From Candidatus Uhrbacteria bacterium (GTDB lineage: Bacteria > Patescibacteriota > Patescibacteriia > UBA9934 > UBA11717): a DNA stretch of 46,955 nt. Location of the stretch: NCBI GenBank assembly GCA_018701105.1, contig JABIWD010000004.1, positions 1 through 46,955 of the forward strand, in the 5' to 3' direction. The position numbers and the translations under genes are program-made. Shown one piece after another: positions 1 through 46,955 of this stretch. The notes beneath the pieces were generated by a model. That model did no database searches, was not told where the DNA came from, and saw only the letters and a list, made by a program, of their open reading frames with translations. Position 1 is the first letter of the stretch; each line of letters starts with the position of its first letter.

Positions 1-975
1 AATGCCCTGATAGTCTCACGAGTCCTCTTTACCTTGTCAGCAGTCTCATACCTAGTAGGTGGTCATGTAGCCCTGTTCTATTTGGCAGCAATAATTGGCG
101 GCATAGGACGGTCGCTAGTAAGTGGTACTGGATCTGCGTTCATGCACGACACTTTGAGGGCGCTCAAGAAGGATCATAAGTTTTCACACATCATGGGTAA
201 GCTCGGCTCTATCGGATATGCCGTACCAATCGTCTTCATCATGTCTGTTCCCTTCCTTACAGACATCAGTTTCAAGCTACCCTTCCTAATAATGATCGTT
301 CTCGACATCATTGGCCTCGCAGCAGCGGTTTCGTTTACATCGCCAAAGAAATCGAATTCCGAGATCAAGGAAATCGGAACACACAACATGCGGAAGGTTC
401 TAAAGCTCGGCGCATCCAAGAATATATATCGATACATACTCTTCGTAGGATTCCTGCTCGGCTCTGTCACCGTATTCTCAGGTTTCAAAGACGTCTATCA
501 GCAATTCGTCGGCGTTCCAGTTATCTACTACGGAATTTTCTGGGGAATATCACGAGGACTCGTTGCACTCGCGCTACCGCTAAACGGCTGGGTTAAAGAG
601 CATCTTTCGTTTCTCCAATTTCTTGGAACGAAACTCATCGTCGCGTTATCCATATTCACCACGCTCGCGCTTACAAAGGACCCAGTTGTAATCGTAGCGA
701 TGTTTATCTTGATTGCCTCACTGAACTGGAGTTTCAACATCACCGAACAACATTACCTGCTGGACATGATGGGCAAGACGTCCTTCAAGGCGACCTTGCT
801 ATCCACGCGATCACTCGCATACGAAATCTTTTTCGCAACAGGATCGTTACTTGTCGGTCTCATGATCGGCGTCGACAACTACTCTGCAGCATTCTTCACT
901 GCCATGATAGTAGTCGCCGCAATCGGAATCCCATTCTACCTAGGACTGGTTGCGTCACATAGGCGTGCACAATAA
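1..975 (+). CDS. MFS-type permease, 5'-truncated by the window edge
   Basis: Frame open from base 1 (NALIVSRVLFTLSAVSYLVGG...); multiple TM segments with MFS-like GGIGRSLVSGTGSAFMHD motif; stop at 975. Confidence 0.7.
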   Translation, partial: NALIVSRVLFTLSAVSYLVGGHVALFYLAAIIGGIGRSLVSGTGSAFMHDTLRALKKDHKFSHIMGKLGSIGYAVPIVFIMSVPFLTDISFKLPFLIMIVLDIIGLAAAVSFTSPKKSNSEIKEIGTHNMRKVLKLGASKNIYRYILFVGFLLGSVTVFSGFKDVYQQFVGVPVIYYGIFWGISRGLVALALPLNGWVKEHLSFLQFLGTKLIVALSIFTTLALTKDPVVIVAMFILIASLNWSFNITEQHYLLDMMGKTSFKATLLSTRSLAYEIFFATGSLLVGLMIGVDNYSAAFFTAMIVVAAIGIPFYLGLVASHRRAQ

Positions 976-995
976 TCACCTATCCCCAACGACCC

Positions 996-1024
996 TTGAC
1001 ATCGACCCTGAGAGCTGTTGTAAT
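996..1024 (+). promoter_or_regulatory. sigma70-type promoter of tRNA-like RNA copy 1 (TTGACA-N17-TGTAAT)
   Basis: TTGACA 996-1001, 17-bp spacer, TGTAAT 1019-1024; flanks (CCTATCCCCAACGACCC...GAGCTGTTGTAATAGAAGCA) nearly identical to copy 2. Confidence 0.75.
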
Positions 1025-1028
1025 AGAA

Positions 1029-1207
1029 GCAGCCTTGTGAGGTTTAAGACCTCCAAATTCAGGGTGGCGACAAATTACCTCCCCATTATTCGTCTCATTG
1101 AGATGAACGGGGAGGTTTTTGTATCTCATGGGCCCGTGGAGGTAATGGTAACCTTGCATGGTTTGCCACCCTGAGTCGCGGATTCGATTCCCGCCGGGTC
1201 CATGAGG
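1029..1207 (+). ncRNA. putative novel tRNA-like ncRNA, copy 1 (leader hairpin, antisense segment, terminator-like hairpin, tRNA-like 3' domain)
   Basis: tRNA-like domain 1130-1202: acceptor GGGCCCG/CGGGTCC, T-loop TTCGATT, D-like arm GAGG...CCTT, no normal anticodon loop; leader TTCAGGGTGGC (1058-1068) complementary to GCCACCCTGAG (1165-1175). Confidence 0.65.
1077..1120 (+). terminator. terminator-like hairpin inside the RNA copy 1 leader
   Basis: ACCTCCCC(1077-1084)/GGGGAGGT(1109-1116) plus inner TCGTCTC/GAGATGA, followed by TTTTT. Confidence 0.5.
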
Positions 1208-1218
1208 GTTTAACCTAT

Positions 1219-1242
1219 AAAAAAGCCGTAGCAAGTGCTACG
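1219..1242 (-). terminator. Rho-independent terminator of the 1238-1582 gene
   Basis: minus strand CGTAGCACTTGCTACGGCTTTTTT. Confidence 0.6.
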
Positions 1243-1582
1243 ACGATGTGCGGAAACGACCGAGAATGCCGGAACCAAACGACAAGAGTCCGAGCCAGAA
1301 CCATGCGACCACGATCACGAGCGCGCCCACTGGCATCACGTCGTACTGAACGAGATGAACGAGCACGATGAAGAAAGACAATGGCGCGGTGTAATAGCCC
1401 GTGCCAAAGATCGACGCCATCACCCAGACCAAGATCACTTTTCCGAATCCCGTCTCGCTCAATTGCATCGAAGTCTCACGGTCGCCGATCAAGAGTCCGG
1501 CCGCCATGAGCCCCGTTGCCCACATGATCCCGAACGTATACAGAAACTGCCACCACTCAACCGAAGAAGAATCGTAAAACAT
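1238..1582 (-). CDS. hypothetical small multi-pass membrane protein
   Basis: ORF from MFYDSSSVEWWQFLY with SD GGGGGAG; 3-4 hydrophobic segments. Confidence 0.6.
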   Translation of the reverse strand: MFYDSSSVEWWQFLYTFGIMWATGLMAAGLLIGDRETSMQLSETGFGKVILVWVMASIFGTGYYTAPLSFFIVLVHLVQYDVMPVGALVIVVAWFWLGLLSFGSGILGRFRTSS

Positions 1583-1647
1583 GACTCCCCCTTTCAACGC
1601 AAACATAACAATACATCGCTATAAAGTCAACCTATCCCCAACGACCC

Positions 1648-1676
1648 TTGACACCAACCTCGCGAGCTGTTGTAAT
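1648..1676 (+). promoter_or_regulatory. sigma70-type promoter of tRNA-like RNA copy 2 (TTGACA-N17-TGTAAT)
   Basis: TTGACA 1648-1653, 17-bp spacer, TGTAAT 1671-1676. Confidence 0.75.
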
Positions 1677-1680
1677 AGAA

Positions 1681-1862
1681 GCACGCAGGTGAGGAATTAC
1701 TTCCAAATCCTTGTTGACGACAATACACCTCCCCAATTTGTTGGGTGAGGTGTATTTGTTTTGAAACCCCAGTGGACCCTGGGCCCGTGGTGGTAATTGG
1801 TAACCTCACTTGCATCGTCAACAAGGGTCGCGAGTTCGAATCTCGTCGGGTCCACCACTGGG
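1681..1862 (+). ncRNA. putative novel tRNA-like ncRNA, copy 2
   Basis: tRNA-like domain 1781-1857: GGGCCCG/CGGGTCC, T arm GCGAGTTCGAATCTCGT, encoded ACCA; leader TCCTTGTTGACGA (1708-1720) complementary to TCGTCAACAAGGG (1815-1827); leader hairpin TACACCTCCCCAA/TTGGG-T-GAGGTGTA. Confidence 0.65.
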
Positions 1863-1910
1863 TCATACTTGTCCGTGCCCCACCGGATAATCGATTTTAT
1901 TCATAATCAT

Positions 1911-3437
1911 ATGCCTATGCGCACATCGATTATTCCGATTTTATTCAGTCTGTTTCTTATCCCTGGGCTCGCCTCTGCAGCTTCAGTTGATACGGACAGT
2001 TTCACCGTCGACGTCACCGAGACGAACGGTAAGCTCGAGTTTTCTGTTGAACTTCGAGATGTTGAGCCCGAGCCGACGGTGGAGATTAGCGTCGAGCCAC
2101 CTTCAACAGAAGATATCGAATCAGTCATTGGACCCGAGCTACATTCCGGATCCCCTGGTGACATCTTGATCAACGAGTTTGTCTCTGATCCCGTAACTGG
2201 AGATGAAGAATGGATAGAGCTGTATAACACGACTTCGCAGTCCATAACTCTAACGGAGTGGTACTTAATAGATGGCTCGGACAAGAAAACTATGCTCGAG
2301 GGAACGCTGGAGCCCCGTTCATATATGGTGATCCATTCACCAAAAGGCGTTCTAAATAACGGAGGAGATGTGATCGAACTCTATGATGCATTCTCGGCAC
2401 AGATCGACGAGGTCGCTTACGGTTCATGGGACAATGCCACAGCTCCAAAGGCATCTGATCCGGAATCTGTTGGACGAGATCCTGATCAGGAGGAGATGTT
2501 CGTGATCATGACGCCTACTCCGGGCGCAGTGAACGTAACTACAGAGACTGTTGAGGCTGCTACGAGTGATACTTCAGTCGAGACAGATGACGATACCAGC
2601 AATACTGAAACCGACACTACAGATGAACAAGTTAGCGACCATGATTCAACAACGGGCGACTCAACAACGTGCACTCCAGCGGAAGAAGACGCTGGTGATG
2701 CTTCGGACGTTGCAGGCCCACAGTTTGTTGAGCTCGCGAATATCCGCGGACTCGCACTTGAGACCGAGCTCGCGACAGAAGGAATCGTTTCCGCAGTACC
2801 AGGAGTACTCGGAAAGCAAGTATTTTACCTTGCAGGATCTGGAATCCAGGTTTACCTGCACAGCTCCGAGTTCCCGCAGCTTGAACGTGGAACACGTGTG
2901 CATGTAGAAGGCGAACTACGGGAGTCTTCGGGCGAGTCGCGCATAAAATTGGACGATGCATCAGACATTCAGATTCTGAGCATGGAAGATGCGCCCACTC
3001 CACACGACATCACAACTGCCGAGATCGGCGAGGCTACGGAAGGATGGCTCGTACGACTAACAGGAATGGTTTCGGAGCGCTCATCTGGCGACTTTTACTT
3101 GGAGGACAGCAACGGAGAAGCTCGCGTGTTTATTAAAGACTCAACGGGCATCGCAAATACAACCGAGGTCGGTGATGAGATCACCGTAACTGGAATCGTA
3201 AGCGAAACTCGATCCGGATATAGGATCCTGCCACGTGATCAAGAGGATCTATTGCCACGAGTTGCTACAGAGGATAGCTCAGACCTACTCGCAATGGGAT
3301 CAACAAGCTCAAACTCACCGAGCGCACTCGGAGGATGGGTGCTTGCATCAGCCGCAGTGCTTGGACTCACGACAGCGGGACTTGTATCTGCAAAAAAGAG
3401 AGGTGCGAAATGGAATAAGTCACCACAAACTGCTTAA
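1911..3437 (+). CDS. secreted lamin-tail-domain (LTD) plus OB-fold-like protein with C-terminal TM anchor
   Basis: Signal peptide MPMRTSIIPILFSLFLIPGLASA; LTD motif ILINEFVSDPVTGDEEWIELYNTTSQSITLTEWYL; OB-like repeats; C-terminal hydrophobic segment then KKR. Confidence 0.7.
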   Translation: MPMRTSIIPILFSLFLIPGLASAASVDTDSFTVDVTETNGKLEFSVELRDVEPEPTVEISVEPPSTEDIESVIGPELHSGSPGDILINEFVSDPVTGDEEWIELYNTTSQSITLTEWYLIDGSDKKTMLEGTLEPRSYMVIHSPKGVLNNGGDVIELYDAFSAQIDEVAYGSWDNATAPKASDPESVGRDPDQEEMFVIMTPTPGAVNVTTETVEAATSDTSVETDDDTSNTETDTTDEQVSDHDSTTGDSTTCTPAEEDAGDASDVAGPQFVELANIRGLALETELATEGIVSAVPGVLGKQVFYLAGSGIQVYLHSSEFPQLERGTRVHVEGELRESSGESRIKLDDASDIQILSMEDAPTPHDITTAEIGEATEGWLVRLTGMVSERSSGDFYLEDSNGEARVFIKDSTGIANTTEVGDEITVTGIVSETRSGYRILPRDQEDLLPRVATEDSSDLLAMGSTSSNSPSALGGWVLASAAVLGLTTAGLVSAKKRGAKWNKSPQTA

Positions 3438-3438
3438 T

Positions 3439-3657
3439 ATGAAAAAAGAAGACACAAAGCCTCCGTACAAGAGCGTCGACGAGGTCAAAGCCGACTTTGA
3501 TGCAAAGGTTACGGAGATGAATATTGAACAAGGAACATCACAGCTACTACTTGCCTTCATGCTAGAGGAAAATCGCCAGGCATGGATTCGTGGAAAAGAA
3601 TTCGGCTGGAAAAAAGCCTGGACCTGGAAGCGTAAGGGCGAGGCTCAGACGGCGTAA
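3439..3657 (+). CDS. hypothetical protein (72 aa)
   Basis: MKKEDTKPPYKSVDEVKADFD... directly followed by a terminator. Confidence 0.5.
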   Translation: MKKEDTKPPYKSVDEVKADFDAKVTEMNIEQGTSQLLLAFMLEENRQAWIRGKEFGWKKAWTWKRKGEAQTA

Positions 3658-3689
3658 CAAAAAACCTCGGGGACGCCCGAGGTTTTTTT
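3658..3689. terminator. bidirectional Rho-independent terminator
   Basis: AAAAACCTCGGGGACGCCCGAGGTTTTTTT. Confidence 0.8.
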
Positions 3690-3693
3690 AATT

Positions 3694-5322
3694 CTAGAAC
3701 TGATCGTGGATTATCTTTGCCTGCCAACGAGACAAGTTCCACGCTTGCCACTCGTCGTTGTACTCGTAGTTCTTTATCCAGTTTGAATAAAATTGACTTT
3801 GAGCGTCGAGTGAGCGTGAAGCTGTACTAGATCGTGTTTGCAATTGACGGTTCGTAGCCTGCCACACTTTGTACACATCGGTGTTATAGACCTCAGGATC
3901 GCTATTATCTGGCCGCACCAGTTGATGTGCTTCTAACTCGTCTACCACCAACAAATATTCATCTACCCTCTGGTGGTTTGCTGAAATGTGGTCTTGGAAC
4001 TCGTCAGAGTTTACATGGTCCACAATGACTGAAGCTGCATCATCAGAAAGTCTGAACAAGAAGTGGTAATCAATCCCTGACCCTGTGTCCCCTCTGTCAA
4101 TGTTGTGCCGCGCAATAAACGCATCTGGATTCAAGAAGTTCAACCCGATTAGGGCAATAGCAAACGTGAAGACAATACTGTGAAGAATCGTGTTGTCCTT
4201 CAGCTTCGCGATCAACGCGGCGAACAAGATTACGAGAATGATCGCCACTACAACTAATCCGTAATGCGCGAACAAACGGTCATGCGTGAATCCAAACGCC
4301 TCCTCGTACAATCCGAGTCGCGTCCATGATGACCAGAGTACTCCCAAGGTCAAAACGAGCAATGAACCATTCAATACTTTGTTTAGAGCTTCGTGTTTAT
4401 CCGAACGTATCATCCTTACAGCCCATGTGATAGCGATCACGATCAACGCCACAACAATCAACTGAGCGAAGCCTTCACGTGCATACGTTGCATAAGTAAG
4501 ACCAAGCGACTCAAGACTTGCCTTGCCTCCAAACAAGTACACCGCCTGGATCAACAGGAATCCTACGAATACTAGGTTTGTTGTCCCAAGAACTATTGCA
4601 GTCTCAATACCAAGTTCTTTCTTTGGCTTAGCCTCTCCGATCTCACGTATCTTGGCACGCTTCCAGAATGCTGGCGCGAACATGAACAAGAATCCAAATG
4701 AGATAACAGCTATCATCAACAAGTCATCCAACAATTCCATTATGTCCTCCACGTGAAGAAGGCGCGTAAGTAGCTCGCGGGCCACTTCATCTGCAGCCGC
4801 AAACAAAGCGATGAAGATAGTCGCTACTATCAACGCAAGAATCGATCCTCGTGCTACGCGGGAAGACACTCCACTTCTCCTTTTGAGCTGCCTTAGTATT
4901 GGTACGCGTTCAAATACACTAGCAATTCCATCAATCAAAGGAAATAGTACAAAATCCCAGATCTTAAACTTCTTTATCGGCGCACCATATAAACTCACCA
5001 TCAACATGATGAACAGATACGTCATCGCGAATGCATTAAGGCCAAGAAGGAACTCTCCGTCACGAATCGCAAAGAAAAGTGACATGATTAGTATCGTTCC
5101 TGAAATCGCTGCCTCGTACCAACTAAGATGACGATGTGTGAATCGATCAAAAACAACGATCACACCAAACACCATTGCCGCAAACAACGGTACTACGACA
5201 CCCCACTGATGTCCGAAGAAAAATATATCCCACACTATTCCGAGTGCCAAAGACGTAAGCGCCAAAACGGACGGCTTAATCAGCTTTGAAACGGTTAACG
5301 GACTTGTATCCATCATGTTCAT
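3694..5322 (-). CDS. multi-pass membrane protein, DUF4173/DUF4153-like
   Basis: ~10 hydrophobic segments; FVGFLLIQAVYLFGG...TYATYAREGFAQLIVVALI is typical of DUF4173 proteins. Confidence 0.6.
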   Translation of the reverse strand: MNMMDTSPLTVSKLIKPSVLALTSLALGIVWDIFFFGHQWGVVVPLFAAMVFGVIVVFDRFTHRHLSWYEAAISGTILIMSLFFAIRDGEFLLGLNAFAMTYLFIMLMVSLYGAPIKKFKIWDFVLFPLIDGIASVFERVPILRQLKRRSGVSSRVARGSILALIVATIFIALFAAADEVARELLTRLLHVEDIMELLDDLLMIAVISFGFLFMFAPAFWKRAKIREIGEAKPKKELGIETAIVLGTTNLVFVGFLLIQAVYLFGGKASLESLGLTYATYAREGFAQLIVVALIVIAITWAVRMIRSDKHEALNKVLNGSLLVLTLGVLWSSWTRLGLYEEAFGFTHDRLFAHYGLVVVAIILVILFAALIAKLKDNTILHSIVFTFAIALIGLNFLNPDAFIARHNIDRGDTGSGIDYHFLFRLSDDAASVIVDHVNSDEFQDHISANHQRVDEYLLVVDELEAHQLVRPDNSDPEVYNTDVYKVWQATNRQLQTRSSTASRSLDAQSQFYSNWIKNYEYNDEWQAWNLSRWQAKIIHDQF

Positions 5323-5347
5323 AGAAGTTATTTAATATTGAGCGGGT

Positions 5348-6586
5348 TTATACCAATTTTTTTAGTAAATCGTCAACGGAGAGCTCCTCGATCTCGCCAG
5401 TAGCTCTTGGTCTAAGCTCGACCACGCCATCAGCAGCTCCACGACCAACTGTCACGCGATATGGCATGCCCAAAAGGTCCGCATCCTTGAATTTCTCCCC
5501 TGGCCCCTTATCACGATCGTCCATCAGCACCTCGATCCCAGCCTCTTCGAGCTTGCCGTAGATCTCGACTGCAAGTTTCTGCTGCACCTCGTCAGCCCAC
5601 TTCACAGGAACGATATGCACCTTGAATGGCGCGACAGATTCTGGCCACTTGATTCCGTTCTCGTCGTGATGAACCTCTACGATCGATCCCATGACACGCG
5701 ACGGACCGATTCCGTAACATCCCATTATGATCTCTGTCATCTTTCCGTCCTTACCCTGCAGCTTGAAATTGAATGCAGTAGTAAACTTGGTCTTCAAAGG
5801 GAAAATATTTCCAACTTCGATAGCCTTGTCGACCGAAATCTTGCCATCCTTACAATTTGGACACGCATCACCTTCCTTCACCTCCGCAATCTCCTTGTTC
5901 TGCGCGAATCCACAACTACAGTGGAACACGAGGTCCTCGCCGGACTCTGTGAACACCTGGTACTCGTGCGAATACTTCGAGAAAATGCCGCCGTCGGCTT
6001 CTACGAGCTTGGCGTCGAGTCCACATCGTTGGAAAATCTTTGAATAGGCTTCCTTGCTGCGATCGTAATACGCATCAAAGTCCTCCTCGGTTAGATGGAA
6101 GCTGTACAGGTCTTTCATCGAGAACTCGCGCCCTCTCAACAGCCCCGACTTTGCACGCGGCTCGTTTCTAAACTTATCTTGGATCTGGTAAACAGCGACT
6201 GGGAAATCTTTGTACGAAGTAACGAGCTGTTTTACGAGAGGAGTTACGATTTCTTCACCAGTTGAGCTTAGCGCAAGCTCCTTGTCCCCTGCTCCCGTGA
6301 GCTTAAACAAAATATCATCCATTGCTTCCCATCGATCCGTCTTAATATAGTTTTCTTTCGGATGAAGCGCCGGCATCAAAATCTCTTGTCCGTCGATCGC
6401 GTTCATCTCCTCACGCACAATCTGCTGCACGTTCTTCAATACACGCAATCCGAGCGGCAGGTATGTGTAAACACCTGACATCAACTGATTTATGAAACCG
6501 CCTTGTACCAACAACCGAGCATTAGCTGAATCGGCGTCATGTGGCACACTCTTATTAGTCTTTCCGAATAGTTTTGAGTAGTACAT
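5348..6586 (-). CDS. proS: prolyl-tRNA synthetase, short form lacking the INS editing insertion
   Basis: Class II motifs (FRNEPRAKSGLLRGREFSMKDLYSF, GCYGIGPSRVMGSIVE), C-terminal anticodon-binding domain; ~412 aa. Confidence 0.93.
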   Translation of the reverse strand: MYYSKLFGKTNKSVPHDADSANARLLVQGGFINQLMSGVYTYLPLGLRVLKNVQQIVREEMNAIDGQEILMPALHPKENYIKTDRWEAMDDILFKLTGAGDKELALSSTGEEIVTPLVKQLVTSYKDFPVAVYQIQDKFRNEPRAKSGLLRGREFSMKDLYSFHLTEEDFDAYYDRSKEAYSKIFQRCGLDAKLVEADGGIFSKYSHEYQVFTESGEDLVFHCSCGFAQNKEIAEVKEGDACPNCKDGKISVDKAIEVGNIFPLKTKFTTAFNFKLQGKDGKMTEIIMGCYGIGPSRVMGSIVEVHHDENGIKWPESVAPFKVHIVPVKWADEVQQKLAVEIYGKLEEAGIEVLMDDRDKGPGEKFKDADLLGMPYRVTVGRGAADGVVELRPRATGEIEELSVDDLLKKLV

Positions 6587-6635
6587 ATTGTGCTCATGGT
6601 AGCCAAAAAGCGCTATAAAGTCTAGATATAAACAA

Positions 6636-6664
6636 AACACTCGAGCCTGGGCTCGAGTGTTTCT
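6636..6664 (-). terminator. Rho-independent terminator
   Basis: AAACACTCGAGCC TG GGCTCGAGTGTTT palindrome between YceI and proS. Confidence 0.55.
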
Positions 6665-6678
6665 CGTTCTAAACGACT

Positions 6679-7332
6679 CTACTTAATCCAAGTTACGTCC
6701 AATGTCAGCTCCACGTCGTCCTTTATTGCACTATCGCCAAGACTCGCAAAGATCTTGCCAGACTGAGCATTCACTCCCCAATTCGTTCGGTCGATAGTTG
6801 TATCTCCTGTCAGATGAACCGAGTTCTCGTCGTGCTCGATAATCACAGGGAACGATACTCCACGAGTAATCTCGCGCATTGTCAGGTCACCCTTCACTGT
6901 CTGTGAGCCGTCCTCTGCAGTTTCTAAAGATGTGAACACAAACTTTGATGTTGGGTACTCTTCAACAAAGAAGAAGTCCTCTGATTCCAAGTGTGTGATC
7001 AACCCGCCAGACTTATCTTCCGGTAGATCAAGCGATGTGATGGTAGTCATGTCCATTGTAACTGAACCCGACACGACCTCACCCTCTGTAATAACGAGGC
7101 CTCCTTCTGACATCACGATCTCACCATTGTGACCTTGCTTTGTAATCTTTTCTGCAACCCACGCGACCTTGCTCACGCTCGAGTCGATTGAGTACTCCCC
7201 GTCCTCCAATACATCTGCCATAACTTCTCCTTCCTCAGGAATAATCTCCACCTCCGCCACTGGTTCCGCCGTCTGACTACATCCCGCACCAACTAGCGCG
7301 AGGGTCAGGAATAACATTGATAGTTTTTTCAT
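6679..7332 (-). CDS. YceI-family lipoprotein
   Basis: Lipobox LVGAGC; YSIDSSVSKVAWVAEKI...GGLITHLESEDFFFVEEYPTSKFVF...GDLTMREITRGVSFPV. Confidence 0.85.
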   Translation of the reverse strand: MKKLSMLFLTLALVGAGCSQTAEPVAEVEIIPEEGEVMADVLEDGEYSIDSSVSKVAWVAEKITKQGHNGEIVMSEGGLVITEGEVVSGSVTMDMTTITSLDLPEDKSGGLITHLESEDFFFVEEYPTSKFVFTSLETAEDGSQTVKGDLTMREITRGVSFPVIIEHDENSVHLTGDTTIDRTNWGVNAQSGKIFASLGDSAIKDDVELTLDVTWIK

Positions 7333-7382
7333 AGTTTCTGGATTTTACCAAAGGGCTCTAGTAGGGACAAGTACGGGGACTA

Positions 7383-7413
7383 CAGACAAACAAAAAAACA
7401 CCACTCTAGTGAT
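7383..7413 (-). terminator. Rho-independent terminator
   Basis: minus strand GAGCATCACTAGAGTGGTGTTTTTTTG. Confidence 0.65.
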
Positions 7414-7428
7414 GCTCGAACTCGCCGC

Positions 7429-8382
7429 CTACTTAACAATCATCTTGCAAACGAGATTCCTCGCAATGTACCGGAATGGAAACAGTAACAGTGTCCACGG
7501 GAATATAATGAGCACTGTTGCAAGCAGGATGTTGGGATCACTGAAGAACGAGCCCGCTAGATAAATAGCTAGTGTGAAGTTCATGAATGTCATGCAGATC
7601 GACACGGTGATCCGTTCATCGCATCGCTTCCAGAACGTAACAAAGTAGCCCACGACCAATAGCACGGCCACGAACACAAAGAGGACTGCGAGTTGTATTA
7701 ATAGGGTGTTGCCGATGCCAGACATAATGGTGTCTGCCTGCTTTGCTACTACTCCCATTATCAATAGACATAGCAGAACGAGCGATGCCGGTTTGAAGTA
7801 AACTGTGACTTTGTCGAGCTTTCCGTTCGCGATGTATCGAACACCCTGAGCTAGCACGAATGGAATCACTATCACTTTGACCAAGCTCCAGAACATTGTG
7901 AGTGCGCCCACGGTTACCGCGGTACCTGCAAACGTCCCAACAACGAGAGGTATTGTAAGCGGCGCTAACAAGGAAGTGGTCAGTGTGAGTACCAATGCGA
8001 CGCTAGGCTTCCCGCCCACCACCTCTACCAAGAGTGGCGCTGTCATACCCGTTGGCATCGCTGACAAGAGCAATAGTGCGAGAGCGAATTCCGGAACGAT
8101 CAAGTTCGCGATTAGATACACCACAGTTGGCAAAACAAGAAGCATGAAGATGTTAGCGACCAGGAGCATCTTGTAATTTTTTACAGCCTTGAATACTTTC
8201 TTGGAGTCGAGCTTCAAACTCGTCAGGAAAAATATTATTTGCAAGAACAGTGTTGCAAACGGAGCGAGTAGTATCGCCTGATCAGACAACAGAAGTCCGC
8301 CGCCGAGTGCGATCACTATTAAAAACAGGTACGACTGTACCAGTTGAACAAAAAGTTGCATTAGCCTTTGCACCATGTTCAA
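7429..8382 (-). CDS. bile acid:sodium symporter (BASS)-like transporter
   Basis: ~9-10 TM segments with FFLTSLKLDSKKV...LLLSAMPTGMTAPLLVEVVGG. Confidence 0.65.
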   Translation of the reverse strand: MNMVQRLMQLFVQLVQSYLFLIVIALGGGLLLSDQAILLAPFATLFLQIIFFLTSLKLDSKKVFKAVKNYKMLLVANIFMLLVLPTVVYLIANLIVPEFALALLLLSAMPTGMTAPLLVEVVGGKPSVALVLTLTTSLLAPLTIPLVVGTFAGTAVTVGALTMFWSLVKVIVIPFVLAQGVRYIANGKLDKVTVYFKPASLVLLCLLIMGVVAKQADTIMSGIGNTLLIQLAVLFVFVAVLLVVGYFVTFWKRCDERITVSICMTFMNFTLAIYLAGSFFSDPNILLATVLIIFPWTLLLFPFRYIARNLVCKMIVK

Positions 8383-8417
8383 ACATTATACCAACGAATC
8401 TGCCAAGACGCATAGCA

Positions 8418-8455
8418 GACAGACAAAAAACACCACTCTCGTGATGCTGTCTGTC
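8418..8455 (-). terminator. terminator downstream of tRNA-Gly
   Basis: minus strand GCATCACGAGAGTGGTGTTTTTTG inside CAGACAGACA/TGTCTGTCTG outer arms. Confidence 0.6.
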
Positions 8456-8530
8456 TGGAGCGGGAAACGAGGTTCGAACTCGCGACCTCTTCCTTGGCAA
8501 GGAAGCGCTCTACCACTGAGCTATTCCCGC
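8456..8530 (-). tRNA. tRNA-Gly (anticodon GCC), CCA encoded
   Basis: GCGGGAATAGCTCAGTGGTAGAGCGCTTCCTTGCCAAGGAAGAGGTCGCGAGTTCGAACCTCGTTTCCCGCTCCA. Confidence 0.97.
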
Positions 8531-8580
8531 TCGCAAAAGTCATGTTAACTAAGCTCTCGTGATTTGTCCAGATCCCGCCC

Positions 8581-8609
8581 TCGACAAATCACCCGAATCC
8601 TGCTATATT
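8581..8609 (+). promoter_or_regulatory. promoter (TCGACA-N17-TATATT) upstream of tRNA-Leu leader
   Basis: TCGACA 8581-8586, TATATT 8604-8609, 17-bp spacing. Confidence 0.6.
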
Positions 8610-8615
8610 CAAGCC

Positions 8616-8738
8616 TGAGCGAAGCGAAATGGATGAGATTTGCGTGAAGGCCCGAGGAGCGAAGTAAGTAGTATCTTTATACTACGTCGAGCACCGCAGG
8701 GACTGAACGCAAAGGTCGCCATTTCGCAAGCGAAGCCC
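8616..8738 (+). ncRNA. ~120-nt structured leader co-transcribed with tRNA-Leu
   Basis: Nested helices GCGAAATGG/CCATTTCGC (8624-8632/8719-8727), TTTGCGT/ACGCAAA (8639-8645/8707-8713), GTAGTAT/ATACTAC (8668-8674/8679-8685). Confidence 0.45.
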
Positions 8739-8823
8739 GCCGCGGTGATGGAATGGTAGACATAGGGGACTTAAAATCCCCGGGCCTTTGGCCGTGCGGG
8801 TTCAATTCCCGCCCGCGGTACCA
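8739..8823 (+). tRNA. tRNA-Leu (anticodon TAA), CCA encoded
   Basis: GCCGCGG...CCGCGGTACCA; anticodon stem-loop GGGGACTTAAAATCCCC; long variable arm; T arm GCGGGTTCAATTCCCGC. Confidence 0.95.
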
Positions 8824-8978
8824 CCCCGTCAAACGGGGTCACCTCCGTTTGAATGGTCCATAATTGTAAAAACGTCCGTCGAGCACCAAATCGCGTTCGA
8901 CGCGACGGTACCAAAAAGACATTGAGTATTCTCGATGTTTTTTTGTTATACTGTCCATACCATTACTAATCTCACGCT

Positions 8979-10070
8979 ATGAGCGCATTACCCGCGAATC
9001 CGTTCGCACCTGTGAATGAAGCGGTCGTGGAGCCAGATCCCACTTCGCCCGAGGGGCTACTAGGGACAAGCCGAATCGTTGAGGCTGTTATCAAAGAGGA
9101 AGATGCAGTTATCGATGTCGGTCTACGCCCACAATCGTTGGAGGAGTTCATTGGCCAAGAGAAGTTGAAGGGCAACCTTCGTATTTTTATTGATGCCGCA
9201 AAGAAACGCGGTGACGTTTTGGATCACATTCTTTTATATGGGAATCCGGGACTTGGAAAGACAACTCTCGCTCACATAATCGCGAACGAGGCTGAGTGCA
9301 ATATCAAAGTGACCTCAGGTCCGGCGCTTGAGCGTGTTGGAGATCTTGCGGCGATACTCACGAACCTCCAGGAAGGTGATGTCTTGTTCATAGACGAGAT
9401 CCATCGCATGAACAAAGCTATCGAAGAAGTGCTCTACCCTGCTATGGAAGACTGCGCACTCGACCTAGTGGTCGGGAAAGGACCAACGGCGCGCATGATC
9501 AGACTCGCACTTGAGAAGTTCACCATCATCGGTGCAACAACTCGTATGAGTTTACTGTCGTCACCGTTGCGAGATCGCTTTGGTGGTGTGCATCACCTTA
9601 CATTCTACTCACCAGAGAACATGAAGAAGATCGTCGCGCGTTCAGCTGGTATACTAGAGGTGCCGATCGATGACGTGTCACAAGAGATCATCGCGAACCG
9701 ATGTCGACGCACACCACGAATCGCAAACCGGTTGCTCAAACGTGTTCGAGACTACGCGCAGGTTAAGCATGACGGTAACATTGTGTCGGATGTAGCCGAC
9801 GCAGCACTCGAGGCGCTCGAGATTGATGCACACGGAATGGATGCGGTTGATCGTCAGATTCTCAACACCATTATCGACACATTCCAGGGCGGACCAGTCG
9901 GGCTCAACGCACTAGCCGCGGCAACAGCTCAGGAAGAGAAGACGATCGAAGACGTGTACGAGCCTTTCCTCATGCAACTCGGCTTCCTCAACAGAACGCC
10001 GCGCGGTCGCATGGCAACTGGTAAGGCGTACGACTACCTTGGAATAAAACCACCTTCAACACTACTATGA
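8979..10070 (+). CDS. ruvB: Holliday junction branch migration helicase RuvB with N-terminal extension
   Basis: [67 protein letters not shown]. Confidence 0.96.
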
Positions 10071-10309
10071 TCCCAGTCAGCATTCTCCTAATTGTATTCG
10101 TCGCGTTCATGCTCATGGTTTTGTTGTACACCTTTTTCAACGTGTACCACATGATCCGATTCGGAGAAGCTCGATTAAGAACGGTTCTCATTGTAGTTGT
10201 ATATCTACTCTGTCTCGCAAGCATCCTAGGATGGTCCGCGTACCTGATTGCGCAAGCTGATTGGTCCGCATCGATTCAAATTATTCCAGACACCCCTCTC
10301 CTTCCTTAA
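10067..10309 (+). CDS. hypothetical small membrane protein
   Basis: 80-aa ORF overlapping ruvB stop (ATGA); two TM segments. Confidence 0.55.
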
Positions 10310-10310
10310 T

Positions 10311-10877
10311 ATGTTGCACATATCACATCTACCAAACAGCAGACCAGGAGAGAAAACCGTCCTGTTCCTTCGACGACACTGGGTCGGCGTGTTCAAGCTT
10401 GTAGCAATTACGCTCGCAGCTGCAGCCGCTCCGATCATAGTCCAGTTCATGCTGAGCTACGTAGCACCAGGAGTCCTTGCGGCTCCCGCGACGGATGCAA
10501 TCTCGGCAGTCTTCCTTTCAATATACTATTTGTCGATCATCACGTTCTTCTTCCAAGAGTTCATAGATTACTACCTGGACACATGGATAGTCACAACGGA
10601 ACGGATCATCAACATCGAACAACACGGACTCTTCCAAAGAGTCGCCTCAGAGATGCACCTCCCTTCCGTGCAAGACTCGTCAGCTGAAATCAAAGGCGCA
10701 CTACACACATTTCTAGATTACGGCGACGTGTTCATACAAAGCGCCGGTGAGGCAAAACGATTCCACTTCAAAAACGTAGCGCATCCGGAACGTGTGCGAG
10801 TTACGATTCTGAGATTGGCCGAGAACGATCGGATACGAGAGGAGCATAGGCCACCGTCACATATTATCGGAAACTAA
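10311..10877 (+). CDS. membrane protein with bacterial PH-like domain
   Basis: TM pair then FIDYYLDTWIVTTERIINIEQHGLFQR. Confidence 0.6.
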   Translation: MLHISHLPNSRPGEKTVLFLRRHWVGVFKLVAITLAAAAAPIIVQFMLSYVAPGVLAAPATDAISAVFLSIYYLSIITFFFQEFIDYYLDTWIVTTERIINIEQHGLFQRVASEMHLPSVQDSSAEIKGALHTFLDYGDVFIQSAGEAKRFHFKNVAHPERVRVTILRLAENDRIREEHRPPSHIIGN

Positions 10878-10918
10878 AACGACCCAGCTCCTCACGAGGG
10901 GCGGGGTCGTTTTTTTAT
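10878..10918. terminator. bidirectional Rho-independent terminator
   Basis: AAAACGACCC...GGGTCGTTTTTTT. Confidence 0.75.
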
Positions 10919-11949
10919 TTCCAACTATGCGAGTTCCATGCCCAGTAACTTAGTTTCTTCACGTTATCAAAACTCTCACCACGCGAATCTGATCCAAATA
11001 CGACAACGATAAGCTCTTTCTCCTCGGCGTCCTTTGATGGTCGCAACATTTCCACCACGTTCCATCGCGACTCGTGTAAATAACCTGTCTTCCCCGCCAT
11101 CACCCACACGTCATCGTACTGAGGTTTGTATAACATCCAATTTGTCGTCGTTATCTGACGATCTTCTCCGTCCGATCCTGCTATCGACATCCGCACGGTC
11201 TGCGTTGTCTCGCGGACGAGCTCGTTACCCGTGAAAACGTGACGTGCCATCTCAGCTACCTCACGTGCAGTCGACACGTTCTCGATCTCAATACCTGTTG
11301 GGTCGACTAGTATCGTACGCCGCAACCCCATCATGCGTACTCGATCATTCATGTAACCGATGAACGATGGACCCGAGACTCCTAGCGACCGAGAGATCGC
11401 ATTCGCCGCGTTGTTCGCAGATCCTACAAGTGTCGCAGAGAGAAGATCACTGACTTTAAAGCTTGTCCCGTCCTCAACCCACAACCTTGCTCCGCCAACA
11501 TTATCCTCGTCTCTCACTGCCCACTGTTTTTCAAAATTATTCGTTTGCTTTGTAATGACATCTGTTGTTACGAGTTTGGTAATACTCGCAATCGGCCATT
11601 CCTGATCTGCCTTATTAGCACCAAGTATCTTCCCCGAGTTTTTGTCGACGATGATCCACGCCTCAGCGTCGATCAATGGCTGATCTACGTTCGATCGCAC
11701 AGGAGGCTCAACGGCAGGGGCATAACTCGCAAGCTCCGGCATAGATCGCCAGCCATATTGTCGCGCCCAATCCTCGAAGTTGATCAGGAACCCAGACGCC
11801 GATCCTAAAATCGCATCACCATTAACATCAAACGCCGCCTGGAGATCTGTACGCACATCATAAACCCGCTGCAACCGATCCGGCATTGCAAAAGCCGTGC
11901 TCGGCGCGAGCATTAGCAGTATCGCAAAAGTTGATGCTAAGTATTTCAT
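10915..11949 (-). CDS. D-alanyl-D-alanine carboxypeptidase (S11 family)
   Basis: Signal peptide; SxxK (ASITKLV), SxN (GSANNAANAISRSLG), KTG (AGKTGYLHES). Confidence 0.9.
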   Translation of the reverse strand: MKYLASTFAILLMLAPSTAFAMPDRLQRVYDVRTDLQAAFDVNGDAILGSASGFLINFEDWARQYGWRSMPELASYAPAVEPPVRSNVDQPLIDAEAWIIVDKNSGKILGANKADQEWPIASITKLVTTDVITKQTNNFEKQWAVRDEDNVGGARLWVEDGTSFKVSDLLSATLVGSANNAANAISRSLGVSGPSFIGYMNDRVRMMGLRRTILVDPTGIEIENVSTAREVAEMARHVFTGNELVRETTQTVRMSIAGSDGEDRQITTTNWMLYKPQYDDVWVMAGKTGYLHESRWNVVEMLRPSKDAEEKELIVVVFGSDSRGESFDNVKKLSYWAWNSHSWK

Positions 11950-12767
11950 CGTTTAGCAAGCTGTTCGTAACCTGGCCCACCCGGGTCTACAATGCCAAGG
12001 GTTCCTAGATCAGCATATGTCTCAAGTCGCACATGCAAATCCTCCCAGGTTTCGCTGGTGCCGATCTCGTCAATCACTCGCAGTAAAATATATGTGTTCA
12101 CCCCCGTCTCACCCGTACCCGTGTCTGCAATGATCGGCTGCTTAGAATCGTACAGTTCTGGAATCATCTGCGCACCATGACATCCACCGAGCAACAGAAT
12201 TGTATGCTCGTTCATCTTGTCTTTAGCAAGCTCATACAATCTCGCCATATCACCCTCATGGCCTCGAAGTTGAATCATTGCAAAATGTTCATCTCCAATG
12301 CGTTTCTGTAAATCTTCATTACCCCAGTCTTCGGAGTTCGCGATCACGATCGGCACACGTTGGTTTTCTTCCATGCCTTCAATAAGCTGCACTTCACCTT
12401 GACCGCCTTCTACTGGAACATTCTGGCCCTCATCCAGACCTCGATCCATTGGGTTCGCACTCACAATGGCTCTATTCAAAACTCCACGCTTATCAAACTT
12501 GAATTTTTTATCTTCAGGTCTTCCATCGCTACGAACCTTCAAGGTGTCCATAACTCCGATCTCCTCCGCTTCGTTAGCAGTGATAACCAACACACCTCCC
12601 GACAAATCTCGAAAGTTCTCAATATCCGCCGGCTCTACATACTCTTTCTCCTCCCGCCCTTCTCGACCCTCTGGAGTTGGCTCAACAGCACAACCCTCAC
12701 CAAGCACTACGGCCCCTGCGGCGGCGGCTACTCCCTTTAAAAATTCTCGTCTAGATGGATTTCTCAT
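11946..12767 (-). CDS. Tat-exported putative caspase-fold (clan CD) cysteine peptidase
   Basis: MRNPSRREFLKGVAAAAGAVVLGEGC (S-R-R-x-F-L-K); candidate His motif FAMIQLRGHEGDM and Cys motif HTILLLGGCHGAQM. Confidence 0.5.
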   Translation of the reverse strand: MRNPSRREFLKGVAAAAGAVVLGEGCAVEPTPEGREGREEKEYVEPADIENFRDLSGGVLVITANEAEEIGVMDTLKVRSDGRPEDKKFKFDKRGVLNRAIVSANPMDRGLDEGQNVPVEGGQGEVQLIEGMEENQRVPIVIANSEDWGNEDLQKRIGDEHFAMIQLRGHEGDMARLYELAKDKMNEHTILLLGGCHGAQMIPELYDSKQPIIADTGTGETGVNTYILLRVIDEIGTSETWEDLHVRLETYADLGTLGIVDPGGPGYEQLAKR

Positions 12768-12782
12768 ATGAAAACAGTATAT

Positions 12783-12812
12783 CAAAAAAACCGAGGTCTC
12801 CCTCGGTTTTAC
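12783..12812 (-). terminator. Rho-independent terminator
   Basis: minus strand AAAACCGAGGGAGACCTCGGTTTTTTTGAT. Confidence 0.75.
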
Positions 12813-14896
12813 CAACGCTTGATTAATTCTACGCCTGTATAAAAGTATTTAAGTATCTCGTCGTAAGTCGATCCATCATCGGCCATACAAAGCGCTCCGC
12901 CAGCCGACAAACCAACTCCGTGTCCCCACTTCACACGCCCAACCTCACATGGAACGCTAACTGACTGCGCGTACGGAACCTCTCGTCCCCAAACGCTCTT
13001 CCATGATCGTGTTCGTCCGTCTGACCGTGAGAAGTATGCCGCGATGATAGTCTCGCCATCATACTGAACCGTCTGCCCGGCAGTGTCGATCACTGCCTTC
13101 ACAACATTTGGTCGGCGAGTCTCCGCACCGTATCCGTGATACACCTGGTCGTACGTACTCGACCGCATGTCGATAAACTCACCCGCGTACTTTGTCTTCG
13201 TCTCCCACGCGTAAGTCGCGTATGTCCGTGCCGACGTATACAAAGTCTTGTGATATTCCTCCGGTGCGTAATCGCTAGTCTCATCTATGCCTCGCAAGTA
13301 CTTCTCCATCGGTAACTCGTTGATCAACCATGTTCGATCTTTCACTCCATTGAACCGAACTTCTAATGTGTCTCGGAAAGTATTGTCGTTCAAAGATGTA
13401 TTCCACGACCGCACATCATCACGACTCGATATCGTGAAGATCGTATCTTCGTTCTTACCCTCAAACCGCAGGAACGAATCCGCAACATGTAAAATATCTC
13501 CTGATTTGAAAACGTACTTTGATCCATTGAAGTTAACCTCCATCACCTGCCCCGCCGGAATCACGAATCGCTCGTACCCAACATCGGACTCTACAACCGT
13601 CACATCGGTGTTCGCAGTAAAGATCGCCGCTGCGTCCAAGATCTCGATCCCAACTCGCACGCGAGGCTCCTCAATCTTCACACCTTCGCGGTAAACCGTC
13701 TGCGTGAGTGGCGCAACTTTCTTTGGTGAGTCTAATATCTCCGCTGCATTACTCGTAACATTCACCGGAATCTCGACAATCGCATCGGGAATCACCACTC
13801 CATCGGCAACCAGTTGAAACGCTGCAGTATACGACCCTGTTTGGTGAGGTGCACGGAAAGTGAAGTCAATCCGCTCAACGAGGCCAGGTGTTACGACCTT
13901 CCCCGCTGAAGTCTTTGCAACGCTGTTCGATGCCCACGAAGGATGATAGTACGAGATCTCTGTGTTAGCCGCAGCCAATGCTGACGTAACAGGCGTCAAT
14001 TCGTATGCGCTCCAAGCTTCCGTCCCCGAATTCTTGAAACTCGCACGAAGTGAAACCTCCTCATTCGCCCTAACAGTTACCTGCTTAGCGCTCTTCATCA
14101 GTAAAAATCCATCATATCCCGTAGGGACGCCCTTCTGCGCGTCCGCACTAGCATTGCTGGAATCGCTAGCATCATCAGAATCATCTAGAGCGGGCGCGGA
14201 TAACGGCGCCCCTACATTGGAATTTGCGCTAACTACAGTCACATTTACCGCTACCGACCCTCCAACCCACGAAACATCCTCCGCAGAAACTCGGAAATAC
14301 TCAGTTATCTCGCCCTCATACCCTGGTGGGCCAAAAACAAAAAGTTCCACCGTACCAGTTTGGCCAGGTGCAACGGATGATTCCATTAATGTTCCTACTT
14401 GATGATCCGACCGCCACTTTGGACCGCGGAGTGGGCTTACATGATACTTGGGCTCATATGTATATGCCGAGATGTAGTTTGCGCCGTCTCGATACCAAGT
14501 CTCACTCCCCGTGTTCTTTACTTTAATCCGAACCGCCTTCGCCTCCCCGTTACCTACCGTGACATGACTTGGCTCCGTACTTACAACCAAACCGTCATAC
14601 CCTGCTCGCGCGTGAGCAGTTGGTATCCCTAGCATTGCATTCGTTACGCTCGCCACGTTGAACGAAACTGGAACGTTCTGTGCCTCCATCGACACGTTTA
14701 ATGTTGATTCAAAGAATGACAATGCAAGGGACATGGCTACCAAAAGAAAAAACGCGGCAAGAACATGAGAAACCAACTCCCAACGGTCAGTCAGGATATC
14801 TTTCATATTCTTGTCACGCTTCATCTCAAAGTTCGCAACATGATGTTCATGTGCGCGCTTGATAGTTTCGTGAAGGTTACGGTCTTCAAACATCAT
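12809..14896 (-). CDS. SpoIID/LytB-domain cell-wall protein with N-terminal TM and repeated Ig-like domains
   Basis: LPMEKYLRGIDETSDYAPEEYHKTLYTSARTYA...VVKAVIDTAGQTVQYDGETIIAAYFSRSDGRT...GHGVGLSAGGA. Confidence 0.85.
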   Translation of the reverse strand: MMFEDRNLHETIKRAHEHHVANFEMKRDKNMKDILTDRWELVSHVLAAFFLLVAMSLALSFFESTLNVSMEAQNVPVSFNVASVTNAMLGIPTAHARAGYDGLVVSTEPSHVTVGNGEAKAVRIKVKNTGSETWYRDGANYISAYTYEPKYHVSPLRGPKWRSDHQVGTLMESSVAPGQTGTVELFVFGPPGYEGEITEYFRVSAEDVSWVGGSVAVNVTVVSANSNVGAPLSAPALDDSDDASDSSNASADAQKGVPTGYDGFLLMKSAKQVTVRANEEVSLRASFKNSGTEAWSAYELTPVTSALAAANTEISYYHPSWASNSVAKTSAGKVVTPGLVERIDFTFRAPHQTGSYTAAFQLVADGVVIPDAIVEIPVNVTSNAAEILDSPKKVAPLTQTVYREGVKIEEPRVRVGIEILDAAAIFTANTDVTVVESDVGYERFVIPAGQVMEVNFNGSKYVFKSGDILHVADSFLRFEGKNEDTIFTISSRDDVRSWNTSLNDNTFRDTLEVRFNGVKDRTWLINELPMEKYLRGIDETSDYAPEEYHKTLYTSARTYATYAWETKTKYAGEFIDMRSSTYDQVYHGYGAETRRPNVVKAVIDTAGQTVQYDGETIIAAYFSRSDGRTRSWKSVWGREVPYAQSVSVPCEVGRVKWGHGVGLSAGGALCMADDGSTYDEILKYFYTGVELIKRW

Positions 14897-14927
14897 TTGT
14901 ACTATGATCTATCATCGCGGTATACAC

Positions 14928-14956
14928 ACAATAACACGAAAAAACCCGTTTGTCAA
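14928..14956 (-). promoter_or_regulatory. promoter TTGACA-N17-TATTGT for the SpoIID gene
   Basis: TGTCAA 14951-14956 and ACAATA 14928-14933 on plus strand. Confidence 0.6.
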
Positions 14957-15065
14957 GTTGTGAATACATTGCGTGTTCACCATTTTAATAAAAACACCCC
15001 AACGCAGTTCGCGCCGGGGCTGTCGTAATGAGTCGCTCACTTGCGATTGCCGCACTCCGCTGCTC

Positions 15066-15749
15066 TTACAGCTTATTCGCGTGCTCAAAGACGCTCCACC
15101 AAGTAGCGTTATGAGCTTCGCCGTACTGCAGAGACTTTGCCAACGCCTCCAGCACTCGATCGCACTCCTTGACGTAGTCGAGAGCGCTGAACTTCAGGCA
15201 CTGGCCGTCGTGATCGAATACCGCCAGTTTGTTACCTTTGCCCTTGTAGCCGTCCCTGAGAAAGAGTCGCCACCCGTTGTAGTCCGATCTCTTCCCGAAG
15301 AAGCCATGAACCGGTGCCTCAAACAGGATGGTCTCAAACTCCTGAGGCTGAACCGAGTCAATCAGCACCCGCGTTCTTCCATCTTCTTGCGAGTAGATGT
15401 AGAACTTGAGATTCCTCTCTTTCCAAACCTCCAATGCACTCGCGCTGATGATCGCGCTGATCATCGCAACACAGATCGGGATTATCACCACGACCGATGT
15501 CATGCAAGCCGGCATGCCCATGAACGTAACCGACCCAGCTGCATACAAAGCAGCCAACAGCAAGTAACCGGTACCTGCACCGCCTGTAGCGAATGCAACG
15601 ATCACACATGCCCACTTGAACAGGTCCCAGATCGCTTCACCGGGCCACCACTTCGGCGCGGAAAACCCATCAAGCACCATTCTCTCGAGCCGTAGCCACA
15701 GAACCCCCGGATGCCTCAACTGATACCAGAACCCGTAATGCCAGCCCAT
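15066..15749 (-). CDS. orphan membrane protein (high GC3)
   Basis: Start MGWHYGFWYQLRHPG with SD GGAGGT; 2-3 TM segments; flanked by own promoter (TTGACG-N17-TACTAC) and terminator. Confidence 0.6.
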   Translation of the reverse strand: MGWHYGFWYQLRHPGVLWLRLERMVLDGFSAPKWWPGEAIWDLFKWACVIVAFATGGAGTGYLLLAALYAAGSVTFMGMPACMTSVVVIIPICVAMISAIISASALEVWKERNLKFYIYSQEDGRTRVLIDSVQPQEFETILFEAPVHGFFGKRSDYNGWRLFLRDGYKGKGNKLAVFDHDGQCLKFSALDYVKECDRVLEALAKSLQYGEAHNATWWSVFEHANKL

Positions 15750-15922
15750 TTGGACCTCCACATCGCCATATTTCCTCTCGGCGAACACAATAGTAGTACC
15801 AACTTTTTGCGCAAACGTCAATCCAAAATAAAAACCCGCCGGGCACCTATCCAGGCACCATAAATTGAAATTTGCCCAATTGTTCATTTGTCATTCCCCT
15901 TCCTGAAACGTACACTGTCACC

Positions 15923-17359
15923 ATGTCACAGCTTAAGAGGATTGCCTCAAATACAATCGTACAGTTGATAGGCCGAGTAATCGGTACAGTTTTTGGCATC
16001 CTCACGATTGCTGTGCTTACAAGATCACTCGGTGCTGACGGTTACGGACAGTTCACGCTCGCGATTACTTTCCTCGCGATAGCAGGCGCCCTTGCAGACT
16101 TTGGATTTACGTTGACGACCACGCAGATGATCTCTGAGAAGGGCGCGGATGAAAGCAAGATCGTAAGCAACGCGTTTACACTCCGAATGATAACCGGTCT
16201 CACCTTCTTCACGCTTGCCGTGATCGTGAGCATCTTCATGCCGTACGACGCGATCGTAAAGCTCACCATAATCGTCGGATCGTTCTCCTACTTCTTCATG
16301 ACGAGTTCGCAGATGTTGATTGGCGTCTACCAAAAACACATGGCCATGTGGCGACCAGCGTTAGCAGAAGCCGTGAGTCGTGGACTGATCTTCATCATCA
16401 TTATCATCCTCGCAGGGGTTGCGCCTACGGTTCCCAACATGATGGGAGCGTTCGTAGTTGGAAACTTGCTCCTACTGATCATGAACGTTGGCTTCGCGCA
16501 AAAATACGCACCAGTTAAGCTCGCGTGGGACGGCAAGATCATCAAAGCGTACATCTCACGGTCATGGCCAATCGCAATCTCGATCTTCTTTAACCTTCTT
16601 TACCTTAAAGGCGACATCATCTTCCTTTCTTTCTATCGCGACACTGCAGAGATCGGACTTTACGGTGCGGCTTACAAAGTGCTCGACGTAGTGAGTGTGA
16701 TTCCGACGATGTTCATGGGGTTGATATTGCCGTTGCTCGTTCGCGAGTGGTCAGCGCGTTCAACCAAGAAAGTTCACGAGCTCCTACAACAAGCGCTCGA
16801 CTTCTTTGGACTCATGGGATTCCCAATGCTCGGCGGAACTCTCATCCTCGCAACACCAATCATGACGCTTATCGCCGGTGCCGAGTTCGAAGGCTCTGGT
16901 GAGTACCTGCAAATCCTCATGATCGCAAACACAGTCGTCTTCTTTGGCGTCCTCTTCGGTCACGCGATCGTCGGTATCAACAAACAAAAGTTCATCCTCC
17001 CTGCGTACATCATCACTGCGATTGTAACGACGATCCTGTACTTGATTACGATCCCGCGCTTCGGTGCGCTCGGTGCTGCGTGGTCAACAGTTGCAGCCGA
17101 GATCCTGATCGCGCTCATGACGACTTCAACCGTGATGTACTTCACAAAGTTCCGACCGAGATTGCGAAACACCTTCGTATACCTCATTTCGACCGCTCTA
17201 ATGACAACATTGGTCTGGTTTGGAGCTCAGAACATTGAAATGACCGCCTTCAACCTCCTCGCCCTCATTGCAACGGCCGCAATCGTTTACGCGCTTGCCG
17301 TATTTGCCCTAGGTGGTGTAAAACGAGAGACAATAAGACTGATAACAGGAAAGTCATGA
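15923..17359 (+). CDS. polysaccharide flippase (Wzx/MATE-like)
   Basis: MSQLKRIASNTIVQLIGRVIGTVFGILTIAVLTRSLGADGYGQFTLA; 12-14 TM. Confidence 0.87.
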   Translation: MSQLKRIASNTIVQLIGRVIGTVFGILTIAVLTRSLGADGYGQFTLAITFLAIAGALADFGFTLTTTQMISEKGADESKIVSNAFTLRMITGLTFFTLAVIVSIFMPYDAIVKLTIIVGSFSYFFMTSSQMLIGVYQKHMAMWRPALAEAVSRGLIFIIIIILAGVAPTVPNMMGAFVVGNLLLLIMNVGFAQKYAPVKLAWDGKIIKAYISRSWPIAISIFFNLLYLKGDIIFLSFYRDTAEIGLYGAAYKVLDVVSVIPTMFMGLILPLLVREWSARSTKKVHELLQQALDFFGLMGFPMLGGTLILATPIMTLIAGAEFEGSGEYLQILMIANTVVFFGVLFGHAIVGINKQKFILPAYIITAIVTTILYLITIPRFGALGAAWSTVAAEILIALMTTSTVMYFTKFRPRLRNTFVYLISTALMTTLVWFGAQNIEMTAFNLLALIATAAIVYALAVFALGGVKRETIRLITGKS

Positions 17360-18729
17360 TCTGGTTGCTAACCGGAATATTATTGGCGATGTATTCGTAC
17401 ATCTGTTGGAGGTCCGTTCGTAACGGGCTTCTTGTTTTGATTGGGGCACTACCGCTCTACCTTATTAAGCTCAACTTCTTCTCGATACCGACCACCATGC
17501 TCGAGTTGATGATTGGCGTGGTATTTGTTTTCTGGGTAACTCGCGAGCTCGGAAACACCAGAAAACCCAGCACGTCATTGCGAGCGGCGGCGAAGCAACC
17601 TTTTCGTTTAAGTAGTGTTAGCAATAACAGGTTCGACCTAGCACTTCTCGGGACAGTCCTGCTCGTAATCGGCGCGATCCTAGGTCTATCGCAAACGAGT
17701 GATCTTGCAAGCTCACTAAACGCGATGAAGAGTTTCTTGATTGAGCCGATTCTCGTCGGGGCCATGATCTTCAGCGTGGAGTCGCGCAGCAAAAAAATAA
17801 AACTCAACGACTGGATGTTCGCACTCGCGGTACCGATGTCGATCTTGAGCCTCTACGCAATATTCCAATGGTTCACAGGCTTCGGGATTCCTGACGCATG
17901 GTTCCTAGAACGCCGCGTAACATCTTTCTTCCCCTACCCCAACGCGCTCGGCCACTTTGTAGCACCGATCGTAACGCTCATGATCGTCTGGTTCATGCAA
18001 CGCGGAGTCCGCAGACTCGGTGTACGCGACATCGTACTTCTCTCAACGATTCCACTCGGACTCATCGCACTCTTCCTGTCGCAAACCGAAGCAGCGTGGG
18101 TCGCGATCACGGCAACCGTCGTAATCGCCGGTATCGTAATCAACAAACATCGCAAAGCATGGATCGCTATTGCATTGCTCGGCGCGCTCTTTGCTGTCGC
18201 CGTACCGCAAGCTCGCCACAAGTTAATGCTCAACGACTGGTCCGGACAAACGCGAACCGCGCAGTGGGAAGAAACCGAAAACTTTTTATCAAACTCACAC
18301 CAAAACTTTTTCCTAGGCGCAGGTCCAAACAACTACCCAACCGCAATCGCGCCATATCACACACACGAACACCTCGAGATTTTCCAACAGCCCCACAACA
18401 TCTTTCTAAACATCTGGGTCGAGTACGGGTTACTCGGGCTCACAGGATTCCTTATCCTAACATCAGCAATTTTTAGCACGTCATTGCGAACGGGAGTGAA
18501 GCAACCTTTTCGTTTAAGCGATGTCGGCAATATCGGCAGCACGAGCAACCCAGCAACGCTAGCCATCACCGCAGCACTGCTCGAAATGAGCATCCATGGG
18601 CTCGTCGATGTTCCCTATTTCAAAAATGATCTCTCTGTGTTAATTTGGGCACTGGTGGCGTTAATGCTGCTTTCGAGTTACGATACTAATCAGTGTACAG
18701 AATCACCCACTTGCTTTACCGGGAGGTAA
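17356..18729 (+). CDS. O-antigen ligase/polymerase-family membrane protein
   Basis: Wzy-like loop QPHNIFLNIWVEYGLLGLTGFL; ~10 TM; overlaps the flippase stop. Confidence 0.8.
   Translation: MIWLLTGILLAMYSYICWRSVRNGLLVLIGALPLYLIKLNFFSIPTTMLELMIGVVFVFWVTRELGNTRKPSTSLRAAAKQPFRLSSVSNNRFDLALLGTVLLVIGAILGLSQTSDLASSLNAMKSFLIEPILVGAMIFSVESRSKKIKLNDWMFALAVPMSILSLYAIFQWFTGFGIPDAWFLERRVTSFFPYPNALGHFVAPIVTLMIVWFMQRGVRRLGVRDIVLLSTIPLGLIALFLSQTEAAWVAITATVVIAGIVINKHRKAWIAIALLGALFAVAVPQARHKLMLNDWSGQTRTAQWEETENFLSNSHQNFFLGAGPNNYPTAIAPYHTHEHLEIFQQPHNIFLNIWVEYGLLGLTGFLILTSAIFSTSLRTGVKQPFRLSDVGNIGSTSNPATLAITAALLEMSIHGLVDVPYFKNDLSVLIWALVALMLLSSYDTNQCTESPTCFTGR
17569..17626 (+). repeat. RPE-like in-frame repeat, copy 1
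   Basis: AGCACGTCATTGCGAGCGGCGGCGAAGCAACCTTTTCGTTTAAGTAGTGTTAGCAATA; ~49/58 identical to copy 2. Confidence 0.8.
18475..18532 (+). repeat. RPE-like in-frame repeat, copy 2
   Basis: AGCACGTCATTGCGAACGGGAGTGAAGCAACCTTTTCGTTTAAGCGATGTCGGCAATA. Confidence 0.8.
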
Positions 18730-18731
18730 AC

Positions 18732-19055
18732 ATGCGTCTAAGTGAATATCTTCGTGGTATGAACCAAGCTGGCCGAATCCCATACGGCCGACTTGCGAAT
18801 CGTGAAGTCGATGAAGGTCTTCTTCGCGTCACGATCGCGATCCTTCGCAAGATCGTTCGTGAGCAAGGAGAGATGATCAGCCGTTCGCCGAGACTCTGTG
18901 CCGCAGCAATCAGCTGGGCCCAGAAGTGCTACTCGTGTGACTGCGCGTCGAACCTCAGGATCACGCTGCCCACTACGGCAGAAGAGCTGCAGCACACCGG
19001 TGCACAGGACATGCTCCTGGACGTCGCCCTCGACCTGGAGGCGCTCTACAACTAA
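18732..19055 (+). CDS. orphan small protein (107 aa)
   Basis: SD GGGAGGT; MRLSEYLRGMNQAGRIPYGRL...; followed by terminator CACCGCGGGCTCGCGGTGCGTTTTTTTT. Confidence 0.6.
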   Translation: MRLSEYLRGMNQAGRIPYGRLANREVDEGLLRVTIAILRKIVREQGEMISRSPRLCAAAISWAQKCYSCDCASNLRITLPTTAEELQHTGAQDMLLDVALDLEALYN

Positions 19056-19088
19056 AAACACCGCGGGCTCGCGGTGCGTTTTTTTTAT
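19055..19088 (+). terminator. Rho-independent terminator
   Basis: CACCGCGGGCTCGCGGTGCGTTTTTTTT. Confidence 0.7.
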
Positions 19089-20539
19089 TTAAGTTGGTCG
19101 ATCATGTGTTCAATCTTCTCAATGTGCATCACGTTCGGTTTGTCTATCAATCGCGTAATAATATCGTCACGACTCAGCCCATGCTCGTCATGCAGCTCGT
19201 TCGCCGCTCTGATAATGAGACCAAAATGTGGTCCCGGTTTAAATCCCATCTTAATCAGCTCCCGACCGCTGATAACGTCCTGCGGCGGCGCCCTGTCGAT
19301 CCCAAGATCTCGCGCGCGATCCAAAAACCACTCAGTCGCATCCGTGTTCTTGCCGACAAACCCTTCTGGGAACGGTCCGCGCCCCTTTGTGTCCGCCTCT
19401 GCGACCCATGTGAGCATCTCAATATTGGACGGCTTCAGTTTTCGTGCCAAGTTTCTAAATCCCCCATCGCTAAACGCTTCGTCCGTGTCTCGTTTCTTCC
19501 AACATGGATACGGATACATGTGAAACTTCACCAAAGGCTTCACTGAATCGACAAATTTATCTAATCCCATCGCACCCAACATAGATTTCACACGCAAACA
19601 ACCAGCTGCCGGATGCCCAGGTGACCTAATGCGGCCCTCGACGGTCTTAGTAGTCTCCGGCTTTCCGCAATCATGACAAAATCCTCCAAGAACGAGCGTA
19701 AGCCGCGCATCATCGTCGAGCTCCTCGCGCTCCGCTATCAATACCGCCTCATCAGTCACCCACATCGTATGAGCCCAGACCGAACCCTCCGGATGCCACT
19801 CAAATTCCTGCTTAGTGTCTACCATATCCTGCACCAACGGCATGTCTTCCGCAAAAACTCCGATGCGGTAAGCAAGGTCGAGCCCGATCGATGGCTTTTG
19901 TGCTTTCAAAAATAGTTTACGCCACTCCGTTCGCTTACGATCGATTGAAAGCTCATGCAATTGAGAGCTCATCGACTTCATCAAAGCCTCGGTAGTCTCG
20001 TCAACGGTGAGCTCGAGCCTCCCCGCCAGCTGAACTCCACGCAAGACGCGCAAGGGATCCTCGCCAAAAGTTTGCTTGTCTACGATCCTAAGTAACCTCT
20101 TGTCGAGATCGACACGTCCACCGTAAGGATCATGGACTGTCCCATCGAGCATATCCTCCAACATCGCATTGATCGTAAAGTCCCGACGCCTCAAAGCATC
20201 CTCAATGCTCATATTCGGATCAACGTTCACATCAAACCCCTTATGCCCCGCCCCAATCTTAGAATCCTTCCGCGGTAACGAGATATCTACATCCATGTCT
20301 TCCACATGTGTATGCAGAACACCAAATGCGGTCCCCATTTCCTTCACTTCCTTAAAATGGGATTCAACAATAACCTTAAGGGCCTTCGCTTCCACGCCAT
20401 GTACCTCAATATCAATATCTTTTGCTTCGATCTCAAGAATCCGATCCCGAACAGTCCCGCCAACAAAATAAGCGCGACCTTTATTAAGCCACACAGTCTC
20501 AGCGAATGCTTTGAGTTGTGATTCGATAGCAGTGTTCAT
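19085..20539 (-). CDS. cca: CCA-adding tRNA nucleotidyltransferase with HD domain
   Basis: AYFVGGTVRDRILEIEAKDIDIEVHG; RRDFTINAML; HD-type FCHDCGKPETT. Confidence 0.9.
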   Translation of the reverse strand: MNTAIESQLKAFAETVWLNKGRAYFVGGTVRDRILEIEAKDIDIEVHGVEAKALKVIVESHFKEVKEMGTAFGVLHTHVEDMDVDISLPRKDSKIGAGHKGFDVNVDPNMSIEDALRRRDFTINAMLEDMLDGTVHDPYGGRVDLDKRLLRIVDKQTFGEDPLRVLRGVQLAGRLELTVDETTEALMKSMSSQLHELSIDRKRTEWRKLFLKAQKPSIGLDLAYRIGVFAEDMPLVQDMVDTKQEFEWHPEGSVWAHTMWVTDEAVLIAEREELDDDARLTLVLGGFCHDCGKPETTKTVEGRIRSPGHPAAGCLRVKSMLGAMGLDKFVDSVKPLVKFHMYPYPCWKKRDTDEAFSDGGFRNLARKLKPSNIEMLTWVAEADTKGRGPFPEGFVGKNTDATEWFLDRARDLGIDRAPPQDVISGRELIKMGFKPGPHFGLIIRAANELHDEHGLSRDDIITRLIDKPNVMHIEKIEHMIDQLK

Positions 20540-20575
20540 GTCAGTATTGTAGCAAAGTTTACACCGTGTGTACGA

Positions 20576-20604
20576 TTGACACCTACGTAATAAAGTGTTA
20601 CGTT
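20576..20604 (+). promoter_or_regulatory. promoter TTGACA-N17-TACGTT
   Basis: Exact 17-bp spacing upstream of the 20665 gene. Confidence 0.55.
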
Positions 20605-20664
20605 GCAAATCAACGATAGGTTACTCCACAGGACTCATTCTTGTGTAGGAAAGTAGGGGAAGAC

Positions 20665-21198
20665 ATGGACATCAGCAGATTCTTGGACGAATACGGCGAC
20701 GAGCTGATCGAGCTGGACGAGCTGTCGGAGCCAACTGACGGATACAGCAACTCCGAGACGCTCTTCTACACGGACACCTTCCAGCCACTCAACATGGTGG
20801 CGGATGCGATCGGGCAGCACGTGGTTGAAATGCACGACTTCGGGATCAGAGGGATCAAGTGGCTCGGCGCGGTCGTCCACGGCAAGATGTACGAGGAGTC
20901 GCGTTCTGCGAAGTTCCCGGTGACTCACCTTGGAGAGGTGGTCGGAGGCACATGGGAGCGAATTCGCAAGATCCGTGTCCGTGCGATCGGAGAGCATGTG
21001 CAACTCGGCCAGTTCAAAGCGGTCGCAGAATGCAAGCTTTTCCAGCATCCAGACGAAGGCTACGGCTGGGAGGCCGGCACGGTGAAGTTGACTTGGGTTC
21101 GCGAGGACAACAAGGAGGTGCTTCATCAAGGGGTCTTCCGGTTCACGCACAAGATCGTGGACAAGAAAATCCAGACCACCGTCAGTCTCGAGAAGTAA
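20665..21198 (+). CDS. orphan protein (177 aa, high GC3)
   Basis: MDISRFLDEYGDELIELDELSEPT...; own promoter and terminator. Confidence 0.6.
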   Translation: MDISRFLDEYGDELIELDELSEPTDGYSNSETLFYTDTFQPLNMVADAIGQHVVEMHDFGIRGIKWLGAVVHGKMYEESRSAKFPVTHLGEVVGGTWERIRKIRVRAIGEHVQLGQFKAVAECKLFQHPDEGYGWEAGTVKLTWVREDNKEVLHQGVFRFTHKIVDKKIQTTVSLEK

Positions 21199-21211
21199 CG
21201 GACGACTCCGT

Positions 21212-21260
21212 CCTCACGCAGCGAGCCCTCTGGGTTCCTCGTGAGGACGTTTTTTTTATA
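21212..21260 (+). terminator. Rho-independent terminator
   Basis: CGTCCTCACG...CGTGAGGACGTTTTTTTT. Confidence 0.75.
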
Positions 21261-21332
21261 AAGCAAAAGCCGCGACCCCGAAGGTCCGCAGCCTGCTCCT
21301 TTCGGATGGCTGTGGCCGGGTCGCGGCGGGGT

Positions 21333-21755
21333 CTAGGCGGGCCAGACGACGTCGAGCTTGTCCTCTTCCCTGAGGAGCGTCTCCATGTCCTCGAGCTCGT
21401 ACAGCGAGACGAGACGGATGTACTCGTCGGTGTCGTACTCGGGCTCCTCGGGGTTCAGCAGGACGATCGCCAGGTAGCTGGTGACCGTCTTGCGGAGATC
21501 GCCACCGATCGTCCACTCGTTGAGGGTGTCGCTCTCGTCCAGAGCTGCGAGGACCGCCACGTCGCCGTGACTGTCCGCCTCGAAGGTGAACGTGCTCAGG
21601 AGTCCGGTGAAGCTCCCGGTCAAACCGGTGAGGTCTCCCCAGACGGAGCTCGCGTTGCCGGAGACGCCAGAGGCGTCTCCGTAGGTGTCGGTGTCGGGGG
21701 CGTTGACGTTCGTCAGGCCCTCAGCTTTGATCAAATCAGGATGGTGTTGAGGCAT
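21333..21755 (-). CDS. orphan acidic protein with glycine/turn repeat segment
   Basis: MPQHHPDLIKAEGLTN...DASGVSGNASSVWGDLTGLTGSFTGLLSTF; own TTGACA-N17-TATAAG promoter (21806-21834) and terminator. Confidence 0.55.
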   Translation of the reverse strand: MPQHHPDLIKAEGLTNVNAPDTDTYGDASGVSGNASSVWGDLTGLTGSFTGLLSTFTFEADSHGDVAVLAALDESDTLNEWTIGGDLRKTVTSYLAIVLLNPEEPEYDTDEYIRLVSLYELEDMETLLREEDKLDVVWPA

Positions 21756-21851
21756 CACTCTCCGTTGCTTACATACCGGTCCATCCGGTAGCAATTTGCC
21801 CAGTTCTTATACCAGAAATATGGCAGTTTGTCAAGCCTGCCAACACAATGA

Positions 21852-22112
21852 CTACGACCCTATCTCAAGGTAGTTTTTCATCTGCTTTTTTAAAAATCTC
21901 CAGCCAGAACCACTTTTTAAAAACCTTTCTCTCCCTAGCGCGTCTCGTTTATCAAGGTATGCCTCGAAATATATCAGCCTCCACGGCCCCTTCCTTGAGG
22001 TTGAGTTGTTACCATTTTGATTGTGCTTCTTGAGCCTTGAGTACGGGTCCATCGAATATCCAATATACCAACTACCAGACGACTCACTTTGTATGACATA
22101 AACGTAAAACAT
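21852..22112 (-). CDS. GIY-YIG nuclease-domain protein
   Basis: FYVYVIQSESSGSWYIGYSMDPYSRLKKHN...GPWRLIYFEAYLDKRDALGRERFLKSGSG. Confidence 0.9.
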   Translation of the reverse strand: MFYVYVIQSESSGSWYIGYSMDPYSRLKKHNQNGNNSTSRKGPWRLIYFEAYLDKRDALGRERFLKSGSGWRFLKKQMKNYLEIGS

Positions 22113-22165
22113 GTCTACATTTTATCAGACCCCAAAAAACCCATAATCGCAGCGTGTCAAGGGCT

Positions 22166-22285
22166 GTGCCACGTGAACGACTAACGATTGCTAAAATGCC
22201 ACGTAAAATCAACTCTCTGACTGGCGTGCCACGTGAACAGCTGCGTTCACTTGAACTGCCACGTAAAATCAACTCTGGAACTGTT
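22166..22285. repeat. two tandem copies of a ~60-bp repeat with conserved blocks and variable spacers
   Basis: GTGCCACGTGAAC-N18-TGCCACGTAAAATCAACTCT at 22166 and again at 22226. Confidence 0.75.
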
Positions 22286-22301
22286 GGTTGATCACGTGGC
22301 T

Positions 22302-22336
22302 ACGTAAAAACAGCAGACTAGCTGCTGTTTTTACGT
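22302..22336. terminator. long perfect hairpin, bidirectional terminator-like
   Basis: ACGTAAAAACAGCAG ACTAG CTGCTGTTTTTACGT. Confidence 0.7.
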
Positions 22337-22427
22337 GGCGGAGAGGAAGGGATTCGAACCCCCGGAACCACTTGCGTAGCTCACTTGATTTCGAGTCAAG
22401 CCCATTCGACCACTCTGGCACCTCTCC
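22336..22427 (-). tRNA. tRNA-Ser (anticodon CGA), CCA encoded
   Basis: GGAGAGGTGCCAGAGTGGTCGAATGGGCTTGACTCGAAATCAAGTGAGCTACGCAAGTGGTTCCGGGGGTTCGAATCCCTTCCTCTCCGCCA. Confidence 0.96.
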
Positions 22428-22599
22428 GTGAGGCGTGAGGAATGTATCACGAACAATCGTTTGCATCAACCCGGGCTCGACTCAAACATGCTTCAAAATA
22501 TGATCCATCCTCAAATTGAAATTTGCCGAATTGCCCAATTGAAATTATGTATTTTACTATTTGGGCCTACTTCCCTTTATTGGTATACTGCCTTCATAT

Positions 22600-23469
22600 A
22601 TGAAGAAATCTAATCGATCCATCACAAAGGCGATCATTCCTGTTGCTGGCATAGGAACTCGCTTCTTACCTGCTACAAAAGCCCAGCCAAAAGAAATGCT
22701 ACCTATTGTCGACAAGCCTGTCATTCAGTACATCGTCGAAGATATGGTGTCGGCTGGTATCAAAGACATCATCTTTGTTACTTCAATGGGAAAACGAGCG
22801 TTAGAAGATCACTTCGATCGCAACTTTGAGCTCGAGTACAGACTCGCGCAGAAAGGAAAGAAACAAGAGCTAAAAGAAATCACAAAAATAGGAAAGCTCG
22901 CGAACTTTGCCTTCGTTCGACAAGACAAACCACTCGGAGACGGGCACGCAATCCTATCGGCGCTACCATTTGTCGATGACGACGAGGATGTGATGATCAT
23001 GTTTGGAGACGACCTTGCAGTCGGACTCGCAAGTGACCTTATTGAGACTTTCGAGAAACACAAAGAGCCTGTACTCGGTGTACTCGAAGTTCCTAAGGAT
23101 CAAACACATCGCTATGGAATTATCGGTGGAGAGAAAATCAGCAAAAAACTGTGGCGTGCGAACTCTTGGATCGAAAAACCAAAGAGTAACCCACCTTCAA
23201 ACCTCGCCTGGCAAGGAAGTGCAATCCTGAGTCACACACTTCTAAAAAGACTCAAGAAAACTAAGCCTGCGAAAGATGGAGAGATTAGACTTGCTGGCAT
23301 GTATGAGGAGTATTTCAATGAAGGAGGAACACTGAATGCTCACATTATCGACAACGTTCGCTTTGACTGTGGAAATAAGCTTGAATACCTCAAGGCAAAC
23401 ATCTACTTTGGCATGCAACGACCGGAGTTCAAGGACGAGATCAAAAAATACATCAAAAAACTGAAGTAA
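22600..23469 (+). CDS. galU: UTP-glucose-1-phosphate uridylyltransferase
   Basis: KAIIPVAGIGTRFLPATKAQPKEMLPIVDKPVIQYIVEDMVSAGIKDIIFVTSMGKRALEDHFD. Confidence 0.92.
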   Translation: MKKSNRSITKAIIPVAGIGTRFLPATKAQPKEMLPIVDKPVIQYIVEDMVSAGIKDIIFVTSMGKRALEDHFDRNFELEYRLAQKGKKQELKEITKIGKLANFAFVRQDKPLGDGHAILSALPFVDDDEDVMIMFGDDLAVGLASDLIETFEKHKEPVLGVLEVPKDQTHRYGIIGGEKISKKLWRANSWIEKPKSNPPSNLAWQGSAILSHTLLKRLKKTKPAKDGEIRLAGMYEEYFNEGGTLNAHIIDNVRFDCGNKLEYLKANIYFGMQRPEFKDEIKKYIKKLK

Positions 23470-23470
23470 T

Positions 23471-24865
23471 ATGAGACGCTTCAACCTCGCCATCATTACC
23501 CTCATGACAGTAAGCCTTGTTGTCTTACCAGGACTTGGATGTCGTGGTGGGAACAAGGAAGAGCGAGCTGGCCTGCAACCAGTCGAGCTTACCTACTGGC
23601 GCGTGTTCGATGGATCGGACACATTTACAAAAGTAATCGACAGTTACCGCGCGCGTCACCCAAACGTTAGCATCAACTACAGAAAACTCCGGTTCGACGA
23701 GTATCAAGACGAGCTGCTACAGGCGTTCGCTGAAGATCGCGGACCAGACATGTTCTCGGTCCACAACACCTGGATGAAAGGATACTTACCATTGATTGAA
23801 CCGCTTCCAGACTCAGTTCGACTTTCGTACACGGAAATACAAGGAACGCTTAAGAAAGAGAGCGTGGTCGTAGTAAGAAACGAGCCTACGTTGAGCTTGC
23901 GATCGTTAACCGATCAGTTCGTGTCAGTTGTTCCCGAGTATGTTGTATACCCATCAGACTCTGAAGGTGCTGTAACGAACAGAATCCACGGACTTCCACT
24001 ATCCGTAGATACACTCGCACTTTTCTACAATAAAGATATACTCGATGCTGCAGGATTGCCGCAGCCCCCATCAACATGGGAGCAGTTCCAAGAGCAGGTT
24101 GTTGAGCTCACAAAGTACGATGCCAACGGTGACGTCGCTCAATCAGCAGCAGCCTTTGGATACGGGAGCAACGTTGAACGATCATCAGACATCATCTCGC
24201 TACTTATGATGCAGAGTGGTGCGACTATGACAGATTCCCGAGGATCGGCGCGGTTCGCTGAGGTGCCATCAGGTGCATCTCAACAATCTCTTCCCTCTTT
24301 GGAAGCGACTCGATTCTATACAGACTTCGCAAACCCAAGTAAAGAAGTTTACACGTGGGATCCAAGCTTCCCGAATAGCTTTGATGCTTTCGCAGCCGGA
24401 CAGACAGCATTTTTCTTTGGCTACAGCTACCACATGCCTTCAATAAAGGCTCGGTCGCCTAAACTGAACTTTGCAGTATCACCAATGCCGCAGATCTCCA
24501 CAGATCCACGCTCGCAAATCAACTTTGCAAACTTCTGGATAGAAACAGTCTCAAAGAAAACAGAAAACGTAGACTGGGCATGGGACTTTGTACAGTTCGC
24601 AGCAAAAGAAAAGTACGTTTCTGCTTTCCTGGAAGAGGCAGGTCGACCAACTGCACTTCGATCAGTCGTACTCGAGCAACGTGAAGACTTTGACCTCTCA
24701 GTATTCGTAGATCAGGTGCTTTCAGCCCAAGCCTGGTACAATGGAGAAGATGCAACGGCCTCGGAGAATGCAATGGAGAAGATGCTCGACGACATAGTCG
24801 ACGGAACATCTGAAATCGGAGAGGCGCTTGGTATCGCTCAACAACAAGTTAACCAGACGTTATGA
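23471..24865 (+). CDS. extracellular solute-binding lipoprotein (family 1-like)
   Basis: Lipobox LPGLGC; LTYWRVFDGSDTFTKVIDSYRARHPNVSINYRKL; GLPLSVDTLALFYNKDILDAAGLPQPPSTWEQF. Confidence 0.88.
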   Translation: MRRFNLAIITLMTVSLVVLPGLGCRGGNKEERAGLQPVELTYWRVFDGSDTFTKVIDSYRARHPNVSINYRKLRFDEYQDELLQAFAEDRGPDMFSVHNTWMKGYLPLIEPLPDSVRLSYTEIQGTLKKESVVVVRNEPTLSLRSLTDQFVSVVPEYVVYPSDSEGAVTNRIHGLPLSVDTLALFYNKDILDAAGLPQPPSTWEQFQEQVVELTKYDANGDVAQSAAAFGYGSNVERSSDIISLLMMQSGATMTDSRGSARFAEVPSGASQQSLPSLEATRFYTDFANPSKEVYTWDPSFPNSFDAFAAGQTAFFFGYSYHMPSIKARSPKLNFAVSPMPQISTDPRSQINFANFWIETVSKKTENVDWAWDFVQFAAKEKYVSAFLEEAGRPTALRSVVLEQREDFDLSVFVDQVLSAQAWYNGEDATASENAMEKMLDDIVDGTSEIGEALGIAQQQVNQTL

Positions 24866-25404
24866 TCCCATTTATCAAGACAGCGCTCGCTGCAACAAAC
24901 TCAAGTGTTCCAAACACTCCGTTTGGTGGCGGCGCGGCTCCAACGCTAATACCGAAATGTGCGTTAAGAGCAGACGGAGCCGACAACCTTGAGTGTGTCT
25001 TGGAACTGTTCGTGAACATAAGCCAGGTGCTGCTCGGAGTTGTAGGATCAGTGCTGCTCGTCGTGTTCGTTTACGGTGGGTTGATGTACATCTTCTCGCA
25101 AGGTGAACCGGGACGAGTCGCCAAAGCTCAAAAGGCCCTTACAGGCGGAGTGGTTGGTATGCTCATAGTATTCTCGGCGTTCGCAGGAGTATCGTTCGCC
25201 GTTTCAGCCCTTCGGGGAGAACCAGATCTTGTCGCAAGCGAATACGTTACGTGTGGCGTAACGGAAGAAGAGCAAGCGGCGGCAAATACACTACAGTGCG
25301 CTCCTGGCGAATACTTCTGCTCAAACGGAGCATGTTGTCCCAGCGGAAACTGTACCGATCCAAATGCAGATGCTCAAACATCCATTACACCAGAAAACCC
25401 GTAA
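24862..25404 (+). CDS. VirB2/TrbC-like pilin paralog 1, Cys-rich C-terminus
   Basis: VVFVYGGLMYIFSQGEPGRVAKAQKALTGGVVGMLIVFSAFAGVSF; CAPGEYFCSNGACCPSGNC tail. Confidence 0.7.
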   Translation: MIPFIKTALAATNSSVPNTPFGGGAAPTLIPKCALRADGADNLECVLELFVNISQVLLGVVGSVLLVVFVYGGLMYIFSQGEPGRVAKAQKALTGGVVGMLIVFSAFAGVSFAVSALRGEPDLVASEYVTCGVTEEEQAAANTLQCAPGEYFCSNGACCPSGNCTDPNADAQTSITPENP

Positions 25405-25405
25405 T

Positions 25406-25771
25406 ATGAACTCACTTACCAAAAGAACGTTACAGGGATTTACAGCCATAATGGTAGCCGTATTCCCAGTCGTTACGTCTGCCGCGACTCTTTACAACCC
25501 GCTTGGCGAGGCAAGCATTCCTCAGCTAATAGGTCGAGTTATCCAGCTAGTACTTGGTATTTCGGGGTCACTCGCTCTACTCATGTTTGTCTACGGTGGA
25601 TTAATATGGTTGACGGCGTCGGGCGAACCTGGGAAAATTGAGAAAGGAAAGAAGACACTGATCTGGGCAACAATAGGAATCGGTGTCCTATTTGGGTCAT
25701 TCGCACTTGCGAACTTTGTTGTCACCGGCCTTGGCGCAGCCGTTGTGCCGCCAGCAGCACCTACTCCTTAA
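25406..25771 (+). CDS. VirB2/TrbC-like pilin paralog 2
   Basis: LLMFVYGGLIWLTASGEPGKIEKGKKTLIWATIGIGVLFGSFALANFV. Confidence 0.7.
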   Translation: MNSLTKRTLQGFTAIMVAVFPVVTSAATLYNPLGEASIPQLIGRVIQLVLGISGSLALLMFVYGGLIWLTASGEPGKIEKGKKTLIWATIGIGVLFGSFALANFVVTGLGAAVVPPAAPTP

Positions 25772-25792
25772 AAATAAATATTTTACAAAACT

Positions 25793-26230
25793 ATGACAAA
25801 CGTATTCAGACATTTGTTGGCGCCTATCGCGATCATCACCATGATCTTCGGTGGAGCACTCGCTCTTGCAGCGCCAGGCTTCGTTAACGAAGCAAGCGCA
25901 GCCGCATCATCAACACTCACAACAGGAGACATTCTCCCAACAACGTTCAGCGGAGAAACAGGGCTCGGTAACCGAGACCTCAAGTCCACAATTGGTGGTA
26001 TCATCCGTTCAGCACTTGGATTCCTTGGAGTCATTGCTGTGGTGATCACCCTATACGGTGGTTTCCTCTGGATGACAGCTGGTGGAAAAGAGGAGCAGGT
26101 AAAGAAAGCGCAGCAAGTGATTGTTGCAGGAGCAATTGGACTCGCGATCATCTTGTCCGCATGGGCAATCACGACGTTCATTGTTACAGAGTTGATTGGT
26201 GCCACAAGCGCACCGGCAACCTCGTTATAA
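25793..26230 (+). CDS. VirB2/TrbC-like pilin paralog 3
   Basis: ITLYGGFLWMTAGGKEEQVKKAQQVIVAGAIGLAIILSAWAITTFIV. Confidence 0.7.
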   Translation: MTNVFRHLLAPIAIITMIFGGALALAAPGFVNEASAAASSTLTTGDILPTTFSGETGLGNRDLKSTIGGIIRSALGFLGVIAVVITLYGGFLWMTAGGKEEQVKKAQQVIVAGAIGLAIILSAWAITTFIVTELIGATSAPATSL

Positions 26231-26297
26231 TAGTTCCGGCAGCAGGCTTCCCTGCTGCCATGACGTGAGCTGATATCACACGATATCGTCTCGCGCT

Positions 26298-26726
26298 ATG
26301 ACCAGAACTACAAAACAAAAGTTCTTCGCTGGTCTATCCGTTCTGTATATCTTTGCTGCTACACCCGCATTTGCACAAATCAATGCGACCAACACCGGAC
26401 TATCAGCGTCAGGAGGCGCTGCAGGCTTTGGAACAACTCCAGCCGATCTTCCAGTGGTAATTGGTCAAGTCATTGCAGCTCTTGTGGGACTACTGGGAAT
26501 CTTGCTCGCGATCTACTTGATCTACGGCGGGGTGCTCTGGTTAACAGCAGCAGGAGATCCAGATAAGGTGACAAAAGCGAAGCATATAATCAGCAACACG
26601 GTAATTGGTATCTTGATAGTACTAGTATCGTTTGCCGCGACGACGTTCATCATCAACACTCTGGGCCAAGCGTCAAGAGGTGAGCTGATTCAAGCAGACC
26701 AAGCTGCAACAGCAGATCCGAGCTAA
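26298..26726 (+). CDS. VirB2/TrbC-like pilin paralog 4
   Basis: IYLIYGGVLWLTAAGDPDKVTKAKHIISNTVIGILIVLVSFAATTFIINTL. Confidence 0.7.
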   Translation: MTRTTKQKFFAGLSVLYIFAATPAFAQINATNTGLSASGGAAGFGTTPADLPVVIGQVIAALVGLLGILLAIYLIYGGVLWLTAAGDPDKVTKAKHIISNTVIGILIVLVSFAATTFIINTLGQASRGELIQADQAATADPS

Positions 26727-26758
26727 CCACATAAATTGTTTAAAAGAATATAAATACT

Positions 26759-27181
26759 ATGACACTTGCACAACAACTACGCGCAGGACTCGCAGTCATC
26801 GCTCTCGTTATGATGGGAGGAACTGCATTAATCGCTTCTCCGGCAAGTGCCGTCGGATTCGAAGCTGGCTCACCATCCGGAGCACTCAGTCAAGCAGCTA
26901 GCCAGACAACACTTGGGGCGAGCAGTGAAGACCAAATCTTTATCACGATAGGACAGCTCGTGAACATAGCGCTTGGACTTCTAGGAATCATCTTCTTTGT
27001 CCTCCTGGTCTACGCTGGATTCCTCTGGATGACGGCAGCAGGAGACCCAGACAAAGTAACAAAGGCAAAGACAATGATCACACAGGCGGTAATCGGAATC
27101 GTAATCATTCTCTCGGCATTCGCTATTTCAACCTTCGTTATCAACCAACTGATAGATGCAACATCGACTGTTGCATCGTAG
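26759..27181 (+). CDS. VirB2/TrbC-like pilin paralog 5
   Basis: LLVYAGFLWMTAAGDPDKVTKAKTMITQAVIGIVIILSAFAISTFVINQL. Confidence 0.7.
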   Translation: MTLAQQLRAGLAVIALVMMGGTALIASPASAVGFEAGSPSGALSQAASQTTLGASSEDQIFITIGQLVNIALGLLGIIFFVLLVYAGFLWMTAAGDPDKVTKAKTMITQAVIGIVIILSAFAISTFVINQLIDATSTVAS

Positions 27182-27182
27182 A

Positions 27183-27216
27183 AGAAAAAACTCGGGCTTA
27201 GGCTCGAGTTTTTGTA
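27183..27216 (+). terminator. terminator of the pilin array
   Basis: AAAAAACTCGGGCTTAGGCTCGAGTTTTTGT. Confidence 0.6.
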
Positions 27217-27281
27217 TAAAAGAAAAACACCCCTGCCAGAGAACTGGTGTGGGGCGTTCGTCGTTAGTGTCCTTTCAGGCA

Positions 27282-28340
27282 CTAGATGGGCTGCGTGGGG
27301 TTAGCGAACTGCGAAAGCCACGCCGTAATCGGGTTTTTGGAAGACGGCATCCGAGACCCGTCTTCCGCATCGAAGCGACGTCCGACAAGATCGCTCCCAG
27401 CCATGAGGCCGGTGGACACCTTCACCTTCTGCATGATCAGCCCAGTTCCGGATGAGCCCGTAAACTGCACGAGCGTGACCGTGGAATAGCCGCCGGGCCT
27501 GGGGGTGAAGTAGCACTCGCTACCCTTGGGGACGAGCGGAAGGATGATCTCCTTGCCATCGTCCAGAACCACTCGCTTGTTAGCGCCGGTCTCCATCACC
27601 ACGGAGGGCTTCTGGTTGCCGGCGATGACGAGCACGTGTCCTCGCTTGGCGAAGATCGTCACCACGTCACGCTTCGACTTCTGGCCCGGCGGCAACTTGC
27701 CGCAGGTCAGCCACTTGTCGCTGGTCGGGATACGACCTCCCGTCGACTGGGTCGACGAGGCGGTCGTGCTCGCGAGCACGGCAGTGGGGCGTCGCGTTGC
27801 ACGACGCTCGCGGATCCGACTGGGCACGGTGGCCCCGTCGGTCGCATCGTCGAACGCACGTCCGCCGTCATAGGGGTCGACACGCTCGTGCCGCGTGGGC
27901 TCGAGTGAGCTACTGCCCCCTCGAAGCTCCTCGCGACGCTTGCGGATCTCCTCGCGACGCCGGTCCCGCTCCTTACCTGCCTCCGTCCGGTCCCGCTCCC
28001 GCTTGAGCTGACGCTCGCGCGGGCTCTCCGCAGGCGAAGAGGTGTCGTTCGAGCGGTCCTGACGAACCTCTCGAGACTCACGGGCAGGAGAAGACGTATC
28101 CACTCCGTTCCGTTCGTCACGACGCTGCTGGACTCGGGTCTGCGACCGAATGGTCGAGCGATCACGATCCTGCTGCTGCAGGAGACGCTGCTGCTCGGCC
28201 TCCAGCTGCTTGTTGCTGGTGAACTGGTGCACAACGCCCCAGCACATGAGCAGGATGATGATCGGCAGCGCCAGCCTCTTGAGACAACGGACCGCCATCT
28301 TCTTCACGCCGCTCGACGCCTTCTTCTTGGCATTTGCCAT
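27282..28340 (-). CDS. orphan bitopic protein: N-terminal TM, long Arg-rich linker, C-terminal globular domain
   Basis: MANAKKKASSGVKKMAVRCLKRLALPIIILLMCWGVVHQF then R/E/Q/S-rich linker; TGATG overlap with upstream gene. Confidence 0.6.
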   Translation of the reverse strand: MANAKKKASSGVKKMAVRCLKRLALPIIILLMCWGVVHQFTSNKQLEAEQQRLLQQQDRDRSTIRSQTRVQQRRDERNGVDTSSPARESREVRQDRSNDTSSPAESPRERQLKRERDRTEAGKERDRRREEIRKRREELRGGSSSLEPTRHERVDPYDGGRAFDDATDGATVPSRIRERRATRRPTAVLASTTASSTQSTGGRIPTSDKWLTCGKLPPGQKSKRDVVTIFAKRGHVLVIAGNQKPSVVMETGANKRVVLDDGKEIILPLVPKGSECYFTPRPGGYSTVTLVQFTGSSGTGLIMQKVKVSTGLMAGSDLVGRRFDAEDGSRMPSSKNPITAWLSQFANPTQPI

Positions 28341-29032
28341 CACTTCACTCCCTTCGTGCCCCGCAGGGCCCTGATTTCTTGCTCGAGACGCGAAATGCGC
28401 CGTTGCATCTCCTGCGCCTCGAACGTCGCTCCACCATCGACGTAGTTGATGAAGTCGTAGAGATCATCGAGCTCGTCGATGATCGCGTCGATCTCAGCCA
28501 TGTGGGCTTCGTCGATCACGTCGTCCCACTCCCGGTACTCCTGCTCGATCCGATCGAGAGAGTTCCAGATGTAGTCCGCCTCGTCCTCGAGGATCCCAAT
28601 CCGGGCTGCGTTCATGTCGATGTCCCGCCGGTTGCGGTTGATGGCGGCGTTCTGCCCCCAATCCTCCCAGCGACCGATCGCCAGGTACTCGTACACGACT
28701 GACTCCACGGCCGGGTCCATACCAGTCGACGCCATGCGCCGGTCGGCAGTGATACGGTCGTAGTGATCGACGATGTCTTTGTAGCTCTGGCAGTGCTCCA
28801 TGCGACCGCCATGCTGATCCAGACACTGGGTGAGCCGATCCAGGTACCCCTCCTTCTTCTGCCGGATGATCGTGTCCTCGCTCGACGCGTGCGTCAGGGC
28901 GTGGTCGCGGTCCTTCGCGCCAGAGATGGTTGAGTAGCTGTGTCCAATCCCTCGTGCGGCGTGCCCAATGCAGCCGGTGAGGGTGAACGTGACGGCGCAC
29001 AGCGCCAGGATAGCAACGATTCGGTTCCGCAC
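28340..29032 (-). CDS. orphan lipoprotein with coiled-coil C-terminus
   Basis: MRNRIVAILALCAVTFTLTGC lipobox; heptad-like FEAQEMQRRISRLEQEIRAL. Confidence 0.65.
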   Translation of the reverse strand: MRNRIVAILALCAVTFTLTGCIGHAARGIGHSYSTISGAKDRDHALTHASSEDTIIRQKKEGYLDRLTQCLDQHGGRMEHCQSYKDIVDHYDRITADRRMASTGMDPAVESVVYEYLAIGRWEDWGQNAAINRNRRDIDMNAARIGILEDEADYIWNSLDRIEQEYREWDDVIDEAHMAEIDAIIDELDDLYDFINYVDGGATFEAQEMQRRISRLEQEIRALRGTKGVK

Positions 29033-29122
29033 GATTGTGCTCCTCTACTGAAGTGTTTTTCGAACTGTCTACCTTGATTCTTTGCCAACGGTAGGCCTTT
29101 TCTGCCCACTATTGAACGGCGT

Positions 29123-29151
29123 AATATAACACAAAAATGCCTTATTGTCAA
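29123..29151 (-). promoter_or_regulatory. promoter TTGACA-N17-TATATT
   Basis: TGTCAA 29146-29151; AATATA 29123-29128 on plus strand. Confidence 0.65.
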
Positions 29152-29193
29152 GCGCAACTTGACATAATTACACTAATATTAGCCAAATTTATA

Positions 29194-29232
29194 AAAATAC
29201 GCCCCACCGGAGTCCCGGTGGGGCGTACGTGT
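29194..29232 (-). terminator. strong Rho-independent terminator
   Basis: minus strand ACGCCCCACCGG GACT CCGGTGGGGCGT ATTTTTATAAATTT. Confidence 0.85.
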
Positions 29233-31160
29233 CAGCGATTGCGCCGTCGCTGTCGGCGCCTGTCTCGAGCGCGCTCACGCTCTTCCCGTCGGGCCTCGTA
29301 GGCCTCCTGGGTCGTCATCGGAGCACCCCGCCCCGTTCCGTTGCCGCTGTTACGAGCGTCTCGATCCGGAATCAGCCCATTCGTGATGGGGTCTTCCAGG
29401 CCGAGTTCACTCCAGCGATCCATCGGATCGAGCGCGGGCCCGAGCGGCGATGCGTCCAGCTGCCCCTGGTACGCGATCACCAACATGAGCGTCAACGCGG
29501 CAGTCCCAAGGACCCGAAGTCCGCCTTCGCGCTCCTTGACCAAGGACCACACCGTGGCCGCAAAGCCCGTCACGGCCACGAGGACCATGGACAGGAGCAC
29601 TCCCTGCAGCATCGTATGCCGCAGCGTGTTTCGTCCCAACTCTGCGGACGAAAGCGTCGCGTAGGTCAACGGCGTGCTAGTTGCCACGCCGGAGATCTTC
29701 GCGAGGAGGATGGCGCCCAGCGCGCCGATCATCAGCACGGTGAGTCCCCGCCTCGAAAGACGGTAATACTCTCGCGCATCGATTCCTGACGGCCCAGGTG
29801 TCATTCCCTCGAACTTGAGCATCACCCCGATGACGATGCCCAACAGGATCACGTGCAAAGCATACGTCGGGATCGTATCCCACGCCATCTCGCCCTTGTT
29901 CCAGATCAGAATCCAGAGCGGGTACACCAGCAACTGCGATCCCATCGGCGCGATCATCGCACGCCAGCGGGTCACCTTCACGTAGGCGTCCGTTGGGATC
30001 AGCTGACTCATGTCCTGGGGGTTGCGCATCATCCGGCGCGCCGGCCCTGGGACACTCAACGTCTGTGCAGCGATCAGGTGCGCGAAGTGCAACACCTTGT
30101 CCACGGTGGACATCGCTCCTCCCACGATCTGGATCGGGATCACGTTGATCGTCAGCAACGCCACCATGTTCACGATTGAGAACACCAACGCGGCCGTCAG
30201 CGACTCCCTGTACAGGCAGAAAAGCCAGCCCAGGATGGACAAAACGATCACGATCCAGGAGACCACGAACATCTCACCCGCAGCTGTCGCCGCGAACTTG
30301 GCCACCGGAACGCCCTGCCTCTCCATGCGCTCAGGCGCCTGAACCGCCAGATCCAACCCGGCGTCAGCGATCCCTGAGAGCACCCTGTCGAACTGCGCGG
30401 TACGCCTCACGAGTGCGTAGTCCTTCTCGGTCAGGCTCAAGATCGTCGCGATGGCCATGTTGACCATCTCGTTCTTGCTCCTGGCCAAGCTCAGGCCTCC
30501 GAGCAAGAGTCCGGTGCTCGCTGCGTTGCCGAAGTACCCGAAGTTGAACGCCACCTGGGCGTCATCACAACGGGGATCAGCCGACATGCTCAGAGAGTAC
30601 AGCGCCGTGAGCACTGCGGTCCGTCGCCGCATCATCTTCCTGATCTTGGCGTCGTCACCTTCGAGCATTGCGCAGATGTCCGTGAACACCCTGTCGCTAA
30701 TCACCGAGCCTGCGTCTGTCACCGACGTCGGTGGAGCCGATGCACGATCGCCCACTGCCTCACCCGGGATGAACCGGTTCCTGAGGTTCCTGATCGATGC
30801 CCTGAGCGCGGCCTTCTGCCGCTCAAAGTACGCATTCGTCTTCGGATTGCCGTCCTTGGGAAGATGCACTACCAGCTCCTGGAAGAATTCCTCCATCGCT
30901 GCCTGCAGATTCTCCGCCTGATCCCGGCTGATCTTGCCGTCGCTCAGCAGTCTTGCTGTCACGCCGCTAGCGATCACCTTGATGCCCGGCCGACCCTTCT
31001 GCTGCAACTCCTTCAAGACGCCTACCGACAAGTAGGTCGTCATAGCGCCACGAACGACGTCGCTGGTGCCCATGAACCTGCCGCTTGCCTTGGCGAAATC
31101 GCGGAGATAGCTCTCCGTGATACCTCCCAGAATTCCCACTCTATTCCCTTGCTTCGCCAT
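29232..31160 (-). CDS. orphan large multi-pass membrane protein, Arg-rich C-terminus
   Basis: Start MAKQGNRVGILGGITESY; ~7 TM in second half; tail RREERERARDRRRQRRRNR. Confidence 0.65.
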   Translation of the reverse strand: MAKQGNRVGILGGITESYLRDFAKASGRFMGTSDVVRGAMTTYLSVGVLKELQQKGRPGIKVIASGVTARLLSDGKISRDQAENLQAAMEEFFQELVVHLPKDGNPKTNAYFERQKAALRASIRNLRNRFIPGEAVGDRASAPPTSVTDAGSVISDRVFTDICAMLEGDDAKIRKMMRRRTAVLTALYSLSMSADPRCDDAQVAFNFGYFGNAASTGLLLGGLSLARSKNEMVNMAIATILSLTEKDYALVRRTAQFDRVLSGIADAGLDLAVQAPERMERQGVPVAKFAATAAGEMFVVSWIVIVLSILGWLFCLYRESLTAALVFSIVNMVALLTINVIPIQIVGGAMSTVDKVLHFAHLIAAQTLSVPGPARRMMRNPQDMSQLIPTDAYVKVTRWRAMIAPMGSQLLVYPLWILIWNKGEMAWDTIPTYALHVILLGIVIGVMLKFEGMTPGPSGIDAREYYRLSRRGLTVLMIGALGAILLAKISGVATSTPLTYATLSSAELGRNTLRHTMLQGVLLSMVLVAVTGFAATVWSLVKEREGGLRVLGTAALTLMLVIAYQGQLDASPLGPALDPMDRWSELGLEDPITNGLIPDRDARNSGNGTGRGAPMTTQEAYEARREERERARDRRRQRRRNR

Positions 31161-31232
31161 GTCTCTCTCCCTTCGCAGTTCTACTGCAAACTCTGTTTTC
31201 TGTCTTTCTCTCAAAATTGGAAGGAACGGCTA

Positions 31233-31261
31233 AGATTAACAACAAAATACAGATTTGTCAA
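31233..31261 (-). promoter_or_regulatory. promoter TTGACA-N17-TAATCT
   Basis: TGTCAA 31256-31261; AGATTA 31233-31238 on plus strand. Confidence 0.6.
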
Positions 31262-31306
31262 GGCAGAATGGGGGCAATGTGTATGGCCGCCCAACACACC
31301 AATTAC

Positions 31307-31335
31307 TTGACAAAAGCACATTTTTGTGGTAGTTT
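31307..31335 (+). promoter_or_regulatory. promoter TTGACA-N17-TAGTTT
   Basis: Divergent from the 31233-31261 promoter. Confidence 0.55.
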
Positions 31336-31401
31336 TAGCTGTTTCAATCTCGAAGGAAACACGGCCTCTACAACATCAGACACCTAAGACAGGAGCACAG
31401 C

Positions 31402-32238
31402 ATGGCGAAAGCCTTCATTCTCTTTGCGAAAGACAGCGCTTTTCCCGGAACGTCGAGCTTCGACAGCGACGCGATCCGGTTGGAGCCGAAGAACACGAGC
31501 ACGCCCGACGGGTACACGAAGTACAAGGCGGGCACCATCGACGAGATCAAGGCGTTCATCACGGGCTACGTGAGCGACACGGGTATGTGCACGAAGATGC
31601 ACGACAAGGTCGACGCGATGGCCGCCGCTCTCAAGTCACCGAAGAAGGCCGCAGCTGCACCCGCAGCCGCGGTCGCGACACCGAAGGTCGTGGTTGCGGT
31701 CGCGGCACCAGCCGTGGTCGTTGCCAAGAAGCCCAAGGTACCGCCGGTGCTCGCCGGCATCTTCGATGGCGAGCAGTCGCCGTACATGGACGGCATCGAC
31801 GCCGGAACGAAGCCCCTCAACTTTCCGCCCAGGAAGAAGGCGGAAAAGAAGCCGATCAAGGAGATCGACCTCACCGAGGGATACAAGGCTCTGCCTGCCT
31901 TCATGGCCGGTACCCTGTTCACCTTCCTGGCACTGACCGGCGCGCTGATGTTCGTCACGAAGGTGTCGGACAGCTACATGCTGGACACCGTCATCCCCGT
32001 GCTGGTAACGCTGTTCGGCCTGGCGGGCGCGGGCTTCTGCTCGTACCTGCTCATGACCGAGCAGACGTTCACCCAGATCGCCCTGAAGTGGGACAACGAC
32101 CTGGACGACGACGGCAACGTCATCGAGTGCGACGAGGAGTGCGAGACGACGAACGAGGACGACAACCCGACAGACGGGATGCACCCCTTCGCAGCCCTGA
32201 TGGAGAAAGCCAGGCGCTACGATCGGGACCACCCCTAG
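31402..32238 (+). CDS. orphan protein, Ala/Pro/Lys-rich linker and two TM segments
   Basis: MAKAFILFAKDSAFPGTSS...; SD CAGGAG; TM LPAFMAGTLFTFLALTGALMFV and VIPVLVTLFGLAGAGFCSYLL. Confidence 0.65.
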   Translation: MAKAFILFAKDSAFPGTSSFDSDAIRLEPKNTSTPDGYTKYKAGTIDEIKAFITGYVSDTGMCTKMHDKVDAMAAALKSPKKAAAAPAAAVATPKVVVAVAAPAVVVAKKPKVPPVLAGIFDGEQSPYMDGIDAGTKPLNFPPRKKAEKKPIKEIDLTEGYKALPAFMAGTLFTFLALTGALMFVTKVSDSYMLDTVIPVLVTLFGLAGAGFCSYLLMTEQTFTQIALKWDNDLDDDGNVIECDEECETTNEDDNPTDGMHPFAALMEKARRYDRDHP

Positions 32239-32251
32239 ACGAAAGGACTAC

Positions 32252-32297
32252 GAAGCCCCCGGGCCGCATCTGCGGTTCCGGGGGTTTTCATTTCCTC
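32252..32297 (+). terminator. Rho-independent terminator
   Basis: CCCCCGGGCCGCATCTGCGGTTCCGGGGGTTTT. Confidence 0.75.
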
Positions 32298-32320
32298 CTT
32301 TTCCTGTAAACTAACATTGT

Positions 32321-33481
32321 ATGAACTATCTTATCATCGGAGGCGGTATTGCAGGCACAACAACAGCAGACGAACTTAGGAAAATCGACTCTGATGCCGC
32401 AATCACAATCATCAGCAACGAGAAGCACCCACTCTATTCACGTGTAATCCTCCCCCACTACATTACGGGCAAGGTACCTCGCGAGAGAGTCTTTTTGAAA
32501 ACAACGGAATGGTACACGGACAACAACATCGATCTCGTGTTTGACGAAGTGGTCAGCCTCGACACCACAACGAAGACCGTGACTGGATCGAACTCAAACT
32601 ATGAATACGACAAACTCCTCATCGCTGGAGGTGGAATCGTTAACAAGCTGAGCTTCCCCGGTAGCGAGGAGATACTTCACTTCCAAACAATCGACGACGC
32701 AGACAAGATCCTCGATCTCCTGGTCAAACACGCGAACGACGAAACCAAGCCTCGCGTCGGAATCATCGGAGGTGGCTTTATCGCGATGGAGTTTGCAGAG
32801 TTTTTTGGTGAGGAGAACTACGAGACGCAGATCTTCCTCAGAAAAGACCGATTCTTCTCTGGAAGCTTTGACGACAACTGCTCACAGATACTCGAGAACC
32901 ATCTTGCAAAGTGGCAAATCAAAACACATAAGCACACTGAGATCGAGTCGTACGTCGACGGAATCGCAAAACTGTCAGACGGAACAGAGCTAGAGCTCGA
33001 CGCAATCGCAGCCGGCGTGGGACTCTCATCAAATTTCCAATGGGCGGCTGATGCGGGAATCGAAGTCAACAAAGGCATTGTCTGTAACGAGTTCCTGGAA
33101 ACAAACGTCCCCGATGTTTACACCGCGGGTGACTGTGCGGAGTTCTTTGATACAATGAGTAAACAACACGTGAGAATTGGGAACTGGATGAACGCCCTGA
33201 TGCAATCTCGTCTACTCGCGAAGAATATGACAGGTGAAAAGAATGCGTTCGAGCTTGTAAGCTCGTACTCAACCAAGGTGATGGGGCTCGACATCGTATC
33301 GATCGGTGTAACGAACGCGGCGAAGGCAGACGAGATAGTAGAACGTCCCTCTGACGATGGTCACATGTTGATCTTCGGAAAGAATGGAGTCGCGGTTGGA
33401 GCCACACTAGTAAACCAAACAAAAGAAAGAGCTAGAATTACAAAACTCATCAAGGAGCGAACACCAATATCAAATATATGA
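32321..33481 (+). CDS. FAD/NAD(P)-dependent pyridine nucleotide-disulfide oxidoreductase (rubredoxin/nitrite reductase-like)
   Basis: MNYLIIGGGIAGTTTADELRKID; VGIIGGGFIAMEFAEFF; VYTAGDCAEF. Confidence 0.88.
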   Translation: MNYLIIGGGIAGTTTADELRKIDSDAAITIISNEKHPLYSRVILPHYITGKVPRERVFLKTTEWYTDNNIDLVFDEVVSLDTTTKTVTGSNSNYEYDKLLIAGGGIVNKLSFPGSEEILHFQTIDDADKILDLLVKHANDETKPRVGIIGGGFIAMEFAEFFGEENYETQIFLRKDRFFSGSFDDNCSQILENHLAKWQIKTHKHTEIESYVDGIAKLSDGTELELDAIAAGVGLSSNFQWAADAGIEVNKGIVCNEFLETNVPDVYTAGDCAEFFDTMSKQHVRIGNWMNALMQSRLLAKNMTGEKNAFELVSSYSTKVMGLDIVSIGVTNAAKADEIVERPSDDGHMLIFGKNGVAVGATLVNQTKERARITKLIKERTPISNI

Positions 33482-34551
33482 AACACCTGTTAGATTCCCC
33501 ATCAACGTATCTTCGATACGATCCCAGCAACGCAATGAACTCTCTTGAAACTCTTGCTGACCAATGTGAGCAGGCGTGGCATGAAGTGAAAAAAGTAAAC
33601 TTCCCAAAGTCCCTCAAGTCTTTGGATCGAGTTGTTGTGTGTGGAATGGGCGGATCTGACCTAGGTGCATATATGATCAAGTCCTTGTTTATGCGAGACT
33701 TGAAAGTGCCGTTTGAGATCGTGCACGACTACTCGCTTCCTGAGTACGTGAACAACAAGACTCTCGTGATAGCTATCAGTTATAGCGGGTCAACTGAGGA
33801 AGCTCTATCTGCCTTGAAGGACGCTCGAGCTCGCAAAGCAAAGATCGCTATCATTGCCGGCGGCAAGAACCTTGAAGCATCCGCAAAAAAGAACAACATC
33901 CCCGCCTACATTTTCGACGATAGCAAGAATAACGTGTCTCGCGCTCCTCGAATGGGTGTTGGACTCACACTCTTCGGACTCGTTGGCATAATGAAGCAAC
34001 TCGGTTACATCAAACTCGCCGAGAAGGACGCGCTCGCTGCGATTGACCACATGCGGACCGTAGAAAAGAAATGGAATGGTGTTGTACCGCTTGGAAAAAA
34101 TGCGACAAAGAAGCTCGCGGACGTTCTCCATCAGAAAATGCCGATCTACGTAGCATCGGAGCACCTTTGGGGTAACGCACGCATCATGCGTAACCAAACT
34201 CACGAGACTTGCAAGACATTCGCAGCACATTTTGATGTGCCAGAGCTCAACCATCACTTGATGGAAGGTCTCGCGCATCCAAAAGAAAAGCACGCGATGC
34301 ATTTCGTATTGTTCCCGTCTAAGTTGTACTACACACGAGTACAAAAACGGTACCCGATCACGAAAGCAGTGATTAAAAAGAACGGCATCGACGTATCGGT
34401 AGTCGAGCTTGAGGGAAAGACAAGGCTCGCGCAGGCACTCGAGGCACTCTTGTTCGGAGGATACGTCACTTTCTACATGGCGATGCTGAATAAGCTTGAT
34501 CCAACACCGAATCCTTTTGTAGACTACTTCAAGGAACAGTTGAAAAAATAA
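33478..34551 (+). CDS. bifunctional phosphoglucose/phosphomannose isomerase (SIS domain)
   Basis: VVCGMGGSDLGAYMIKSL; LVIAISYSGSTEEALSALKDARARKAKIAIIAGG; C-terminal PMI/PGI signature region. Confidence 0.85.
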   Translation: MKHLLDSPSTYLRYDPSNAMNSLETLADQCEQAWHEVKKVNFPKSLKSLDRVVVCGMGGSDLGAYMIKSLFMRDLKVPFEIVHDYSLPEYVNNKTLVIAISYSGSTEEALSALKDARARKAKIAIIAGGKNLEASAKKNNIPAYIFDDSKNNVSRAPRMGVGLTLFGLVGIMKQLGYIKLAEKDALAAIDHMRTVEKKWNGVVPLGKNATKKLADVLHQKMPIYVASEHLWGNARIMRNQTHETCKTFAAHFDVPELNHHLMEGLAHPKEKHAMHFVLFPSKLYYTRVQKRYPITKAVIKKNGIDVSVVELEGKTRLAQALEALLFGGYVTFYMAMLNKLDPTPNPFVDYFKEQLKK

Positions 34552-34552
34552 G

Positions 34553-34584
34553 GTAAAAAAAACGAGCGTTAGCTCGTTTTTAAT
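34553..34584. terminator. bidirectional terminator
   Basis: AAAAAAACGAGCGTTAGCTCGTTTTT. Confidence 0.7.
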
Positions 34585-34586
34585 TT

Positions 34587-34856
34587 CTACATTTCAGGGA
34601 ACAACTGCTCCCCTTCCTCGTTATAGATGAAGATCGCCAACGTAGGACATGACTGCGCCGACAACAGTAAGTTCTCGTAGGCATCGTCCTCAAGTTCCAG
34701 CCATCTCTCGTACGTTTCTGCTTGATCCTCAGCAGTATCATCCAACACAACTGCTTTATTCTCGTCGTTCAACGCAAACACGTCAGGAGCAACGGTCACA
34801 CAAGATGCTGCACCGATACAAAGATCTTCATCAACTCTTACACGATATTTTTTCAT
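34587..34856 (-). CDS. ferredoxin
   Basis: KKYRVRVDEDLCIGAASCVTVAPDVFALND...SAQSCPTLAIFIY. Confidence 0.8.
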   Translation of the reverse strand: MKKYRVRVDEDLCIGAASCVTVAPDVFALNDENKAVVLDDTAEDQAETYERWLELEDDAYENLLLSAQSCPTLAIFIYNEEGEQLFPEM

Positions 34857-34857
34857 A

Positions 34858-35529
34858 CTACCCAAAATATTTTTCTCTATAAAATCGTATCAACTCTTCT
34901 ACCGCAGGCAGGATCGTAGGATTCCCCACTCCAACCTTTGTCTTCTTTTGAACCGCCTCAAGGTCGAGTGCGCCATCTAGCACGGCTTCCTCGATATCAT
35001 GATCCGTCACCTTCGCAATCGGGTCAATCATCCTCTTAGCTTCGACAATCATTTTATCAGTTTGGTCTGTTCGGCGAAAGTAGTCGTTGATAGCATCACG
35101 AATCGCCTTGTCGCACAGAACACTGCAGTGAAACTTGCGCGCAGGCAGCCCCTTGAGTCGCGTCATGATGTCCTGCGGCTTTATACTACGCGCTTCATCC
35201 AACGTCATCCCCCCGTTTTCCGTTACCATCACACTCGCCATCGACGTACTTGCAATAGCAGACCCGCAACCGAACGTTTTCCACTTAAAATCTACGATCC
35301 TCTCATCAGAATCAATCTTCAGCCATACTCGAAGCTCGTCTCCACACGCTGGTGAGCCTACCTTTCCTATTCCGTTAAACTGCGATTCATCAACGTCGTT
35401 CATTATAAAGTTCTTTGGGTTGAAGAAATGTTCCTTTACCTCGTCAGAGTAAAACCAAGAAGACGCGCCATCATGCGCGGACACGTCGCCTTTGCGGCCT
35501 TTCACTGATTTTGCACTATAATCTGACAT
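34858..35529 (-). CDS. Fe-S cluster scaffold, NifU/IscU-like
   Basis: YSDEVKEHFFNPKNFIMNDVDESQFNGIGKVGSPACGDELRVWLKI...FKWKTFGCGSAIASTSM...HCSVLCDKAI. Confidence 0.88.
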   Translation of the reverse strand: MSDYSAKSVKGRKGDVSAHDGASSWFYSDEVKEHFFNPKNFIMNDVDESQFNGIGKVGSPACGDELRVWLKIDSDERIVDFKWKTFGCGSAIASTSMASVMVTENGGMTLDEARSIKPQDIMTRLKGLPARKFHCSVLCDKAIRDAINDYFRRTDQTDKMIVEAKRMIDPIAKVTDHDIEEAVLDGALDLEAVQKKTKVGVGNPTILPAVEELIRFYREKYFG

Positions 35530-36740
35530 TACTCGTAGTATTTCGGATCAACACGCACTGGCGAGATCGCTCGGAGCTTCTCGACGAGCGGTGGGAGCTC
35601 TTTTATCACGTAATCGATGTCAGCCTCGGTCGTGTCGCGGCCAAGAGTGAACCTCATTGAGCCGTGAGCGACCTCAAACGGCATTCCAAGCGCGATGATC
35701 ACGTGACTTGGGTCTAAAGACGCGCTCGTACACGCGGATCCAGTTGATGCGTAGATTCCTTTGGCGTCCAGGTAGAGCAAGAGCGCTTCTCCCTCAAGAT
35801 CCATGATGGAAATATTTACATTGTTCGGAACTCGTTGTTCGCGATCTCCGTTTAACCGAGTTTTTGGAATAGTATTCAAAATTCCTTCGATCAATTTCTC
35901 TCGTAACGGCAAAAGATGACTCGCATCTGCCTCGCGTCGACCTTGAACAAGCTCGAGAGCCTTTGCGAAACCTACAATCGCCGCAACATTCTCCGTTCCA
36001 GGACGAATTCCCTTTTCTTGCGCGCCACCAAACGTGAGTGGTTGCAACTTTGTCCCTCGTTTTACAAACAAAGCGCCAACTCCCTTTGGTCCATATACTT
36101 TTGATCCGTTGATCGACAGTAAATCAACGTGGAGTTTGCGAACATCGAGATCTAGATATGCCGTGGCCTGCATCGCGTCTGTATGCAGAGCAACGTACTG
36201 CGCTTTTCCACCCTTCCTCATCTTCTCAATCGCGTTTCCGATCTCCGCAACCGGCTGGATCGTTCCAATCTCGTTGTTAACGAGCATAACTGACACGATA
36301 GTCGTATCCTCGCGTATAGCATCAAGAACTTTCTTGGCATCAACGATCCCATTTTTCTCAACCGGCACTATCGTAAGCTCGAATCCTTCTTTCTTTTCTA
36401 AATGCTGCATAGTCTCGAGCACAGCATGATGTTCGATCGCAGTCGTAACGATATGTTTCCCGTGTTTTGCATGAGCTCGAGCATACCCAAGGATCGCCAA
36501 GTTATCAGACTCGGTGCCTGATCCTGTAAACAAGATCTCATCCGGACGCGCTCCTAGAAACTCCGCAATCTCGCTCCGCGCTGCATCGAGCTGATCCTTT
36601 GCCCGCTTTCCCTCACTGTGAAAACTCCCTGCGTTTCCCTGTACCGCTTTCATGAAACTCGAAACAACATCAACAACCGCCTCATCAGTAGGCGTTGCGG
36701 CTGCGTGGTCTAGATATACGCTATGTCCGTTGGCAGTCAT
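35529..36740 (-). CDS. cysteine desulfurase NifS/IscS-like
   Basis: VYLDHAAATPTDEAVV; SINGSKVYGPKGVGALFVKRGT; STGSACTSASLDPSHVIIALG. Confidence 0.92.
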   Translation of the reverse strand: MTANGHSVYLDHAAATPTDEAVVDVVSSFMKAVQGNAGSFHSEGKRAKDQLDAARSEIAEFLGARPDEILFTGSGTESDNLAILGYARAHAKHGKHIVTTAIEHHAVLETMQHLEKKEGFELTIVPVEKNGIVDAKKVLDAIREDTTIVSVMLVNNEIGTIQPVAEIGNAIEKMRKGGKAQYVALHTDAMQATAYLDLDVRKLHVDLLSINGSKVYGPKGVGALFVKRGTKLQPLTFGGAQEKGIRPGTENVAAIVGFAKALELVQGRREADASHLLPLREKLIEGILNTIPKTRLNGDREQRVPNNVNISIMDLEGEALLLYLDAKGIYASTGSACTSASLDPSHVIIALGMPFEVAHGSMRFTLGRDTTEADIDYVIKELPPLVEKLRAISPVRVDPKYYE

Positions 36741-36781
36741 AATAGAGCCAAGGTATCTGGAATATGGTCGCGCGTCAAGGA

Positions 36782-36810
36782 TTGACGGGACGCCCGCTAA
36801 CTGCTAATCT
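36782..36810 (+). promoter_or_regulatory. promoter TTGACG-N17-TAATCT
   Basis: Divergent from a nifS promoter (CGTCAA 36773-36778 on plus strand, TTGACG-N17-TACCTT on minus). Confidence 0.55.
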
Positions 36811-36837
36811 CGAATTCCACACACGGAGGAAACCCCC

Positions 36838-37176
36838 ATGAGAGAATACTTGGGAGAGATCTTGATCGGCATCGTGCTCCTGACGATGCTGATTGCCTGG
36901 TACAGGTCGAGCGATTTCAGGATGAACCGCAGGATCAAGCAGCACAAGCTGATCGCTGCTCGACACATCACGCGTTACGGGAACATGGAGCGATGGGAGC
37001 TCAAAGAAGCCCCAGGAGTCGACCAGGCGATCATGGAATGTGCCCTTGCGATGATGCGACGAGATGGCATGATCAAGGTCAAGACAGCGCCGCCGCCAAG
37101 CGGAACGGACGCGATCGAGGAGTTCCACAGCTTCACCGATACAGGAGAGACCTGGGCCCAGGAACTCCTGGCCTGA
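36838..37176 (+). CDS. orphan membrane-anchored protein with winged-helix-like C-terminus
   Basis: SD GGAGG; N-terminal TM ILIGIVLLTMLIAWY; C-terminal HSFTDTGETWAQELLA. Confidence 0.55.
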   Translation: MREYLGEILIGIVLLTMLIAWYRSSDFRMNRRIKQHKLIAARHITRYGNMERWELKEAPGVDQAIMECALAMMRRDGMIKVKTAPPPSGTDAIEEFHSFTDTGETWAQELLA

Positions 37177-37177
37177 C

Positions 37178-37213
37178 ACAAAGCCGCCCTGTCCTGGGGC
37201 GGTGATTTTTATT
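37178..37213 (+). terminator. Rho-independent terminator
   Basis: AAAGCCGCCCTGTCCTGGGGCGGTGATTTTTATT. Confidence 0.7.
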
Positions 37214-37223
37214 ATGCGACCGA

Positions 37224-37252
37224 TTGACACATGGTTCGAAATGATGTTTTAT
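37224..37252 (+). promoter_or_regulatory. promoter TTGACA-N17-TTTTAT
   Basis: Exact 17-bp spacing upstream of the 37277 mini-gene. Confidence 0.55.
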
Positions 37253-37276
37253 GTCCGCAGAAGACGGAGGAGAAAG

Positions 37277-37411
37277 CATGGCAACAGCAGTGATGGAAAC
37301 AGTTGCAATGGCGATGTACGGCGTTTGGTGGATTGGGGTTCTATGTATCGGGGGCTTCGTAATCAAGGAGGCCTTCAGGTCCGAGCCGCCTTCACCGATG
37401 CCATCCCACTA
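37277..37411 (+). CDS. 44-aa membrane microprotein (absent from the supplied ORF track)
   Basis: SD GGAGGAG; MATAVMETVAMAMYGVWWIGVLCIGGFVIKEAFRSEPPSPMPSH*; next gene follows after 10 nt. Confidence 0.6.
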
Positions 37412-37421
37412 GGAGAGACAG

Positions 37422-37805
37422 ATGGATAAAACAGTACTCGCGATCGAGATCGCGACAATACTCGTGCTGATTGCCTTGGCCGTACGTAAGCGGCGCTTGG
37501 ACACGCCGAGTAAGAGGCGACTCGAGTCCGAGAAGAAGGTAGAGGAGTGCACATACCTCGTAGCGAAGCACCTCTTCAAACGAGACGAGGTTCTACTCTC
37601 AGAGCTCCGGCGTGAGCTCGACGTCGACAACAAGACCTTGGAGCAAGTTCTGCACACGCTCAAAAGATCAGGTCACGTTTCATACAGGTCCAGTCTCCTC
37701 CTCGTTGGACACATGTCGGGACCCGACAGGGGTAGACGAGACTACTTCTGGCTCACGCCCAAGGGCAGAGCCTGGGCTGGTGACCTCACGAAGAAGACCG
37801 CATGA
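37422..37805 (+). CDS. orphan membrane-anchored winged-helix-like protein
   Basis: TM TVLAIEIATILVLIALAVRKRR; KHLFKRDEVLLSELRRELDVDNKTLEQVLHTLKRSGHV...YFWLTPKGRAWAGDL. Confidence 0.6.
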   Translation: MDKTVLAIEIATILVLIALAVRKRRLDTPSKRRLESEKKVEECTYLVAKHLFKRDEVLLSELRRELDVDNKTLEQVLHTLKRSGHVSYRSSLLLVGHMSGPDRGRRDYFWLTPKGRAWAGDLTKKTA

Positions 37806-37842
37806 CAAAAGCCGCCCTAATCTGGGGCGGCCGTTTTTATTT
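37806..37842 (+). terminator. Rho-independent terminator
   Basis: AAAAGCCGCCCTAATCTGGGGCGGCCGTTTTTATTT. Confidence 0.7.
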
Positions 37843-38059
37843 CAACAACTTTTTGACGGGACGTATGTCCGCGGACAACGTCAACTTCCGATTTTCTGAC
37901 TCCATAATGCTCAGCAAGCACCTTTACAAGCTCAACGTTCGCCTTGCCTTTCTCCGGCGCGGCATGAATGCGAACTTTTAAAGTCCCATCCGCCATCTCC
38001 CCGACAACTTCAGAGATTTGCGCACCTGGGATCACCTTGATTTTTACTTGCTTGACCAC
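37817..38059 (-). CDS. DUF167/YggU family protein
   Basis: VKIKVIPGAQISEVVGEMADGTLKVRIHAAPEKGKANVELVKVLAEHYGVRKSEVDVVRGHTSRQKVVEI. Confidence 0.88.
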   Translation of the reverse strand: MVKQVKIKVIPGAQISEVVGEMADGTLKVRIHAAPEKGKANVELVKVLAEHYGVRKSEVDVVRGHTSRQKVVEIKTAAPD

Positions 38060-38067
38060 AAACTAAC

Positions 38068-39363
38068 TTACGCCTGCTTTACCATCTTCTCGCGCAAGAA
38101 TGCAATCACTTTCTGGTTTCGCATTCGGTGCTTCATGTACTCTCGGTACTGCGCAGTCTCTACCTGCTCCTTCTGCGCCTCGTTATCCTGATAAAAACTT
38201 GCTTGCTTTGTAATCTCCTCGGTCACGTCGTCGTCAGTTGCTTCAATCTCCTCTACCTTCGCAACCTCTCGCAACACAAGCGCTACCTTAACTCGCAATT
38301 CGGCCTGGTCCTTCCATGACTCTCGCAGCTCCTTTGGAGTTTTACTGATCTGCTGTAGGTAATCTACAAACTTTCCTCCCTGTCGTTCAACAGAATGCTC
38401 CAACTCGTGCACCATCTTGTCGAGCTCGTCGTTTACGAGCGCCTCAGGGATGTCTTCAAACTTTGTCTTGTTAGAAAGAAGCTCCAACATCTCTCGCTCC
38501 TGTCGATTCTTCTCCTCCTCAATCTGTTCCTTCTCCAAATTCTCTCGCAACTTTGTCTTAAGCTCTTCCAAAGACTCCAAACCGATGCTCTTTGCAAATT
38601 CTTCGTTGATCTCGGGCTTGTCCAACTTGAAAACCTCATTAACCTTAACCTCGGCATCAACCTCGTTACCGGCTAGGTTCTTTTGATAGTGATCTTCTGG
38701 GAAAGTTACCTTGAAAGTCTTCTCCTCACCTTCCTTCATTCCCTTCACACCTTCTTTAATACCAGGAACAACAGTATCCTGCGCCATGTAGACTTTAAAT
38801 CCCTGTGCCTGCCCTCCTTCAAGAGGCACATTGTCTTTCTTTAACATAAGGTCGATCACTCCAAGCTCATCGTCGCCCAATACAGTACCTTTATCTGCAC
38901 GTACTTCCTTTGTCTGCATGCGCGCGATCTCCTCAACAGCTTTGTCCACCTCTTTCTCTTCCACCTTCTTCCCGGCAGACTTAATAGACAACTTCTTGTA
39001 GTCACCGAGCTTTGTGATGGCTGGCATCAATGCAATCACCGCAGTGAAAACAAGATCGTTCCCAGGAACCATCTTCTCAATGTCGATCTTTGGCATTCCT
39101 ACTCCGTTCAAATCCTCCTTATCCGCCGCCTGCACGTAATACAAGCTAACCGCAGGCTCAAGTGCCTCCTCCAGCACCTTCATCTCTCCAACCTGATTAA
39201 TAACAGCATCGAGTGTGGCCTTCCCCTTTCGGAAACCATCAATCTCCATACCTTCAGAGATATGTGTAGCTGCAGTCAACAAGAATGGCTGCATCTCCTC
39301 GTTTGTGACTGTAATAGTCAACTTCACCTCGTTCTTTGAAATGTCTTCGCGTTTCACGTTCAT
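38068..39363 (-). CDS. tig: trigger factor
   Basis: MNVKREDISKNEVKLTITVTNEEMQPFL; IDGFRKGKATLDAV; PPIase-like and C-terminal chaperone regions. Confidence 0.88.
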   Translation of the reverse strand: MNVKREDISKNEVKLTITVTNEEMQPFLLTAATHISEGMEIDGFRKGKATLDAVINQVGEMKVLEEALEPAVSLYYVQAADKEDLNGVGMPKIDIEKMVPGNDLVFTAVIALMPAITKLGDYKKLSIKSAGKKVEEKEVDKAVEEIARMQTKEVRADKGTVLGDDELGVIDLMLKKDNVPLEGGQAQGFKVYMAQDTVVPGIKEGVKGMKEGEEKTFKVTFPEDHYQKNLAGNEVDAEVKVNEVFKLDKPEINEEFAKSIGLESLEELKTKLRENLEKEQIEEEKNRQEREMLELLSNKTKFEDIPEALVNDELDKMVHELEHSVERQGGKFVDYLQQISKTPKELRESWKDQAELRVKVALVLREVAKVEEIEATDDDVTEEITKQASFYQDNEAQKEQVETAQYREYMKHRMRNQKVIAFLREKMVKQA

Positions 39364-39469
39364 ATATATAGATAAGTATGCGCGGAGGATAAAGAAAATA
39401 CAGGTCTGTGTCAAGTATTACGCCTTGAAATAAAAAACGGGCACCCAGAGGATGCCGTCTCGTAGTTGT

Positions 39470-39841
39470 CTATGCGACTCGAGCGAGTGCCAGCTCGTCC
39501 TTGACGAGCTCTCGGAATGGCGCGATCTGATCCATCCGCCCCCAAGCACCGACCCAGTTCCAGTGGCCGCTCTCACGAAGAAAGCTACCACACGGAAGCG
39601 CGCTCCACTTGATGGCAGGATCATCTCTGTCGATGGTGCGCAGGTACCTCCTGATCATGCCGTCGTACAGGCACGCGTTCCCGTTGAAGAACGATGCATC
39701 GCCTGCCACCAGATCCCGCTTCCCAGTTCCACGATTGAAGATCACCATGAAGGCAACCTTATCAAGGATCACGAGCATGTCTGCAGCCTCTTGTCCGGTC
39801 AGAGGCGTCGTGCCCCTCTCAGTGTAAAGCAATACTCTCAC
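39470..39841 (-). CDS. orphan small protein (123 aa)
   Basis: MRVLLYTERGTTPLTGQEAADMLVILDKVAF...; own TTGACA-N17-TAGGCT promoter (39880-39908) and terminator. Confidence 0.55.
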   Translation of the reverse strand: MRVLLYTERGTTPLTGQEAADMLVILDKVAFMVIFNRGTGKRDLVAGDASFFNGNACLYDGMIRRYLRTIDRDDPAIKWSALPCGSFLRESGHWNWVGAWGRMDQIAPFRELVKDELALARVA

Positions 39842-39940
39842 ATCAACCTCCTCGGTTTCCCCGGTTTTTAGGTGACTGGAGCCTACTCAATTTCCCTGGT
39901 TTTGTCAACCCAAAAGACGAGCTCCCGCCCGTCTTTTGTT

Positions 39941-41245
39941 TTATCGAATGTATTCCAATGGGTTTACGAACTTTCCGTTTCGGATCACCTCAAAGTGAAG
40001 GTGGGTTCCGGTGGATCGTCCCGTTGTTCCACAGACTCCCAACGGAGTTCCCTGTGAAATCTGCTGACCGTCTGACACGGCTAGGCTCGCATGGTGTCCG
40101 TATCGAGTAACGATTCCATTTCCATGGTTAATCTCCACCGTCAGACCATAACCGCCCTTCCATCCTGCAAACTGCACGTACCCGTCGTCGGACGCGTAGT
40201 TGTGGTGTGTGAAGTGACAGTCGACGTCCAGACCCGTATGCCTCCAACCGTAGTACTGCGTGATCGTTCGCAAGTCTGTTGGCCAGATCATTCGCCCGGG
40301 ACTCTTAGGAGCAGGAGTTGCCGGAGTCGATGGCGCCGCTGTTGGGGTCGAGAAGACTCGAGCGACCGACGTTGTTCTTGATGGAGCTGAGGCGATCAAC
40401 TTACCATCTGGGATCAATAGAAGCTCGCCGATCGAAAGATCACCTGCGTCTGCCAAGTTGTTAAATGTCAAAATCTTTTCGGTATCAGAATCGTACTTGT
40501 TCGCGATCTTGATCAACGTATCGCCCGACTTAACCTTATGCTGAACTCCATCAACCGGCATGATGGTCAACTCGTTCCCCGGTCGAATAACTGACCGCGT
40601 ACTCAAACTGTTTGACCACAGCAATGTGTTGATAGAAATTCCATGAGCCTGCGCGATAGTTCCCAAAGTGTCTCCGATCTGAACTTCATACTCCGTCACG
40701 TCAGTCCTTGGCGCCACACTCTCGCCGACCTCAGAGATCGTAGGTGCAACAATGGCAGCTCCACCAGATACCACGGCAACATAGTCGTCCAATGGATCAT
40801 GGAAGTCTATGTCAGGTTGCACGCTCAACGCAGAGAGTCCTAAATAGTTTGATGGTTTTGAAACAGGAGCGTCCGATCGCACAACGATCGTGACATTAGA
40901 CTGATCAGACACCAAGCCATACAAAATACTCTTTTGTCCAAAGTCCTCCGCACGCAAACCACTCGCTTGAACGTTCATTACACTCGTTCCAAATGCGACC
41001 AATACCACCAACACATGAATCGCGTATCGGTTTGTAAGGAAGTACATCAGTTTGTTCTTCCCGGGCACATAAAATTTTGCCGTTGCTCGTCGAATATAGA
41101 AAATAGCCCGATACAGCGGAACTCCAATTGTCCGCAATAACGAACGAGTTCCCCACTGTAGTGGGATCGCTAGCCATCGCAGAAGGCGCTTGGCATAGAA
41201 GGTTGTTATGGCGCTACCTTTGACTACAAGTATGAATACTCGCAC
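39941..41245 (-). CDS. M23 metallopeptidase with two LysM domains
   Basis: YEVQIGDTLGTIAQAHGISINTLLWSNSL; HKVKSGDTLIKIANKYDSD; WRHTGLDVDCHF; GTHLHFEVIRNGKFVNPLEYI. Confidence 0.93.
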   Translation of the reverse strand: MRVFILVVKGSAITTFYAKRLLRWLAIPLQWGTRSLLRTIGVPLYRAIFYIRRATAKFYVPGKNKLMYFLTNRYAIHVLVVLVAFGTSVMNVQASGLRAEDFGQKSILYGLVSDQSNVTIVVRSDAPVSKPSNYLGLSALSVQPDIDFHDPLDDYVAVVSGGAAIVAPTISEVGESVAPRTDVTEYEVQIGDTLGTIAQAHGISINTLLWSNSLSTRSVIRPGNELTIMPVDGVQHKVKSGDTLIKIANKYDSDTEKILTFNNLADAGDLSIGELLLIPDGKLIASAPSRTTSVARVFSTPTAAPSTPATPAPKSPGRMIWPTDLRTITQYYGWRHTGLDVDCHFTHHNYASDDGYVQFAGWKGGYGLTVEINHGNGIVTRYGHHASLAVSDGQQISQGTPLGVCGTTGRSTGTHLHFEVIRNGKFVNPLEYIR

Positions 41246-41319
41246 TAAGATGCGCTTTATTTGTAGGTAAATATGCTCTCTTTAAGAGAAAGTTACGATA
41301 TCTCGAAAATGGGAACTCG

Positions 41320-42069
41320 TCAATCAGTATGACTACCAACTCTTTTGTGTGGGTCTTTGTACGCAAGAGCAGGCGGATCCAGGTATTCGTTCAACTGCGG
41401 AATCCCTTTCAACGCCGGAGGACCGCTGAGTGACCCCTCTACCCTCTCCAAACGATCATCGTCACCGTTCATAACCGTGACATACGAATGCCACGAGCTC
41501 TCGCCATCATTTTGATAGTACACAACACGCCGCTCAACCTTTCCATCAAGACCAAAGAAGTCGTCGTACACCATCTCGCCTTCATGACCATCATCCGCGT
41601 AAGTCCTCTGCTTGAAAAGCTTGCCGTCAACCTTCACTTCTTCTTGTGAGACAGTGCCGTCATTCCTGAACGCGCGATGAATCCATTGTTGCTGTTCCTT
41701 GCCATCCGCGCGTGCGATCGTTCGCATGTCCTCCAACTCAACGGTGCCATCCGGCATCTCCGCATATGCCCAAGACACCTCACCCGCCGGCATAACACCG
41801 GCCAGCCCCTTGTCGTACACCACGTAGTCCACCGGCAACCTCTGGTCGCCCGGCCGACTCAAGTGCTCGGACGACACAAAGACCTCGGTAGACTCAACGT
41901 TGACATTCAAGTCGACGTTTGCGTCGCGTCTGTCCTCTGTTCCATAGTCGGAGAGGTTGATGCCGTGAGAAATCTCATCAACTTCAACTGCATCCTCTCT
42001 CCGGCGAAGATCCTCTACCCTTGGAGCCTCAAAACGTTCCGATAATTGTGACGATGGTAGTTCACTCAT
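41320..42069 (-). CDS. hypothetical protein
   Basis: 249-aa ORF overlapping rnhB stop by 4 nt (ATGA). Confidence 0.55.
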   Translation of the reverse strand: MSELPSSQLSERFEAPRVEDLRRREDAVEVDEISHGINLSDYGTEDRRDANVDLNVNVESTEVFVSSEHLSRPGDQRLPVDYVVYDKGLAGVMPAGEVSWAYAEMPDGTVELEDMRTIARADGKEQQQWIHRAFRNDGTVSQEEVKVDGKLFKQRTYADDGHEGEMVYDDFFGLDGKVERRVVYYQNDGESSWHSYVTVMNGDDDRLERVEGSLSGPPALKGIPQLNEYLDPPALAYKDPHKRVGSHTD

Positions 42070-42692
42070 ATTGATATTGTAAATGATGCTCTATGTGCGC
42101 TTATCCGTCCGTGGTCAGCAACCGCCTGTCGGTGCTGCACAGTGCCGTAGCCTTTGTGTTTCGCAAATCCGTACTGCGGAAATTCTGTCTCGAGCTTTAA
42201 CATCATGCGATCTCGCGTTACTTTGGCTATGATCGATGCGGCCGCTATGCAGAATTCTTTTTGATCTCCCTTTATTATAGCAGTCTGTGGAAAATCTATG
42301 TTGATCGTATGTGCATCAACGAGCACATGTTCCACTTCTTCGAGCTCAGATACGGCTTTCTCCATCGCAAGTAGTGAGGCCTCCCGAATATTAATCTCAT
42401 CGATCACCGTAGCATCCACAATCCCGATACCAATGGAGATTGCAGCCAGATGTATCTCGTCAAACATCCTGTCACGAGCCTTTGCCGTCATTAACTTGGA
42501 ATCTCTTACCGCCAAACCATGATTTGCAGGCAAAATTACTGCTCCCGCTACCACTGGGCCGGCCAAAGCACCGGCGCCAGCCTCGTCTACGCCTGCTATT
42601 AGCACCAAACCAGAGGATCGGAGCTTTTTTGCGATATCACCGGTAGGCAAAATCATATTTGGGTCGTTTTTATTGACATTTTCGGCTAACAT
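42066..42692 (-). CDS. rnhB: ribonuclease HII
   Basis: LIAGVDEAGAGALAGPVVAGAVIL; KGDQKEFCIAAASIIAKVTRDRMM; FAKHKGYGT. Confidence 0.95.
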   Translation of the reverse strand: MLAENVNKNDPNMILPTGDIAKKLRSSGLVLIAGVDEAGAGALAGPVVAGAVILPANHGLAVRDSKLMTAKARDRMFDEIHLAAISIGIGIVDATVIDEINIREASLLAMEKAVSELEEVEHVLVDAHTINIDFPQTAIIKGDQKEFCIAAASIIAKVTRDRMMLKLETEFPQYGFAKHKGYGTVQHRQAVADHGRISAHRASFTISI

Positions 42693-42746
42693 AACGTATT
42701 ATAGCGTCACTTCGTATTAATTGAAAGACACGATTCTAATCTATAT

Positions 42747-44738
42747 ATGAGCACGATCTCATTCGCTATCGTAGCCAGCCTTATTGGGCTAATCTACGGA
42801 CTTTACTTAGTTCGATGGATCCTACGTCTTCCTGCCGGGGAAGGAAAAATGACCGGTATCGCTTTAGCCATCCAGGAAGGGGCAAAAGCATTTCTAAATC
42901 GCCAGTACACAATGATCTCCTACATCGGAATAGGTGCATTGATACTTATCTGGGCCTTCCTTGGCATGAACACAGCCATTGGTTTCCTTATCGGAGCCGT
43001 TTTATCCGGAACAGCCGGGTACCTTGGTATGTGGGTGTCAGTTCGAGCTAACGTTCGAACTGCAGAAGCCGCAAAGAAGGGAGTTCACGAGGCAGTAGAG
43101 GTCGCAGTTAAAGGAGGTGCTATCACAGGTCTATTCGTTGTAGGTCTTGCACTTCTTGGACTAAGCCTATTCTGGCACTTCACTGGAGACGTTCAGGCAC
43201 TACTTGGATTCGCCTTTGGTGGATCTTTGATTTCAGTGTTCGCACGACTTGGTGGAGGAATCTTCACAAAGGCTGCTGACGTTGGAGCAGACCTTGTTGG
43301 AAAGGTGGAAGCCGGAATTCCAGAAGACGACCCACGAAACCCAGCCGTTATTGCAGACAATGTTGGAGACAACGTTGGAGACTGTGCAGGAATGGCCGCT
43401 GACTTGTTTGAGACATACGCAGTGACTGCGGTTGCCGCTATGTTGCTCGCGTACATTTCATTCGCTGGGAATGATGTAGTTGTTTTATTCCCTCTGGTAC
43501 TTGGTGCAATATCCATAATCACAGGAATCATAGGACTATTCTTTATCAAGCTTGGACCTAAGTTGAACATCATGGCCGCCCTTTACAAAGGATTGGCCGT
43601 ATCAGCAATACTTTCTGCTGTTGCGTTCTACTTTGCAGCAAAGTGGCAGCTTGATGGTATCGAAGGTATCAACTCAATGAATATCTTCTGGTCAGCCATG
43701 GTGGGACTCGGTATCACCGGACTCCTTGTATGGATTACGGAATACTACACATCAACAGAATTCAGCCCAGTAAAGAATCTTGCAAAGGCCTCTGAGACTG
43801 GACACGGAACAAACGTGATTGCGGGGCTCGCGCTTTCAATGCGCTCAACTGCATATCCGATTATAGTCATCGTTGCAGGAATGCTTCTAGCCTCATGGCT
43901 TGGCGGACTATTCGGAATTGCAATCGCTGCAATGTCGATGTTGTCTCTAGCAGGTGTAATCGTAACGCTCGATGCGTTCGGGCCTATCGCAGATAACGCA
44001 GGTGGAATTGCCGAGATGGCAGAGCTTCCAGAGAAGGTTCGAGAAGTTACAGATGAACTCGACGCTGTTGGAAACACAACGAAGGCCGTAACAAAGGGTT
44101 ACGCCATTGGATCAGCCGCTCTTGCAACTCTAGTTCTCTTTGGAGACTACACTCACAAGCTAGAGGAGCTTGGAGCAGGAGCTGAGTTCCTAATCAACGA
44201 CCCTAAGGTTATTGCAGGACTCTTTATTGGAGGACTTCTTCCTTACCTCTTTGGTGCATTTGCCATGGAGGCAGTTGGAAAGGTTGCTGGTAAGGTTGTT
44301 GAAGAAGTTCGACGACAGTTCCGAGAGATCAAAGGAATCATGGATGGTTCAGGAAAGCCTGAGTACGGAGTCTGCGTGGACATCGTTACAAAGGGTGCAT
44401 TGAACGCGATGATCGTACCTTCATTGATTCCTATCGTTGTTCCTATCGCAGTTGGATTCATCCTAGGGCCAGCGGCTCTAGGAGGTGTACTGATCGGATC
44501 AATCATCACGGGAATCTTTGTTGCGATCTCTATGACCACAGGTGGTGGTGCATGGGACAACGCAAAGAAGTATGTTGAACTTGGAAACTTTGGTGGTAAA
44601 GGATCTGTTGCGCACGCCGCAGCAGTTACAGGAGATACAGTTGGTGATCCATACAAGGACACAGCTGGTCCAGCTATCAACCCAATGATCAAAATCGTAA
44701 ACCTTGTAGCGCTACTAATCGTGGCCCTCATCGTTTAA
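42747..44738 (+). CDS. hppA: membrane-bound proton-translocating pyrophosphatase
   Basis: [74 protein letters not shown]. Confidence 0.96.
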
Positions 44739-44747
44739 CAAGAAAAT

Positions 44748-44778
44748 AAAGCAGCCCTTAACGGGGCTGTTTTTGTTT
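44748..44778 (+). terminator. Rho-independent terminator
   Basis: AAGCAGCCCTTAACGGGGCTGTTTTTGTTT. Confidence 0.7.
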
Positions 44779-44788
44779 GCGGTGGGTA

Positions 44789-44817
44789 TTGACACCTTGT
44801 ACTTTCCGTGATAACAC
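44789..44817 (+). promoter_or_regulatory. promoter TTGACA-N17-TAACAC
   Basis: Upstream of the 44848 gene. Confidence 0.5.
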
Positions 44818-44847
44818 TGAAGCAGATCAACCGAAAGGAGATCCACT

Positions 44848-45573
44848 ATGGCACTTCAGCCACAGGTGAATAGCACAGAGGTCGTCCAAGACGGCGACTG
44901 TCTCGAGGTGGAGTTTTCGAAGACGAGAGTCAAGGTCACCAACGTGCGCGATGACGAAGCGTTGGGAACCGGAACCCATAGCTTCGACATGAGGCTGACT
45001 CCGGACGGAGTGAGGCCTCGCCTCTTCTTCAAGGTCTGGAGCCTGGTTCACGAGCTCTTCCTGAACGGCCATGGCAGGACCTTCTGCAAGGTTCCGTTGC
45101 CCCAGAGTGGCGACGCGTGGTGCGGAGGAGGATACGTCAAACATGAGGACGGCTCCGGCGAGGTCAGCGAGTACACCGTGCAAGGTGGCGATACGATCAC
45201 ACTGCGCACCCCTGTCCACGGTGACAAGGAGTGTGAGTGGGATGTCGCGCTGATCCGAGGTGCTCGCGAGATCGCGAAGAGGAAGTTCCACGAGGGCGGA
45301 CTCGGCAACTTCGAGACGGAGATGCTCTACGCACTGCACCGGACCGCCATGTTGGCGATGGTACAGCACCTGAACCCGCGAGGGCTTGGTGTCTGTGTCT
45401 GGCACGTGGACCTGGACCATGGAAGGCGCGGAGACCACCATGGAGGCGGGATCAAGCACGAAGTCAACTACGGTTTGCAGGGCTACAACATCGACGGGAT
45501 CGACCGGGGAGCCGCACGGGCGATCACGACCGTCGACTTCATGGTCCTGCCAGTCGGTACGCCACTCCGATAA
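44848..45573 (+). CDS. orphan protein (241 aa, high GC3)
   Basis: SD AAAGGAG; MALQPQVNSTEVVQDGDCLEVEFSKTRVKV...; strong terminator follows. Confidence 0.6.
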   Translation: MALQPQVNSTEVVQDGDCLEVEFSKTRVKVTNVRDDEALGTGTHSFDMRLTPDGVRPRLFFKVWSLVHELFLNGHGRTFCKVPLPQSGDAWCGGGYVKHEDGSGEVSEYTVQGGDTITLRTPVHGDKECEWDVALIRGAREIAKRKFHEGGLGNFETEMLYALHRTAMLAMVQHLNPRGLGVCVWHVDLDHGRRGDHHGGGIKHEVNYGLQGYNIDGIDRGAARAITTVDFMVLPVGTPLR

Positions 45574-45574
45574 A

Positions 45575-45612
45575 CGTCGGGCCTCAGCGCATGCTGGGGC
45601 CCGTTTTTTTTT
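45575..45612 (+). terminator. strong Rho-independent terminator
   Basis: CGGGCCTCAGC GCAT GCTGGGGCCCG TTTTTTTTT. Confidence 0.85.
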
Positions 45613-45616
45613 AAAT

Positions 45617-45653
45617 AAAAAAGGCGCACGACAGAAGGTCGCACGCCCCGTAG
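45617..45653 (-). terminator. Rho-independent terminator
   Basis: minus strand GGGGCGTGCGACCTTCTGTCGTGCGCCTTTTTT. Confidence 0.75.
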
Positions 45654-45661
45654 TACTCGAT

Positions 45662-46324
45662 CTACCCAACTTCTCCCTCTGGGAGCCGCTTGGGCTTGCG
45701 AAGCGCTCGCAGCGCGAGAAGCCGAGCGACGCCCTGCGCGTACACCCTCAGCTGAGCGCGAACCTGACGCTTCTCTTCCACGCTCGTCCGCGAACCACGT
45801 TCGATTCGGCACTCGATCCTCCGAAGCAAGTCCGTGAAACGCGCCAGCGGCGTGTCCGGCACGGCCTCACCATCGGCAAGATGTGCCAGGATGTCCCCGG
45901 CCTCACGCCTCACGCACGGCACGACAGGCACGGTGCCCGTTGTGACCTGCGAACTCACGGCGTAGCTGATGAGTAGCGGCCTCGTTGCCTTGAGCAATCC
46001 CCGAGACTCGAGCCTGTCTGCGAAGTCGTGAACCAAGCGCACCAAGTCCACTGGCCCATCCGCAGGGAAACGGCACCTTCCGATGTCGATTACAGCACGC
46101 TGATTTCCCCTGCGACGGACAATGATCCTACTGGCCCTCAATCCGTTGTAGGCCTCACGATTTTGGGTGGTCACGCCTCCAAATAGACTCGAGTACGCAC
46201 CGAAGATGCTGTTGGTCGTCGCGGCTCCATCGGACCGGAATCCCTGAATACACCAGCCCAAGAGTACCCACCTCGCCTCAGCCTCATCCAATTCTATCTG
46301 TCTCTCCCCACTCTTGCTAGTCAT
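45662..46324 (-). CDS. orphan protein (~220 aa, high GC3)
   Basis: Start MTSKSGERQIELDEAEARWVLLGW; own TTGACA-N17-TAGGTT promoter (46365-46393). Confidence 0.6.
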   Translation of the reverse strand: MTSKSGERQIELDEAEARWVLLGWCIQGFRSDGAATTNSIFGAYSSLFGGVTTQNREAYNGLRASRIIVRRRGNQRAVIDIGRCRFPADGPVDLVRLVHDFADRLESRGLLKATRPLLISYAVSSQVTTGTVPVVPCVRREAGDILAHLADGEAVPDTPLARFTDLLRRIECRIERGSRTSVEEKRQVRAQLRVYAQGVARLLALRALRKPKRLPEGEVG

Positions 46325-46396
46325 GAAAGTCCTCTCTCTAGCTCTAGCGAAATCGCTAGTTTTTAACCTATCAGCAAAATGTGAGATTGTCAACAA

Positions 46397-46437
46397 AAAA
46401 ACCTGGCTGCACGAGCGTGCAACCAGATCACGTTTGA
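46397..46437 (-). terminator. Rho-independent terminator
   Basis: minus strand CTGGTTGCACGCTCGTGCAGCCAGGTTTTTTTG. Confidence 0.75.
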
Positions 46438-46452
46438 CTACCTCTCCTCACT

Positions 46453-46955
46453 CTACTGCGCACCTGCCACGCGCTCAAGACCTTCCTGAACGCTCTGCAA
46501 ATCCGCATCAGAGGCTCCCGGCACGATCTCTGCGAGCATCGTACCCAACTCCTCGACCAGGTCACCGACCGGCTCGCGCTGTGTTACCGACTTCCGCGTC
46601 TTCGGCCCCACGCGCTCCATCACATCCAGGTCCATGTCGCCCATGTGCCTGGGAACCGGTGCCCAGAACTTGCCGAGCGGCACCAACGCGATGCCTTTCT
46701 CGACGTCGACGATGTAACCGAGGATGGTCAGCCTCATCTTGAGCTGATCGAGACTCGTCCCCCTGCGGTCACCACCGAACTCGGTCATGTACCACGCACG
46801 GAAACCCTGAAGCAGCGGCGCGCCTCCTCGCGAAAGGAACGCCTCTACAACCAGCCTGTCCGTGTCACAGAGTTCCTTGCTGTCCTCGTTGGCGCGCAAC
46901 GTGAACAGGGCCTCGCCTTTCCTCAACCTGCCCGCGAGCTTGCACGCGTTGAAGT
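46453..46955 (-). CDS. orphan protein, 5' end truncated by the window edge
   Basis: Open upstream of the TTG at 46926 to the edge; LRKGEALFTLRANEDSKELCDTDRLVVEAFL... Confidence 0.5.
   Translation of the reverse strand, partial: FNACKLAGRLRKGEALFTLRANEDSKELCDTDRLVVEAFLSRGGAPLLQGFRAWYMTEFGGDRRGTSLDQLKMRLTILGYIVDVEKGIALVPLGKFWAPVPRHMGDMDLDVMERVGPKTRKSVTQREPVGDLVEELGTMLAEIVPGASDADLQSVQEGLERVAGAQ

What the first reader, a model, noticed from the sequence alone, without database searches (positions are those of the whole stretch)
996..1862. Two tandem promoter-driven tRNA-like ncRNA paralogs: candidate new RNA family
Seen directly: two same-strand units ~650 bp apart share a near-identical promoter block (CCTATCCCCAACGACCCTTGACA-N17-TGTAATAGAAGCA). 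Both then have the same order of parts: a leader hairpin (GAGGT/ACCTC in copy 1, GGAA/TTCC in copy 2), AAAT, a 10-13-nt variable segment, GACAA, a strong terminator-like hairpin, and a ~73-77-nt tRNA-like domain (GGGCCCG acceptor, T arm, CGGGTCC-A). Neither has a canonical anticodon stem-loop: copy 1 would have loop TTTGCCA with C37, and copy 2 needs a 9-nt loop. Inference: these are not decoding tRNAs but a dedicated structured RNA with a tRNA-like 3' domain. It is comparable in spirit to tmRNA or bacterial Y RNA (YrlA), but in a different arrangement.
Basis: partly seen in the sequence, partly recalled or inferred. Interest (0 to 1): 0.88.

Follow-up and report, generated by a model that had tools for sequence, protein, structure and literature searches.

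The report
tRNA-like RNA with matching antisense leader
Two neighbouring genes each make a short RNA that ends at a terminator, followed by an alanine-type tRNA whose anticodon arm that short RNA is built to pair with on both strands; this self-matched pair recurs in dozens of Patescibacteria genomes with freely changing but always complementary sequences, and we know of no described RNA family with this arrangement.

Summary
The 'variable segment' (B) is the exact antisense of the same unit's tRNA residues 34-43 (anticodon to end of anticodon stem). A second leader segment (A), starting at the predicted transcription start, is antisense to residues 22-31. A third copy lies elsewhere in the genome. 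A model of the tRNA domain alone found 81 leader-bearing members, nearly all in the window's own order (Candidatus Uhrbacteria). Residues 35-41 pair with B in 81/81, with all four Watson-Crick types at several positions. Within a genome every leader fits its own tRNA best (62/62). Thirty-one ordinary tRNAs of the genome show nothing like it. The tRNA has the alanine identity pair G3:U70, yet has C37 and a poor anticodon stem. A real intrinsic terminator separates leader and tRNA, its stem abutting B. A layout model finds relatives across Patescibacteria: patchy, 0-10 copies, no linked protein gene. Rfam sees only tRNA, weakly. Best mechanism (inferred): the terminated leader is an RNA antagonist that strand-invades and sequesters its own alanyl-tRNA-like partner, with a gene order like type III toxin-antitoxins. 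Function and toxicity are untested. The RNA family and its two-arm pairing are near-certain.

The parts
996..1024 (+). copy 1 promoter: TTGACA (996-1001), 17 nt, TGTAAT (1019-1024)
   Evidence: Sequence. Across the family 69 of 79 scored promoters have a 17-nt spacer and most score 9-11 of 12, against 7-8 for shuffles. The simple consensus scan did not report it because the -10 lacks A at position 2.
1033..1042 (+). copy 1 leader segment A (CCTTGTGAGG), predicted 5' end of the transcript; antisense to 1152-1161
   Evidence: starts 8 nt after the -10, pairs tRNA residues 22-31; 9 of 10 pairs with two G-U
1039..1053 (+). copy 1 leader hairpin P2 (GAGGT/ACCTC), overlapping the 3' part of A, so exclusive with A pairing to the tRNA
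   Evidence: Sequence
1060..1069 (+). copy 1 leader segment B (CAGGGTGGCG), antisense to 1164-1173
1070..1122 (+). copy 1 intrinsic terminator T1; stem begins at the base after B, U-tract at 1116-1120
   Evidence: fold; family: first T1 pair at B's last base or the next one in 71 of 81; at least 6 T of 8 in 80 of 81
1130..1202 (+). copy 1 tRNA-like RNA: G3:U70, A73, loop TTTGCCA (formal anticodon TGC, C37)
   Evidence: Rfam RF00005 37.5 bits; model R1 86.3 bits
1152..1161 (+). copy 1 tRNA residues 22-31, target of A
1164..1173 (+). copy 1 tRNA residues 34-43, target of B
1125..1128 (+). copy 1 5' flank CTCA, can pair with TGAG at 1203-1206 around the tRNA
   Evidence: Sequence; longer flank helices with compensatory changes in other members
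1648..1676 (+). copy 2 promoter: TTGACA (1648-1653), 17 nt, TGTAAT (1671-1676)
   Evidence: Sequence, family statistics
1685..1694 (+). copy 2 leader segment A (GCAGGTGAGG), antisense to 1804-1813
   Evidence: 10 of 10 pairs with one G-U
1693..1704 (+). copy 2 leader hairpin P2 (GGAA/TTCC)
   Evidence: Sequence
1710..1719 (+). copy 2 leader segment B (CTTGTTGACG), antisense to 1816-1825; exact match extends to 12 nt
1720..1759 (+). copy 2 intrinsic terminator T1, stem ACAATACACCTC/GAGGTGTATTTGT directly after B
   Evidence: Sequence
1781..1854 (+). copy 2 tRNA-like RNA: G3:U70, A73, CCA encoded at 1855-1857; loop ATCGTCA (formal anticodon CGT, C37)
   Evidence: RF00005 35.4 bits; RF00023 28.6 bits, below its cut-off of 47, on the alanine-type acceptor and T arm; R1 86.5 bits
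1804..1813 (+). copy 2 tRNA residues 22-31, target of A
1816..1825 (+). copy 2 tRNA residues 34-43, target of B
1768..1775 (+). copy 2 5' flank CCCAGTGG, pairs with CCACTGGG at 1855-1862 around the tRNA
   Evidence: Sequence; family pattern

Best explanation
Each unit encodes two RNAs from one strong promoter. Most transcripts are predicted to stop at T1 and give a leader RNA of roughly 90 nt (A, hairpin P2, B, T1). Read-through gives a tRNA-like RNA with alanine identity. The leader is a dedicated RNA antagonist of its own tRNA: the exposed U-turn anticodon loop pairs with the single-stranded part of B next to T1, the duplex grows into the anticodon stem (residues 34-43), and A captures the other strand (22-31). 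The anticodon and D stems are thus exchanged for about 20 intermolecular pairs, taking the tRNA out of any ribosomal or other use until leader levels fall. The gene order (RNA antagonist, terminator, effector) resembles type III toxin-antitoxin operons, but the effector here is an RNA. Shown by comparative sequence analysis: the two-arm complementarity, its covariation, its specificity, T1 and the alanine identity pair. Inferred: pairing in the cell, excess of leader, sequestration as its effect, and what the free tRNA does.
For: B helix: residues 35-41 have no mismatch in 81 members. Residue 36 shows 80 Watson-Crick pairs of four types (33.5 expected by shuffling) and residue 41 shows 80 (23.8 expected); residues 33 and 44 onward drop to or toward the shuffled level. 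Per-pair counts: 98.4% paired, 9 of 10 pairs with changes on both sides, against 78.8% for the anticodon stem itself. A helix: at least 77 of 81 paired at residues 23-28 and 30, and 72 of 81 at residue 31, where the cloverleaf 31-39 pair forms in only 36 of 81. Cognate leader is the unique best fit in 62 of 62 within-genome comparisons. Controls: re-partnered leaders and shuffles, ordinary tRNAs. T1 forms with probability about 0.93 in the free leader, and summed nearest-neighbour energies favour the hybrid in 97.5% of members (mean -9 kcal/mol, a rough estimate since the hybrid is pseudoknotted). U33 in 81 of 82 and purine 35 in 81 of 82 give a UNR U-turn, the kind of motif that speeds sense/antisense RNA pairing (PMC6562991). 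D-stem covariation shows the free folded tRNA is also selected. Patchy presence, 0-10 copies, differing within a genus. ToxIN has the same order with a terminator setting stoichiometry (PMC5772629).
Against: No expression, binding or toxicity data exist. A and B lie in the same order as their targets, so the full hybrid is a permuted, pseudoknot-like complex whose geometry was not modelled. Nothing links the units to mobile elements: no conserved neighbours, and no viral contig matched one strict tRNA pattern. About 9 of 81 members have the formal alanine anticodon TGC, so mistranslation cannot be a general toxic activity. The same pairing could occur in cis in the read-through RNA.
Confidence: 0.45

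Rival explanations
1. Autoregulation by attenuation: mature tRNA binds the nascent leader of its own gene and changes termination at T1, in the manner of antisense attenuators of plasmids (pIP501) or a T-box.
For: Leader, terminator and cognate RNA are arranged as in attenuators. B directly abuts T1 in 71 of 81. The U-turn loop fits a fast RNA-RNA contact.
Against: T1 is already the dominant fold of the unbound leader (mean pair probability 0.93). No conserved antiterminator was seen, only occasional pairing of P2 with the T1 5' strand. B overlaps T1 by at most one base, so binding should not open it.
Confidence: 0.2
2. The read-through transcript is itself the working molecule: leader and tRNA domain pair in cis, giving a composite alanine-chargeable RNA with its anticodon masked, loosely like the tRNA-like domain of tmRNA.
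For: AlaRS identity lies in the acceptor stem (G3:U70, A73; PMC9976931) and would survive opening of the anticodon and D arms. A conserved flank helix surrounds the tRNA. The cis fold is topologically possible.
Against: The D stem covaries in its own right, so the free cloverleaf is used. T1 has U-tracts and strand-biased A/T at its base in essentially all members, so it is a terminator rather than just a structural stem. No conserved reading frame was seen.
Confidence: 0.15
3. A dedicated non-ribosomal alanine donor (for example for peptidoglycan bridges) that the leader keeps out of translation.
For: Strict alanine identity together with a poor decoding loop (C37, frequent 31-39 mismatch).
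Against: FemAB-type transferases occur in 71 of 73 genomes of the order whether or not the RNA is present, and the two genomes without a match (G050, 6 RNA copies; G031, 1) do carry the RNA. The RNA is absent from 27 of 59 good-quality genomes.
Confidence: 0.12
4. Ordinary or degenerate tRNA genes with a chance leader.
For: Rfam calls both tRNA; ARAGORN calls most family members tRNA, mostly Ser-TGA.
Against: Covariation, orthogonality and ordinary-tRNA controls exclude chance. A full normal tRNA set is present.
Confidence: 0.01

Closest known systems
Type III toxin-antitoxin operons (ToxIN)
   Same: Promoter, small RNA antagonist, intrinsic terminator, then the effector gene; the terminator is expected to keep the antagonist in excess (PMC5772629).
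   Different: Effector is an RNA, not an endoribonuclease protein; neutralisation would be by base pairing; no repeats; no toxicity shown.
RNA-RNA toxin-antitoxins and sense/antisense pairs (hok/Sok, SR4/bsrG; type VIII such as CreTA)
   Same: RNA antagonist, pairing starting at a U-turn loop, orthogonal pairs.
   Different: Antagonist is not transcribed from the opposite strand; complementarity is two 10-nt blocks in permuted order to a tRNA's D/anticodon arms. CreT sequesters a tRNA; here the tRNA-like RNA is what is sequestered.
T-box riboswitch
   Same: A 5' leader with a terminator that recognises a tRNA's anticodon region.
   Different: 10+10 bp to both strands rather than a 3-nt specifier plus acceptor-end pairing; no T-box or antiterminator; the downstream gene is the tRNA itself.
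tmRNA tRNA-like domain
   Same: Alanine identity pair G3:U70, A73, T arm; anticodon function may be blocked.
   Different: Has D arm and anticodon arm, no tag reading frame; a separate normal tmRNA exists.
Plasmid antisense attenuators (pIP501)
   Same: RNA pairing to a leader before a terminator, U-turn loops.
   Different: No antiterminator visible; the partner lies downstream on the same transcript.

Membership tests
Decoding tRNA | Cloverleaf with alanine or other identity and conserved T and D arms | tested here: met
   G3:U70 82/82, A73 80/82, T54, T55, C56 and A58 nearly invariant
Decoding tRNA | Paired anticodon stem and purine at residue 37 | tested here: not met
   Pair 31-39 forms in 36 of 81; C37 in 75 of 82 against purine in 31 of 31 ordinary tRNAs
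tmRNA | Rfam RF00023 match above cut-off, tag reading frame, no D stem | tested here: not met
   28.6 bits, below 47, on acceptor and T arm only; D stem conserved; real tmRNA at C48
T-box riboswitch | Rfam T-box match | tested here: not met
   No hit at gathering or E up to 5
YrlA / bacterial Y RNA | Rfam match to the family | tested here: not met
   No hit
Type III toxin-antitoxin | RNA antitoxin followed by a terminator and the toxin gene | tested here: inconclusive
   Order and T1 are as in ToxIN (PMC5772629), but that the leader is an antitoxin and the second gene a toxin is not shown
Type III toxin-antitoxin | Protein endoribonuclease toxin | tested here: not met
   The second gene is the tRNA-like RNA; no conserved neighbouring protein
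RNA-RNA (type VIII-like) toxin-antitoxin | RNA effector with a specific complementary RNA antagonist | tested here: inconclusive
   Specific complementarity is met at sequence level; effector and antagonist roles are not shown
RNA-RNA (type VIII-like) toxin-antitoxin | Growth inhibition by the effector RNA, relieved by the antagonist | not testable with these tools
   Needs expression experiments
Antisense transcription attenuator | Unbound leader prevents terminator formation | tested here: not met
   T1 probability about 0.93 in the free leader; thermodynamic prediction only

The most novel reading that the evidence does not exclude
A phylum-wide, previously undescribed class of RNA-only addiction or control modules in Patescibacteria, in which the effector is an alanyl-tRNA-like RNA and the antidote is a leader RNA from the same promoter that disassembles its D and anticodon arms by two-strand invasion, with pairs diversifying into orthogonal sets within one genome.
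Probability: 0.35. Interest if true: 0.93.

Novelty: categorically new. Interest (0 to 1): 0.86.

Why it matters
A tRNA gene whose own leader covaries with both strands of its anticodon arm, more strictly than the anticodon stem pairs with itself, is to our knowledge a new kind of RNA-RNA relationship. It occurs across a phylum of tiny, mostly uncultured bacteria. tRNA finders label most members as Ser, Ala, Thr, Leu or Pro tRNAs, so they probably sit mislabelled in many annotated genomes and inflate tRNA counts. It gives a directly testable case of a tRNA used for something other than decoding, and natural orthogonal RNA pairs.

Tried and rejected
Leader peptide: B often contains GTG, TTG or ATG (73 of 81), but members outside the order lack a Shine-Dalgarno and frames are not conserved, so the triplet is read as the complement of C37-A38-N39. 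tmRNA replacement: rejected, a normal tmRNA is present. Decoding role for a missing tRNA: rejected, full ordinary set. Leader aimed at housekeeping tRNAs: rejected, best score 5 of 10. Attenuation: not supported by folding. FemAB alanine donor: no co-distribution. Protein partner or defence linkage: no conserved neighbours; Pfam of the window's neighbours shows unrelated genes. Viral origin: no match of one strict pattern in viral contigs, a weak negative since the pattern fits only about a third of members. The consensus promoter/terminator scan missed both promoter and T1 because of its -10 and loop-size rules. R2 hits L196, L201, L203, L204, L205, L207 and L214 were inspected and judged false positives. 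L128 matched R1 without a leader and was dropped. Literature searches found no description of such a system; the library is incomplete.

Full report
WHAT IS THERE. The window comes from a genome of about 0.89 Mb with 63 contigs; relatives found by pattern search are named Candidatus Uhrbacteria (Patescibacteria). Positions 979-1202 and 1631-1864 hold two same-strand units that share a 23-nt identical promoter block. Each reads: promoter, leader, terminator hairpin T1, tRNA-like domain. A third copy lies at C25:5544-5625. Rfam assigns both window copies to tRNA with weak scores (37.5 and 35.4 bits; ordinary tRNAs of the genome score 51-77). ARAGORN calls neither one in the window.

THE KEY FEATURE. 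The leader's variable segment is the reverse complement of the anticodon region of the tRNA-like RNA in the same unit: TCAGGGTGGC in copy 1, CCTTGTTGACGA in copy 2, TCGGGTGATAA in copy 3. Relatives found only by similarity, mostly to the tRNA part, show the same with different sequences.

FAMILY. A covariance model of the tRNA domain alone (R1, 14 members, no leader included) found a clear high-scoring group in 73 genomes of the order. It also gave five hits among 390 genomes of the class, four of which have the leader. Adding members found by the first similarity search gives 81 leader-bearing members. Because the tRNA domain was the search query, the leader complementarity in this set was not selected for.

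COVARIATION OF SEGMENT B. In a fixed register, leader B pairs with tRNA residues 34-43. Residues 35-41 have no mismatch in 81 members. Residue 36 has 80 Watson-Crick pairs of four types (33.5 expected on shuffling) and residue 41 has 80 (23.8 expected). Pairing falls to or toward the shuffled level at residue 33 and at 44 and beyond. On a 32-member alignment the B helix is 98.4% paired with two-sided changes in 9 of 10 pairs, and the whole structure exceeds all 500 shuffles and all slid controls. The anticodon stem is 78.8% paired.

COVARIATION OF SEGMENT A. A second leader segment pairs with residues 22-31, the 3' strand of the D stem plus the 5' strand of the anticodon stem: mean score 9.0 against 3.8 for re-partnered leaders. 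At residue 31 the leader pair forms in 72 of 81 members, while the cloverleaf pair 31-39 forms in only 36 of 81. The leader pairing is thus more strictly kept than the anticodon stem itself. A starts 8 nt after the -10 box in the largest group of members (6-9 nt in most), that is, at the predicted first nucleotide of the transcript.

SPECIFICITY AND CONTROLS. In 19 genomes with two or more copies, the cognate leader is the unique best match for its tRNA in 62 of 62 cases (18.2 of 20 against 8.2 for non-cognate). Thirty-one ordinary tRNAs of the window's genome have no comparable upstream segment (maximum 6.0, mean 4.1; family mean 9.4). The genome's three leaders do not fit its ordinary tRNAs (maximum 5).

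THE TERMINATOR. In 71 of 81 members the T1 stem begins at the last base of B or the base after it. Its base has A on the 5' side and T on the 3' side (324:39 and 361:34), and 80 of 81 have at least 6 T in 8 nt. It is the dominant fold of the unbound leader (mean pair probability 0.93). A B-tRNA helix could therefore stack directly on T1. A second, flank helix surrounds the tRNA in most members, with visible compensatory changes, and many have another hairpin with a T-run further downstream.

THE tRNA. G3:U70 is present in 82 of 82 R1 hits and A73 in 80 of 82; G3:U70 also in 24 of 25 members from the layout-model search. These are the main alanine identity elements in bacteria (PMC9976931), so charging by AlaRS is expected from established knowledge, not shown. 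U33 (81/82) and purine 35 (81/82) are kept, matching the UNR part of the U-turn motif that speeds sense/antisense pairing (PMC6562991). Residue 37 is C in 75 of 82, whereas all 31 ordinary tRNAs have a purine there. Formal anticodons vary: TGA 38, TGC 9, TGT 6, TGG 6 and others. The D stem covaries independently of the leader, so the free cloverleaf is also under selection. Two alternating states are implied.

DISTRIBUTION. A layout model containing B, T1 and the tRNA (R2) matches 37 of 73 genomes of the order. Absence includes 27 of 59 good-quality genomes, and presence differs between species of one genus (for example 6 copies against 0 in g27). It matches 49 of 390 genomes of the class. In the wider phylum a smaller set survived inspection, including several genomes of family f145 with two or three copies each and members in f109, f124 and f233. 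R2 includes the B helix, so in those hits B complementarity is partly by construction; segment A was not in the model and still matches better than control (mean 6.6 against 3.3). Not every class-level hit was inspected one by one. No conserved neighbouring gene was found. A strict tRNA pattern, which fits about a third of members, found no viral contig. One hit sits on a 5.4-kb contig labelled Omnitrophota (L148), probably mis-binned.

MECHANISM. The best fit is sequestration: a short terminated leader RNA, made from every transcription event, strand-invades both halves of the D/anticodon region of its own alanine-type tRNA. Summed pairing energies favour the hybrid in 97.5% of members, a rough estimate because the complex is pseudoknotted. 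Gene order matches ToxIN, where a terminator before the toxin gene keeps the RNA antitoxin in excess (PMC5772629). Patchiness, copy-number variation and orthogonal diversification fit an addiction or defence module better than a housekeeping RNA. Toxicity, pairing in cells and the role of the free tRNA are unproven. Attenuation and a cis-folded composite RNA remain possible. A general mistranslation toxin is unlikely because about 9 of 81 members carry the alanine anticodon TGC. A role tied to FemAB transferases is not supported.

VERDICT. The family and the two-arm leader-tRNA complementarity are as solid as comparative sequence evidence can make them; the function is inferred.

Noticed in passing
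L071, L076, L099, L100, L115 (order members): The loop of T1 carries long inserts (tens to over 100 nt) that fold back on themselves, sometimes with simple-repeat-like sequence, while the T1 stem and the A/B complementarity stay intact.
   Followed up: no
L148, around 2120 on the minus strand: A member on a 5.4-kb contig in a genome labelled Candidatus Omnitrophota: either a mis-binned Uhrbacteria contig or transfer between phyla.
   Followed up: partly
3' flanks of members: The 5' flank TATCCCGGGCC and 3' flank GGCTCGGGACCA of the tRNA are strongly conserved and complementary, followed in many members by a hairpin with a T-run; such a helix may affect RNase P processing.
   Followed up: partly
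window 1238-1606, minus strand: A 122-aa open reading frame between the two units, with no Pfam or NCBIfam match.
   Followed up: partly
G000 C23:5742-5815 (L010): The genome has an ordinary tRNA-Ile with anticodon TAT as called by ARAGORN, unusual among bacteria, which mostly use tRNA-Ile(CAT) with lysidine.
   Followed up: no
L217 (phylum member): The tRNA domain has a broken acceptor end and lacks G3:U70 while the leader B pairing is largely kept: possibly a decaying copy.
   Followed up: no

Follow-up and report, generated by a model that had tools for sequence, protein, structure and literature searches.

A putative alanine-accepting tRNA-like RNA gene with a covarying leader in Patescibacteria

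Background

In antisense pairs of the CopA-CopT type, two hairpins exchange strands and thereby form two side-by-side helices. Leader RNAs that recognize a tRNA are typified by the T-box, which uses a three-nucleotide Specifier along with a UGGN:NCCA pairing to regulate protein genes (PMC4695836). A tRNA-like RNA outside translation is exemplified by tRNA-Other of Bacillus cereus, a pseudo-tRNA with a Trp anticodon that some Bacilli encode in a single gene and that is charged poorly with lysine (PMC3399842). Charging of tRNA-Ala itself depends mainly on G3:U70, the principal bacterial alanine determinant, along with A73, G2-C71 and G4-C69 (PMC9976931).

The window considered here is an entire contig of 46,955 bp from a genome of 894 kb in 63 contigs. 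It holds two copies of an element in which two leader segments, A and B, pair with partner strands, A' and B', of a downstream tRNA-like domain (TLD). Across copies the element has a recurrent gene anatomy, two covarying leader helices and an invariant G3:U70 pair, and copies of one genome do not cross-pair. No Rfam family describes it: a search of Rfam 15 gave nothing above cut-offs beyond generic tRNA. Likewise, no description was found in the open literature within reach of our search, most subscription papers and preprints lying outside it.

Anatomy of the two window copies

All parts lie on the forward strand and are as follows:

996..1024, +, copy 1 promoter, TTGACA 996-1001, 17 nt, TGTAAT 1019-1024; recognized from sequence, with a predicted start near 1031
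1031..1044, +, copy 1 segment A, pairing with A' 1150-1163 (10 Watson-Crick pairs, 3 wobbles, 1 mismatch)
1057..1070, +, copy 1 segment B, a lengthened version of the guide first noticed, pairing with B' 1163-1176
1077..1120, +, copy 1 terminator-like hairpin, ACCTCCCC 1077-1084 with GGGGAGGT 1109-1116, T run 1116-1120
1130..1202, +, copy 1 TLD with G3:U70 and A73, followed by TGA and no encoded CCA; Rfam tRNA 37.5 bits, R1 83.8 bits
1150..1163, +, copy 1 A', the end of the D loop, the D-stem 3' strand and the anticodon-stem 5' strand
1163..1176, +, copy 1 B', the anticodon loop and the anticodon-stem 3' strand
1648..1676, +, copy 2 promoter, TTGACA 1648-1653, 17 nt, TGTAAT 1671-1676; recognized from sequence and conservation, with a predicted start near 1683
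1685..1694, +, copy 2 segment A (GCAGGTGAGG), pairing with 1804-1813 (CCTCACTTGC)
1707..1720, +, copy 2 segment B, pairing with 1815-1828
1723..1762, +, copy 2 terminator-like hairpin, ATACACCTCCCC 1723-1734 with GGGTGAGGTGTAT 1743-1755, then a T-rich run
1767..1774, +, copy 2 outer helix 5' strand (ACCCCAGTGG region), pairing with the encoded CCA and the trailer CCACTGGGT directly after the TLD
1781..1857, +, copy 2 TLD including the encoded CCA, with G3:U70 and A73; R1 88 bits, and tmRNA-TLD-like below cut-off in cmscan
1804..1813, +, copy 2 A', the D-stem 3' strand and the anticodon-stem 5' strand
1815..1828, +, copy 2 B', the anticodon loop and the anticodon-stem 3' strand

A scan for consensus promoters and terminators flagged neither the window promoters nor the hairpins, because of the G at position 2 of TGTAAT and hairpin loops longer than 8 nt; the case for them comes from conservation across copies. 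In 73 of 74 copies TTGAC precedes helix A by 35-38 nt, B and the TLD are separated by a hairpin and T run in 75/75 (median -16.9 kcal/mol), and a terminal hairpin and T run follow the TLD in 81 of 83. An outer helix around the TLD also exceeds expectation (own 7.81 vs other 6.39; maximum of 20,000 permutations, 6.92). The spacing from B to the TLD is nearly constant, with a median of 59 nt, which favours pairing in cis.

Between the copies lies a small membrane-protein-like ORF of 122 aa on the reverse strand (1238-1606), without a Pfam match. Copy 2 is followed by a gene (1797-3434, forward strand) whose product looks secreted and contains an OB fold and a lamin-tail domain; a homologue of this gene follows a copy in another family (L009). 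No flanking gene is common to most copies.

Distribution and variants

Of 60 relatives, 20 gave BLAST matches, a few of which were ordinary tRNAs. R1, a covariance model of the TLD, was run on 73 genomes of the order, with scores above about 60 bits taken as the element and lower ones marking the start of ordinary tRNAs. It recovered about 85-86 copies, ranging from 0 to 8 per genome; a genome lacking a detected copy is not proof of absence because divergent copies score in the tRNA range. Nearly every named relative with the element belongs to Candidatus Uhrbacteria. Three copies are found in the window genome (C43:1130, C43:1781 and C25:5544), and nearly all fetched copies have one layout of promoter, A, B, hairpin, TLD and terminator. 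Two of 16 pattern hits (L043, L051) were rejected as members, being chance matches.

The sister species G001 has a single copy (L019), its domain resembling that of copy 1 and its downstream flank that of copy 2. Set against the two window copies, which lie 650 bp apart (978-1860), this points to a duplication or a deletion between them. Degenerate copies are seen at L117, L145, L025 and L030; in L117 both leader and TLD have decayed, as expected if neither were useful alone. In L064, L072, L097, L100, L025, L111 and L122 a much greater distance (about +160 to +190) separates promoter and TLD, and in L097, L100 and L025 the loop of the middle hairpin, which still closes, contains extra sequence starting AACTCCCCCGAGTTG. 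At L022 and L070 transcripts seem to begin almost at B, so that A is missing and B alone is retained. In another family of the class, several copies cluster on one contig (G092:C28; L187, L188); two of these, with a canonical D arm, are labelled tRNA-Ile(GAT) despite G3:U70, and their leaders (L187) retain a 13-bp B without A. These two may lie near the ancestral form.

Outside the order, the same class contains divergent members that have B, hairpin and G3:U70, and in most cases A too (L136, L138, L140 and L143, among others), and the same plan is seen in other classes of the phylum (L126, L127, L129, L162, L169, L186 and L189-L191). The score of a second model, R2 (about 40-55 bits), cannot part such members from ordinary tRNAs, whereas a test of A/B complementarity can: ordinary tRNAs in the same searches gave B values of at most 8.6, usually below 6.7, and newly found members at least 11.3. 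ARAGORN calls neither window copy a tRNA and labels most divergent members tRNA-Ser, -Thr, -Leu, -Pro or -Ile. The element has been overlooked, since gene finders either miss it or label it an ordinary tRNA, and errors may therefore be present in the tRNA inventories of these minimal genomes.

Two leader helices covary with their own TLD

The sequence-only reading had matched a leader guide to the anticodon region in each copy, and both helices are there as described. In copy 1, TTCAGGGTGGC (1058-1068) pairs with GCCACCCTGAG (1165-1175) through 10 Watson-Crick pairs and the wobble T1058:G1175, and the helix extends to 1057-1070 with 1163-1176 (12 Watson-Crick pairs and 2 wobbles); in copy 2 the helix of 1708-1720 with 1815-1827 gains one more pair, A1707:T1828. 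Its description of the two guides as unrelated needs one amendment, namely that they have a TG-CGACAA core in common. Each 12-mer guide occurs twice in the 894-kb genome by exact match, once in the leader and once, as the reverse complement, in its own TLD. A guide aimed at other genes was accordingly rejected for exact 12-mers, whose sole other genomic site is the TLD that they precede.

Also present is a second helix, A:A', that had escaped the earlier reading (1031-1044 with 1150-1163 in copy 1; 1685-1694 with 1804-1813 in copy 2). Segment A makes up the first 10-14 nt of the predicted transcript, and its partners are the D-stem 3' strand, position 26 and the anticodon-stem 5' strand. A:A' is as strong a helix as B:B'.

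That the pairing reflects compensatory change, as proposed from two copies, is borne out over tens of copies by leader swapping and by column pairing. With leaders swapped among 32 copies, B complementarity was 11.4 for the own leader against 6.1 for swapped ones, and none of 100,000 permutations reached the observed sum; for helix A, too, 0/100,000 permutations reached the observed complementarity. The choice of the best register cannot explain this signal because own and swapped pairs underwent the same register search. About 50 further copies agree in their complementarity to the own leader. Even copies within one genome keep apart (B own 11.2 vs cross 6.2). By column, in 31 aligned copies, B' positions 35-42 are 100% paired with up to four pair types, which no shuffle equals, and the core of A:A' is 94-100% paired. 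The word 'perfectly', used earlier of the covariation, holds for this 35-42 core but not for the helix ends, which fray. An alignment of 35 sequences, four of them from outside the order and with the middle hairpin loop removed to keep columns in register, has 178 both-side cell changes as against 34 in shuffles, counts that are uncorrected for phylogeny; sliding the partner strand abolishes the signal.

One further proposal did not survive. The pairing of ATTACCTCC with the D-arm strand GGAGGTAAT exists in copy 1 but is unconserved (own 4.29 vs other 4.42 over 75 copies), and 18,837 of 20,000 permutations reach the observed score; it is a coincidence of copy 1. The leader-helix structure as a whole is near certain, and the suggestions that the pairing crosses the acceptor stem and excludes a normal anticodon arm are supported. 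A switch or a two-piece RNA was likewise the right pair of hypotheses with which to frame it.

Alanine identity and departures from decoding tRNAs

G3:U70 is present in 86/86 copies, A73 in 84/86 and G2-C71 in all 35 aligned sequences, and CCA is encoded in about 70 copies. Acceptor pairs 1-3 hardly vary, and pairs 4-7 change with compensation; the 4-69 pair is usually C-G, unlike the G4-C69 of the published alanine set. G3:U70, A73 and G2-C71 together make up the sequence identity set of an AlaRS substrate, from which charging itself is predicted.

The anticodon region has a different character. Decoding tRNAs carry a purine at position 37, whereas the element has C37 in 67 of 83 copies, with U33 in 77 of 83. 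Judged by its sequence, the TLD would not qualify as a decoding tRNA, for which a regular 5-bp anticodon arm, a 7-nt loop, U33 and a purine at 37 are the marks. The window genome encodes a separate ordinary tRNA-Ala(UGC). A tRNA for RqcH-dependent alanine tailing was considered and rejected, as RqcH (NFACT_N) is above the family cut-off in 0/73 genomes.

Proposed cloverleaf and masked states

The strands captured by A and B are also those of the D and anticodon stems. In the 35-sequence alignment the D stem is 96% paired and the anticodon stem 82%, and both covary, so that selection appears to preserve the cloverleaf as well as the masked state. In 19/35 the pair 31:39, which closes the loop, is not formed. 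Estimated energies, which ignore topology, favour the leader-bound state in 78/78 copies (median -16.5 kcal/mol). Taken together these features suggest strand exchange between the cloverleaf and the masked state.

A proposed masked alanyl-RNA and its rivals

We give a probability of about 0.5 to the reading that the element is a tRNA-like RNA that accepts alanine but does not decode, its D and anticodon arms being reversibly masked by the leader. The gene unit would comprise a sigma70-type promoter, a leader (A, inner hairpin, B), a terminator-like hairpin, the TLD and a terminator. The TLD would have descended from tRNA-Ala and retained the parts recognized by AlaRS, RNase P and the CCA machinery, namely the acceptor stem with G2-C71 and G3:U70, A73, the T arm and the D loop. 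Capture of A' (about 10 bp) and B' (about 12 bp) by the leader would put two helices in place of the D stem and the anticodon arm and conceal the anticodon, so that the RNA could be alanylated yet unable to decode, and RNase P cleavage at G1 would probably yield a two-piece masked alanyl-RNA. Since conservation extends to the D and anticodon stems, masking probably works by a strand exchange that can be reversed. What we infer from these comparisons is that the gene is transcribed, that its RNA is alanylated and processed by RNase P, and that masking is both reversible and the purpose of the leader. Several features count against this reading: the hairpin between B and the TLD has the look of a functional terminator, and read-through into the TLD would then be limited; the conserved anticodon stem and U33 would be compatible with decoding or cloverleaf activity; and A is absent from L022 and L070 and from the two copies of L187 that have a canonical D arm.

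The internal terminator-like hairpin leaves room for a feedback attenuator, a possible though doubtful explanation. The hairpin would then be a working terminator, and the finished TLD would pair in trans with A and B of its own nascent leaders and tune read-through, as in a T-box-like autoregulation where the regulated gene is the tRNA-like RNA itself and copy-specific guides keep the loops private. The placement of hairpin and T run directly after B in every one of the 75 copies, the specificity of the guides within a genome and the conservation of both hairpin states are all as such a device would have them. However, there is no conserved antiterminator, the sole candidate pairing with a hairpin arm being unconserved, and pairing in trans has no need of the near-constant distance from B to the TLD.

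A form of the masked alanyl-RNA reading, which we regard as improbable, makes the element a dedicated alanine donor to cell-wall or lipid aminoacyl transferases of the FemX type, sparing the alanine of translation. FemX uses Ala-tRNA and needs G2-C71 (PMC4052509), a pair invariant in the element but expected in any case from tRNA-Ala ancestry and AlaRS recognition. FemAB genes (for example on G000:C59) are found in 71 of the 73 genomes of the order; however, these include genomes without a detected copy, so that co-occurrence does not discriminate, and G063 and G031 have copies without a detected FemAB. FemX-type peptidoglycan transferases are a candidate consumer of the alanyl-RNA, and only a lead. 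One copy (L014; G024:C8) lies less than 1 kb from a FemAB gene.

The combination of alanine identity with non-alanine anticodon-like triplets could also describe an RNA toxin and its antidote, in which a free alanine-charged TLD would mistranslate through foreign anticodons and the leader, made first and, by virtue of the terminator, in excess, would neutralize it. Cognate-specific pairing and uneven copy number, 0 to 8 among related genomes, fit this idea; it is nonetheless a long shot, as the prevalence of C37 makes decoding unlikely, plasmid, phage and viral-contig collections gave no match to the element, and some copies adjoin the same genes in different families or genera.

We give very little credence to a tmRNA-like ribosome rescue RNA, to which the G3:U70 TLD, devoid of a D stem in the masked state as in tmRNA, and the weak cmscan score of the TLD as tmRNA might point. 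A normal one-piece tmRNA with its tag is present in the same genome, so that replacement of tmRNA was rejected, and inspection by eye of the leader found no conserved reading frame, tag frame or in-frame stop after B. Poor tRNA scores, the lack of an ARAGORN call in the window and a few truly degenerate copies (L117, L145) might have suggested ordinary tRNAs, or pseudogenes of them, whose upstream complementarity is a coincidence; the covariation refutes this. Tens of divergent copies moreover retain the promoter, the two helices, the hairpin, the terminator and G3:U70, and such complementarity is absent from ordinary tRNAs in the same searches.

Returning to the masked alanyl-RNA reading in its broadest form, we see an even chance of a phylum-wide set of alanylated regulatory or donor RNAs, neither tmRNA nor T-box nor decoding tRNA, in which a tRNA would be toggled between cloverleaf and leader-masked states by strand exchange in cis, with up to about eight orthogonal copies per genome. 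If so, one of the largest bacterial radiations would have yielded a novel type of tRNA-derived RNA gene, carried by the Patescibacteria, tiny members of the Candidate Phyla Radiation. Such a gene would raise the question of how and why a cell withholds an alanine-charged tRNA from decoding, and its copy-specific guides would amount to a natural set of orthogonal RNA strand-exchange pairs.

Comparison with known systems

The evident ancestor is tRNA-Ala, with which the element has in common the acceptor stem (G1-C72, G2-C71, G3:U70), A73, the T arm and the D loop; it differs in its variable anticodon arm, a usually unpaired 31:39, C37 and pairing with its own leader, and in having a promoter, leader and internal hairpin of its own. 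To tRNA-Other it is comparable as a tRNA-like RNA proposed to act outside translation; no covarying leader is described for tRNA-Other in the part of the account drawn on here (PMC3399842). As in tmRNA, there is an alanine-type TLD whose anticodon arm is replaced by another helix and whose D stem is dispensable, in our element in the masked state; unlike tmRNA it has no mRNA-like domain or tag, and it matches tmRNA only in the TLD and below cut-off. The T-box likewise has a leader RNA that pairs with a tRNA anticodon next to a terminator-like hairpin, but the element commits about 22 bp to a TLD on the same transcript, its downstream product is that TLD with its own terminator, and cmscan gave no T-box match in it even at E up to 5. 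With antisense pairs of the CopA-CopT type the element would share the exchange of strands between two hairpins to give two adjacent helices; unlike them, it apparently works in cis, within one circularly permuted transcript, and its target is a tRNA-like RNA.
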